In this document: piece by piece, positions 1-64,000 of the stretch
Position numbering within the stretch: the stretch's first letter is position 1
Layout of the letters: every line of letters starts with the position of its first letter
NCBI RefSeq assembly: GCF_900496995.4
Contig: NC_044018.1
Span: 29,678,047 to 29,742,046 of the forward strand
Length of the DNA stretch: 64,000 bases
DNA from: Aquila chrysaetos chrysaetos
Lineage: Eukaryota; Chordata; Aves; Accipitriformes; Accipitridae
Reading direction: 5' to 3'
Translations under genes and position numbers: made by a program
The notes under the pieces: generated by a model
What the model was told of the DNA's origin: nothing
Databases searched by the model: none
The model's input: the letters and a program-made list of their open reading frames with translations, nothing else

Positions 1-3000
1 CCTTTATTTTATAGGGTCACGTGCCTGATTAACAACTTTTTACTTCTGTTATTAGCCAGCGAATTTTCGATGCTCAACTCCCCGCGTTTTAATTTTGCCG
101 ATATAATGAAAGATGTTGAGGGCTTTGTGCCGGGCTCTGTAATTGTCTCCAATCTTTCTTGCTCTCCCTGGAAGTATATGAGGGTTTCTCTCCTTTTTTT
201 TCCTCAGGATTCAAGGGAAAAAAAAACAACTCCTTTTCCTGGAATTTGTCCTGATCTGTGAGCTCAGCCCAGTTTTCCACTGAGGCTTCGCTCCGTGTTA
301 TCTCAATTAGAAGGAGTTTTGGTATGCGAAGCGTCCCGTGTCAGGGAGGGGGCGAGCCTCAGGGGAGCTCCTAGATGAGCGTGGGGGCCTCCACACCTCC
401 TCCAAAATCAAGTGCTTGGCCAAGGGGCAGTCACCGGCCCCACATGGCTGCTCCTGCCCCATTTTGGGGGGGACACGAAGTGGGTCGGCTCAAGCCCTTG
501 CTGGGACGGAGCCACCCTGGTCCATGACTGGCCCTTTCTGGGGGAGAACAGGGTGGGTTTGGGTGGAATTTGGTCAACTGTCTTTGGCTGGGGGGACTTG
601 GACACTCCTGGGGAGACGTTGCTGCTGCTGGGGAGACAATGCCTTAATTATCGCCCGTGGCCACCCAAGGATGCACCCACCTGCCTGGGGAATGCTCCCA
701 TCTCTCTCCCTTGGCCACCAAGCAAGCCTTGGGGACCAGTTGAGACCAAGCCCTGGCTCCTACATGGTCACAGCGAGGTGAGACAGCTCCCAGCTGAGTT
801 CAGCTCCCAAAAGCGAGGCATCAGGCTCAGACACCATTCTCTGGTGGAAGGAGTCGGGCTCTGGATGTGCCAGGCTCCCTCCGATGACTTTGAGGTCCAT
901 GAGTAGACGGACCTTATCTTCTGGGCAGCCAGAAGGACTCAAGGTGATGATTAGGCTAAGGGCAAAGGGATGGAACGTCTGACACCACTTCAGCCTGGCT
1001 CCAACTCTGCCCTGACCATGTTCCTGCTCCCAGCCTAGACCCCGGGCTCCTGGGTTGTTGCACCCAGGGTGGGACAACAAGATCCAGGATTTATAACACA
1101 TAAAATCCCCCAAAACGACTTCTTTTTCTTTCCCTGAGCTCTGCACCAGAGATGCTGGACCAGCCTGAGGGCAATCCCATTCACCCCACTGAAGACATCA
1201 GCCTCTGCACACGCTGGGAAATATTTCGCCGGTGGGCAGCGGGGGGGTCTGCAGCTCCCCCCAAGCCGCAGTTCTTCATTCTGATCTGAGAAACACACAA
1301 AGAACAATTCAGGTGGAGTTACCGTAAGGAGATTTATTGCGTACGGGGAAGCACATGTGATTTGATACCAAAGCATGAATCAAAGCGGGACAGCCTGGAT
1401 GTATTTACATTTCTACCCTACGCGCATGAATATTGCAAGGAGAATACAAAGTCACGGAGGCGACGGCTTTCGGCGTGTAGGTTTGGGGGGGCTTTGTGAG
1501 TTATGGGGGGGGCAGCTGTAAATTTGTGGGTGCACAGGGAATAAAAGGGGTGATTGTGACTGTAAGGTTGGTCTGTATTTATGCTGCAGGGATTCTCCTT
1601 TCTTATAGTTAAGAGGAAAATGTTGGGATTTAATAGTTGCTGTGGATGAGGAGTCCATCACAGGGGCTGGCTGCACGTCTTGGTGGAGACCTTTTCTCTG
1701 GTCCTCATGCAAATCTCGATGCAAAACCCAGCAGCAGGAGCTGAGACTGTTTCAGGCTCTGCCACACTGACCCCATCATCTGGCTTTGCTCCTCGCTGCC
1801 CAACTCTTCTCCAAGGTGAGCATCGTCCTTCTCCATGGTTGGTGCTGAAGTGGACGCCCAATGGTGGCCTTTGCCACCAGCTTGTCCCCATCAGTAGTTC
1901 TCCTCCATCTCACCATGGGGGGACCGTGGGGGCTGAGTGTCTTGGCAGGGTAATGGTTTGGGGGTCTCCAGCTCAAAGAGGGGACATGGGAGGAGGAAAA
2001 GTGTCCAGGGTATGCATCAGACTGCCAGAGCCAAAAGCATCCATCCCAGCCATGAAGCATGGGAGGATGGAGGTTACACCATTGCCTCTTGGCTGATTTT
2101 GGGCCTGATCTGCCCAGAAATGGTCCATCCCTGCATGGAAACGGCCCAATCATGGCCATGACCTAGCGTGGATGTTTTTGTTCTCCACTGGGGCTTCGTG
2201 GAAAGATTCATCCCCCACTTGTGATGAATGAACTTTTAATGGAGAAAAATAGATCGTCCTATTTAAGTGAGACATTTAAGTGAAGCTGATGATTTAAACA
2301 ACTTAAAGTCCATTAAACAAAGGGGGAACCTGGATCTTAAAGTCTCATTCATTTTGAGAAGCGTCTGGCCTGGGATAAACATGACATTAAGTATCCATCT
2401 GAGCATTGCTAAAACATACATTTGCCTTTGTAATAAAATGTTTTTAAGATATAGTAATGGTTACCTGGAGAGCGGTTCATGTTAAAATCCCTCTGCTGAG
2501 ATACTTCAGTAGCTGCCCATCAACTAATGGAAACAAGACATTTGGATGTGAAGACACCAGGAGTATTTTGGCCTTATTTAGGGGAGAAGGAGGATGGTGC
2601 AGGGAACTGTGCCAGTTCCATGCCTCTTCCAAACCCCAGACCTTCCTCTTCCTCTTTTGGTCCTGGGTGGATGAGATGGAGTGGTGGTGGATGGATGGAG
2701 ATCAAAGCCAATTGCAGCATAAGAAAGAGTTGATCAGAGATGTTTAGCAGGCCTCTGCATCCAGCGAGGGCTTTGCTTCTCCATCACTGACAAGCAAAAG
2801 GAGAGAGGTTAGAGTGGCGATCGCTGGGTTTCCATCAACCACACCTGAAGATCATCCATCAAAGTCATCAGAGGTGCTGAGTTAGCTCTTAGGTTAATAC
2901 TAAAATGTTTATAGCTCCTCCCAAGTTCAGTATTTTGGGGCTTCTTGACAAGTTATCAGGAGCCTTGTGATAAAGGCACCAGGTCCTCCCTAGACGCAGG

Positions 3001-4380
3001 ACGGGAGCCTCAGTTTTCCCTGAAAAGATAAAGTTTCTCCTCCTCTCATCTACAGAAAACCCACCTCTAAAATCAAAGAGGCAAAGACCCTCCAGAGGCA
3101 CCAGGAAATTCATCTCAGGAATTTAAAGCAAACCTCAGGATTTTAATGTCTGGGCTCATCAGAGCACGGAAACATTTGCTTAACTTTGAGCATGTGCTTA
3201 ACACCCGTGGGAGCCTGGTGCTGCCAGGCAGTTTTCCTCCCCAGCTTGTCCGTCGTGGGAGCAGAGCTGGGACGCGACGTGAGCCAAGGGTCGGACAAAC
3301 AGGGCTGACGCCACAGCAAGATTTATGGGAGGGGAAGGGACCCGCTTTCTTTTCCGTGATTAATAAGGAGAAGACAAGGAACCTCCTCAAAGCCTTGGTG
3401 GAGGCATTTCCCTTCCCGGTGCCCAGCTTGATGGGGTCATTTGCAGCCAAATTCCAGCGTGATCTCCGCTGTAGATATTGTTTCCTCAGAGGATTGGAGA
3501 ATCCCATCCTGCTCATGGTCTCCTGTGCTTGGAGGGGTCCAAATCCTGCCCTGACAGCCACGTCTCAGTGGCTGCAGGAGACACCCAGACTGGGAAAGTC
3601 TTCGCCCTCCAGCCTGATCCAAAGTTTGCTGACCCTGGTGAGATGTCTGGGGGATCAGGCTGTAGATGGAGGTGGTGAAATGATGTGGTTGGTGAGAAAG
3701 CCTGATGAAATCAGGGTCTGGAAAGGACCTGGGGCATGGCCAGTGCCTGCAGAGGGGGACACACCTGGAGCCCCATCCTCCAGAGCTGTTGCATCCTCTG
3801 CTCACCCCTGCCAAGTGATGGTGACCATGGCAAGGTGTCCCATCAACCCCATGTGCGACCCCAACCTCTCCAAACATCTCCCCATTCTCAGGGCTGGAAA
3901 ATCCCAACCCAAGGGATTTGCATCCCGTTATGTCTCTCTCTGACAGACTAAAAGTCCCTGAGGATCCCATTTACCACCATCAGGACCTTCTCCCCTCCCT
4001 GCACAGGGCGCCTGATGGTCTCGGTTGCCATCAGAGACACATGGATGCTCCGACAGTGATTTTTCCGGGTTGCTCCACCTGGAGCATAGCTGCATCGCTC
4101 ATGTCCCTGTCCTTGCATATCATTTGGTCTCGCATCACGCTGCTGGATGTGTCGTGAAAGACCTCTCCGAGCGGCCACAACTCAGGCGGGTGGCAGGCTG
4201 GCAGGCCAGCATATGGCTCTGACAGGGAAAGGACGATTCACTGTGAGCAAGCGCAGCGAAGCCCTAACGAAGACAAGAAGCTGTAATTTTTACCTTGAGG
4301 TTACCTGCCAAGCTGCTTCCCTAGGGGTGTATAGATCAACTAAGGGTGTGAATTTAAAGCGGGCTGGCTAAATTATATTA
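1..4380. other. Gene-free 3' flank of the cluster, distal part
   Basis: Ordinary mixed-composition DNA without a supportable gene; the reading frames are short, overlap on both strands and match no family. 1-160 and 2225-2520 are AT-richer, non-repetitive and rich in TTAA/TAAT cores, and could be regulatory. No RNA gene or repeat array was recognised. Confidence 0.5.
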
Positions 4381-4390
4381 AACCTGCGCG

Positions 4391-4490
4391 TGGACATTCT
4401 CGCTCAAAATGCAGCCAGCCTTAATTCGGTTTAGCTTTGCGAATTAAGCTAAACTGAATTAAACCAACTGTAATTCTGAATAAGTGTCCA
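4391..4490. mobile_element. Palindromic MITE-like DNA repeat
   Basis: Outer inverted ends TGGACA (4391-4396) and TGTCCA (4485-4490) enclose a near-perfect inner hairpin: 17-bp arms at 4421-4437 and 4446-4462 with one mismatch, an 8-base loop and TTAA at each outer tip. The design fits a short non-autonomous DNA transposon. A flanking motif, AACTAAGGGTGTGAATTTAAAG (4338-4359), recurs with two changes at 6075-6096, suggesting a dispersed family. The family was not identified. Confidence 0.4.
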
Positions 4491-7400
4491 GAAAAGGGCT
4501 TCATGTGCTCTAGCTAATCCACTTTAGAAGTTGATTTGGATTAATGCTGATGGATGTCCCCTTATAGATATGTCTTGGTGCTCCTGGGCTCGCCAGCTCT
4601 GCCAACACACTGAACAGCGAGGATTTACAGCATACCAGCTCCCCCGTACCCACCTCCCTTACGGACCTGCTCCGAGATCGTGAGCTATGTCCTCCTTCCA
4701 TGGGATGCTGAGGCTGGGGTTCAACCACCTTCTTGAAGGACAGGATCTGTCCCGCTTCACCAACTAACTGGCGTTGGGCTTATCTGGGTGTTTGGTTCCT
4801 GTCCGGTCAATGGAAGGAGGCAAGACACTTATTTGGGGCATATTTGGGGAGATTCCTGGTAGGTTTGCAATGAGCACCTGAATTTAGCCCTTCCTTAAGA
4901 CTTGAGGGTGCTGGTCTCTCTGCATTGACAGTATAGAGGGATTTTGGCATGAAGCTCCTAATTTAGGCACATCTATTAAATGACTAAAATTATGCAGATG
5001 AAAAATGTCCACACGACTAATTAATATCATAAAATCACACCCCCCAATCCAAAATGAAAGCAGGCACAGCAAGGACCCAATCTGTGCAATGCCACGGCTG
5101 TTTGTGCAAGGAGGCACTAAGAGGAACCTGCAAAAATTCCCGCACCGATAGGGTTGTCCGCCCACATCCCACCGCCCGCGTGAGGCCGTGGAGGCACCAG
5201 ACCCCAAGCGTCTTCACCTCTTTTGAAAAACAGCTTGGCAAAGTCCCTCTGTTGCAGAGGACAAGCATATCCCCTTGACTTTGTCTTTTTAGAGTTTGCT
5301 GACGTGTTAACAGCTAATCCCGTGGCTGTTGGCTTCATTTCTCTTCCAGAACGGCCAATTGGCAATGGATCAATACAGGGGAAAGGTAGTAGGATGGGAG
5401 CTAAATAAATTATTTCCCTTTGGGAGGCAATGTGGAGATGACAGAGAGCAGAGCACCTCACTGCCCCACAGACAGGGCTGGTCCAGAGCAACTTTTTGGA
5501 TGGTGGATCCTGCTAGGATGCATTTGCATCCCATGGCCTTGGTACGTGGTTACACGGTGAGGGGATTGGGTGAAAAACTCAGATAGAAATTAGCTCAGCA
5601 AATCCCTGTCCCATCAGAGCATTGCTGGAGCCTCTCCATCACCACATCCTTGTCTTCTTTCTGCACAGCCTCCTGCAGGTTGGGCCGGCTCTGCTTCACT
5701 CCTTGAAGTGAAGGAAAGCCTGGGGAGGGCTGAATAGTTTCTTCCAGTGCTAGCTGTGGGCTTTGCTTATTTAAATAGAAAATGTTGGCCTGGATGGGTT
5801 ATCTCAGCTCTTTCCAGTGTCAATGGAGAAAGATGGACCACTAGATGTGGATCATCTCTCCCATCCTACTTGTCCCTTTGGAGGATGAAGGTGTAGGTAC
5901 TCATCTCTCTCCAGGGATAGAAGAAGGAGATCAGACTCGACACTATGTTTTTGGTCATGGGACACGAGATGAAGCCACCCTGAAGGCCCTTCTCCTAGCT
6001 TCAAAGGGCGCTGGATTGGGCCCTGCAGCAGGAACGTGTCTGCAAGGGAACACTCAGGCAGGCAAATCTGAATTAACTAAGGGTTTGAGTTTAAAGTGCA
6101 TTAATTTAAAGTGCATTTAAAGAGCATGCAAAATGCATGCAAAGTGCACTTTGGTCCAAATGAAAGTGCTCCTCCGTCAATGGAAAGTAATTTACTGCCC
6201 ATCCCCTGGCGTTTCGGTCAGGATACATCTCTCTTTACCGTAGACGCCCGCAGGTTCGTTAGCGAAGATGAGCTTCTCAGCTCAGCTCCTCCTGAAGAGC
6301 ATCTCCCTCGGCATGGGCAATTCCCCGCCGTGAACCGTGGCTTACGGGATGCAGCAAATCACTTCCCGCAGTTACCCCTCTTTCCCGATTGGGGTTGGGA
6401 AGAGGATGGACAACACCTTGCAGGGGAGTGAGTAACCAAGAGCCGGGGGAGCATCCCACCTTTAGGCTGATTGCCCACGCTTTCCCGTATGGAAACGCAC
6501 CCTGGGAGAGGTCTCGAGTCACCAGTTGACTTCCAGGATGAGGAAAACGGGATCCATCTCTTTGGAAGATAAACTTGAATGAGCAGCAGCCTTCAGAAGG
6601 CCAACGCTGCTCTGGATTGCAACCTGGAGCATGTCCAAAGCAGACGCATCCCTCGTGGATGGACAGGAGGTGCAGGGGCAGAGCATCCCTTCACAGCCCA
6701 TTTTACAACGCCACCTCCATCTCTCCACACGGGGTGATGAGCTGCTGAGAGACGGGCAGGAGATGGCTGAGCCCCTGCCCTCGACCCAGAGGTTCTGCCA
6801 GCACTGCTGTCTTATTTACAGCAACAAAATAAACAACTCACCAGCTCAGAAAAAATGCACAACGTCCTCCCTCCATCCCTCCCTCCCTTCCTCTGGCCTC
6901 TCCCCCGCAAACGGCCGGCAACAGCTTTGTTTAGAAAAGAAAACTGATGTTTTTATGGGTCCCATGAATCTTACCGGGAAGCCAACAACCCCGGACAGGC
7001 GGCTCCGAGAAGCTCAGCCGGAGCTGTGAAGCATTGCCTTGCAAAATAAAGGTCAACCCAAGCCACTGAACAGCATTAAAGCCAAGGGCTGGATGCCAGA
7101 GTCCAGGCTTTTAAGCCCAAAGAGCTGAGCTTCAAGCAAGTTCTCTCCTAAAAGCTTGGAGTGAGCTGAAATCCCCCAGCTCAGGGATGTTTCTGTAGCA
7201 AACTGGGGTGAAATGGCCTCTTTCCATTTTTTTGTTAGGGATTTTCGAAGGAAATTTGGTCCTTTGAAGGGAAAAGCTGGGAACAGAGCAGGAGCATCCC
7301 AAATATTCAGGCAAAGCCCTGGCGTTGACGTGCAAAGCCAGCGGGCTTTAAAAAGATGAGCAAAAAAGGGGCTTGAGGGGTAAATCAGCGGGGGCGAGAT

Positions 7401-9770
7401 GCTTCCTGCGGCGATGTAACTGAAACTCCCAGTTTTCCAGGGCGAGAAAAAGGGTGGAAAATAATTGAGCTCTCCTAAACCCCAGCATATTTAACGTGAA
7501 GTTCAGCATGAAACTCAATAATCCTCGAGCGGGGCCAAGTTCTCGAAGGAACTACAGGGATGAGCCAGGGTCTTGCAAATGGAGCGAGCAAAACCAATTA
7601 CCCTAAAGAACAGCAGTGAGTTTTTTAGGAAAGATTTTTGGCTTTGAGCTCCAGTTTTTAAATCAATCTCCTCCTAGTAAAGGCCGGACAGATGAGCATG
7701 TCACCGTTAATGAGCGATTACCCATCGGCTGAGCCGTGGTACCCGGCTGCCCGCTCCCAGCGGTGATTTAAGTGCGGTGATGGGTGATGGGGACAGCCGT
7801 GGCTGCGGGTGATAAGCCTGCCCTCGTGGTTAAGCCTCACCTTTCCCCTTCTAGCTTGACTTATCAAAAAGTTAGGCCAGCTCCCTGAATGGGAAGGGAT
7901 TGGGTCGTTTTGGGGTGTTTTCCTGTAATCACCTGATTTGTGCCGATTCTCTCCACTGACTCCAGAGGGAGCCTGGACTAGCGATGATGAGGGGTTTATA
8001 TCCCAAACATAAAAGCCACGTGAAGGGAGTTAAGCTTCTCCACCAAGGCCGGGACCAAATTTCTCTCAGACACACAGATTTTCCTCCATTGGCATCTCAA
8101 AGCATCCCCCTCTGGCCACGGCTTAACTGAGGATTTATCGGCAGTTTATACCCCAGCCCCAACCATGTGTAATTACAAGTCCCGACCTCGTTAACAGGAC
8201 ACATTCACCTCCTTGGGATGCTGATTATTTCCCCCCAAGAGCAGCAGGAAGGGATGACCCCCACCCTCCTCTTCCTCCTTGCTTCTTCAGAAGGGCTGTC
8301 CCAGACGGGAGCCCGGGGACCAAGGCGGGGGGGTGTCAGTGGGTGCCCCCAAGGCCGCAAGCACCCACGTCCCTGCCTCAAGCCCCCTGAAGTCTATTTA
8401 TTACTTGCAGCGATTAATAAGCAAGAAAAAGGAGGAGGCAGGGGGGCATTGCTCCTGCCTGTTGCTAATTAGTGCACTGCTCGGAGGATGGGAGGCTGCA
8501 GGGAGTTCGTTCGCCCACGACGCTTAATGAAAGCAGCACAACCCTTCGCGTTATTTAATTTAATAGGAGAATTAATATCGAGATGGAGGGTGATCGCCTC
8601 TGCTCCGCAGGCTGGAGGAAGGATGCTCCATCCATCTTGCTTTATTCCGAAGAGCATCTCAAAGGCGATTTGATTACAGGGTAATAGGTGGGTTTTGGGG
8701 GTGGTTGCTGGTTTGGGGTCTTATTTTTATTTTCTTTTGGGTTCGGTGGGGTAGAAGCCTCTGTCCCTCCCACCACCGAATAAATGAAACCCTCGCGTAA
8801 CCCTTCACCCGGCTCCATCCGCTGATAAAGTCCCCCAATCTTAATTCAATCTGTAAAGATTAAGCCAGCAATAAGGAGCATCGGAGGGCTGACGTCCGCC
8901 GAGTCTCCCCGGGGCGGGTGACAAATGACTTTGTGACAGTAATCGCCAAATTAGAATCTGCATCGTGAGCCCCCGCGCTCGCCAGCGCAGCCGCCGCGCC
9001 GGGCTCCTCCCTGGCACCGGGTGCAAGGAAAGGTCACGCAGCGGCACCGAGCGCCTGCTTCCAATGCCTTGCATGCTAATGCACTGCTGGGATTTGGGAT
9101 AAAAAATATTAAAAAAATTAAAAATCAGGTGTTTTCTTATTTATTTATCATTCATTGTTTGTTCAGCGGTGTGGGAGAGGGCACCCGGCATGTTGCAAAA
9201 CATTTGGGCAAATGTCCGTTGCACGAAGCCAGAGCAGGAATGAGGGGGTTTGTAGCAGAGTATTTCCCAAATTCACAGCCCCAATGCCGGGGGAAGCCGA
9301 GCCCCGCACCTCTCCCTGCGGCATTTCCAATTAAATTAATAAGGCAGGCAAACGTTGCGCACTCCCGGCCGGCCACCTTTCTTCCTCTGCATGCTGACCT
9401 GCACTGGGGCGACATATATATCCCTCCCTATATGGGCCCATCTACAGCCGGAGATGGATTTGTGCAATTTTCCTGGATTTTTGACAACACCCTGTGGGTG
9501 TCCTGTGGGCTGGGGTGGGGAGATGCTCTGGGCACCCTCCAGCAGTTTTGGCCGCCTGCATCCATCCACGGGAAGGTGGGCTCTGCCTGAATAAGGAGGA
9601 ATTTAGGTGGATTCGGGGTTCACCCTGCCCAACTCACGAGGGGTCCCAGCCCCGCTTTGACCCTGCACCCCAATAGATGCCTTTGGGGGTGGCTGGGTGT
9701 GCAAAGGGAGGTGAGCCAGGGTGATGCTTTGGCACCGACACACCTGCATCACCTTCGGCCGTGCTAAACA
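4491..9770. other. Gene-free interval
   Basis: No coding or RNA gene is supported. 6075-6140 repeats a motif found beside the palindromic repeat at 4.4 kb, followed by TTTAAAGTGCATT-type short repeats. 8880-8965 is non-repetitive and holds GTGACAAATGACTTTGTGAC, two TGACA (MEIS/PREP-type) cores followed by TAATC; it may be regulatory. Confidence 0.45.
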
Positions 9771-9780
9771 CTTGGAAAGC

Positions 9781-10001
9781 CACGTGCCGTTTGCCTTGCA
9801 CGTGGCCACATCTTGCACGTGCCGTTTGCCTTGCACGTGGCCATCATCTTGCACGCGCACACGTGTGCAAGCACCGGGACCTCTGCCCCTTCATCCCTGT
9901 GGCCAGAGGATTTGAACACCTGAGCATGAGGGTGCAAATCCACCCCGGGATGGGGATGGTGGGTGCAAATCCACCCTGGGATGGGGATGGTGGGTGCAAA
10001 T
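9781..10001. repeat. Two short tandem repeats (35-bp and 31-bp units)
   Basis: 9781-9850 is two copies of a 35-bp unit beginning CACGTGCCGTTTGCC. 9930-10001 is more than two copies of a 31-bp unit beginning GGGTGCAAATCCACC. Both are GC-rich local duplications. Confidence 0.8.
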
Positions 10002-10829
10002 TTGGGGCTGTGGCAGGGCTGGGGGCAATGTGGTGCCCTGCAACCCCCCCATCAGGCTCGTTAGCGTGGGGAGAGGCTGCCTGGGAGCGTTCGTTACGGT
10101 CACGCAGGGGCGAGGAGCAAGCATGAGTCCCATTTGACCTTTCCGTTGTACGAGGTGCAATCGAGTTAGCGCCGAGTTGTGATTTAATTCCCGGGATGGA
10201 GCTGTAATTCGCTTACAGCAGCCATTTTCCGGCAGCGCTGGAGCAGCCGGCTCTGCCGGGCACCGGGATTTTGTGCTGCCGAGTTGGGGTGCTCCCCCCG
10301 GGGAAGCTCTTATCCCACCATCCGGGGTTTTTAAAAGCACAAGACGGCACAAATCCTCCTGCCCCGTGCAAAAACACATGTTGCACAGTGTGCAGTGGGA
10401 GCCTGGACACACTCACGAAGGTGAAAACACGTGCACGTGGGAAAACACACACCGGGTCACACGCACACCTGTACCCCATTTCAACTCCATCCATACTGCG
10501 ACACCAGCGGGACGTGGATGGTTATCTCCTAAAGGAAAGACGAGCATTTCCAGTCAGCAGTCAGAGGGGATTTACGCTTTTTCTCCTCATTTTCCCCCCT
10601 TGCAGCAGTTGTTTTTATTTGCAGCGGGTGCCTCTAAACAAAACTCGTCGTCCGGGCTGGGATGTCTGCTCAGGAGAGCCAAGCACCCAAAGGAGCTGCT
10701 GTCCACGCAATGAAATACTACTTAGCTCATTGCAATGGGACGATCTATTCATTTTGGAGGGGGTAATAAAAAATATATAGGAGTTGTGTTATCATCCCAC
10801 CACCTGGGCAAGGGTCGCCATCCTCCAGC

Positions 10830-11060
10830 CCCTCGGAGATGCCGGGGAGCGGGATGCGGGCGCGCCGGGGAGGGGATGCCCCGGCGACGGCGACGGCGGC
10901 ATCATTGTGCGAGGCCGGAGCGGGGCAGAGCTGGGCGGCTGCATACAAACCCGGAGATGAAAAGGGTGAGAGGCCTCGGCAAGTGAGGGCTGTCGGGGTG
11001 ATTAATGGGGGTGAGCGGAGGGTGAGGCCCCTCCTTCCCCAGAGCCACAAGATGGCAAAG
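10830..11060. other. CpG-rich block in the 3' flank
   Basis: A GC- and CpG-dense patch (GCGGGCGCGCCGGGG, GGCGACGGCGACGGCGG) in otherwise moderate DNA. Donor-like AGGGTGAGAG and GCAAGTGAGG follow it. It could be a small CpG island and non-coding RNA start, but no product is visible. Confidence 0.3.
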
Positions 11061-14000
11061 TGATTCGAAGAACAAGAGAGCAGTGTTCGCCCAGAAAGCC
11101 TCCTGAAAAAAGAAAATACACTTTATTCCCGGTAGCCTGCAGAGCCGAGGGTTCCTCTCCTCCTTGCCTTGTTGGTTGGGTTTTTTTTTTTCTTGCTGGT
11201 TTTGTTGGGGTTTTTTTTAACTATTTTAATAAAAATAAATAAGTGCGACGAGGACGTGTAAATGGCAGTGAGAATTGCACCGCGCTGCCGGGTCAAAGCC
11301 GCCTGGGAGCTGCCGTATATTTACATCTCTATTTGCTTAGAAAACAATAACCCACGGGGAGGAAAAGGGGAGGTGCTGGCAGGGCTGGTGCAAGGCGGTT
11401 TTTGGGGGGCCGGCATGGAGGATACCCCCTCCCACCAGAACAAAACCCTGGGACCCAAGAGAGGTTTTTTTGCAAAGCAGCTCAACCCCGCGGGTTTCGC
11501 TCCCGACGGATACACCGCGCTGATCCTCAATTCCAGCTTCCCCTTCCTGCGCGGCTCCATCCCCAGGGCTGGACCGAAGGGGGCTGCTGAACCCCAAACC
11601 CACCCCAAAAAGGATGGAGCAAGGTGGGGAGCAGCATCACCGCCACGGCTGCCCTCCGTACCATGTCTGCCCCTAATTTAATACCCGGGGAGCCGGAGGG
11701 GCCGGGGCAGAGGCGACGAGCGCAGGATGCTGGTGGTTACACTTAGCTGTAGGGTTTTTTAATGACATAATAGGTTGGGAACAATTTTCCCAGCCCGGTT
11801 CCCATGGCCTTCCCAGATGCAGAAGCTGGGCAGATCCTCGCAAACTCCCTCCAGGTGCAGGATATGTGGTTAAATCCCAGGGAGCGAGGGGGGCTGGGGG
11901 GATGCTGGAGGGGTCCCTAACCCCGAGCAGGGCTGCTCTGCTCTCCTCCCATCTTTCTTTCCTTCCGTCTTTCTTTCTTGCCATGTCCCCCCATCCCTCT
12001 CGCCGTCCCACCGTGCCCTCGTGAACATGTAGGGAACCAAAGTCACAGCAAAATATAATGCTTGCCACGTACCGGATCGAGACGCGGGAGCTACGCAGAG
12101 TATTCGGGAGCTGGATTAAAGCTCATTTCCACAAGAATCATCATTTTAAGGAAATTAATTGAGGTTAAAAAAGCCACGTAAAGCACTGGAATGGGACCTG
12201 GGTGGATTTCCAGCAATTCTAGGTTTTGGGAAAGGTGGGTGGCAGGGGCTGACGGGGCTTGTGAAGGATCCAGCATCGGCAGCATCGCGACACCACTCGG
12301 CTGTGGATGCTTTCTGGGTACCGACATCCCTGGGAACAGCAGCTTTGCTGGGACCTTGGTGACAAATCCCGAAGGGGTCCCGAAATGCCGAGGGAGAAGA
12401 GCTATGGGATATGCTGAGGGGTGGAAGGGGTTCAGATGGAGGTTATCTGGGGGTATCTGTTGGGATGTGCTCTTTCCCATCGGGTTTTGGGATGAACAGC
12501 CCTCAGTTTGGTCTCCTGGGAGAGGCTGCAAGAGGAAGGGTGACCTTGAGCCCAGCCCCTGCCACCCATGGGACCCACAGGGTCCTCAGTGTGGGTGGGA
12601 GAAGGAGCAGAAGGGCCTGTGGGTGGGGAGAAGGGGGGGTCTCTGCAGGGCGCTCCCCCTGCTCCGCCCCAAGTTTCCCCCCCCCCCCGCAGCCGCTCTC
12701 AAGGGTGTCCTTCCCCTTTGGGGGGTGTCCTGAAGACCCCCTTGCTTGTCCCCTTGGTGGGGTGACATCCCCCTGAGCCCTGACTGGCACCCCACTGCAC
12801 AGCCATGCCTCCATGCATAAGGAAAATATATCCACATATAGAAACAGGGACGTATGGACTCGCAGACATATGGGAACGGGGACATACAGACCCGCTATAG
12901 CTGCGTCCCGAGACATCACCCTGTAATCCGCCCCCCCTGCAATGACCTGATGCACTTCTCCGCAGTCGGCACGTATATAATGCTACCCTTACACATAAGG
13001 ACGCTATATCGCGGAGGGGCCGTCAGTGCAAAATTGGGCGCATGTGGTCACACCACACATTTGGGGGTGTCTTTGAGCACCCACACAACGTCCCTGGGTG
13101 CCTTTCGCTGCCTGCAAGCCCAGGGCTATATACATCCCATAGATACATATAGCGAGACATATATATGGAGGTTGCGACGCTGCATGCATAAATCCAGCTG
13201 TTGCACTGGCTACCCAGGCAGGAACGGGGCCGCATCCTGCACCAGGTCCGGCCGCTTCGTTACCTCGGAGCATAAATTAGGTGTGTGCACGCACACGCAT
13301 ACACACGCGCGCGCGCGCACACACACGCGTGCGCTGGCCCAGAAAGCGATTAGCTGCTGCTCAAATTTGCATCTTATTAACATTCCCACAAGGGTTATTT
13401 TACAGCCAAAGGCGGGCAGGATGCTCGTCGCACAGAGTGAAAAAAAAAATAACACACACACTCCCCCCAAGCTTTGGGGTGCGGGAGGAGGATGAGGCTG
13501 GGCTGGGGGGGAGCAGGGAGGAAGGGCTGGGGGGGGCAGCAGGGAGGTGCTGGGGGGGGGGCGGGAGCTGGTGGTGGGAGACGTGGGGCCGGGCGCATTG
13601 GGAAGCGAGTCACGTCGGGTAATTTATGGTTGATGCTTCTGCGGGAGTTTAAGACCTCGATGCCTTCCATAAACTATTTTACTTGTTTAAAACCCACGGT
13701 GGTGGTGGGGGCTGGGAAGGAATTTGGGGGGCTGCGGGGGGGGGGGGTATTTTTACTTCCCTTGGGAATTAGGGCTTGGGGGGGGGGGGGGGCTGTCGCA
13801 CCCCTGTAGCCACGGCTGTCCGTCTCCCCCCCGACACCCACCCACACCGACAGGGTCAGCGGTGGATTTTTGGGGTGCTGAGCCCCTCCAGGTCCTTCTT
13901 TCCACCTCCGGCTGATACCTGAGGCTCAAAAGCAAGGCGGGGGGGGGCCAGCCCCCGAGTCTCATTCTCAATTAGAAAACCTTTTACTCTCTGGAAAGGC

Positions 14001-14940
14001 AGCGGTTGAGAGAGCGAGGGAGCGGGAGAGGCATTTCCAATAGTCACACTTGTCAAGTGAGACCATCTTTTAGCCCTCAGGAACAGCAAATCCCCGTGAA
14101 CTCTGGGTGAACCAAGATTGAAGTCATAAATCAGCCCTACAAAAGCCTGCTGTTGGATGCGGGTGCCGGGCTCCTACCTTTAACGCTTTCACGGGCGAAG
14201 GAGGAAGAAAGAGGGAGGGGGGAAAAATGGCAAAAAATAAAATATCTTTAAAAAAAAATAACAAAAATTCACATTATCTGCACGCTGCCTGAGGGTGGGG
14301 GCGTGAGGATGAGGAGGGAGGGGGATGCTGGTGCCTTCCCAGGGTGAAATGAAGGCTCTTCGCCCCCGCCATCAATGGGTTGGGGCTTTTTGGGGTGCTG
14401 GGGTAGGAAGGGGGGGGGGGTCACTGAAAGGAGGGAGCATGAAGATGAGGAGGCTGTGGAGGGGGGGAGGAAGGAAAGGGGTGGAAGGGGAGATGGAGGA
14501 GAAAAAAGCATTGATTAGTGAAAGGAAATAGCTGGCGTAATGGATCTGGAGGAGAGGGCTCTTTGGCGGAGGGGCCATCGATCCGCTAATGGGAGAAAGA
14601 AAATGGGAGCGAGAAAAAAAAAAATATATATATATAAAAAGCCTATTAAGAAATAGCGGGGAGTGTGCGCTGCATACATATGGGCAGGGCGAGGGCTGCC
14701 TGCCCCCTGCCCGTACCTGCCCCTCGGCCGGCCGGCAGCATCCCAAGCTCCCGCTTCTCACCCCACTCATTAGCGACACACGTGGGATTTTTTTTTTTTT
14801 TTTTAACCCCCGCCTTAATAAAAACTCATTGACCTGGGCATCCCTTAGGCTTGTAGAGGAAAAAAAAAAATAGAGGAAAAATAAAATACTGCTTCGCCCC
14901 GGTCCGGGATGCTCGGGGGAAACTTTCACCCACCCGCGTC
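11061..14940. other. Gene-free interval rich in simple sequence
   Basis: No gene is supported. It holds G-runs (for example 13551-13561 and 13779-13792), a CA/CG alternating tract at 13281-13333, and purine-rich 14200-14530. The reading frames here are by-products of GC-rich repeats. Confidence 0.5.
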
Positions 14941-14949
14941 CCCTCTCTC

Positions 14950-15175
14950 TTGGCTAATCTAAGATGACAAACAATATGATGGATATAGTTTATGTTAATT
15001 CGCAATGCCCTTTCCTCCAGAATTTAACTGTAAGTTAATGTACACCGGAAACTCCAGCTCTCCCTGCTTCGCTAATGGGCTGAGGTATTAGCTGGTTCTA
15101 ACGATGCATACAAATGTACTTGTCTCTGTGGGCTGCCCCAAGATTTATGACTCTTTTGCCTTCTGTAGCTGTAAA
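14950..15175. promoter_or_regulatory. Candidate enhancer with MEIS, SOX and PBX-HOX type sites
   Basis: A non-repetitive island between simple-sequence stretches. TGACAA (14965-14970), AACAAT (14970-14975) and TGATGGAT (14977-14984) lie within 20 bp. TGATGGAT fits the PBX-HOX consensus TGATNNAT, and the combination recalls Hox autoregulatory enhancers such as that of Hoxb1. It sits about 15 kb downstream of HOXC4. Confidence 0.4.
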
Positions 15176-16307
15176 CAAGGGAGAAAAAAAAAAATAAAAA
15201 AGCCAGTCCATGCACCGCTTACTACCTGAAGGAGCCTTGAAAAAAAAAGAGGAGGGCGGCAGCCGGGCGCAAAACTTGAATTTTTCTTTTTTTTTTTTTT
15301 TTTTTTTCTCACTTTTTCAGGCAGAAAATTGTATTTTTTGCAGCCCGGGTGCGGAGCCCGGTGCAGGAAATTTCCAGCTTGGATTTGCAGAGCTGGGGGG
15401 CTCAACCCCAGGGATTTTCCATCTCCCACCCACCCACCCCCGGCCGGAGCCGCAACCCCGCGCCGGGGGGGGGGAGACGGGGGAGACGGGGACCCTCGGG
15501 GTGGGGGGGACTTGGGGGGCGGGGGGGGCAATCCGAGGAGCTGTGCGGAGGTCCGGGGGGGGGGGGGTTAGCGCAGCTCAGTGCGGTGCTGGGATTTTAT
15601 TTTTAATAATTTTTTTTTTTTTTTAGAGAGGAAGGGGGGAGCGGCTGGTTCCCCCCGCAGGCATTCCCGCTGCCCCCGGAAGAGATCCCAGCTTTGAAAA
15701 AAAAAAAAAAAAAAAAAGAGGAAAGAAAAAAAAAAAAAGAAATGCAGCAAAAAAAAAAAAAGAGCAATTTGGGGAAAATCTTCGCTTCTCCGTTGTTCTA
15801 CTCCGGAGCCGCCGTCGCCGCGTTTGCAGCCGCCGGAACGGAGCGAAGATGCCGGAGTTTGGGTGTAAATTTAAAAGCTTTGGGAAGAGTTTGCAAAGCT
15901 AAAATTGTATTTCTTGAGAGCTGCGGGCTGGTAGGTGAAAACTGCGTCCGTGTCCGGGGGGTTTGCTGGGTTTGGGGACTCCGTGAGGCCCTAAAAATGC
16001 ATTTTAGGGGAAAAAAACCAAAAAACAAACCGGAGGAGGGAGGGATGCGAAGAGGAATTTAAACCTCGGTTAAGTTTCTACTTGCTTTTATTATACCTGT
16101 TATTGGCTTTTTTTAGGAAATGAAGTCAGATTTCTTGGCAGAGTTGTGGTTGTCGGGGCTTTTTGGAAAGTAGTTTTCAGTAGCGGGACTCGTAGCCGTC
16201 ACTGCGGATGTATTATATTATATATATATCATATCATATGTATTATATATTATATATATGTATTATATATTATATTTTTTTTCTATATAGACACACACAC
16301 GCAGTTT

Positions 16308-16348
<41 letters not shown>

Positions 16349-16810
16349 GAAAGCTGCTCGCATTGCATGGAGGGGAAAAAAAAACCCAAACCCAAAACTC
16401 TCCAAAATGCTCCAAGGAGAGGTGGAAACTCGCAATTTTTACTCCCTTTAGAACCCAGGGGTTCCAGCAAAGCTCAAGAAACCCTCTGCTCTCCTCCCTC
16501 TCTTCGTGACTAATAGATATTTTACAAAAGGCCCCGGCAAGCCCGAGCCCGGCGGGCCGGGAGCCGCTCCAGCCTTTCCCTCCTTCCCTGCTCGCAGAGT
16601 TATTTTAATATCCACTTAAACCCCAGATGGGTTATTTTGGGGATGTGCAGAACACGCCTCCTGCCCATTCACAAGTTGCCAATTTAATCTGATTGCTCTT
16701 TAAAAGCACTTTTCTTTTATTATTTAGGGGAGCGAGAGAGAGGGGATTTAAAAAATAATCGGAAAAAAAAAGAAAACTTGGCCGGGGGAAGAAAGGCGAG
16801 TCCGTGTGAT
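15176..16810. other. Gene-free interval with homopolymers and a TA repeat
   Basis: Holds A/T homopolymers (15286-15308, 15697-15717), long G-runs (15460-15570) and a TA-rich microsatellite (16205-16342). No gene is supported. Confidence 0.5.
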
Positions 16811-16814
16811 GGGT

Positions 16815-17080
16815 CGGAGCCACATGGTGCTACTTAAAATGTTCGCTTTGAGATTCATAAAATATTTAAAGCCCCGAGTCAAGCCTTTTCTATTTATTGC
16901 AGTGTATAATTCAAAATTATCGTGTATTAATAAGCCAATAATGATAATCTCTATAGGAAAAGCACGCTAGTTGTGCTGGTTTTATGGCTGCCCTTATCCT
17001 TCCTAATAACCTTTGGCTCGGCTCTGTAATAACTCACCGCCGAATGAGCAATTGCCTGGAGTGCCTTAAATATCTCCCAG
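16815..17080. promoter_or_regulatory. Candidate conserved non-coding element 3' of HOXC4
   Basis: Normal-complexity, AT-rich sequence with TTCATAAAATATT, CAATAATGATAATC and TTTTATGGC sites, sharply bounded by a C-rich run at 17100. It looks like a regulatory island, but conservation was not tested. Confidence 0.35.
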
Positions 17081-17342
17081 CCTTTTCCACACTCCGGACC
17101 CCCCCTTCGCACCCCCCCCCCCCCCGCACCCCCCCCGCCCCGGGGCTCTCACGTCATTCCCGGTCGGTCACCGGTTCGAGTCCCCGCTCCGCCCGCTCGG
17201 GTATAGCGCGCGGGGGGGGGGGGGCTTAGCCTAAAAGTCCTTTCCTCCCCCCCTTATTTATTCTTATTATTTTTTTTATTATTATTATTGTTGGTTTTGT
17301 TGTTGTTGTTATGATTACTACTACTGTTAGTGATATTACTGT

Positions 17343-17572
17343 TACTATTACTACTACTATTTGCTTATTATTTACTTATTAATACCTATTGTTTACTTAA
17401 TACTATTACTACTGCTATTTGCTTATTATTTACTTATTAATACTTATTGTTTACTTAATACTACTACTACTATTTGCTTATTATTTACTTATTAATACTT
17501 ACTGTTTACTTAATACTATTACTACTACTATTTGCTTATTATTTACTTATTAATACGTATTGTTTACTTATT
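17343..17572 (+). repeat. 58-bp AT-rich minisatellite, four copies
   Basis: Units at 17343-17400, 17401-17458, 17459-17513 and 17514-17571 share TACTATTACTACTACTATTT at the start and end with a GTTTACTTAA-type sequence. They differ by a few substitutions and one 3-bp loss. Related TTA/TTG triplets flank it on both sides (17270-17340 and 17573-17620). Confidence 0.9.
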
Positions 17573-18340
17573 AGTACTTATTATTATTTGTTATTGTTAT
17601 TATTAATAATATAATTATTCTCATTATTATCTCCTCAAAGCAAAGTTTCAGAGCTTCTTTTCTTTTTAAAAGCAAAATGCCCCAACTTGGGAATTTGGGA
17701 GCATCTCTGGAGGAAGGGGATGCAGGAGGGCTCCGGGGAAGAGCCCTCAGCCCAGCACTGCTCATTTTCCATTTTCCTCCTCATTTTTACATCCTTATTA
17801 ATTAATCTCAGCATCTTCAGGGCTTGATGGTGATGGGGCTGGGCCGTCCCACATTGGGGTACACGTCCCCCTCCGGCATGGCACACGAGTATAACACGCG
17901 TGCACACACACTAGGCTCACGCTCAGCACATGTGCACACATGCATGCACACACGTGTGCACAAACTCCCCGATCGACCCATTGTGATGGATCTTCTCCAC
18001 TGAAGTTACTTTTAATCAAGACCCGCAGAGGTCCTTTGCTGCAGCCCTCCGGGGAAGGGAACTGTGGCCGCTGGCATTTACAGGGGGGCTTTTTTAAGGG
18101 TTATAGGGGAGCACCGGGCATGGCTTCAGTGACAGAGAGGGGACACGAACCAGCGGCCACATCACCTGCGATCGCATCGGAGAGAAACTGAGTCACAGCG
18201 GCTCTTTGGAGAGAACGAGTCGGAAACGGGGTTTTCCGGAAAGCAGCGTGAAATGGGGATTTTAGCCATAAAAGGTGGATTTACGGCAGAGCTGCCTCTC
18301 GGTTACCCACGAGCTGATGCACAGCTGCGGGATGCAGCAC

Positions 18341-18361
18341 ATACACACACACACACACACG
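18341..18361 (+). repeat. CA microsatellite
   Basis: Ten uninterrupted CA units, followed by CGCG. Confidence 0.9.
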
Positions 18362-18689
18362 CGCTGCCAGTGGATCCAGACCCGGCTGCACACGCGTGGC
18401 ACAACCTCCCTGGGCTCATGGTGGCTAAAACACACCCAATTGCACCCCCAGGTTGAAAAAAAATGCTGGTGCGTCCCCCAAACCAGCCACGGAGCTTCGT
18501 CCATGCACTGGCACAAACATGGGGGCCTTTTACAGACCCCCCCACGCCCCAAAAAAGCTGCAGCGTATGCCAAGGGGGCCCTGAGCCCTTGCACAAAAGC
18601 CGTGTGTGTACACACATGCACACAGGTGCGCACACACGTGCACAGAGCTCACGGCCCAAATGTAGAGGATCTCCCCCAAAAACCAGCCC

Positions 18690-19050
18690 TCCAAGGTGCA
18701 CACCCTGTGCAGACCCCCATTCATCCCCCCCTCAGGGTGCACACCCCCCTCAAATTGCACACCCAGTGCAGACCCCCCCCCCCAAGGTGCACAGCCAGTG
18801 CGGACCCCCCACCATGGCCCATGCATGGCACGACCCCCCCAAAGACCCTCTCCCAAGCTGCACACCCAATGCAGGTCCCCCTAAAGTGCAAATGCAATTC
18901 AGGTGTCCCTCCCCAACACACATCCAGGGCAGGACCCCCCCCCAAGGTGTGCACCCAATGCAGACCCCCCCCCTCCAAGGTGCACACCCACGTAGACCCC
19001 CCCCCAGGATGCTCCTACAGTGCAGAACGCCCCCAAAATGCCCCCTCCAG
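18690..19050 (+). repeat. Degenerate GC-rich minisatellite, unit about 25-30 bp
   Basis: Repeated blocks of the form AAGGTGCACACCCAGTGCAG followed by C-runs of variable length, about ten diverged copies. It produces long artefactual reading frames on both strands. Confidence 0.8.
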
Positions 19051-19689
19051 CCCCTGTTATATGGGCACACCTCCAGAGGCAAATGCACACCCCCCCCCCC
19101 GGACCCCTTCCCCTGGCCAAACCCACCCCCTCTATCGCCCCAGCACTCCCCAACCCCACAACCGGGGGGGGTCTCCCCAAATCCCCACAGCCCTCAGTGC
19201 CCCCAAACCACCCTCAGCCCAAGCAGAAAACCCATCCAGGGATTTTGGGGACAGCACCCCTTGTTACCTGGGTGTCCCCCCATCCCCAATGCCCCCCCCC
19301 CCCCGCCCAGTGTAAGGGCAGCCCAGCGGTGCTGGTGCTCCCGGGTTGTTCTCAACCCAAGCCTGACCTCTGGGTGCCCTTCGTTAAAATATGCCTGGAG
19401 ACAAAGCCCCGGGTGGGAGCAGCCCCTCCGCAGGCATGGCTGGGGGGGGGCACCAGCCCCAGCCCCCCCCCCGCAACCCCCCCAAGGGGCCTGGAGAGGA
19501 TGGGGCTTGGCTGGTGAAGTTTGCACCATCCACCGTGTCCTTCCCAGTGGACGTTCGAGGGGGGGGGGCCTGATCCTGATCACCGTGCTCTGCTGGGACT
19601 GATGTGACCCCCCCTGGCACACAGCAGCCCCCCCCGCCACTGGGACCTCACTCAGGGGGTTGCACCGAGTAGTGGGAGCGTCGCCCGCT

Positions 19690-19975
19690 CCACCCCACAC
19701 ATGTGCACACGCGTGTGCCAAGCATGTGTGTTCACCCGCTGGCCACACACAGGTACATGCGCTGCACGTGTGCACACACACGGGACACGTATACGTGTGC
19801 ATAGGTGTCACACGCAGACACGCTTCTGCAGGCAAGCGTGCACACCAGATGTGTGCAGAGGTGGCATATACACTGCTGTGTGCAAACACGCATGCACACA
19901 TGTGCACAGGTATCACGCTCCTGTGTGCAAACACACGTGCACACGCGTTCACAGGTATCACACACATCCCTGCCA
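19690..19975. repeat. Degenerate CACA/CGTG alternating purine-pyrimidine tract
   Basis: Dense CACACGTGTGCACA-like sequence with many short palindromes, derived from a CA repeat and Z-DNA prone in principle. Confidence 0.7.
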
Positions 19976-21770
19976 ACTCCCCGGCTTTAAAATGCTTTTA
20001 GCAAACCAGCCGCCCTGAGCACCCTGACCCCCAGGTATTGGGGGTGTCTGACCACCCTCGCCCCTCTCCCTGTACCCCCGACCCCGCCGGACCCCCCCTC
20101 CCACGCGCCACACACACCCCCGCAACGCACAGAAAGCCAATTATGGAAGATAATTAAAGCAAATGACGTTTCCCGTTCCTCCCCACCCCAACATCCCCTC
20201 CACGCTGGAGCAGGTGATGGAGAGGCGACGCGGCCTGAAAAAATAGCTTTCAATTAAAGGGGGCCCTAAACGAAGCATCCAGGGCAGGGAAGGGCGAGCA
20301 GGGACGGCCACATTATTTTGGTATCGCACATGGGAGTGAAGTCCTTCCACGCAAGCGATTGCCTTTTCTGCCCTATTTCCACCCCCACAACCAGAGTATT
20401 TTTGGAAAACGAGGTGTCTCTATGGCGCATCTCCCCAGATTTTACCAGAGTTGGCCCTCGGAAGGTCTCAAATCACCTTTCTTTCGGGAGAAAAAAATTA
20501 AAATCCTTAATTAAGAGCATCTACTCATGAGCATCCCTTCCCTGGCCGGAAGATTTGAGCTCTTGCCGTGGTGGTGGAGCCATGCTCAGGGGTGTGGGGA
20601 GGGGATGGGAAGCAATTTTTTCCCCCTTGAGTTACATCCAGAACTGGGGAAAAAAAAAAAAAACACTCCTCTCCTTCAGCAGCAGCACAATATGGTAGGT
20701 GAGCGTGTTTGGCTAATCAAGATAAATATTGTATGCATGGCAGGAGCATGGCAGGCCCTGCTAACGAGGAGAGGGAAGGAGCCGGGTGTTTGGATGCTCC
20801 AGATCAGCATTGCCATGGTTACTCGGGCTGGGAGCCGCATCCTCCACTCCGAACATCCCCTCCGAGGGGTGTGGGGGGACACACCGAGGCCCGGCCAGAA
20901 CTTCCCCACGGCTCCCGTGACATCCCACAGAAACCACGGTGAAGCAGACATTTTGGGGAAAAAAAGGCAAAATTCAGCCTTTAGCAATGTGGTGGTTTTT
21001 TTTCCTTGAGGTATTTTCAAGGATTTTCCAAACCAGAGCAAAAATAACCGGGGGTTTGGGTTTTTTTCATTTGGAGGGGGGGGAGCTATTATACAAAACA
21101 ATGGATTCCTCCCTGGCTAATTGCCTCCAGCCTTTCACTGTGAGAATATGCCCACACTGATGCATTAAAAAGAAAAGAGGTTATTGAGGTGTCTGCCCCT
21201 CTCAGAGAGGGAAAATACTTTTCTCCCATCCCTCCTGCCCCTCCATGGGCACCTTTCCCCATGGATTTCCCCCAACCAGCCGCCCCTGGGACACAGCGAT
21301 GGGGGAGTTTACCACCCTGGGATCTGCTCAGGGTGGATCCGAAGGGATTTGGTGGGGACCAGGGTAAAAAAATTGGGGTTGGAGTGGGGAGAAGGTGAAT
21401 AAACCACAGGCCTGGAGGGTCGGTGATGAACGGCGGCGCGGGAGGAGGGAAACGGGCTTTAAAACATCTGCTGCCAGGGTTATAAAGCAGTTGGATTTAC
21501 AGCTTGGCTCTGCCAGCCACCCGTGTGAAGCCTTTTCAAGGAATCCCCCGCTTTTCAATGCGGAAAGACAGGCAGCACACACGCGTGCCGGAGAGAGGGC
21601 CAGCCACGGCCCCAGAGCTGGCAGCGAGGTTGGGGGGGGGTCCCACACGGGCACCCCCGGGGTGTACGAGGGCAGCCGGAGACACGGACGTGCACCGTCG
21701 CCACTCACACGCGTGTGTGTCACCGTCACGCCGGCGGTGGGTCCCTGTCTGCGGGTGATGGGGGAAGAGC
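19976..21770. other. Gene-free interval
   Basis: Mixed DNA without a supportable gene or RNA; only short reading frames and short homopolymers are seen. Confidence 0.45.
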
Positions 21771-21774
21771 TGGG

Positions 21775-22310
21775 GTGGTACCCCACAACTGGGCAGCAAC
21801 TGGGTCGGCACCCCACAGCTGGATGCAGATGGTGGCACCCAGCACCCCCGTTGAGGTGACACCCCATATCCAAGCAGCACCCAAGGTGACACCCCACATC
21901 TGGACAGCATCCTAGGATGACACGCCACACCTGGACATCATCCTACAGTGACACCCCACACCTGGACACCCCCGTCCCATGGTGGCACCCCGCTTCTGGA
22001 CAGTATCTTCAGGTGACGCCCCACATCTGGACATCCTCAGTGACACCCCACATCTGGACAGCCAAGCGGGCCAGGACCCCACATCTGGGCACCCTCAAAC
22101 AGCTGCATCCCAAATCTGAGGACCCTCAAACAGCTGCACCCCACACCTGCATACACCCCCCCCATATCAGCACCCACCCTGCGACACCCCCCCATATCAG
22201 CACCCACACCGGGACGCACTCCCACATCATCACCCCACATCTGGTCATCACCCCACATCTGGCCAGCCTCCCATCACAGCACCCCACATCTGGCCACCCC
22301 AGCACGCCAT
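21775..22310 (+). repeat. Degenerate minisatellite, unit about 30-36 bp
   Basis: Many diverged copies of a unit like GGTGACACCCCACATCTGG followed by ACAGCATCC-type sequence. Copies shorten toward the right end (CCCACATCTGGNCA). All reading frames across it are repeat products. Confidence 0.85.
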
Positions 22311-23211
22311 CACTCCATCCCTGAGCCTCCTCCCACTGCAGCCTCCCCCCCCCCCCAACTGCCCCTCCACACCGCGGCCGTGGGGGGGGCTTCCTCTGCC
22401 CCTGACCTTTGCGGGGACCTTCCCTCTCTTATCTACCCAGATTAGGAGGAGGAAAAAAAAAAAAAAAACAACCCTTTCCTCCCGGGAAGATGCTCTCCAG
22501 CTAGCAGAGGTGTTTAGATTACTGCTCCGGGAAAACCCGAAACCCCTAAAAAAAAAGGGGGGGGGTCTTTTAGGGCTCTGCCCTGACTTATTTATCCCCC
22601 CCAAATCAGTCAGACCCCTAAATTTGCAGAGGTGATGTGAGAAACCCCCTCCCCTCCTATAGCTCTGCAATTCTCCCACTACTTATTTCCCTCCTGTGTT
22701 TCTTTCCCCATTTAAAACCTCTTTGGGTCGTTTTTTAAGGTAGGGAGGAGTTTTTACTGGGGGTTTTGGGGGGGGGGAAAAGAAAAAAAGTGGGGAAAAA
22801 TCGATAATAAACTCACAGATTTTCCTAAGGGGGGAAATGTGTTAGGAATTAACTGAATATTTGCCTTTTCCTCCCTTGCAGCCGTGCAGGGCAGCTGGAT
22901 ACAGGGTCCGAGGATGGAAGAAAAAAGTTTTTTTCCGTGTATATTGGTGGGTATCGCGACATACACACACATGCACGGATGCAAACCCATATTTATAGCT
23001 GCACAAATTACACAAATGCATGTCTAATTAGGTCTCTGCGCAATTACATCTCCACAAATGCTGGTACCCATTAGTGGTAAATGCCCTGCATATTATTGCT
23101 AATAAATATTTCTAATAATTAAAGATGCTTCTGAAGTGCTGAAGCGATTTCTTGAACCCCAGTCGGGAAAATATTAAAGGCCCCCCCCCTCCCCAGGCAT
23201 TAAACCCAATA

Positions 23212-23246
<35 letters not shown>

Positions 23247-25590
23247 GCAAACTTGCTCAGTGCAGCCAAGGCAGAGGCCCGTCCCGGCGTTGTTTGAGTA
23301 TATATTTTTTTTTTCCTAATCCAGACAGGGTTAAATAAAGCTTTTTTCAGCCTCAATTTCACATCTCCCCCAAGATAAGTTTGCAAACAGCAAGATGGAA
23401 AGTAAAGTTAAAAGGGGGGGGGGGGGGAGAAAGAGCAGGGGGGGCAAAGCCCCACTCCGGGAGGGGTAATAAACCCATCTCCCAGCTGCAATTAAAATAC
23501 CCCCCGAGCCCGGGGAAGGAGGATGAGCCCCTTTCCTCCTCTGAAATTAGCTTTTGGGGGGGGGGGGGGGGTGGAAATCGAGGCTTTTTTCCTTTAAACC
23601 TCCCAGGAGCAGGCTGCGGCTGTATTTGATTTACCCCCTGCCCACTGCCCCCTCCCCACCCCGCCCCTCTCCAACTAGACCACAGGCTGGATATCATTAA
23701 AAAACCCAAATAATAATAAAAAAATATATGTAATAAAAATAAGAAGTGATGGATTAAATCACCCCCCCAGCCCCCCTCCCTTCCCCCGGAGCCCTCCCTG
23801 CTCCCGCCCCCGGTTTTTGGGGGCCACAGCATCAGCTGAACCTGCAGGTCCCCGGAGGTTGCGGCCACCCCAACCTCAGATCCCCCCTCCCCAAAAAAAG
23901 CCCCTTTTGTCCCTCTGTCCAAAGCCGGGGTCATGACCCAGCTAATGCAGAGCCAACCTGGACGTAAACACTTTATGGGCTCTTCTTTAAATATTTAGAG
24001 GCACTTCAAGGAACCTGGGATGGGGCTGGGAGGATTTCAGTGTATTTGAGGTTTTTAGTGGTTTGGGGTTTTTTATCTCGCATCCTCCTTTGCAAAAGGA
24101 CCCTCCTCCTCCTCCAAAAATAAACCTGGGCATGGGAATAGGGATAAAGAGGAATGAAGTAGGAATAAAACAGGAATAAAAGTGCTGGGGGGGATATCAT
24201 GGGGTTTTAAACGAGGATGAAGCAGCTTGGAGGTATTTAAAATTAACAGTAATAAATAAAAAGTTGTGGTTGTTAATCCTGTGCAGATACACGCGTGTAC
24301 CTGGGTGCTGCACAGGGACACGCGTGGATGTCCCTGCTTTTATCCCTCCCCAGGCATCTCCGTCTGCAGCTCTCCGCCTTGTGTGCCTCTAATTGTCCCT
24401 ATAAAAGCGGGGGATAATTAGAAATTATAATTATAAATGCATCTCGCCGGATCTCTCTGCCTGCCCATACTGGCTCAGCGGTCCCTATAAATAAATCCAT
24501 ATGCGCTGAGTATGTGCATGGCTGGGCATGGTTAAAGGCGCACCCGCAGAAACACACTTTTTAGTTAAAAGTACCCACTCGGGGAAGAAATAAATGTGTA
24601 TTTGGAGAATTTGCCTCAACACCTCCGCCTCTCCCCGCAGTTTTTTTTTTGGGGGGGGCAGTTGGGAGCAGGGGGGTTTAATCTGCCAGTTTATTCATTT
24701 TAAAAATAAATAAATAATAATAATAATAACAATAGTAATAAAACCTCCTCGAATTCCCGAACCGCAAACCACTTTCAGCTTGTTTAAGTTTCTGATTGCA
24801 TAATCAGGGAATTAATTGGGAATAAATGGAGAGCGGCTCCTAAGGAGAGGGCAGAGAAGGGATGGGGGGGTGAAGGTGGAGTCGCAGCAGAATCTTGGCG
24901 AGGGGAGAAGGATTTGAAGGGGGGGGGGGGGAATATGCCTTGGCCATAAATTACCTCTCGTTTCCCACCTTCCAGTATGCGCCTTTTCGGTGTTAAAAAT
25001 CGGTATTTTATGGTCGCAGGGGGGATTTGCTAGGGAGCGCTTTTTATTGGAGGTGCCGCTCCTTCCCTTTCGGGATATTTTGCTGTTTCTCACCCAAATT
25101 GACGGGCTCTGCCAAGCAAAGGGCTGGTTTGCTCTTTTCTGCCCTTAATTCCCCCAGAATAAGACGGGGAGGGGGCAGCGAGAGTGTCGGGTGTGTGTCC
25201 CCCCCAGGGACGGGGCTGGCTTTGAGTGGCAGCTGTCAGAAAAGGCAGCCAAATCCGAAGCTGGACGGAAGGAATAAATGCAAAAAAATATAGTAAAACC
25301 AGATGAAGTTTGGAGAAGTCCTTTGCCCGAAACCTCCTGACATACCCGGCGGGAGAAATAACAGTTTATTCCCCAGCAGAATTATTTTTTTCCGGCTGCT
25401 CCTGAGCGGGGGGGACCCCATGCTCTTCCTCGGAGGAAGGGCAAGGGATCAAAAAGTGTCATCGGGGCAGCAAACTCCTCGGTAAGAAGGCAAAATCCAG
25501 AGAAAAATATAAAAAACCCCAACTTTTCTTTGGGGGATACAGCTAAATATCCCTTCGGAGGCAGGGAGCGGTCTCACCTCTCCCCTCTGC
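22311..25590. other. Gene-free interval with G/C runs and microsatellites
   Basis: Contains an ATT repeat (23211-23246), G-runs (23406-23418, 23556-23571) and TAA-type repeats (24706-24740). No gene is supported. Confidence 0.5.
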
Positions 25591-25594
25591 TGCA

Positions 25595-25740
25595 TCCCAG
25601 TTTATCCATTACATGGCTCGGGAAATTATGCGATACATATGTTGGATTAGAGAGCAAGCAAAAATGTTAATTAAGACATGGGAGGAAAAGTTAATCATTT
25701 ACAAAGCAGTATTTAATTCCCTACGCAGAAAGGGATGATT
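25595..25740. promoter_or_regulatory. Candidate regulatory island, 3' of HOXC4
   Basis: Non-repetitive, AT-rich sequence with ATTATGCGATACATATG, GTTAATTAAGAC and AGTTAATCATTTAC homeodomain cores, bounded by simple sequence. Confidence 0.25.
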
Positions 25741-26044
25741 TATTTATTTACCTATTATTTATTTGGCTCACTCCAGTAGCCTGGAGCTTGTCCCATGCAC
25801 GTCTGTTTTCCGGGGGGTGGGGAGGAAATCCCCCCAAAACACCACCAAGACGCCTTTTTTCCCCCGAAAAAAAAAAAAAAAAACCCAAGAAGAAGAAGAA
25901 TCCGGTTGCACTGAAGCAAACACCCAAACAAGCAGGAAAAGGTGATATTTGAAAATTGCTAACAGCATCCCCACGGCGGCTGCTGACTGTTTGGAAGGGA
26001 AATCCGAGTCTTTCACTCAAAAAAAAAAAAAAAAAAAAAAAATC

Positions 26045-26190
26045 CCAAAATGTTTAGCTTGGTACCTTGCCCATCAAAATTAATCACAGCGACAGATTAG
26101 GAAGTACATAAAACTATATCTCTGGATAATGATATAGGAGAGCACAATAAATAAAAGTTGCACGTTGGAGGTGCTGTCAGGTCTGGGGCG
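26045..26190. promoter_or_regulatory. Candidate regulatory island, 3' of HOXC4
   Basis: Follows a 23-base A run and holds AAAATTAATCAC, ACATAAAACTATATC and GGATAATGATATAGG. A second, smaller patch with TTTTATAGCCCAATAATCAAAG lies at 26919-26940. Regulatory role is a guess from composition and motif content. Confidence 0.25.
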
Positions 26191-26970
26191 AACCAGTAAC
26201 TCACTCGTTTAACCCCGGGTGCGTGTTTTGGCTTTTAATTCCAATTAACGCCGGAGAGGAACATTTTCAACCTACGAGGGGTTGAAGGAAATTGCTGGAA
26301 GGACCCGTAATACCGTGTTAACTGCGAGCTAAACCCCGCTCAACAGGAGAGCCCTGGGGCAACAACAACAAAAAAAAAAAAAGGGGGGGGGGGAATAATG
26401 TATTTCCACTGCATAAAAAATAAAATAAAAAAGTTCTCATAAAACTGAGGCTGCTGAGGACCCTCCTCCGCCTGCAGTTATCTCCCCAAAGCATCTCTGG
26501 AGCTGTTATTTTCCTTTTTTTTTTTTTTTTTTTTTTCCCCTTTCTAACAGGCAATACAGGAAGCTAATTTTCTCAGCCTGCTGGTGTAAATTTAAGAGGG
26601 GTTACCATTCCTCGCAGGCTCTGGATACAAAGACTTCCTCACGCGCCTTTTTTTTTTTTTTATTGCCAGTTAAACCCTTCGTAAAACGACTTTGCAGCCC
26701 TCTTAAAACCCGAGTCCTTAGCGAAGCTAGTTAAAGAGAAGAGGGGGAAGGAAAAAAAAAAAAAAAACATAAAATAAAGACCGAGCTGCGAAAGGATCCG
26801 GTAAAAACTTATCAGGGAACTTCAAAACAAATTGGACTCGAAGAACATAAAAGGGGAAAAAAAAAGCCCTGGCCTCAGATGTTAATTTGAGCCTCCAGAA
26901 ACACGTTGTTGCTGGGAGTTTTATAGCCCAATAATCAAAGTAAAGCGAATTATCCGAGCACTGAACAATG

Positions 26971-29880
26971 CAGCACCCGGGGGGGGGAGGTGGGGGGCAC
27001 CTCCTGCAGCCACATCTATAGGTGCAGGGCCAGGTCTGGGACATATAGCCCAGGGATGAGCAAGCTCTGATGCCTCGGGGGGAGCATTTCTTCCCTAAAG
27101 CTCTCCAGCCATCCCTGTATCTATCCGTGTGGCTGGCTGTCGGTCTGTCCCGCAGCTCCTTTCCGCTGGAGAAACTCGGCGTTATTTTTGCATCGCTGCC
27201 CACAACCAAATCTCTGCCCCCCTCCTCCCGCATCACTGCTCCTCTGCTCCCATTTGCATCCTGATTTTCATCCCCACACCGCCCAAACTTTCAGGGGCTC
27301 CTTTTTGCTCTGCTTTGGGTTAATTATTTTAAAATTATTTTCATTTTTAATTTTTTAAAATTATTTTGATTTTTAAATTTTTTTTAAATTATTTTGATTT
27401 TTTTAGGGTTTTTATTTATTTATTTATTTTTCCCCCTGAAATGGGGGTTACTTACGTGGCTGGGAGCGCTCCTGGACCAGCCGGGAGGAAGAGCATCTCT
27501 GGAGGAAAAGAAGGGAGAGAAGTTTGGCCGCCACTTCACCCTTCTCTCCCCTTTTTCTCCCGGGTTATTTTGGCGAGGAGACAATGCCATAACACGCATC
27601 GCATCTGCCCCAGCTCCCCCCCCTTTCCCCATACACCCCATTACTATGGTAAAACCTACAAAGCCTCTAAACAGCGATGGTGCCTCTAAATCTATGTCCG
27701 CAGACACAGAAGGTACAACGTGGGGAGAGGCAGCGGGTCAGGAGGGCTCCGGGGTCAGCTTGCTCGCCTCCAATAGAGCTGCTGGGATAGAAAAGTTGGC
27801 CTTTCCATGAACCCGCTTTTTTGCCGTTTACCCGAACTTCAATAAAGTTTTCTTTCAGCCTCTCTACATGGAGGCGTCAAGAGGCTAAAAAGGGACCGTG
27901 GTTTGGGCTGTTTGCAGCAGGAACAGCCATTTTCCCCCTGGTTTTTTTCCTACCCCCCCCCCTTTTTCCCCATTATTCTCTTTATTTTCTTTTTTCCTCC
28001 TTTTTTTTTCTTTTTTCCTTCTCCCCCCCCCCCTTTTATTTCCCTTTCCCACCCACCCCCTCCTTTTTTTCCTTTTTCTCGCCCCCCTTCTCTTCCCCGG
28101 GTATTTATACTCTCCTTCCGTAGTAGCCCCAGTTGTGTCACGGCCAAGGCTGAGGGAGATGGTGGGTGAGGACCCTCCTGTGGGCAGCAGGCAGGAGCCC
28201 ACCCCTGGTTGGTGTCCCTGTCACCCAAGGGACCTGCCACCCCCCCGGGTGTCATCCCCAGCACCCCCCTCCATGGGATACACCCAGCCTGGGATGGGGG
28301 GGGGGGGTTACAGCACCCCCCAGCAACCAAAAAATCCCAACCCACAACTCCAAACTCCAACACCCTCCTCAAAAAAAGAGGGAGAAATCCAACTTGGAGC
28401 GATGCTCCTTCCTCCCCACCCTCCTCCTCCTCCTCCTGGCTCCAGCCCAGCCTGCAGCAGTGCAGATGCCCACCTCTGTCCCCCACCCCCAAGGAGAATT
28501 GGGGTGCTGCCCTGCCTCAGCTTTGGGGCACTGGGGTGCTCTGAGGGAGCACCCACCTCCCAGCACCTGGGGCTGCACTTTCCTCACATATTTTCTGCTT
28601 TTTCCTGCATTAAACCTCATTTTTTTCCCCTCCCTGGTGCCTCTTTCCCCCCTATTCTTCCCCTCTCTGCTTTGATTTCTTGCCTATATAAGAGGATATT
28701 AAAAATATCCAAACCCTCACGGGATGGGCCGAGCCTTGGGTGTTCTTTACTCATCGTCTTTTCATGTTATTTCTTTATTTTTTTAGGGCTGGGCTTTATC
28801 TGACTTCCCCACCTCAGCTGTGCCGGCTGGGATCTTCCTGGGAAAAAGCCAAAATCCCAACTGGCTCCCAACACCTTTCCCTGCTCTGTGGAGGAAAAGC
28901 TTAAAGACGAGTAATGGTTACATGTCCTGTCGATATGTTTTATCTTTCCAGCCTCGTGCTTATATTAATATCCCTAAAGCAGGATGTGAAAGAGAAGAAA
29001 AAAAAAAAAAAGCTGATGAGCTTTACATATAAACTCCCCAGGATGAATGATAACCTTCTCCCTCTCCAGATCCGCATCCCCAGCTATCACAAAGGGGTTT
29101 GAGACCATGATTTGTTTAACGGCAGCTTAAATCGATGTTGGAGAGAGAAGGGGGGGAAAAAATAAATAAATAGACTAAAACCTAAATAAAGATGTTTGCA
29201 GAGCCTCCTCTCCAATAACTCTGGGTCCCAGGGCTTTGGGGGGGGCACTTGCAGCAGGCCTCCCTCTCCCAGCCCCCTGCCACTGGGATTTTTAAGCAGC
29301 AAACTTCCCAAAGCCAAGGCCTAAAAAAAAAAAAAAGGGGGGGGGGGTCAGCTCCAGCCCCCCCCACCACCATGCACCCCCTTCCCTGCCCTGCCAGGGA
29401 AGCACAGACACCCTGCACCGGGGGCGGGGGGGGGACCAATCCAGGTTTTTTCCTAAAATTCCCCCACTGCTGTCAATTTGCAGGCTGCCTCCAAAGGCCA
29501 GGAGCAATGAATTACAGTTATTAGCACTATTACTACCATTATTCTCATTATTGTTATTGTTATTATTATTATTTAACAGCCTTTTCATTGCCTGGCAAAA
29601 TTCAATATGACCTCTTGGCTTGAACGAGTCAACACGAGCGCGCCACGACAGCAAGAGAAAATAATAACAATAATAATAATAATAATTAATACAAAAAAAA
29701 AAAAAAACCACAAAAACACCAGGAAAAGTTTAAAGCAGGGAGAGGAGCTAAAACCAGACAATCTTCTGCGGGATGGAAAGGAAATAAAGAGGCATGACTG
29801 GAAGCTAAGCCCAATCCACAGCACTTGTCTGAAAACCCGGATTTCTCTTTTTTCCCCCCATATTTACAGGTTGGGAGGGT
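26971..29880. other. Gene-free interval downstream of HOXC4
   Basis: C-rich and T-rich simple sequence (27945-28100), mixed DNA and ATT repeats near 29545-29575. No gene is supported; the long frames at 27.9-28.8 kb follow pyrimidine-rich low-complexity DNA. Confidence 0.5.
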
Positions 29881-29904
29881 CTGAGATTTAAAGTCACTGG
29901 CCAC

Positions 29905-29990
29905 GTCGTGATGTCATAAAAATCTGGAGTTGAGAGTTATCTTTAGGTTTGCTTAAACTTAACTTAAGCAGTAACTGGTGCACATGGGAT
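29905..29990. promoter_or_regulatory. Candidate element at the HOXC4 3' boundary
   Basis: GTCATAAAAA (29913-29922), a CDX/posterior-Hox type site, lies next to a perfect inverted repeat TGCTTAA-ACTTAAC-TTAAGCA (29950-29970), about 120 bp beyond the presumed HOXC4 mRNA end. Confidence 0.3.
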
Positions 29991-30094
29991 CCATTGCACA
30001 TCGTCCCAGCATTTTATTATCCTGATTACTATTATTTTGGGGTGGGTTTGCGGGGAGATGTGGGAATAAAATAAGTCACCAGACATAAAAGTAA

Positions 30095-30923
30095 AACTAA
30101 TTCACACTGACTGGTTTATTGAACACTGGGACTTTCACATACACACTAAAACTCTTTATTGCAAGTTTACAATGATCATGTAAAATCAGTCCAAAAACAC
30201 AAATAACCACGACAAAAAACCCTAGCTACTGACTTTTTAAAACCTTCTTCTGCTGTTCTTTTTTAAATATGTCACTCTTTCTCTCTCTCACTCCCCTTTT
30301 TCTTCTCCATTTCTCAGCAAAGACTCGTCCACCCTTGTGTGCTGTTTCGTAGCTGCTTTTTGTTTGCCTTTTTTTTTCCTCTCTGAATCGTGATTTTTTA
30401 GCTTTTTTTCCACATTGCTACAAAAGAACTTCACAGCTCCTTCGCTCGTGGTGCATTTGTAATGCAGAGGGGAAAAAAATACCTACGTTCGCCTTTTTTG
30501 TTTGTTTGTTTGTTTGTTTTTTGCCGTCAATATTATCATCACTTCTTCATTAAATTCACCCAACAGAACATTTACCTCTTCCTCCCCCCACCCTGCCCTC
30601 CCTCCCCATCCCCCAGCTTTAAAAAATAAATAAAACCCTGAAATGGCGTAAAAAAAACCCTGCAGGTACAGACACCTGGCCTCATGCTATCTGACATGCA
30701 TCTAAAGCCCGTGGTCTTGGGGGGGGGAGACCCATTGTTTTTTTTATACGCAGAGGAAAAAGAAAAAATAATAATAATTATTATTATTATTATAATAAAA
30801 AAAAAACTACGAGGGGAAGGGGAAGGGGGGGAAAAGAACCAAAATATATATATATATATATATATTAGATTCTATAAATAATCCAGAGTCATTTGTGTGC
30901 GGGTCTGGGGAGGGGGGGGGTGT
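30095..30923 (-). other. HOXC4: HOXC4 3' UTR and polyadenylation signals
   Basis: About 0.8 kb of AT-rich sequence follows the HOXC4 stop. Two AATAAA signals on the minus strand (TTTATT at 30155-30160 and 30115-30120) mark likely ends near 30.1 kb. The interval contains simple-sequence stretches (ATT repeat 30766-30800, TA repeat 30845-30866). The exact cleavage site is inferred from the signals, not seen. Confidence 0.6.
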
Positions 30924-32293
30924 TTATAACCTGGTGATATCCTCCGTGCGCGGGTCCTGCGCGGCGGCGGAGGGCAGCTCCTCGCCCGCGGCCGTGTTCG
31001 CCGGGGCGGCGGGGGCGGTGGAGGCGCTGGCAACCGCTGCCGTTGCTGCCCGTACTTTGGTGTTAGGCAGCCTGTGGTCTTTTTTCCATTTCATCCTCCT
31101 GTTCTGAAACCAGATTTTGATCTGTCGCTCGGAGAGGCAAAGGGAGTGGGCGATCTCGATGCGTCGCCGCCGGGTCAGGTACCTGTTATAGTGAAACTCC
31201 TTCTCCAGCTCCAAAACCTGCTGCCTGGTGTAGGCTGTCCTGGATCTCTTGGGTTCGCCTCCATTGTAATTGGGATTCACTGGAAAGGAGGGGAAGGAAA
31301 ACAAAACAAACAAAACAAAACAAAAAAAAAAAAAAAAAAAGAAAGGAAAGGAGAAAAAAAAACAACAAAACAAAACAAAAAAGAACACAAAAAAAAAAAA
31401 CACACAAGGAAAATCAGCGTGGATGGAGAGAGGGTCGGGAGAGGCGACTGGAGGAGCCGGGGGGGGGGGGGGGAAAGTAATAGGCTAAATAGGTAATAAA
31501 GAACTTTGGGCAGCTCAAGAGTTTCTATTCTAATAGGAAGGGGTTTCCCTGGCTCAAAAGACTGAATTATTTATGCACCCCTTACAAAGCTTTCGGAGTT
31601 TCACACATACATAACAGAACGAGCCACATGGCTAAGGCTGCCCACAGTAGCTCGGCTATAAAATTTATGGTGGGTGTAATTACCCATTCGGAGTCGTAAA
31701 TCCAGTTCAATTGTGCTAACCCAAAGACTCTCATGGAAGGGAAGGAAATAAAAAAAAAAAGAGAGAGAGAGAGAGAGAGGCGAGAGGGAGCGAGCATGGT
31801 GTGAAAATAAGAGCGGAGAGACAGAAGAGGAAAATAAAAGTTGCATACCAGTACTGACGTGGATTTTTTTCATCCAGGGATAGACTATGGGCTGTTTGGA
31901 AGCTGTGCTGTTGGGATGGTCGGGGTTTGGCTGGTTGCAGGCTGGAGGGGCTGGGGAAGGAGTAGTGGAGGAGGTGGATAGAGCAGCCTGCTCGCAGAGC
32001 TGCTGTGCTTTCTCTGAGAGGTGTTGGCCTCCTGGAGTTTGCCCGTGTCCCCTTTGGAGCGCGGCCGGGTTGCCGGGAGCTTGGAGACCCCCGCAGCTGA
32101 AGGGGCGGTCGGGGAAGGAGGGTCGTGGCACTGGGTACAGCTCCTGATGGTGATGCTGGTAGCTGGACTCCCTTGTCCGGCTATAATATTCCGGACTGTG
32201 GTCTGGGATGTAATTATTTTGCGAATATTCCTCGCATGGAGGAAATTTCGGATCGATGTAGTTAGAGTCCATCAAATAAGAGCTCATGATCAT
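30924..32293 (-). CDS. HOXC4: HOXC4 homeodomain transcription factor, two exons
   Basis: Antp-class Hox group-4 transcription factor that binds DNA in the nucleus with PBX/MEIS partners to set axial identity. Coding exon 1 is 32293-31849 and exon 2 is 31279-30924. The donor GTATGC follows 31849, the acceptor TTTCCAG precedes 31279, and the phase-1 junction falls in Val149. The product is 266 aa (human HOXC4 is 264). The N-terminus [19 protein letters not shown] and the HHHQELYP segment are HOXC4-specific and separate it from HOXA4, HOXB4 and HOXD4. The hexapeptide YPWMKK is at 138-143. The homeodomain is about 158-217, with helix 3 [14 protein letters not shown] complete, and the tail ends EDITRL as in other HOXC4 proteins. 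The tail between the homeodomain and this end is alanine-rich and diverged. The first ATG (32291-32293) matches the family start; a second in-frame ATG at 32287 has a better context (A at -3) and may also be used. The reading frame is intact. Confidence 0.97.
31664..31701 (-). promoter_or_regulatory. HOXC4 intronic Hox/CDX-type motif cluster
   Basis: Within the HOXC4 intron, 147-184 bp past the splice donor, plus-strand TTTATGG (31664-31670), the palindromic homeodomain core TAATTA (31677-31682) and GTCGTAAAT (31693-31701) sit together. TTTATGG and GTCGTAAA are typical CDX and posterior Hox (groups 9-13) sites. The introns of HOXC5 and HOXC6 have the same pair in a similar place. This resembles the intronic homeodomain-site clusters (HB1 type) known from other Hox genes. 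Function is inferred. Confidence 0.5.
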
Positions 32294-32430
32294 TAATTTC
32301 TGGAGTGGAAAATAATTTTTCTCGCTTTGTCGTTTTTCTGCTCCATAAAGCCCTCCTACTAGCTGGCGACCCCGTAAAGTTACTTTCACCATGTGACATC
32401 CCCGGCCAATCACACCCGCCAGCCCAGTCC
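32294..32430 (-). promoter_or_regulatory. HOXC4: HOXC4 proximal promoter and 5' UTR
   Basis: The segment just upstream of the HOXC4 start has low-repeat, conserved-looking sequence inside GC-rich flanks. It has an NF-Y type CCAAT box (plus-strand CCAAT 32406-32410) and an E-box CATGTG (32390-32395). A CATAAA/TTTATGG motif lies close to the start codon, and an AAAACGACAAAGCGAG stretch resembles the leaders of other group-4 Hox genes. NF-Y and USF sites are known for the HOXB4 promoter; their role here is inferred by analogy. The transcription start was not determined. Confidence 0.5.
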
Positions 32431-33614
32431 CCGGATAAGGAACCAAAAGCTTCTGCAAAATGTACCCAAATTGGGGGGGGGGGGCCGTGGGAGTGGGAGT
32501 GGGGGCGCGGGGAGAGCCGGGGAGATGCGCTTCGGGGCGAGGGGCTGGGTACCGGGCTCCATCGGCACCCCCTCGGCTGCTGGGGGGGGGGACACAAAAT
32601 GGGGGGACCCCCCCCCTTGGGGAGGGGGGGGCAGTGGGTGAGGGGGAGTGTGGAAGAGTGAGTGTGCAAGGGGGAGGGGGAAATGGGGGGGTTGGGGGGC
32701 ACTGGGTATCCCCCCCGCTAGCCGAGCTGGGAACAATGAGGGGCCCGCCCCCCACCCTTGGGGTGAGTGTGTGAATGTGAGTGTGCCCCCCAGCCCAGCT
32801 ATACCCACCCTTCAGACCCCCCCAAACTCTACCCCCGGTAGCCCCCATCTCCATCCCCCCTCCCAAGACTGGGCAGGATGGGGACACCGCCGGGGGGGTT
32901 ACCCCCCCAACATAACCCAGACCCCCCCCCGTCCCAGCGGGGAGAGGGTTAAACATCCCCCGGGGGGGGGGGCATTTACCTGGACGGTAGAGGCGGCTTT
33001 GCAGACCCCTTATTGCCCCTGCCTTAAATCACAGGCGGGGGGGGTTGCCCTCCCTTGCCTGCAACCAGCGGTACAGGCAGGACGAGGCTTGCCCCCCCCC
33101 CGCAGGCAGCGACCCCCCCTTTTTTGCTCCCCTAAACGCCCCCCCCCCCTTTGCTTAGCCCCAGCCTTTGGCAGCAGAGCGGGGTTGTTTGGGGTTGGGG
33201 GTTTTTGGGGGGGGGGGGCAGCACCCTGTTTTTTCCTCGGTCCTGGGTGCTGCAGGTAAGGCACCCACGGGGTTACACGTCCATGCGTGTGCAGCACCCA
33301 CGCGTGTGTACCGCTCCCCGGCCACCCCAGGCCGCTTGGCCCTTGCTTTAAGCATTGACCTCCCCATGCTCAACCTCTGGTGGGTGGGTGGGTGTGTATA
33401 TATATTTATATATATTTATATTATTTTGGGGGTAAAGCTGGAGGGATGCGTTAAAAATGGCTCCCACCTCCCCGGCGCAGGTCGGGGAGCTGCAAACGGA
33501 TGTCAACATTTTGGGAGGGTTTTAGCTCCCTCAATTAAAGCTGCTTTTTTTTTTATCTCCATCTCGCCCTAAAGAGAGGGGCAGAGGAGGGAGGTGGGGT
33601 ATTCCCTCCTTGTG
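32431..33614. other. GC-rich interval between HOXC4 promoter and upstream element
   Basis: G/C-run-rich sequence without a supportable gene. The long minus-strand frame joined to HOXC4 exon 1 here lies upstream of the family start and has no conserved residues. Confidence 0.5.
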
Positions 33615-33800
33615 CTTGATAACAATTATAGTTGAAAATCATAGCTTGCAGGGCATTGCCATATTTTACTTGATAACAATAAAAGTGACACATAAAGTTA
33701 ACTGTTTATGTTTTATTTATTAGACTAAATGTGCCAGCGGTGTCGAAGGCTTTTGGCTGGTTGTTACAGCTTTTTATGGGGTTGTAAAACGCCATAAATC
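33615..33800. promoter_or_regulatory. Candidate enhancer upstream of HOXC4 (SOX-like direct repeat plus CDX-type sites)
   Basis: An island of normal-complexity sequence 1.3-1.5 kb upstream of HOXC4. CTTGATAACAAT occurs twice (33615-33626 and 33669-33680), giving two AACAAT SOX-type cores. At its end, TTTTTATGG (33771-33779), GTTGTAAAA (33781-33789) and CCATAAA (33792-33798) form an inverted pair of CDX/posterior-Hox sites around a GTCGTAAA-like site. This echoes the intronic elements of the three genes. No test of conservation was possible. Confidence 0.4.
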
Positions 33801-34135
33801 AGTCACTGCGAAATGGTCGGGGCTCTTTGTGCTCTTGGCTGAGAGTTGTGTTTGCGGTGGCTGCTGTTTCTTCTGGAGATGAAAAGTAATAATGGGATTT
33901 TATTTTGATTATTATCACCCCCCCACACACCCCAATCATCGCGGTGATTTTGCTTTTTACCTTTTTTTTTTAATTTTTTTTTATTATTATTATTATTAAC
34001 AAGCCCTGGCAAACAGCAAACGCCGCTTTCGCACTTTGAATAAACTACCTTTAGCAAATGACATCAGCAGGGTTGGAGGATTTAATTAGGAGCGCTGCAA
34101 TTAAAGGAAAGCAGAACTTTCCAAGGCTCTGGCAT

Positions 34136-34215
34136 CGCCCATATATTCCCCTAGAGACGAATTTGTGACTGGGAGACGCTCACACAAATTCGAGTCTACA
34201 GGGTACATATAGGCG
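34136..34215 (-). ncRNA. MIR10C: mir-10 family microRNA hairpin (HOXC-cluster copy, mir-10c type)
   Basis: The minus strand encodes a hairpin with both arms of mir-10. The 5p mature product is at 34205-34183: it starts TACCCTGTAGA with the full seed and ends CGAATTTGTG. It differs from miR-10a and miR-10b only at positions 12-13 (CT here). The 3p product at 34165-34144 starts CAAATTCG, ends CTAGGGGAATA and differs from miR-10a-3p at one base. The core helix CGAATTTGTG/CACAAATTCG is perfect, the internal loop at positions 12-13 is 2x2, the terminal loop is about 17 nt, and the base is closed by CGCC/GGCG. It lies 1.84 kb upstream of HOXC4 on the same strand, the position of mir-10a beside HOXB4 and mir-10b beside HOXD4. 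miR-10 represses Hox and other targets. A HOXC copy is known in fish and amphibians but absent from mammals; the symbol is my orthology inference. Confidence 0.95.
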
Positions 34216-34458
34216 ACGGGGAGGGTTGGGGGGGGCAAAGGGGGGGGCTGAGCCCCCCCCGGACACCGACTCCGCATGTATTTGGGCACCGGGACATGGA
34301 AGAAGTCCTTTTCTCTCTTTATTTGGCTTTTTTTTTTTGGGGGGGGGGGGGGTTATTGGCAGCTGATTTGCAGGGCTTCGCTAATTGCTGGCCCCGTGCA
34401 CCGGCAGAGCCTGCTTCTTCCTAAAGTTGTAAGTCCCGGAATTACATATAGAAACGCC

Positions 34459-34489
<31 letters not shown>

Positions 34490-35634
34490 ACCTATGTAAG
34501 GTAAAATCCTTGCTCTTCCCAGAAAGGTTTCGGGGATAGGGAGAGAAGGGGGGATGGGGGGGAAGCTGCGAGGTTGGGGGAAAAAGACATGAATAGAAAT
34601 GTATTCCGGAACCCAAAACATTGATTTAAATATATCCAATAAATTCCTTTTCTCCAGCAATACTTCATTCTGCCCAAACACCTCAGACTCATGCAGGGCT
34701 TTGACATTTATAGTTCAGACTGATGCAACAACTTTATTCCAAGGCTGAGGGAATATTGAATAAAGATGGAGAGTTAATAAAGTAATTTTTACCTACGCAC
34801 ATCCTTCCCCCCCCCCCCCCCCCCCGAATATATGGGTTTCAATAAGCACCAGCAGAATAAATAAATATCCACAGGTAGTTCTTTTAAGGCTATGCTGGAT
34901 ATTTTTTTTTTTAAAGGAAAATAAAGCACGAAACAAAACGGCAGCAATCAAAGCATTAAAAAATTCAAGGCGTGAAGGTCACAAACTAGGCGGCTCTGGA
35001 CTCTCTCGCTTTCTCAGGGGGGAAACGCAACTTTATTTGCACCGTCTGCGTCCCCCCACCCCCCGATTCCCACCCAAATATATCTGGGTTTGACCACTCG
35101 CTTCTCCATCCTCTCTTCCCCATCTCCCTTCATCCCTTCGGTGCGTTTGGGGGGGCTGCCCTCGGATTTCTTACAAGTGCATCAGAAAAGAAAAAAAAAA
35201 AAAAGAAATTCCCCGGATTTCTTAAAAATGGCCAAAAAAAATCCTATTTTCCCCTTTTTATTGCTTGTGGATTGATGTTTTCGCCCTTCCTTTTGCTTTT
35301 TAACCGGAGTTTAGAGCTGTGCCTCTTGCTGAAGTGTTTGGATTTTTTATTTATTTAACACTCCCCCCCTTTTTTTTTTTCTCTGTAAAATAAGTCTGCA
35401 GGGACGTGTGAAGAATAGTTGTACAAGAATCTGGCTCTTTTGTCTATAAAGCAGCCCTCCCACCGCTCTCCATCCCTCGTCCCCCCACCAGCACAACCGT
35501 GTCGAGAAACACTTTGGGAGGGACAAAACCCAGAGAAACGCAGCACCTCGGCAGAGAAAAGGGGAAAAAAAAAAAAAAAGGAAAAAAAAAATTGAAAAAT
35601 CTCATTTTGGGCTTTATTTCTTTTTCCTACCTAG

Positions 35635-35860
35635 GATGAGGGCTGCGAAATATAGATCTGGTTACCATCGCGGGGACATTTTTAAGTACAAAGCGCCTTT
35701 TTGACAGTACTGAAGAAAAATAAGTATGCATTGTCTCTCCGGATTCATTGTGTTGGCTATTACCATACTGACCGTTTGGTAACCTGTACCTCAGCCCATT
35801 AGCAATCTGTGCTTTCCAGAAAAAAATGAAGTACCTATCTACTGGGGGTTTGTTATCCCG
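35635..35860. promoter_or_regulatory. Candidate conserved element between HOXC4 and HOXC5
   Basis: Normal-complexity DNA just past an A-rich run. It contains TTTTTGACAGTACTG (MEIS/PREP-type TGACAG at 35702-35707), GGCTATTACCATACTG and CCATTAGCAATC. It lies between the mir-10 hairpin and the octamer/DR5 region. Confidence 0.35.
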
Positions 35861-36170
35861 TGTTTAATAATAATAGGAAAAGCGGGGTAAAAGCTCGCGG
35901 TGGATGAACTCTGCCTCCTTGAGATGCGGGAGGTGGGAATCAATTTTGGAGTGGAGTTTTATTCCGAGCTTGTTTTAAGGTGATTATTGCACAATTAGTG
36001 GTAGGAGAACTAAAAACCTCTGTGTATATATATTTTTTTAATTATTTTTTTTTAATAGTTGGATTCCCTCTGCCATAGGCAATGACACGTAATTAATTAA
36101 ATTTTATTTTTTTCTTACCAACTCGAAAGCAGTGAGTGCAGAGAAGATCTTTTCTTTTTGTCCCTTCCTA

Positions 36171-36214
36171 ATGCAAATAGACAAGGTCTAATTTATGCAA
36201 AGAAATATGCAAAT
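36171..36214 (+). promoter_or_regulatory. Cluster of octamer (POU) sites upstream of HOXC4 and mir-10
   Basis: ATGCAAAT occurs at 36171-36178 and 36207-36214, and the 7/8 match ATGCAAAG at 36195-36202; a further ATGCAAAC lies at 36441-36448. Two perfect octamers and a near match in 44 bp are more than expected by chance. The surrounding 36.1-36.4 kb is AT-rich but not simple repeat. POU factor binding is inferred from the motif only. Confidence 0.4.
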
Positions 36215-36568
36215 GTTTAATTGATTTTTTTCTTAAATCTGTTGTCAGTAAAAGTAATGAATCGGCCTAAAACGATTTTAATAAGCAAAGCCTGTCACCC
36301 AAAGTCCTAGCCTTCACATTTTTCTTTTGAGCCTCTTTCGTCTCAAAGAAACTAATAATGTAAATATTTATCCCTTCATTTTAACGTATTAAAGATGAAT
36401 CCCTCTTGTTTGCGAACGAACTGAAAAAATAAAATAAAATATGCAAACCACTTTCTCCATCTCTCCCTCCCCCCCCTTCTCACCCCACCCAGGAATTCAA
36501 TTTTCTTCAAATCTCGTTGAAAGTGGCTTTTTAAAAAGTGGGCGCATTTTAATATTGGTTAGACAGCG

Positions 36569-36585
36569 TGACCTGAATTTCACCT
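36569..36585 (-). promoter_or_regulatory. DR5-type retinoic acid response element
   Basis: The minus strand reads AGGTGA AATTC AGGTCA: two direct half sites fitting RGKTSA with a 5-bp spacer, the standard RAR/RXR DR5 arrangement. A further AGGTCA half site lies at about 36608-36613 and TTATTGATGG, one base off a PBX-HOX site, shortly after. The element is 4.3 kb upstream of HOXC4 and 2.4 kb upstream of the mir-10 hairpin. DR5 elements near group-4 Hox genes are established for HOXB4 and HOXD4. Activity here is inferred. Confidence 0.55.
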
Positions 36586-36744
36586 CAACTGTTTGACTTG
36601 ATCCAATAGGTCACTGCCAAGGAGTTATTGATGGGGGAACTCCATTGAAATTTCTCTCCTCACAAATGGCCTTTAGATCTTCTAGCGAGTTCAATAACTA
36701 GTTATAATGTAGAAGGGGAAAAATGAAGCCCAGAGGCAAACTAA

Positions 36745-39700
36745 TTTGATGTTTCATTTTTATGCTGGAGAAATTGTTGGTTTTTGTTCCTCTCACCTCC
36801 TGCTCGGCCCCTCTCTGCCTCTCCAAAAAGGAGGGGGGGTGGAAAAAATAAAAATACTCTGGTTTGAGCGAAGCCCCCTCTGAGCCGAGGTTTGGCTGTG
36901 CTAGAAATATCTGCTATTTTATTTATAATTTAATTGGCATTGGCGCTTCAGCCCGGGAACTCCTCGGGACTCGGTGGAGCAGGGAGCCCAGCAAGACTGA
37001 AACTTGCTGCTTGGTAGGAAACACACTTTTTTTTTCTTTTTTAAAAATTTTTTCCTGTTTTTTTTCTTTTTTCCCCCCTTTTTTCTGATTTTCTTTTTTC
37101 CTTTCTCTTTTCTTATTCTTTTTTCTTTTCCTCCCCCCCCCCTTTTTTTTTTGGAAAGGTTTTGTTTAAAATAAATCAAAAGCACCAACAACCAAGTTGC
37201 ACCTCTCCCCTCTCCAACTTCTCCTGGGGTTGAGCAGGACCAGGCAGCCCCAGCTTTCTGCTGCAGCTCTGCTCCCCAGCAAATCGACCCCCTGGAAGAG
37301 CCGCTCGGAATTGGAGCGGAGCAATAACCCTCACCCTCATTTTATTCCCCGGGTTTTTATTTGTGTGCTGGGTCACCCTAGTTCATGTGACCACATCTGG
37401 GCTCTTCTCTGGTTTGGTGGCCTTGGGGAGGGTTTTCTCCCTTTTGCTTCCTTCAGATCCGTTTTGTTTCAGGCTTAAAATATTTATTTGAATTGGGGGA
37501 GGGTTTGTTGCGGGGGGGGTGTGTCCGAGAGGCAGAGGAGGACTCAGCTGGAGGATGCTTTTAAGTGATATATATACAGGAGCTAAGATTTCTCCTTGAC
37601 TTTTCGTAGACAAAGACGACTTATACTGACCCACCGGATAATTGCTGAACCCTGGGTTAAGTTGAAAAGAAAACATTGGGCTTGTATTGGGGAAAGGGCG
37701 TGTTTTGGGCGGGAGGGGGGGGGGGGGAGTGAAAGTTGCAGGAGAAAGTGTCCAGGGGCTGCAGCGAGCCCATTAGCAGATCTATAGCTGTTATTGTATG
37801 GGATGGAAACATATACAAACTTGAGGCTGATCCCTCTTGTTGGAGAGAGCTTCTGCTTGAGTGGTACTTATTGCTCTCACCCCGTGGAAATCTTCCTCCG
37901 GGATGACAATATTAATAATTAACATTATTCCCACCCACCCCCCCAGCCTCCTCCCCCAGACCCCCTCGGGTTGCAAATCCACTTCTAGGCTTCATAATCC
38001 CAAAACCTTCTTGATGGCTTGGGCCGGGGAGAAGGAGGTGGAAAAAGTTTCTGTGTAGGGACAGAGGATAAAAATTAGGGCGTTTCTTTTTCCCTCATAA
38101 AGTTAATCCAGCCCCAGCTGGGGGGGTTACACCAGGGAATTTTGGGAGGGGGGAGCCCTGACCCGCTGCTCCTGCAGAGGAAACGTGGCCGAGATGGCTC
38201 AGCCTTCACTTGCAGGGATGCAGACCCCCTGGCCTGGCATCAAAATGGGGTGGGAGGGGATAAAATAAGCGAAAACTCCCTCTTTTCGGTGCATTTTTAG
38301 TCCTCCCAAGCGAAGACGAAGCCCAGTTTTTACCAGGTTGCGCTCATCCCTTTTTAAAACCCTTTGCAATTAAAAATCAATCGCGGGGGGTGCTGCCTCC
38401 GGGGACGCGACCCAGCACTTTTTAAGCAAAAAGCAGCCAAAAAACCATACAGAAAATCCTCTTTTTTTTTTTTTTCCCCACCCCGGTGTTCAAATGGCCG
38501 CGTTGCTCTGAGCCAACCCCTCCCTGAGACACCCAGCCCCCGTCCATGCACCTCGGAGGCTGGTGAAAGCTCGGATCAATACCCCGCTGTTATTAAAATC
38601 CTTGGGTATCCCTTCCTCTGGATGCAGGTCAATGAAAAGTGGGGTGAGGAGGGATGGAGAGGTGGACGACAGGCGTGGGGAGTGACACGGGTGGGAGTTG
38701 TGGGGGGGGGATCCTGCTCCGGTGGGGCCAGGCAGCACCACATGGAGGGCAGAACCGCAGCCAGCTGCAGATGTGGAAGCGATGGGATGAAGGGGAGGAT
38801 GATTTAAAGTCCCGGTTTTATCGCCTTTCGGGCCGTGTTTTCAACTCTCTCGGTGTGTAAACACGCTCTTTAAACCCGACGCGACCCAGATGCGCGCAGC
38901 TCCGCGCCCGTGTGCGCACCCCCAGCCCTGACAGCTCGCAGCGGGGCAGGGAATCTGGGCTTTTCCCAGGGGTAATTCTGCTCCCCCGGGGGGGGGGAGA
39001 GGGACCGGGAGGGATGTCCCCTCCGCACCCGCAACCTGGAGCTTGGCGAACCGCTTCGCCGAGCCATCACATGTATTTAAATCTTAATAATAATTGCAAT
39101 AATAATAATAACGCCCCGGGAAGGCGGCGCGGACACCCGGGAGCCCGCGGGACCCTTGTTAGGGTGGGAAACAAGGGATTTAACGCTAGGAAAGGCGCTC
39201 CCCACTCCCTTTAATGTTTATTTATTTTTTTTCACTAGGGTACTTTCAGTTTAATCTTTCGCAGTGCAATAAACTATTATCTTAGTTAATCCCCAAGGCG
39301 AATCCATCAAAACCTTTTAATAAAACGTTTCGTGGCTTCCGCGGGGGCCTCCAGCAACAGGGGCTGAGGAAGGGCGAGCCCTGGGGTTGGGGTGGGTTTT
39401 TTGGGGGGGGTGTCTCCCTAAAATTTTCTGGTAGTAAAATAGGGGGAGAGGGTCCCCCCCCCTCGGCGGTGCCATTAGGATTCCAGAGGCATGGGGAGCT
39501 GCGGGAGCCATCACTCACGGCCCCGGGAGCAAAGGGAGCCGGGCTGGAACAAGAGGAGCCGCGGGGATGATATAGAGAAGCAGGCCGCCAGCATCAATCC
39601 CGACCTGATAAGAAATCGGCTGCTTCCCCGGAAAAAAAAAAAAAAAAAAAAAAAAAGGAAAAAATAATCACAGCCCGCTCGCCTGGGCCATTGAGGTTTG

Positions 39701-41040
39701 GGGGGAAAAATCGCCTTTTCCCAACGCTAAAGGTGCCCCCGGTCCTTTAGCTTTTGCTGGGAAAACTGGGAAAGGTGAGCTGATTTGGGGGGAGAATAAA
39801 AGGGAAAAGAAGGGTAAAGCAGCCCTTCGCCCAGAGGACACGGTGAGGGTCGCTGCAAGGACCAGCCGACGAGGGGTTGTGCAAACCGCAGCTCCCCAAA
39901 ATCTTCTTTTAAGCCCCAGATCTGGCTTGAAACATCGCGTTTGGGGCTTAAGTGAAGAATCAGGCGTTCGTGCAGCACGCTGAAAGCCTCCCATAAAATA
40001 TAGGTTTGTTCATACTCCACTTCTCCCCTTACACATGACCCAGCCGCTCCAGCCCCAGCCTATTTTTTAAAGCTTTCTATTTCACCACAATATCATAGAG
40101 AATTAATTTCGACAAGAGACAGGTACCGAAGAGGAGCAGACACAGATGTAAAGTGTCAGCTTGAGTCTGCAGGTAAATATTTCCCCCTTTTCCAACATGT
40201 AAAAGGGTTTTATTCTGCCTCGGAAAGGAGAGAAAGAAAAATAGCAAGAAAGAGGGATTTTTGTTTGCGCAGGACACGTGTGGGCACCCATAAGCCCACG
40301 CACCCAAGTGGCCTTTCTTCCCCCTCCAAAAAATCCCACCCATGTGCTCCAGAGGGAGAAGAACCCCCCCAAGGGGGAAAGGGAGAGGGGGGATGCTCAG
40401 CACCCCTTCCCAGCAGAGAAACCCCTCAATGCTCCCCCCAAAATCTCTCTCAGCACCCGGGGGTTAGGGTTGTGTGTGTGTGCACACACAGGGGTCCCTC
40501 TTTTTTGCGGGGGGATTTGCTTAGATCCCAGATTTGGGGGATATTTTAGCGAAGTGGACTGTTGTGCTGGATGCTGGATCCCAGCGAAGGGTGCGGAGGA
40601 GAGGAGCGGGGGGGAAGTGGCACCGGGGGGACACACACGAGCTACCTCGTTATTAATTACAGAAACTCATCAAGCTCAGCCTGTAAACCCCCTAATGTGG
40701 GCTCTACCAGAGGGATGGTCCTCCCTCCCCACGAAGGAGAGGAGGGTTTGAGGTTTGCAGAATCTGTGTCCCCCCCAAAACTGTGCCCCGCCCAGAGCTG
40801 TGTCCCCCCCAGAGCTGTGTTCCCCCCCAAGGTCCATACCGAGGACGAATCTGCTGGAGGGTCAAGGCGGGGGGTGTCTGTGTGTGCCTTACAAATAAAC
40901 ACAGAAATGAGTGAAGGGGGAGAAATAGGGGTGGAAAAATCCCCCAGGTGCTGGGTTTTGCCAAGGGGCTGCTTGGGCTTTCGCGGGGGGGGGTGCTTTC
41001 AGCGAGGTGCCTTCGGTTTTGGGGTGGAAAAGTGGGAGAA
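36745..41040. other. Gene-free interval between HOXC4 and HOXC5
   Basis: Pyrimidine-rich simple sequence (37028-37155), G-runs, an A run (39632-39656) and a short tandem of CCCCAGAGCTGTGT units (40785-40830). No gene is supported. Confidence 0.45.
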
Positions 41041-41043
41041 GAG

Positions 41044-41335
41044 AAAAAGAAAGACAAAATGTAGAGAGAGAGAAATATGGAAAGAAAAAAGAGATGGAGA
41101 GAAAGGGAGAGTGAAGGAAAGAAAGGAGAAAAAAGGAAGGAAGGAAAGGAAGGAAAGGAAGGAGGGAAGGAAAGGAAGGAAAGGAAGGAAAGAAAGGAAG
41201 GAAGGAAAGGAAGGAAAGGAAGGAGGGAAGGAAAGGAAGGAAAGGAAGGAAAGAAAGGAAGGAAGGAAAGGAAGGAAAGGAAGGAAGAAGAAAAGAGGAA
41301 GGAAGGAGGAAAGAAGGAGGAAGAAAAGAGGAAGA
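41044..41335 (+). repeat. GGAA/GGAAA polypurine tract
   Basis: About 290 bp of almost pure purine on the plus strand. It contains a higher-order tandem unit of roughly 75-80 bp (GGAGGGAAGGAAAGGAAGG recurs). Mirror symmetry makes it a triplex candidate. The long lysine/glutamate/glycine reading frame across it is a repeat product. Confidence 0.9.
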
Positions 41336-44300
41336 CCCCGGTGCGGTTTGCCGGGCTGGGGGGGGGGGCTGTCGGGTCGGGGGTGTCCCAGCAGACACCT
41401 ACCACTGGGCTTCCCCCCCCCGCACCACCGAGCCCTCCTGCCCCCGGCCATCCCAGCCTGGGAGCCGGGGCCGGAGCTGAGCCACCGCAGCGGCGGGTCT
41501 GGGGGGGGCACGGAGGGAGGGGGGGAGCTGGTGTCTGAAAACAAAATTAAAAAAAAAAAAAATCAAAATCAGTATTGCATACTGCTGACTCCCTCCAAGT
41601 TACATTTATTTATTTTTCCTAAACCTACAGGAAAGAATGTTTCATTATTTTTTTTAAAGCAGGGTGAGCAGCAGCTCCTCTTACCCAAACTCCAGCAAAC
41701 TCTAAAATCCTGCCCTGGACGCGAATAAATACCAGAGGTCAACAGTAGCCGCTCTCCCTTCCCTGGTGATTATTTTACTGCTGAGAGGGAATCAGAGGAA
41801 TCTGCTAAGTGCCAAGAAAACATTTAAATATATCTGTGTGTGTTTACATAAGTGTGCGCGTCTGTGTGCACACATGGGCGCAGCCCGAGCTCCGCAGCCC
41901 CCCCGCACCTATATATATCCATACTGATACATGCACAGAATACCGGTGCCTATGGCTGCGTGTAATATAAATATGCACATAGACACAGCTCAAGCAGGAA
42001 GAAAAGGACGAATAAATTGTATATAAGCGGAAATAAAGGTGGGGTTTATTTCATGTCTGGGTAAACCATGGTGCTTTGACCCTTTTTCCCGTAAGGAGGA
42101 GAAAAGAGTTGGGATAAAGAGATGCAAGGGATGTGTCCAGCGCGAAGGTAACTGGTGTGTTTATTTTCTTTCGTCCCTTCCTTCCTAAAAGCAGGGAAAG
42201 TGGATGGGGAGGATGGATATTCCCAGTCCCTGCTGGGAAAAGGGCTCACGTCTGCCAGGCAAGAGAAAAATCGCAAATAAACACCCCCCCCCCCCCAAAA
42301 AAAAAAAAAGGAGGAGGAAAAAATATAAATCGATAACTCGGGATTCAACTCTTGACCGGGAAAACCCAGATCAAAACATCATTTGATAGAAACGCGCTTT
42401 GAGGAGTGGATAATAAATCAATAAAATCAATCCATCAATAGGATCTGCAGGGACAGGCGGGCTCCGCAGCCTGGCTGCTGGGGAACGGGCAGGGGGAAAA
42501 TGGAAGATGATGTTTGGAAACTCTCTTTCCCACCTCGGGGTTGGGGCGGGGGGGGAAAGCCCCAGACGATGGGATGGAAACATCGGGCTGCACCTATTTC
42601 AGCCGGATTTCCTCCGTCCTCTCATCCACCCTCCAATACCCCCTTTTTTTTCCCAGCACCGAGCTGGATGCGAGGAAATTATATATCCCAGAGTCATTCT
42701 CCGGACTTTATATTTTTCTTTCTCCTGTCCAATTATGCAGAAAATTATTTTGCTTGTTACTAAAAAGGGGGATTTCTTATGAACACTGTATTTTTTTAAT
42801 CCCGTAATTCACACCACAGACGACTGGAAGCTCTCCAGGTCGCATACGCAAACGCGAGCAGCATCTAAACTCAAATTAAATGATATTTAAGCGAAAACCC
42901 AAAATATCCGGAAGAAATGCCTCCAACCCGGCATTTATTTTTAATGACCCCCCCCATCCATCACCGAGAGGAAGAGGTGGGAAATGAGAGGTCGCAGGGG
43001 AAAGAAAGCCGAGTTTCACGTCGGACACAAAAAACTTTCTTCTTCCTCCCCAAATCCGGGAAACCCCCGTGTTTCTGCCCCAGCCAGCCTCGACACGCGT
43101 GGGAGAGCATCCCCTTTTACCCCCGAAAAGCTCTGGTGGCCCCTGGTGAAGCTGGGAGCACCACTCCCCCCAAATTCCCCTTTTCCCTTTGGATGCCTCC
43201 AGGTTTTGAGCGACTTCGTGTTACCCCAGAACCACATTTTTTAAACGAGCATCGCAAGGACTTTCCGTGGGTTGGGGGATGATGGGGGGGGGGATCAGGG
43301 GGTTCCAGGGTCCCCCCAACCCCTGCGTGTTCCCAGGTCCCCTGGGTCCGGGCTTGGAGCTGCCCGATATTTTCTGGCACCGTTTTTTTTTTCAAGCACC
43401 TTTCCCCACTCTTAATGACCGCTAAATAAAGGGAATAACTCTAATTTTCAGCATTTTTTCCTCTTCCAAGCCCGCAGCACCCAGCCAGACCAGGGCAGGA
43501 CCTGCACCATCCCGGAGGGTGGGGAGAAAAACATGCTGAGACCCCAGGGACCCCCCGGGATAGCCCTGACCTGGGGACAGTGGCCTTGTCCCACACCCGT
43601 GGGGACATCTCGCTGCTCGGGGGGGGGGGGGGGGGGGGTGTGTGTAAAGAAAATAGTGATCATTTCTGATGCTATTTTTTATATATCCTCGGAGGTGGCA
43701 TGCTCAGGGCACGCCCACCCCACCGATAGAGCCCTATAGAGCCCTATAGATCCTCATTGCTGCATAGGGCTCAGGTAGGCGGATCTGCCCGGGGGGGGGG
43801 GGGGGGGGGGATTCACCTTCCGAGTGGGATTGGGGGGAAAATTAATCTCAATCGTCACGATGGAGACTTAAACCCGGCCTCCCAAAATATGCCTCTGCAT
43901 TGGTTTGTGCAGTCCCCGGCCCTGGTGCCAAAAGGGGAGTGCAAAAGGGGGGCAGCGAGGGCTGGGGGGGCTCACAAGGCCTCTACAGAAGAGCAGCCCC
44001 CCCCAAATTGCTGAAACCCACCCTCTGACCTCACCAAGAGCCTCTGGGACAGCGAACTGCTCCCCCCAGGAGGGCTCAGGCCCCGCAGGACACCCCCAAA
44101 TGAGGGTCCCTGAGTAAGGGACATGGAGAAGGGGCTTAAAATCCACCCCCCCCCGGGTGCCCTCAAAGCACCACAGGTCCCAGGGCGCTGCCGCAGACCC
44201 TCCTGCTGGGTTGCTCCCTGCTTTTTGGGGGGCGCTTGAGCCCCCCCAGGGCTCTGGAGAGGAAAATTTTGGGGGGTCCCCAGGTGTTTGGTCATGTCCC

Positions 44301-44520
44301 TGCCTCCTACTCCATCCTTTCCCCAAAGGTTGTGCCTGCGGAGTGGGGTGCACCCCAGCTGCCCCCCTCTTCCCTGAGCACCCCTGGGTGGGGGGCCAGT
44401 CCTGTACCCCCCTCTGGGTGGGGAGCAGTGGTCCCTGGAGTGGTAAGGGGGGTCCCCATCCCTGCTGGGAAAGGCTTAGCACCCACAGACCCTCCACAGC
44501 ACCCACAGACCCCCCCCGCC
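41336..44520. other. Gene-free interval
   Basis: Mixed DNA with G-runs of up to about 19 bases (43620-43638, 43791-43810). 42660-42900 is less repetitive and AT-rich and may be regulatory. No gene is supported. Confidence 0.45.
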
Positions 44521-44534
44521 CAGCACCCACGAGG

Positions 44535-44886
44535 GAGGTTACGCACATGGTGTATGGGTGTCTGCGTGTGCGCGAGGCCTTGTGTGTGCGCGTGCACTCG
44601 TGACGGGGTGTGCGCACGCCCTTGTGAGCACGTGTGCATGTGTGCACACACGTATGACCGTGCATTTGCCTGCCTGCGTATATGCCAGCATAGGTGTGCA
44701 TGTGTGTGTGCATTTGCACGCTTGCACGTATGTCCGTGTGTGTTCGCGCCTATGCGCGTGCATTTGCATGCCTGCCCGTGCACACACACGTGTCCATGCG
44801 TTCTCATTTGCCCGTGTGCATGCATGCGTGGGTGTGCTTGTGCGTGGGCATGCGTGGGTGTGCATGGGCATGCGTGGGTGCTCCCG
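44535..44886 (+). repeat. Degenerate TG/CG alternating tract
   Basis: About 350 bp of TGTGCATGCGTGGGTGTGC-like sequence, alternating purine-pyrimidine through most of its length. The cysteine- and histidine-rich frames on both strands come from this repeat. Confidence 0.8.
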
Positions 44887-46080
44887 GGTGGAAACCCCTC
44901 CAGACAACTCGTGTCACGGTGGGAACCTGCGGCCTCTGCTCCCTGAGCTGCGCCCCGCTCCAAAATACAACACATGTGCCCCCCCCCCCAAGGATGCATC
45001 CCCCCGGAATGCGAGACCTGGGGTAACACCAGAATGGGGCCTTGTGGCGGGGGGGGGGGGACGACGACACAAAGCTGAGCATCTGCCCCCCCCCCCCCCG
45101 GAGAACAATAGGGACCTGGCTATTGTCTAGGAGGGGGTGGGGAGGGGGTGCCACCTTGTTTTCCATGGGAGCCCCTCCTCGCGGGGGGCACCCCGAGGTG
45201 GGAGCCAGGGAGGGAGGTCACCACCCCCCCCCACCCTGGTTCCCAGCAGATTGCACCCCTCCTATTGCCCCCCTTGACCCGGGCTGCTTGGGGAAGTTTG
45301 ACCCCAAAGGCCCCCCCGGGCTGGGGGGTGTCCCGGCCCCTCAAGTTTCCCCCCAGCCCCAGCTGCCACACAGACCCGGGACCTGACCCTGCCCCACGCG
45401 TGACACCCCCCCCCACGCGTGACAACCCCCACTTCACCAAACACCCCCCCTGTGAGGCACCGGGAGCTGGGGGGGTCCACCCTCTTCACAGACCCTCTTC
45501 CCCCCCCGCGTGGGCCTCCCCCCACGGGTGCCTCCCCCCGCACACCTGCACCGGCCCTGCCCGCCCCCCCCGCCCGGCCGCTTCCTCCGCGTTCCTTGGA
45601 ATATTTCTATCCCTCCCCCCATTTTTTTTTTTTTAAAATTCTTTCCCTTTCCCATCTCCTCTTTGCAAAGCCCAACTCTCCCCCCAAACGCAAATAAACA
45701 CACACACCCCAAATTCGGAGATGGGGTTGAAACTTAGGGATGCGCACAGCCTACCTTCAGGCTGTACCCGGGGGGGGGGAGCTGATGGGGAAGGGGGGGG
45801 GTTTCCTGCCGAACCAGTAATATATAGACCTTCCTTGGCCTTATCTCCTCTCCAGCAGCCCTGGGGATGCGAAGGAGGGGGGGGGAGCTGAGATTCCTGC
45901 CAGATAAGATCCTCGCCTGCAGCTCGCCCCTTTGCAAAACTCACATTCCAACTCAGCCCCCCCCCCCCCGACCCCCAAAGCATCCCCCACCCCCTTTCCC
46001 ACGCAGGGAGGTGAATTTTTAAAATGTTTCGCAATTCCTCGAGACGTTCAAAAATTTTCAGTCACTAAAATACATTAAAA
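44887..46080. other. G/C-run-rich gene-free interval
   Basis: Dominated by C-runs and G-runs; no gene or RNA is supported. Confidence 0.5.
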
Positions 46081-46129
46081 AAAAAAAAAAAAGAGAGAGA
46101 GAGACTGAAGAAAAAGAAAAAAAACTTAC

Positions 46130-46260
46130 GGGGGTGGCCGGGGAGATGCTGCTCCGGGAGCCCCGCAGCCGCCGCGCTCCGCACTAAGCGCCTTGTCCCA
46201 CTGTCCCAGCATTAAACAGCTCTAGCAGCTGCGATGGTGGACAGTTAAGATTATATATGA
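46130..46260 (-). other. Candidate 5' non-coding exon and promoter between HOXC5 and HOXC4
   Basis: A GC-rich block (46131-46200) ends on the minus strand at a consensus splice donor, GTAAGT (46129-46124). Just upstream is AT-rich, ordinary-complexity sequence with ATATATTTACAT and TATATAATC, which could serve as a TATA region. There is no long reading frame. HOXC4 transcripts with distant non-coding first exons are known in mammals, so an alternative HOXC4 leader, or a mir-10 primary transcript, is plausible. No matching acceptor was fixed. Confidence 0.35.
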
Positions 46261-46380
46261 TGTAAATATATTGTGGGTTTGTCAGCTCCCCCAAACCATA
46301 AAACTTAGTTTAATGACATCACGTGCTCCCTGAGAGCCATTCAGGGCTTTTGCTTAGGGCCATCCACATAAATAACCTTC
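46200..46380. promoter_or_regulatory. Candidate conserved non-coding element
   Basis: Non-repetitive sequence rich in homeodomain cores, with CCATAAAACTTAG, TAATGACATCACGTG (overlapping CRE-like and CACGTG E-box) and CACATAAATAA. It adjoins the candidate non-coding exon on the upstream side and may be its promoter. Confidence 0.35.
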
Positions 46381-49014
46381 AAAAGTTTTAAACTACTAAA
46401 TTCACATAGAAGCCATGAGTATTTCTGCTAATGTTCTCATGTTCTCGGTGAAACTAAAAGAGCTTTGCTTTTTTTTTAAAAAACCAAAAAACCAAAAAAC
46501 CAAACAACAAAACCCAAACAAAAAAAGTCCTGGATTTATATAAAAAAAAAAAAGGAACTTTGGTTTGTTTGTTGTTTTTGGGCCATTTTAAGTTCTCACG
46601 GGGTTGACACGGATGACGGGGCAAGGTAAGTCCTTTTCTATTTCCTTCTTGAGTCTTTGGGAAGGGATTGAGCAGCCGAGAGGGGAAATAAAAAGGCAAA
46701 AGTCTTCCAGACAGCACCAGCAACAACATCCACCAAACATCCACCAGTCCCCAGAAAAATGCCCCTTAAAGAAGAGAAGGGATGAGGGGTGCAGAGAGCC
46801 CCCCCCGACCCCCCTCTGCCCCCCTCCCCGGGGCAGGAGAAGCCAATAATTAATCATAAGTAGCCGCAATCCGCTCCGCAGGGTGGAAATGCGAAAGTTT
46901 GAAATTTAAAGTGGTTTTTGGGGGTGGTGGTTTGGGTTTGGGTTCCCCCCCCCGCTCTCGCAGATAAAACACGCGTGGTCTGGGAGCTGGTTAACCCTTG
47001 CCTTGACAAACCCAAGCTGCCTTGACAGCTTCCCGCTTAAAAAGGATAGGAAAAAGGTGTTAGAGTGCGAAATGTAATCAGAATAAAAAATAATAACCCA
47101 GAGACGCTGCAATAATACCGGTGAGAGTGAGGGGAAGACATTGCTTAAGAGAAAATTGAACGGAATAACGAGCAATTACCAGCACACGCCAAGAGGGTTT
47201 TGTGCCTGAACAACCAGTCAATAGATTTACACAGCATGGGGAAAAAATAAAAAACCGGGAAAAAAAAGAAAAAAAAAAAGAAAAAAAGAAAAGAGATTAT
47301 TGGAATCGCTACCGAGCCCTCCCCAGCCTCCCTGAAATCACCCCAGGCCCCAAGAGTAGGGGGGTTTATATAGGCAGCAAATAAATGTGCGAGGCGAGCC
47401 TTGCTTGGCTTTGCAGTATTTCACTCCAAACCGACGGGAAAATGACAGTCGAGACGGAAAAAAAAAAAAAAAAAAAAAAAAAGGATTTTTATCCACTGAC
47501 TGTTAAACGACAGTAAAATTAAATATCTTTGCAGCTCGCAACTCGCCAGATAACCAGAACCCAACATCCACGAATAACAACCATCAAATACAATAATAAA
47601 GAATTAAAATAAAAGCCCTCGGAGATGGGGGGGTGCCCCCACTTGAGCACGCTATGCTAATTGTACCCCTAAAGGCAGCCGGAGCCGCTGCTGGAAAAAA
47701 AAAAAAAAACTTTTGTTTTGCAGGTTCAGGAAATTGTTCCGTTGTTTCCCATGTGTAAAAGGAAATCCTATAAAGTTTTATGGAGCTTTTTGGCTTCTCC
47801 CAGCATTTGTTTTTCGCCTGTAAATAGCTGGCGAGGCACCGGAGGAGTCACCCCCCCTCCTTTGCCCCCCCCGTGCGTGTCTGGGTGCACAGCCCAGCCA
47901 TCTGCCTGGGGAAATATAGGTTGAGCTCTATGCAAATCCACCGGCACACGTATAGACGAGTGGGTTTGGGGGGGGGGCTGCACCCACCCTACGCCTCCGT
48001 GGGTGGAAGGCACGTGGGGAGGCACGTATAGACCCGCCACGAAGTGGGGTTTGGGGATTTTTTTTTTATTTCTTTTTTTTTCTCAGCCCCGCGCCTACGC
48101 CATATGGCTATAGGTATGGAGAAGTCCATATGGACCCAAGTGTTAGCCCCCGGGATGGATGGACACCCTATAGAAGGAGCGTTTCCACCCCGGGGGCAGA
48201 GCCCATGTGTTCCGCATTAGGCCCCTCCACCTTAGCAGAGACAGAAAATAATATCTATATTTAAAAAAAAAGCAATTTTTATATACATATTTTAAAAAGC
48301 CAGCCCCCCCTTTCACCCCGCAGCCTCCCTAGGGGCTGCTCGCCTCCGGGAGGGGGGGTGTCAGCAGGGCCTGGAGCCCCCCACCTCATCAGACAGCCCC
48401 CCCCCCTCCCCATCCCCATCCCAGTCACCTCCAGTCAGGCACTGGGACCTCCTTCCCACATCCAGGTGCTGCCCAACCTGCAGCAGGAGGCAGCGGCTGC
48501 GAGATTTTGGGGCAAAATCATTTTATCCCGAGTATACATTGGGGAGAGAAGACGGGGGGGGGGAGAGAGAAACAGAGAGAGAAGGTAATTTTAATCCGAT
48601 ATTCCTATTAAAATGCCATCTGCCAGGCGAGGACACCAGCCTGGAATGAAAAGCCTGAGAGAAATTAAAGGAAGATTAAAAAAGTCCGAGCTGGGACAGG
48701 GAGCAGCTCACCTTCCTCAGGGCCCAGCCAGCACTTAATCAACAAATTAAAAAAAAAACCCAACCTTTCGCCCCCCTTCCCCATGCTCTGGGAAATAGGA
48801 AAAGCAGCACGTACCTTTTCCAGGGTGGGGGGAGAAGGATGCTCTAAGCTAAAGCATCCCTTCATCCCTCCTGAAATCTGGGGTTTTTTTTCAAATAAAT
48901 AATAATAATAATAATATATTGAAAAAAAAATCAATACTTTGCCAAAGTAGCAGAGGAGCAGAAAGCTGCTCCAAGGCGGGGAAGGAGCACAGAAATATCT
49001 GCCCGGCGCGCCAA
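46381..49014. other. Gene-free interval downstream of HOXC5
   Basis: Contains A runs (47459-47482, 47694-47709), AT-rich unique stretches and G/C runs. A donor-like AAAAGGTACGT on the minus strand near 48813 has no supportable exon behind it. Confidence 0.4.
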
Positions 49015-50209
49015 CTTTTGGATTATTTACTGTTTATTCCATATGACAAAATAGAAGTTTCCTCGCCCTTTCGCAGATGAAACGACAACTAATAAATATA
49101 CCGAGTACATCATTGGGGGGGTGGGGGGGAATAAAAGAAGTTACTGCAATGGACTAAATTTAGACAGAGATGTACAAATTGGGGTTCGCCTTGGCTTTTT
49201 TTTAATATATATCTTAGCATTTAGCAAATCTACATTAATTACGCAACAAATAAATACACAATAATATTAAGTCCAGAGGCTATTTCTCCCTCCCCCACCT
49301 CCCATGCTGCACTTTCCTGCCCGGAGATTTCGGAGGATCCGCGCAAACCGGTGTCCCGTCGTCCCCCCCCCCCCCCGCCCCAAAGTCTATTCATTTCTTT
49401 TATATGCAAATAATAATAAAATGATGCCATCCGAGTCCCAACGAAAACACGCAAACACACACCAGGGACACCCCCCCCCGGCTCCTCTCCCGGGGTTTTT
49501 AAGTGGATTTCAGGGGTTTCCGAGCCCCAGCGAGGGGCAATATTTTTCTTTCCGACTTGAAGAGCCAAAGCGGAGGTGCCAGAGCATCTTTCCTGGGCAA
49601 TTCCCAGCAAAGCACATCAGCAATTTCCTTCTCCCATCAGGGCGAGCAGAGAGCGAGGCTGGGACTTCACAAAACTTACTGGGTTTGGGGGTTTTTCCTC
49701 TCCCCCCCACCCCCCGCCCTTATTTTCCTTTTTTCCTTCTTCACCGGCCTTTTTTGTTTGTCAATTTTTCCTATGAATATTGCGATTTTTAGAGCTGAGA
49801 GGACACGACCCAGCCACCCTGCGGATTTTTTTAAGCCTTTTTGGTGGTTTTTTTGTTTCTCGGTGATTTTTTCCCCCAAAGAGCGCACAGGTTAGGACAC
49901 TTAGTAACAACCTAAAGAGCGATACACTAAATTTTTGCATGAAGCTAACAGCGGGGTCGGTTTTTTTTTTTTTTCTGGCTTTTTTTTTTTTTTTTTGCAT
50001 ACTAATAAGAGCTCTCCTTTGTCTGAGGGATTTGTGAGGGTACGGATCAGAGTCCATCCAGCAGCTTCCTCCCTCCCCACCCCAAAATCAAAGTTTCCTC
50101 AAGGTAGCCTCCACCAGAAGTGATGGAAAAGAAAAAAACCCAACACCACCAACAACACCAACAACAAAAAAAAAATAAGCAGGGGACCCCCCATCTCCTG
50201 CAATCCCAC
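49015..50209 (-). other. HOXC5: HOXC5 3' UTR
   Basis: About 1.2 kb of AT-rich sequence downstream of the HOXC5 stop. The best minus-strand AATAAA is at 49033-49038 (plus TTTATT), in non-repetitive sequence. Because no transcript evidence is available, the end is an inference and a longer or shorter UTR is possible. Confidence 0.4.
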
Positions 50210-51115
50210 CTAAAGAGCCTCTTTGCTTTTCAACTTGGAATCTTTCTTCCACTTCATCCTCCGGTTTTGAAACCAGATTTTGATTTGTCTCTCGTTCAGG
50301 CAGAGGTTGTTGGCGATCTCAATGCGCCTCCGCCGGGTCAGGTATCTGTTAAAATGAAATTCTTTCTCTAGTTCCAGAGTTTGGTAGCGGGTGTAGCTGG
50401 TTCGGGAGCGTTTACCATCCGTTTCTGGGGGGGGAAAAAAATAAAAATAAAAAAAAAAAAAAAGAGGGAAGACACCGCATGAAAAGCCAAAGCAATTCTG
50501 GATGGATTTTAAATTTTTTTATTAATTTTTTTCTTTTAATGATAAAACCCGGTTACAAATTTAGAATATACAGAAGTTTGCTGGGGCTGTGGGCACGCAG
50601 GGAGTGAAGTGGCCTGAAATCCTTCACTCCCCAACACCTTCGGCCCCCCAAGTCCCCCCCTTCCTTTCTAAAGCCCAGATCAAACGCATGTAGATGAGCC
50701 AGAAGTGAACCTGTTTCCTCTCGGACAATAAGGAAGTGTACAAAGGAGGGAAATATCTTTTCTTGGGGAGCTTGTCTCTTTTTCTCCCCCCCCCTTCAGC
50801 CCTGGGAAGGTGGAGGGGGAAAATCTCTCCACGCGTTCCCTCCACCTTCGCTTCTGGTGTCTTTTTTTTTCCAAGCTCACCCTCAAAGAACATGTGTATT
50901 TCAAGTTATTTTTAACCCCCCCTTCCCAAAAAAATGGAATATTGCCTTTTATACACGTTTTGTTTCTATGATCCAATTATGCTGTCATAAATTTGGGCGT
51001 ATATAGCCTCTAAGCCTTTTAGTGGACAGTTTTACGAGCAATTGATGCCTTAGTCGTAAAATTTACGACCTCAGGTTTTTTATTATTTGCCCCGTATGGC
51101 CTATAAAAACCCAAG

Positions 51116-51153
<38 letters not shown>

Positions 51154-51649
51154 AAATCCTGTGAAACAAAAATCAAGAAGTGAAAGTTTTACCATGGCTC
51201 ATGTGTAGTTTGGTCATCCAGGGGTAAATTTGTGGAGGTTGTTGCTGCTGCAGTTGTGGTCCTCCTTGTTGTGCTGTTTGCACGGGCTCAGCTTTGATTT
51301 CACCCGAGCTCTTAGATCTCTCCTCCAGCGTCGTGTTAGCACTCTTCTGACTGTAAATCCCGGGATTTAGGGATGCTTGATCGTCTCTGGCTAAAGGATG
51401 CCCTGAAGAACCCATGACCGTGCAGGAAGGTCGCTCGGGGTTAGCTCGGGGGGTCGCAGACATGTCCAAGCCGCTCAGGGAGTTGGTAGCCCCGGAGGAG
51501 GGGAGGGTGATGCTTAGATCCAAGCCACTGTAGCGGTACCTGGGTGACTGAACCTCAGGCACACTTCCATAATTTCCATAACTTTGCATGGCATAGGCAG
51601 GAACAGGGGGACTTTGCTTATAGAACGAATTGGCGACGTAAGAACTCAT
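50210..51649 (-). CDS. HOXC5: HOXC5 homeodomain transcription factor, two exons
   Basis: Hox group-5 nuclear transcription factor. Coding exon 1 is 51649-51193 (donor GTAAAA) and exon 2 is 50424-50210 (acceptor CCCCAG), with a phase-1 junction in Glu153. The product is 223 aa (human HOXC5 is 222). The start [14 protein letters not shown] is the HOX5 N-terminus and has a GCC-ATG-A context. GLDLSIT and [10 protein letters not shown] are HOXC5 blocks, followed by [14 protein letters not shown] glutamine-rich stretch precedes [12 protein letters not shown] (YPWM at 142-145). The homeodomain is about 156-215 with [14 protein letters not shown] intact, and the tail ends KSKEAL. The reading frame is clean. 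The intron (about 770 bp) contains a poly-A run, a homeodomain motif cluster and no mir-615 hairpin. It lies 3.5 kb downstream of HOXC6 in the same orientation. Confidence 0.97.
50984..51069 (-). promoter_or_regulatory. HOXC5 intronic posterior-Hox/CDX site cluster with a perfect inverted repeat
   Basis: In the HOXC5 intron, 120-210 bp past the donor, lie GTCATAAA (50984-50991), TTTTACGAG (51030-51038) and a perfect inverted repeat GTCGTAAA-A-TTTACGAC (51053-51069). GTCGTAAA/TTTACGAC is the preferred site of posterior Hox proteins (groups 9-13). Four such sites in 86 bp form the densest group in the window. Binding and function are inferred. Confidence 0.5.
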
Positions 51650-52110
51650 GGCGGAGGAGGGGAGGAAAAAAAAAATAATAAAAAAAGGGGGGAAAAGAAA
51701 ATTTGGGGAGGGGGGATTTTTTTTCTCTTTTTTCCCTCTTTTTTCTTCTTTTTTTTCTTTTTTCCCTCTTTTTTCTTCTTTTTTTTTCTCTTTTCCCCCC
51801 TTTTTTTTCCTTTTTTTTTTTTTTTTTTTTTTTTTTTGTGCAACCTCTTTGATTAGGGTGATTTGTGGCCCTTTGAAGTTCAGGGCTGGGGGGGGGGGGT
51901 TGGGGTTGGGGGGGCCGCCTTTTTTTGTTCCTCCTAAAGTGCAGAATTTATAGGTGGGGATTCTTCTGTCTTTTTTTTTTTTTTTCCCTCCTTTTTTTTT
52001 TTTTTTTTTCTCCTCTTTTTGCCCCCCCCCCCTTGGACGCCCTGCCCAAATATGGGATTTTAAAGGGACCTCACGTGACGGCGCCGGCCACTCATCCCTT
52101 TGCCTCGATG
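51650..52110 (-). promoter_or_regulatory. HOXC5: HOXC5 5' UTR and proximal promoter region
   Basis: Immediately upstream of the HOXC5 start is a nearly pure polypurine tract on the minus strand (51650-51838). Further out are a TATAAATT box (plus TTTATA at 51947-51952) about 300 bp from the start codon and a CACGTG E-box in TCACGTGAC near 52074-52079. A CpG-rich block follows at 52090-52290. The transcription start is not resolved. Confidence 0.4.
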
Positions 52111-52290
52111 ACCCCGGGGTGGGTTTTAATTGATGAGCGCCCGCGGAAGGAGCCGGGGGTGCGCGGGGGAGCGCGGGGGGCGGAGCGCGGGGGGCGGAGC
52201 GCGCGGCGGGACGGCGAGGCGGCAGCGGCACCTAGCGCTGCTCCGCGGCAGCGCAACGCCGCTCCGCGCCCCCCCGCGCAGCGAGACAGA
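52090..52290. other. CpG-rich block upstream of HOXC5
   Basis: Very high GC and frequent CpG, with GCGCGGGGGGCGGAGC repeated twice near 52171-52200 and many CGC/GCG steps, consistent with a CpG island of the HOXC5 promoter region. No reading frame or RNA gene is supported in it. Confidence 0.5.
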
Positions 52291-52414
52291 AAGGTTTTGG
52301 GAAGGTGAGGGGGGGGGGTGATGTGCGGGGTAGGACACCCACCCAAGCCAGCCAGCCAGGCAGCGCGGAGGTTGCGCCCCAGCTCCAGCCCCTCCGCGGA
52401 ATATTCTTCAGCTT

Positions 52415-52447
<33 letters not shown>

Positions 52448-54334
52448 TTTGGAGCCTTGCGCGCAGGTTTGGCGTGCTTTGGGTTCTTCTGTCTCAAAAT
52501 CGCAGCTGCGCGGGTTGGGGGGGGGCGAAAAACCCCACTGGGTTGCTTTTTTGTTGTGGTTTGGGTTTTTTTGTGGGGGTTTTTTGTTGTTTCGGTGGGT
52601 GCAGCGCAGGAGGGGAAGCTCGCAGCGGCGCGTTACCTCCGCAGCCTTTTTAATTTCTTTTTTTTTTTTTTTGGAATTGCACGAAGATTTGCTGGCTAGG
52701 TGGAAGGGAACACATTCCCCGCGTTGTTTTCCAAGGTTTTGGGGAGCGGTGGAGGTCGGGGAAGCTCCTGAGCTTTCTGCAGGGGCTGCTCCTCGCATGT
52801 AAGCTCCTCCAATGCGCCAAAGTTTACATTCCTGTTACCTTTCCCCCCCCTCCCCGGCTTTGCAATTTATTGCTGGCAGAAGCCTGGATCTTCCTTGTCT
52901 GCTGCTCGCTGGAGAAACCAGCCCCTCTCTTCAAAGGGCACGGCGAAGGGGAAATAAATACCTTCAAATCTGAATTTCCAGCCCTCCCTTCTGCTCTGGA
53001 GCAGGGCGGGGGGGGGGGGGAGAGGGGGGTGCGGTGGGAGTCGGGCAGCTCCGAGCCCCCCCAGCCCGCTTCGGGCTTTGCCTTGCAGACCTGAGCACGT
53101 TTTCTTTCTATTCCGTCTCCATTCACCAGCCAGAGAATGCCTTGAATGCGCTGGGTGTTACATATCGCCTTCATTCTCTCTATAGGCGCTGAATTATATA
53201 TGTGTGGTTGTGGATATATGTTTGGGTTTGGGTTTTTTGGTTTGTTTGGTTGTTTTTGGTTTTTTTTTTTTTTTCTTTTGTCCTTTTTTTTTTTCTTTTG
53301 GAAATTCAAACTGGTTTACACCCAGGGAGCCTCCTGCTCCCCGGCCAGGTCGTTACCCTCTTGCAAAACGCTCTTGGCTTCTGCTTGTTGGTGCTGTTTG
53401 CTTGTTTTCTTTCGTTTTAAGACAGATTTATTTTATTTTCTTTTATTTTCATCTTTCCTGCGCCTTGCAAAAATCGCCTGCACATTCCAGGCTGGAGACG
53501 AGCGAAGGATGGGCTGAAAAAAACTCCCCAGGCTGCTTCCCCCCCCCCCCCCTTTTTTTTTTTTCCTGGTTATGGTCACTTAACACCAAATCCTGGTTGT
53601 TTCAGTAAAAAACTTGAAGGGGCTAAGCCGCTTCCAGGGAAATATCATCCCTGGCTAAGTGCTACCTACTGAACAGCCCAGCAAATATTAGAGCAGTGAC
53701 AAAGAGGCGAGAAAAATGCAGGTTTTTTATCCAGCCTTCGCAATGGTTTATACGAGCCTGCGATCCACAGCAGCAGGGTTTGTTTCCCAGCGTTATATCC
53801 ACAATTTCCGTTCTCCTAAGGATGAGTTTCTCGATAAAAGTGACTCCCCCCCTCCCTGGAAAGGTTTATTGGGTCGAAATAAGTAGGGTTGGGGGGGGGG
53901 AACGTGGGTCCTTCCGCAGAGCTGGGGGATTCTCAGCTGTGTAGAGCTCAAATTAAATCAAAATAATAAAAAAAAGAAGCAGAACCTTTGACCTGGTATT
54001 TGACTGAGGAGGGTGCAATAAGAAATATATACTGTTTTGAACTTTGGAAATCCATTTTTAATCATGAAGCGAGAGGTATGGCATAGATTCCTGATGCCAC
54101 CGAACAATACAGTAACAAGACTAATTCAAGGAGACAAAGCAAAATGTATTTTTCCCCCCCTTTTTTTTTCTTTTTTGGAATACTCTTGAATGAGAGAGGT
54201 ACGAAGGAGGGAGAAAAAGGAGAGAGGGAGCTGATTTTCAGGAACAACACACAGAAGATAAGTGAACTTTCTAACAGCCTGTTATCAACACGAAAGGTTT
54301 CAACTGAAGCTCAGAGGCCATTCTATAAACTTTA
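52291..54334. other. HOXC5-HOXC6 intergenic region
   Basis: T-rich low-complexity runs (52412-52450, 53254-53299) and unique sequence. 53940-54060 is AT-rich with CCAGGTCAAAGGTTC on the minus strand, a DR1-like nuclear-receptor motif with one weak half. No gene is supported. Confidence 0.45.
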
Positions 54335-56651
<2,317 letters not shown>

Positions 56652-56800
56652 ATCGTCCTCTATACCTGGCTGTGTGATTTCTTTAATATTTATTTCTGTC
56701 TCCAGTTTGTAGTCTGAACTAGATTGTTATAGGGAAGGCTCTGCTCCAGGACAGACAAAATGACAAAGTCAGCTGACCCGGGGGGAGCCAATGGGGAGGC
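56652..56800 (-). promoter_or_regulatory. HOXC6: HOXC6 proximal promoter and 5' UTR
   Basis: The leader contains the minus-strand stretch ACAAACTGGAGACAGAAATA that I recall from mammalian HOXC6 leaders. A TATA-like CCCTATAACAAT lies at 56734-56723 and an inverted CCAAT box (plus CCAAT 56788-56792) farther out. A mammalian distal HOXC6/C5/C4 promoter lies much further upstream and would be outside this window. Confidence 0.5.
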
Positions 56801-57719
56801 GGGTGTCAAAAAGGGAAAAAATTGCTTTTGCTTCTGTTGATTCCCTAGTTGAAACTAAGTGGGCATGGAAAGTAAGTCCTGCACCCCCAAAACCCCCCCA
56901 GCACCCCCGGGGTGCCGGGGGATGGGGAGGATGCGGTGGGGAGGGGAGCGCTCCTGGAGCCAGGGCTGGGGGGGTCCCGCCTGGGGAGGCAGCTGGGCTG
57001 GAAGGCGGAGGGGGGGGGCACAAATTTCTTAAGCCAGGCTTAACTTTTCCTTTCCCCCCACCCCCTCCCTCACCCCCCTTTTCTGCTAATGGACCCTGAG
57101 GTTTGGAAGCACCGTCTGTGTGTCTGTGCATTATGTTGCTTGTGTTTTGGTTTGGGTTGTTGTTTTTTTTTTTTTTTTAAAGAAATGTTTGCTTAATATC
57201 TTGTAATAAAATAGCTCAGAATTCACAGTAATAAATCTCAGATGTCCACAGAATATTAAGCCATAAATTACCCTCCTTTTTTTTTTTTTTTTTTCCCTTC
57301 TTCTTGTTCTCATGTAGCATTGGTCAATATTATGGAATCAAATGGTTGCGTTCCTGATGAGAAAATATTACATAAAGAGAGGGGGGAAAACATGGCGACT
57401 TCTGAATTGATAACGTGTTTCAGAGCCTTCCCAAAGTATGTCTTGGGGAGGGGAGGAAAAAAAAAAGACATCCAGAAAAGCAACACCCAACATTGCAAAC
57501 TCACGTTAACCTGGAAGTTAGATTTCTCCTCTACTTTGACATTTCTCCCCTCAAACGTTTCCCTGCTAATTTTCAATGCTAGAGGATATTTACATTTTCA
57601 ACAACAACTACAACAGCAGAAAAAAAAAAAAAAAAAAAAAAAAGAGGATTTCTATTTGTAATGGAGAGCAATGAGGAGCCTGGGCTGGGGAAGCAACCTC
57701 GTGTTTGTGTTTGCAGGAA

Positions 57720-57960
57720 TTTATAGTTGCAGATATTTACAACTGATTGGGAAACTTCTACTGCAAATATTTAGTTAGATGAAAGGGGGGATTATATTCT
57801 ATCTTCTCTGCGTAGATTGCACCTAGAACTAATTGAAATGAAGACAGCTAATCTAATTTTAATTTCAATCTAGAGCCATAAATTGCCCCTTAAATGTAAA
57901 ACATACCTGCTGATCTGTAAATATTGCGAGGTACCTTTATCATTCTGGTGGCTTGCTATT
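57720..57960. promoter_or_regulatory. Candidate conserved element upstream of HOXC6
   Basis: AT-rich, non-repetitive DNA about 1.1-1.3 kb upstream of HOXC6. It has GACAGCTAATC, several TAATT cores and CCATAAATTG (57876-57885). A related CCATAAATTA lies at 57261-57270. Confidence 0.35.
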
Positions 57961-60900
57961 TAAAAATTCAATTATGGCAGGGAAACCCTGGCCTCCTCTG
58001 TGGTTTTTTTTTTTTTTTAAACCTCCATCGTGTCCACGTTTTTATTTTAAATGTGAGGGTGCAGGGGCTGGGGAGAGGAAGGTTTGTGGGTGCACACTCC
58101 AATTCAAAACTGAGAGTATTTGTTTGTCTTGCTCTCAATCAATAGACTTAATTCCTTTTTTAGCGATGTATCCCTAAAAGATTTTAGCTGACAAAGAAGG
58201 CTTGGAGGGGGTGTGTGTATATTTTTTCCCCAGCTATAACAGGAACCCGGATGCCAACGGATTTTATGCTCTTTTTCCTCTGTGTAACAAAGCAAAGTAA
58301 TCAATGGTAGCAATAAAACCATAAACGAGACTACAACTGAAAAAAAAAAGCTCGTGTATTCATCTTCTATAACGTTAAGGCTTCCCCTGAGTGTCACTAG
58401 GGGAAAAAATAAAGTTTCTAACCAAAAAGGAGATAGCTGGAAGTGTGCACCATCTTATTTAGCACATGTACCTTGTTGGGGAGCGCAGCCTGGCTCCCAC
58501 CTAAGGCTGCCCAACTTGGAGCCCGCCTGGTACAGATATAAGACTCATGGACATGGGGAAGATTTACAGGCGTTTTCCCCCCCAAAAAGCGAACTTCAGT
58601 TTGCTTTCGTTTCCTTTTTCTCCCTCTCCCCTTTCCCCAGAGCCTGTCCGGGGATTTCTTGAAGCAAAGAAAGAGGCGAAAAGAAAGAAACTGGGAAAGA
58701 AATGCGATTACTGGGGGTAATTTTTTTTTTTTTTTCCTCCTTCTGCTGAGCTGTTAAACCCCCAGCCAGAGGCACTCTCAGCTGGACAGATCTGGAGAGC
58801 CAGGGATGTGTTGCAAATATTATTAGCCATGGGCACATCTTCTCTGAACCCAAGTCCTTTCAGGGCAGGGTTACTTTGGAAACCACCACTGGCCATGCAA
58901 GCTGCTTCCAGATATTAAATTGTTGCGAAGGTCCAACAAATGGACTGGAGGGAGAGATGGATGAACGAGGACTTTGCAGTTATTGGCGTGTTGTCTTACC
59001 TTATGTATTGCTTACAGCCCGATGTAATTTGGCGAGTAAATTAAAAGTAGCTACAGCTGGATGGGTTGGACCTTTGCTAGGGCAGATTGACGTGGGGAGT
59101 TGCACCTATGGAAGGGCATTTATACCCACGCCAACCTTGCCAAAGTTTGGAGGAGTGTCTGGAAGTGACTCCTTCTAGGGTTTTCTTCTTTTTTTTTTTT
59201 TTTTTTTTTTAATTATTGTTTTTATTTTTTTATTATTTTTTTGCTCCCCCCCCCCCCCCCCCCTTTTTTTTTGTATAGGTGCTCGGGGGCTGTTGTATCG
59301 GAGACCTGTGTGATAACCGTGTGACTAGGAGTCGAGAAAGTTAAGTGTTTTATTACTTCTCTAAACAGAGGGCAAGTCTTAAAAGTCTGGTCGATTTATA
59401 GTGAACAGAAACCAGCTGCCGTAGAGAAACTTAAAATAGAATCCTCTCCCCACGTTAAAAATCAGGTTTCTGGGGAGAAAAGGGAGAGAAAGAGGAGGGG
59501 GTGAAGAAAAAAAAATAGAGCACAACCACCCCAAAAGCTCCTGCAAATACAAATGAGGCATCATTAAAGTATGTTTTACTCACTGCAATTCCTCAGCCTC
59601 ACGTTTTGAATGCACTGGATATTCCCCCCCTCACCCCCCCATTGATATTTTCTAGCAGTTTGGGGATTTCTCGAAAGTATTTCATCAAGATATGTCACTA
59701 CCAAAAAGGTATTTATTTTTTCCCCCATGAAAACATGTAGAGGGAATATGTGGGGCGCTTTCTGGTTAAATTGGTCTGCAAACAATTATGTAAACTCATC
59801 AGCAGAAGCAAGAACAGATGTTTTATTAAAAGTGCTACACAGCAGTAGAAATATGTACAAGTCTTCGAGTAGCTCTTTAATAGGAGTTGCTCTTTGTTCC
59901 CAGAAAAGAAAAGCGCCCATAGAAATCTGAAATAACATTCACTACTCATAAGCCATAATTCCCCCCCCCTTTTTTTTTTCTCTCCCCCCACTGATGCTCA
60001 CACAGAGAGAGGGGGGGAGGGAAAAAAAAAAAAAGAAAGAAAAAAATATGTGTCGGGAGATTTCCTCCCCCCTCCCAGCTATAATTAGCGAATTGATGAA
60101 CTGATTTAGGAAAAAAAAAAGGCTTAAAAAAAAAAAAATGCAATCCCAACACATGTGTTTTCTATCCCTCAGTAATTACTGAAAGGAAACAAATCCAAAT
60201 CGGTGTCCCCCCCCCTCCCCTCCCTCCTTGAACAGCCTGCAGATACCGCTACTGGCAGCGAGCTGCTGCCCGGCCCTGCAGCCGCTCTGGGTTTTTTGGG
60301 GGGGTGTTGGCATTTTGGGGGGATTCTCTTTTTTTTTTTTTCCAGCCACGTTGCCCATTTGGGGCAGATCCCGGCGTGGGGCAAGAGACGGGGCTCTGCC
60401 CCCCACACACACCCACGCGTGTCGTGGCCGGGAGGTGCCCGCCCGCTCGGGGCATCGAGCCACTCTATGGGCCCCCCCCCCCCTTAAAAATTAAAATTAT
60501 TCAAGCAGGGTGAGGGTAGTTTTCTGCAAACTGCTGCAAAAACGTCTCTTTTGGGATACACTAAGGGGGGGGATAAGACTAAGGGTGTGTCCCCCCCCCC
60601 AAAAATGCCCGCACCTCTGCGCGTGTAAGGCACACGCACACCCACGCACACCACTGACAGCTGGCCATAAGGCTGCGTGCTCACATCTGATTAAATCCTT
60701 GAAGCTCTTAGAGGTAAATACAAGTGATGCCATTAAAAGGCTTTTTATTTAAACTGATTTCACCTTGTATCTGGGATCTCTGCCTCCCCCCCTCCCCTTT
60801 CCTTTTTTTTTTTTTTTTTTTTAACTTGACATTTATGGCACACGTGAGTCCTAATTATTTATTTGGGTCTTTCGCTGGGAATTTATTCCTGCTCTTTACA

Positions 60901-62680
60901 ACAGGGTTTTCCTAGTCAAATATTGCTTTTTGCTGTAAATAACGCTTTAAAAAATAAAATAATAAAAAATAAAATAGGGATAACAACACCCCCCCCAAAA
61001 AGGGGGCAACAGGATAACAACAACAAACTCGTGGAGGTTTATGTGGAGGTTTATTTACCTCTCCCCCAGCCTGAAATGGCTCGCATTGTTTTGGTGCCGT
61101 CTCTATTCTCTGTAATTACAAGCTCGGAGTCAGAGTCTGGGCAGCTCTTAATTAAAAAAAAAAAAAAAGGAGATGAAATCTCTCCTTCCCCTGAATACTT
61201 TTATTCAGAGCTTCATAGACTATTTAAAGTTTTATTCCGGGGCTGCAGACACCGCGTTTGGAAGAGGGTGGCCTATTTGGGAGGTTTATTTGCTAATTAA
61301 AAGGCATTTTCTGCACCAAGATGCACAAAGCCATAATTAGCGAAAACACCTATTTCCCCCCCATATCTTTCCAAGAAGAAGCGCTGAAAAAAAATACAAC
61401 CAGCGCCGTTTCTGCTATTTTTTTAAATGCAAACCTCCGCAAACCCCTTTTTTTCGCCTTAGGTGGATAAAGAAGAGTGTTTACCAGCCCGTGCGTCGCT
61501 CGTAGAGTTGCCCAGACGAGTCATTTCTTTGCTTTTTCCTATTGATTTTTTTTTAATTTTTATTTTGCAGCGTGGTGGAGGGAAATGGCCTTAAACGTGT
61601 TCTTGTTGCCTTTATTTTATTCTCAGAGTTGCTTTAGGAAAGTGCACCAAAAGTTCAGGGCGACTCCCTTCAAGTTGCAACGCTCAGCACGAAAAAAAAA
61701 AAAAAAAAAAAATAATAATAATGGGGGGGGGAAGGTTTTTCTTGCTTGCAAAACCTCTCAGTCGCTGCACACATTTCCAGGGGTTGGAAGGTAAAAAAAG
61801 AAAAAAAAAAAAAAAGAGGAGAATTCTGGCAATTGTCAAAACACATGTCTGCTAACCAGGAAACCGGGAGGTGTGTGGGGAAGAGAAATTAATCTGTTCC
61901 TACTTCTGAGATTTATCCCCCTTCTTTCTGCCGAGGCTTGAAAGCGCTTTCTGACACTTTTAAGCGTTTATTTAGATTTTTCCCCGCGTTGATATCGCGA
62001 CGAGAGCAGGCTTTTAATTCTCAAATATTCTTTTTAATAGGAGGGGGGGTGGTGGTGTGTGATTTATTTCATTATTTTTCTCCTTCCCAGATTTATTGGC
62101 GAATCTCAGCCCAACAAAAGAAGGCAGCACCGAAATCTCCCCGCGGAAACGGGACTTCGCTGGGTCTTAAATTACCAAGTAACCACGTTGCAAAAAGTTA
62201 ACAGCAGCGAAAAAAGCAGGGGGAGAAACCCCCCTCCCCTGCAACATCGCCTCAATTAAATTTAATTTGCTGATTAAATGCGCTTCTGAATAAATCTCAT
62301 CAGCGCTAGAAAGGGGGAGCCCCCAGAAAAGTGAGGGGAAAAAACCACAAATCCTAATATTTTAGGGGATATAAAATTGCGGAGTGGTGCTTTGTTTATA
62401 GGGAGGCTGTGGAAACATTCCTGGTGGCTCCCTGGCTAAAAGTGGGGATAAATGGGGAGTTTAATTCAGCCGGACACAGGAAAATACGTTTTTTTGCCCC
62501 CAAACCGGTCTAAAACCCGCTCAGGTGGCAGGTAGCAACTTTGGGGGGGGGGGGGGAGAAAAAAATCTGCCTGCCAGCTTTTCATTAATATTTTAAAAAA
62601 TTTGGGTCTCTTTTCATGACAGAGTGGAAATATTCCCTAAAATCCCTAAAATTAAAAAGGGCGAAAAATGACGGTGGCGC
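57961..62680. other. HOXC6-HOXC8 intergenic region
   Basis: No gene is supported. T and C homopolymers occur at 59190-59275, and A/T runs elsewhere. 60655-60770 carries TGACAGCTGG and CTGATTAAATCC and may be regulatory. There is no HOXC8 coding sequence. Confidence 0.45.
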
Positions 62681-62683
62681 ACA

Positions 62684-62760
62684 TGACGTCACACCCGTCA
62701 TGGACAAGACTTCATGGCATAAAATTATAAAAGGCGGCATTTTGCTGCACACGTGTGTAT
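62684..62760 (+). promoter_or_regulatory. Candidate plus-strand CRE-TATA promoter in the HOXC6-HOXC8 interval
   Basis: A perfect CRE, TGACGTCA (62684-62691), is followed 35 bp later by TATAAAAG (62726-62733). That is the normal order and spacing for a plus-strand core promoter with a start near 62757. It would run antisense to the Hox genes and toward HOXC8. No spliced or coding product is visible downstream within the window. Confidence 0.3.
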
Positions 62761-62849
62761 CTATATGTATATCTATAGGTACATATATGTAGAGGTCCAA
62801 TTACTTCTGCTGGGTGTGGAGATTAAAAATAAAAAGGAGTGGGATGTTA

Positions 62850-63240
62850 TTACGTTCTGCAAGGATAACTCAGGAGTGAAAAATTGTTGTCATTAACTAT
62901 AGGCAGTTTTATCCTTTATTCTTTGCAGATACGAAGGCAGAAATTTAATCATAGGTGGCTCGGAAAAAAAAAATAATTCAGGAAACAATAATAGTTGCCT
63001 TAATGATGTTTTTTTTAGAGGCGATCACTTAGGCAGAATTAAACTATATATTTGGAGACAACCTCTTGAGCACTTTGTTGAATTTATACATTTACATCGT
63101 CTTTAATCGAGCAACAATTTAATATTTCAGGATTTGCTTAAATACACTCATATTTTCAGGGGGAAAATACCGTTCCCGAGTTGACATGCCTTATCTATTT
63201 TTATGAGTTCACGTACATTGGGATGATTTAAACCCCGGTA
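62850..63240. promoter_or_regulatory. Candidate conserved element in the HOXC6-HOXC8 interval
   Basis: A long stretch (about 390 bp) of AT-rich, low-repeat sequence with many homeodomain cores (CATTAACTATAGG, TTTAATCATAGG, TTTAATCGAGC, TTTTTATGAG). It is one of the largest non-simple AT-rich blocks in this interval. Confidence 0.3.
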
Positions 63241-64000
63241 ACACGGAACGAAAGGAATAAAAAAAAATAAAAAAAACCAACCCCAAAACCGCCTTGAATT
63301 AGCAGAAAGTGCAAGTGAGGAGTTTCAAATGGCTTTGGGAAACTTGGGGAAGTTTGTGGCGGGGGGGGCGCTGGGGGACACACACGCCTCAATGTTAAAG
63401 GTACTAAAACTTCTTTGCAAAGTGATTTTTTTTTTTTTTTTATGGCAGGAGAAGCTTTTGCAGGTCTTTGCACCCTCTCCCAGCCGAGGAGGGGGGGTGT
63501 CCTCTCCCCTCCCCAGCCCCTGTCTCCCCCCCCCCCCCCGTGTGTGTGTGTCCCCCGCCGCAATTACACACACAGAGGGGAGAAAAAAAAAAAAAAAGGG
63601 CACCAAATTGCAAAAAATTGCAAGTTTCTGTCACTTGGTGGCAGTATACAAAACAAGTAAACAAAAACGGGCAGAAATTTAAACACTCAAGGGGGGGGCA
63701 AGGCGGGGGGGGGGGCCCACCTGTGGGACAAACCCCCTTCCCCCCATCCCTTGGACCTTGTCTGGCGGGTGATTTTAGGGGGGGGTTAGGTTTTTTTTTT
63801 TTCTTCTGTGTGTTGTTGGTTTTTAGTGGGTTTTTCTCTTTTTTTTTTTTTTAACTCCTTGCTCCCAGTCTCTCCCCCCCCCCCCTTTTATTTTTCCCCT
63901 CCCCGCCCCCCATTGAAACGCGGGGTCTTTAGTCTGGGGACAAAGACTTTTACAGCAAGGTGTGTCCCCATGCGACAAAGGCGACCCGAGCAGCCTGTCC
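63241..64000. other. Window edge, simple sequence
   Basis: G/C and A/T homopolymers; no gene. HOXC8 would lie beyond the right edge. Confidence 0.5.

What the first reader, a model, noticed from the sequence alone, without database searches (positions are those of the whole stretch)
34136..34215. A mir-10 gene retained in an amniote HOXC cluster
The hairpin has the full mir-10 seed, a 3p arm identical to miR-10a-3p except for one base, and the canonical position 1.8 kb upstream of a group-4 Hox gene. Mammals keep mir-10 only in HOXB and HOXD. The mature 5p carries CT at positions 12-13, unlike both miR-10a and miR-10b, which opens a 2x2 internal loop while seed and 3' half are unchanged. That variant could mark a sauropsid HOXC lineage. 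HOXC sequences of this GC-rich type are poorly assembled in birds, so the locus may be unannotated.
Basis: partly seen in the sequence, partly recalled or inferred. Interest (0 to 1): 0.85.

Follow-up and report, generated by a model that had tools for sequence, protein, structure and literature searches.

The report
Bird HOXC microRNA mir-10c
This is a genuine microRNA gene of the mir-10 family in the HOXC gene cluster of a bird, almost certainly the golden eagle, but the same microRNA is already named and sequenced in chicken as miR-10c, so it is ordinary.

Summary
Window 34138-34212 (minus strand) is a true mir-10 hairpin: Rfam RF00104, 60.7 bits against a threshold of 47.5, E 9.4e-13; fold -37.9 kcal/mol, z -7.15. 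It lies 1.85 kb upstream of HOXC4, between HOXC4 and HOXC5. A genome search lists the CT form at one place only. The first 22 bases of the mature strand equal the chicken miRNA gga-mir-10c-5p, measured by small-RNA sequencing (PMC9876980). The gene is also in print for reptiles, placed between HoxC4 and HoxC5 in a rock lizard (PMC9498476). The CT change opens a 2x2 loop, but mir-99a folds with one at the same place, and predicted pairing to Hox sites barely changes against miR-10a. It most likely works as mir-10a and mir-10b do: cut from a HOXC4 primary transcript and repressing group 1-4 Hox mRNAs. One lead is left: a 90-bp upstream block, shared with HOXD, that holds a DR5 retinoic-acid-receptor-like site.

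The parts
34138..34212 (-). mir-10c precursor hairpin
   Evidence: Rfam RF00104 60.7 bits, E 9.4e-13; fold z -7.15
34183..34205 (-). mature miR-10c-5p, 23 nt, C12 T13
   Evidence: first 22 nt identical to gga-mir-10c-5p in PMC9876980
34144..34165 (-). 3p arm, one base different from the mir-10a 3p of the same genome
31853..32293 (-). HOXC4 exon 1 coding part (start codon to near the splice site; end approximate)
   Evidence: open frame; positions; start extended by two codons from the frame
30924..31280 (-). HOXC4 exon 2 with homeodomain (start approximate)
   Evidence: Pfam Homeodomain E 7.7e-24
50210..51649 (-). HOXC5 (coding exons and intron; ends approximate)
55127..56651 (-). HOXC6 (coding exons and intron; ends approximate)
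36545..36633 (-). non-coding block shared with the HOXD4 upstream region, with a DR5 RARE-like site at 36569-36585; candidate regulatory element
   Evidence: blastn 78% over 90 columns, E 2.2e-8; pattern match; alignment

Best explanation
A functional, orthologous mir-10c gene of the avian HOXC cluster. Inferred mechanism: RNA polymerase II makes a long primary transcript that starts in the HOXC5-HOXC4 spacer and runs into HOXC4. Drosha and Dicer cut the hairpin. miR-10c-5p then loads into Argonaute with the standard mir-10 seed and dampens group 1-4 Hox mRNAs, partly redundantly with miR-10a and miR-10b. Shown here: hairpin, position, family membership, one listed place in the genome, and identity with a sequenced chicken miRNA. 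Inferred from paralogues: transcription, processing and targets.
For: Rfam match and fold. Position upstream of HOXC4, like mir-10a 1.3 kb upstream of HOXB4 in the same genome. One listed place. Arms conserved against loop. First 22 nt identical to gga-mir-10c-5p in small-RNA data of chicken embryo fibroblasts; both gga-miR-10c arms listed in hen jejunum. mir-10c between HoxC4 and HoxC5 in a rock lizard. [quoted passage not shown] In zebrafish, miR-10 represses HoxB1a and HoxB3a (PMC2148072). In this genome 8-mer seed sites lie downstream of the HOXA3 and HOXB3 homeoboxes and 7-mer-m8 sites downstream of HOXB1 and HOXB4.
Against: No small-RNA reads from this species. The passages read of the chicken papers do not say where gga-mir-10c lies, so its HOXC origin is inferred. 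The seed-site excess is weak: of 420 permuted seeds (the real one included) 29 have as many 8-mers, 40 as many 7-mer-m8 and 115 as many 7-mer-A1 sites. 11 of 15 Hox genes scanned, HOXC4, C5 and C6 among them, have no 7-mer-m8 or 8-mer site within 2.5 kb; one of those 11, HOXD10, has a 7-mer-A1 site. By eye on the flanks printed (motifs recalled), mir-10c lacks the basal UG and the downstream CNNC that mir-10a of this genome has at about the expected places.
Confidence: 0.95

Rival explanations
1. A decaying relic: a mir-10 copy that still folds but is no longer processed or needed in this species.
For: The 5p arm carries two changes and the stem a larger internal loop than mir-10a. It has the lowest Rfam score of the four mir-10-family hairpins found over threshold in this genome (60.7 against 72.7-77.7 bits). 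By eye, it lacks two Drosha-helper motifs that mir-10a has (flanks).
Against: The mature form is identical to the expressed chicken one, a divergence I recall as roughly 90 million years. The arms are far more conserved than the loop, and the fold is strong.
Confidence: 0.03
2. A functionally distinct miR-10 whose CT change redirects targets or strand choice.
For: Positions 12-13 lie next to the 3' supplementary region (general knowledge), and the change alters duplex symmetry. At the HOXB4 site miR-10c pairs 1.7 kcal/mol more weakly than miR-10b.
Against: The seed is unchanged. Predicted duplex energy at the four Hox sites differs from miR-10a by 0 to 0.8 kcal/mol. mir-99a in the same genome also folds with a 2x2 loop there.
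Confidence: 0.07

Closest known systems
chicken gga-miR-10c-5p / -3p
   Same: 5p identical over the 22 printed bases
   Different: precursor, 3p arm and genomic position could not be compared here
reptile mir-10c (rock lizard; by that paper's reading of miRBase also anole, alligator, king cobra, painted turtle)
   Same: family; in the rock lizard also the place between HoxC4 and HoxC5 (PMC9498476)
   Different: mature sequences not seen here
mir-10a (HOXB4) and mir-10b (HOXD4)
   Same: seed, hairpin architecture, place upstream of a group-4 Hox gene
   Different: positions 12-13 are TC in mir-10a and AC in mir-10b (one search prints the three chicken forms); other clusters
zebrafish mir-10b-2 at hoxc4a
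   Same: same cluster position (PMC3185001)
   Different: mature form identical to mir-10b-1 of hoxd4a according to that paper

Membership tests
mir-10 (Rfam RF00104) | score at or above the curated threshold of the covariance model | tested here: met
   60.7 against 47.5 bits, positions 1-74 of 74
mir-10 (Rfam RF00104) | stable hairpin | tested here: met
   -37.9 kcal/mol, z -7.15
mir-10 (Rfam RF00104) | seed ACCCUGU and conserved 3p arm | tested here: met
mir-10c, HOXC orthologue | between HOXC4 and HOXC5, same strand | tested here: met
   the cluster names rest on recalled diagnostic protein sequences
mir-10c, HOXC orthologue | mature sequence of the bird orthologue | tested here: met
   equals gga-mir-10c-5p, 22 of 22 bases
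mir-10c, HOXC orthologue | both arms sequenced as small RNA in this species | not testable with these tools
   no reads available

The most novel reading that the evidence does not exclude
A 90-bp element 2.4 kb upstream of mir-10c has been kept in the HOXC and HOXD clusters since the vertebrate genome duplications and holds a DR5 retinoic-acid response element in both. HOXB has a DR5 site at a similar distance upstream of mir-10a. It would be an ancestral retinoid switch that drives mir-10 together with the group-4 Hox gene, HOXC included.
Probability: 0.35. Interest if true: 0.4.

Novelty: already known. Interest (0 to 1): 0.15.

Why it matters
It shows that birds keep a third Hox-cluster mir-10, which mammals are reported to lack (PMC9498476). 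It also speaks against that paper's statement that chicken lacks mir-10c. A well-assembled bird HOXC cluster lets the gene be placed next to HOXC4 in a bird and not only in reptiles. The shared upstream block gives a small, testable hypothesis on retinoid control.

Tried and rejected
Antisense mir-10: the plus strand scores 34.5 bits, under the threshold of 47.5, so no antisense miRNA is claimed. Other Rfam matches in the window: 27 further rows at E up to 1, each under its family's threshold; judged chance or low-complexity. mir-615 in the HOXC5 intron: not among the rows (that Rfam holds a mir-615 family is recalled). HOXC3/HOXC1: the genome search lists no homeobox match on C15 below HOXC4; 150 of 164 candidates were scored. 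mir-10b: the family search did not list it and the fetched region gave no match; not all of the DNA is readable in the copy served, so its presence cannot be judged. 'Mir-10-P1c' as a search term gave 0 papers. A 2-mismatch hit on C4 was taken as chance and not followed.

Statements about what is in print rest on searches of open PMC papers only (of the 29 papers, 20 were listed). miRBase and MirGeneDB could not be consulted directly. Every paper cited was seen in passages only, or in the listing where so stated.

Full report
What is there. The minus strand at 34212-34138 matches the Rfam mir-10 family over its whole model, 60.7 bits against a curated threshold of 47.5, E 9.4e-13 for the 64-kb window; it is the only match of the window that reaches a family's threshold, 4227 families searched. 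The 80-nt stretch folds to -37.9 kcal/mol, z -7.15, with 0 of 200 shuffles as stable. Mature 5p lies at 34205-34183 and the 3p arm at 34165-34144.

Where it lies. Open frames, homeodomain matches and positions show HOXC4 (start about 32293, homeodomain exon 31280-30924), HOXC5 (51649-50210) and HOXC6 (56651-55127), on the minus strand. Cluster names rest on recalled diagnostic protein sequences. A genome-wide search with the HOXC4 protein gives 83 rows; among them are four Hox-like groups, on C3, C6, C8 and C15, read as HOXA, HOXD, HOXB and HOXC. The hairpin is 1.85 kb upstream of HOXC4.

Whose genome. The genome has 1,233,704,830 bases in 144 contigs. C3, C6, C7, C8 and C15 measure 79.38, 54.40, 47.78, 46.93 and 30.98 Mb. 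Table 2 of the golden eagle assembly paper lists chromosomes 3, 6, 7, 8 and 15 as 79.38, 54.40, 47.78, 46.94 and 30.98 Mb (PMC8499043, passages read); that paper counts 145 scaffolds. The window is therefore almost certainly golden eagle chromosome 15.

Family in this genome. The Rfam search finds four loci over the threshold: one on C7, two on C8 and the window on C15 (its four further rows are the same places on the other strand, under threshold). Reading their letters with recalled mature sequences: C7 is mir-99a, C8:42.7 Mb is mir-100, and C8:2.7 Mb is mir-10a, 1.3 kb upstream of HOXB4. A pattern search for the mature form with positions 12-13 free and up to 2 mismatches lists three places: mir-10a, the window, and a 2-mismatch hit on C4. 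mir-10b was not found, but not all of the DNA is readable in the copy served, so nothing follows from that.

Constraint and structure. Between mir-10a and mir-10c of this genome the two arms differ at 3 of 45 bases and the loop at 10 of 17 (Fisher p 3.5e-5). The CT change does open a 2x2 internal loop where mir-10a has a 1x1 mismatch, but mir-99a folds with a 2x2 loop at the same place. Such a loop is not foreign to the family. Against my reading: by eye on the flanks, and with motifs recalled, mir-10c lacks the basal UG and the downstream CNNC that mir-10a of this genome has at about the expected places.

Already known. A chicken embryo fibroblast small-RNA study prints gga-mir-10c-5p as taccctgtagactcgaatttgt, differentially expressed in two contrasts (PMC9876980, passages read). 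This equals the first 22 bases of the window's mature strand. Seven papers in the library name gga-miR-10c; of these I read passages of PMC9876980 and PMC8241840, and the other five were seen only in the listing. PMC9330022 discusses chicken miR-10c-5p under its short name (passages). A duck paper names a pigeon form, cli-miR-10c-5p, with a substitution at position 11 (PMC7460075, one passage). A goose paper lists aca-miR-10c-3p (PMC4967221, passages). A rock lizard paper places mir-10c between HoxC4 and HoxC5, lists it from miRBase for anole, alligator, king cobra and painted turtle, and says it is absent in chicken and mammals (PMC9498476, passages). The chicken part of that statement is contradicted by the papers above. 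[quoted passage not shown] the passage does not name the clusters.

How it works. [quoted passage not shown] In zebrafish, miR-10 represses HoxB1a and HoxB3a, and the miR-10 paralogue at hoxb4a is induced by retinoic acid (PMC2148072, passages). I infer the same for HOXC4 and mir-10c. I scanned 2.5 kb from the end of the homeobox match, or about there, of 15 Hox genes for mir-10 seed sites. 8-mers lie at HOXA3 and HOXB3, 7-mer-m8 sites at HOXB1 and HOXB4, a 7-mer-A1 site at HOXD10, and none at the other ten. Of 420 permuted seeds, the real one included, 29 have as many 8-mers (mean 0.39), 40 as many 7-mer-m8 sites (mean 1.52) and 115 as many 7-mer-A1 sites (mean 1.82), so the excess is weak. 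These genes were chosen as anterior Hox genes and known mir-10 targets (recalled), not at random, and one of the 15 stretches holds 174 unreadable bases. [quoted passage not shown]

A lead outside the finding. Comparing the HOXC4-HOXC5 spacer with the HOXD4 upstream region gives a 90-column block, 78% identical, E 2.2e-8, at 36633-36545, 2.4 kb upstream of mir-10c. It holds AGGTGAaattcAGGTCA, a DR5 pattern of retinoic-acid response elements, at 36569-36585, and the HOXD copy holds AGGTGAaacgcAGGTCA. The HOXD region has a second match to the pattern nearby. The HOXB region gave, apart from the hairpin, only three matches of 24-32 bp, none at the block, but a DR5 match, GGGTGAaccgcGGGTCA, lies 2.6 kb upstream of mir-10a. 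Cautions: the pattern was looked for after seeing the block. The window holds 4 matches against 0.6 expected, and the other three lie outside this spacer. In HOXB 11 of 200 shuffles had at least one match. Functional RAREs are cited near Hoxd4, Hoxb4, Hoxa4, Hoxb5, Hoxa1 and Hoxb1, and two, DE and B4U, flank a transcript between Hoxb4 and Hoxb5, so the HOXB site may be a known one. Hoxc4 is not in that list (PMC4510006, passages). One search for RARE, HOXC4, DR5, HOXD4 and mir-10 together found 3 papers with at least four of the five terms; I read passages of two of them.

Verdict. Observation confirmed; the gene is an ordinary bird mir-10c, already named in chicken, in its expected place.

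Noticed in passing
window 36545-36633 (-): Non-coding block shared with the HOXD4 upstream region, holding a DR5 retinoic-acid response element-like site in both copies.
   Followed up: partly
L010 6009-6025 (-): DR5-like site 2.6 kb upstream of mir-10a in HOXB; may be one of the RAREs known between Hoxb4 and Hoxb5 in mouse.
   Followed up: partly
G000:C15 below 29709066: No homeobox match listed downstream of HOXC4, so HOXC3 and HOXC1 appear absent (150 of 164 candidates scored).
   Followed up: no
G000:C4:71996322-71996344: Two-mismatch match to the mir-10 mature pattern, probably chance.
   Followed up: no
window 34139-34213 (+): The antisense of the hairpin also resembles mir-10 (34.5 bits, under the threshold of 47.5), as expected of a near-palindromic hairpin.
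   Followed up: no
paper PMC7460075 (duck): A duck miR-10c-5p variant is written with a substitution at position 11 relative to the pigeon form, next to the CT pair; the reason is unknown.
   Followed up: no
window 30924-31280 (-): Pfam Auxin_canalis just passes its cut-off on the HOXC4 exon-2 frame (25.1 against 24.8 bits); judged a spurious match.
   Followed up: no
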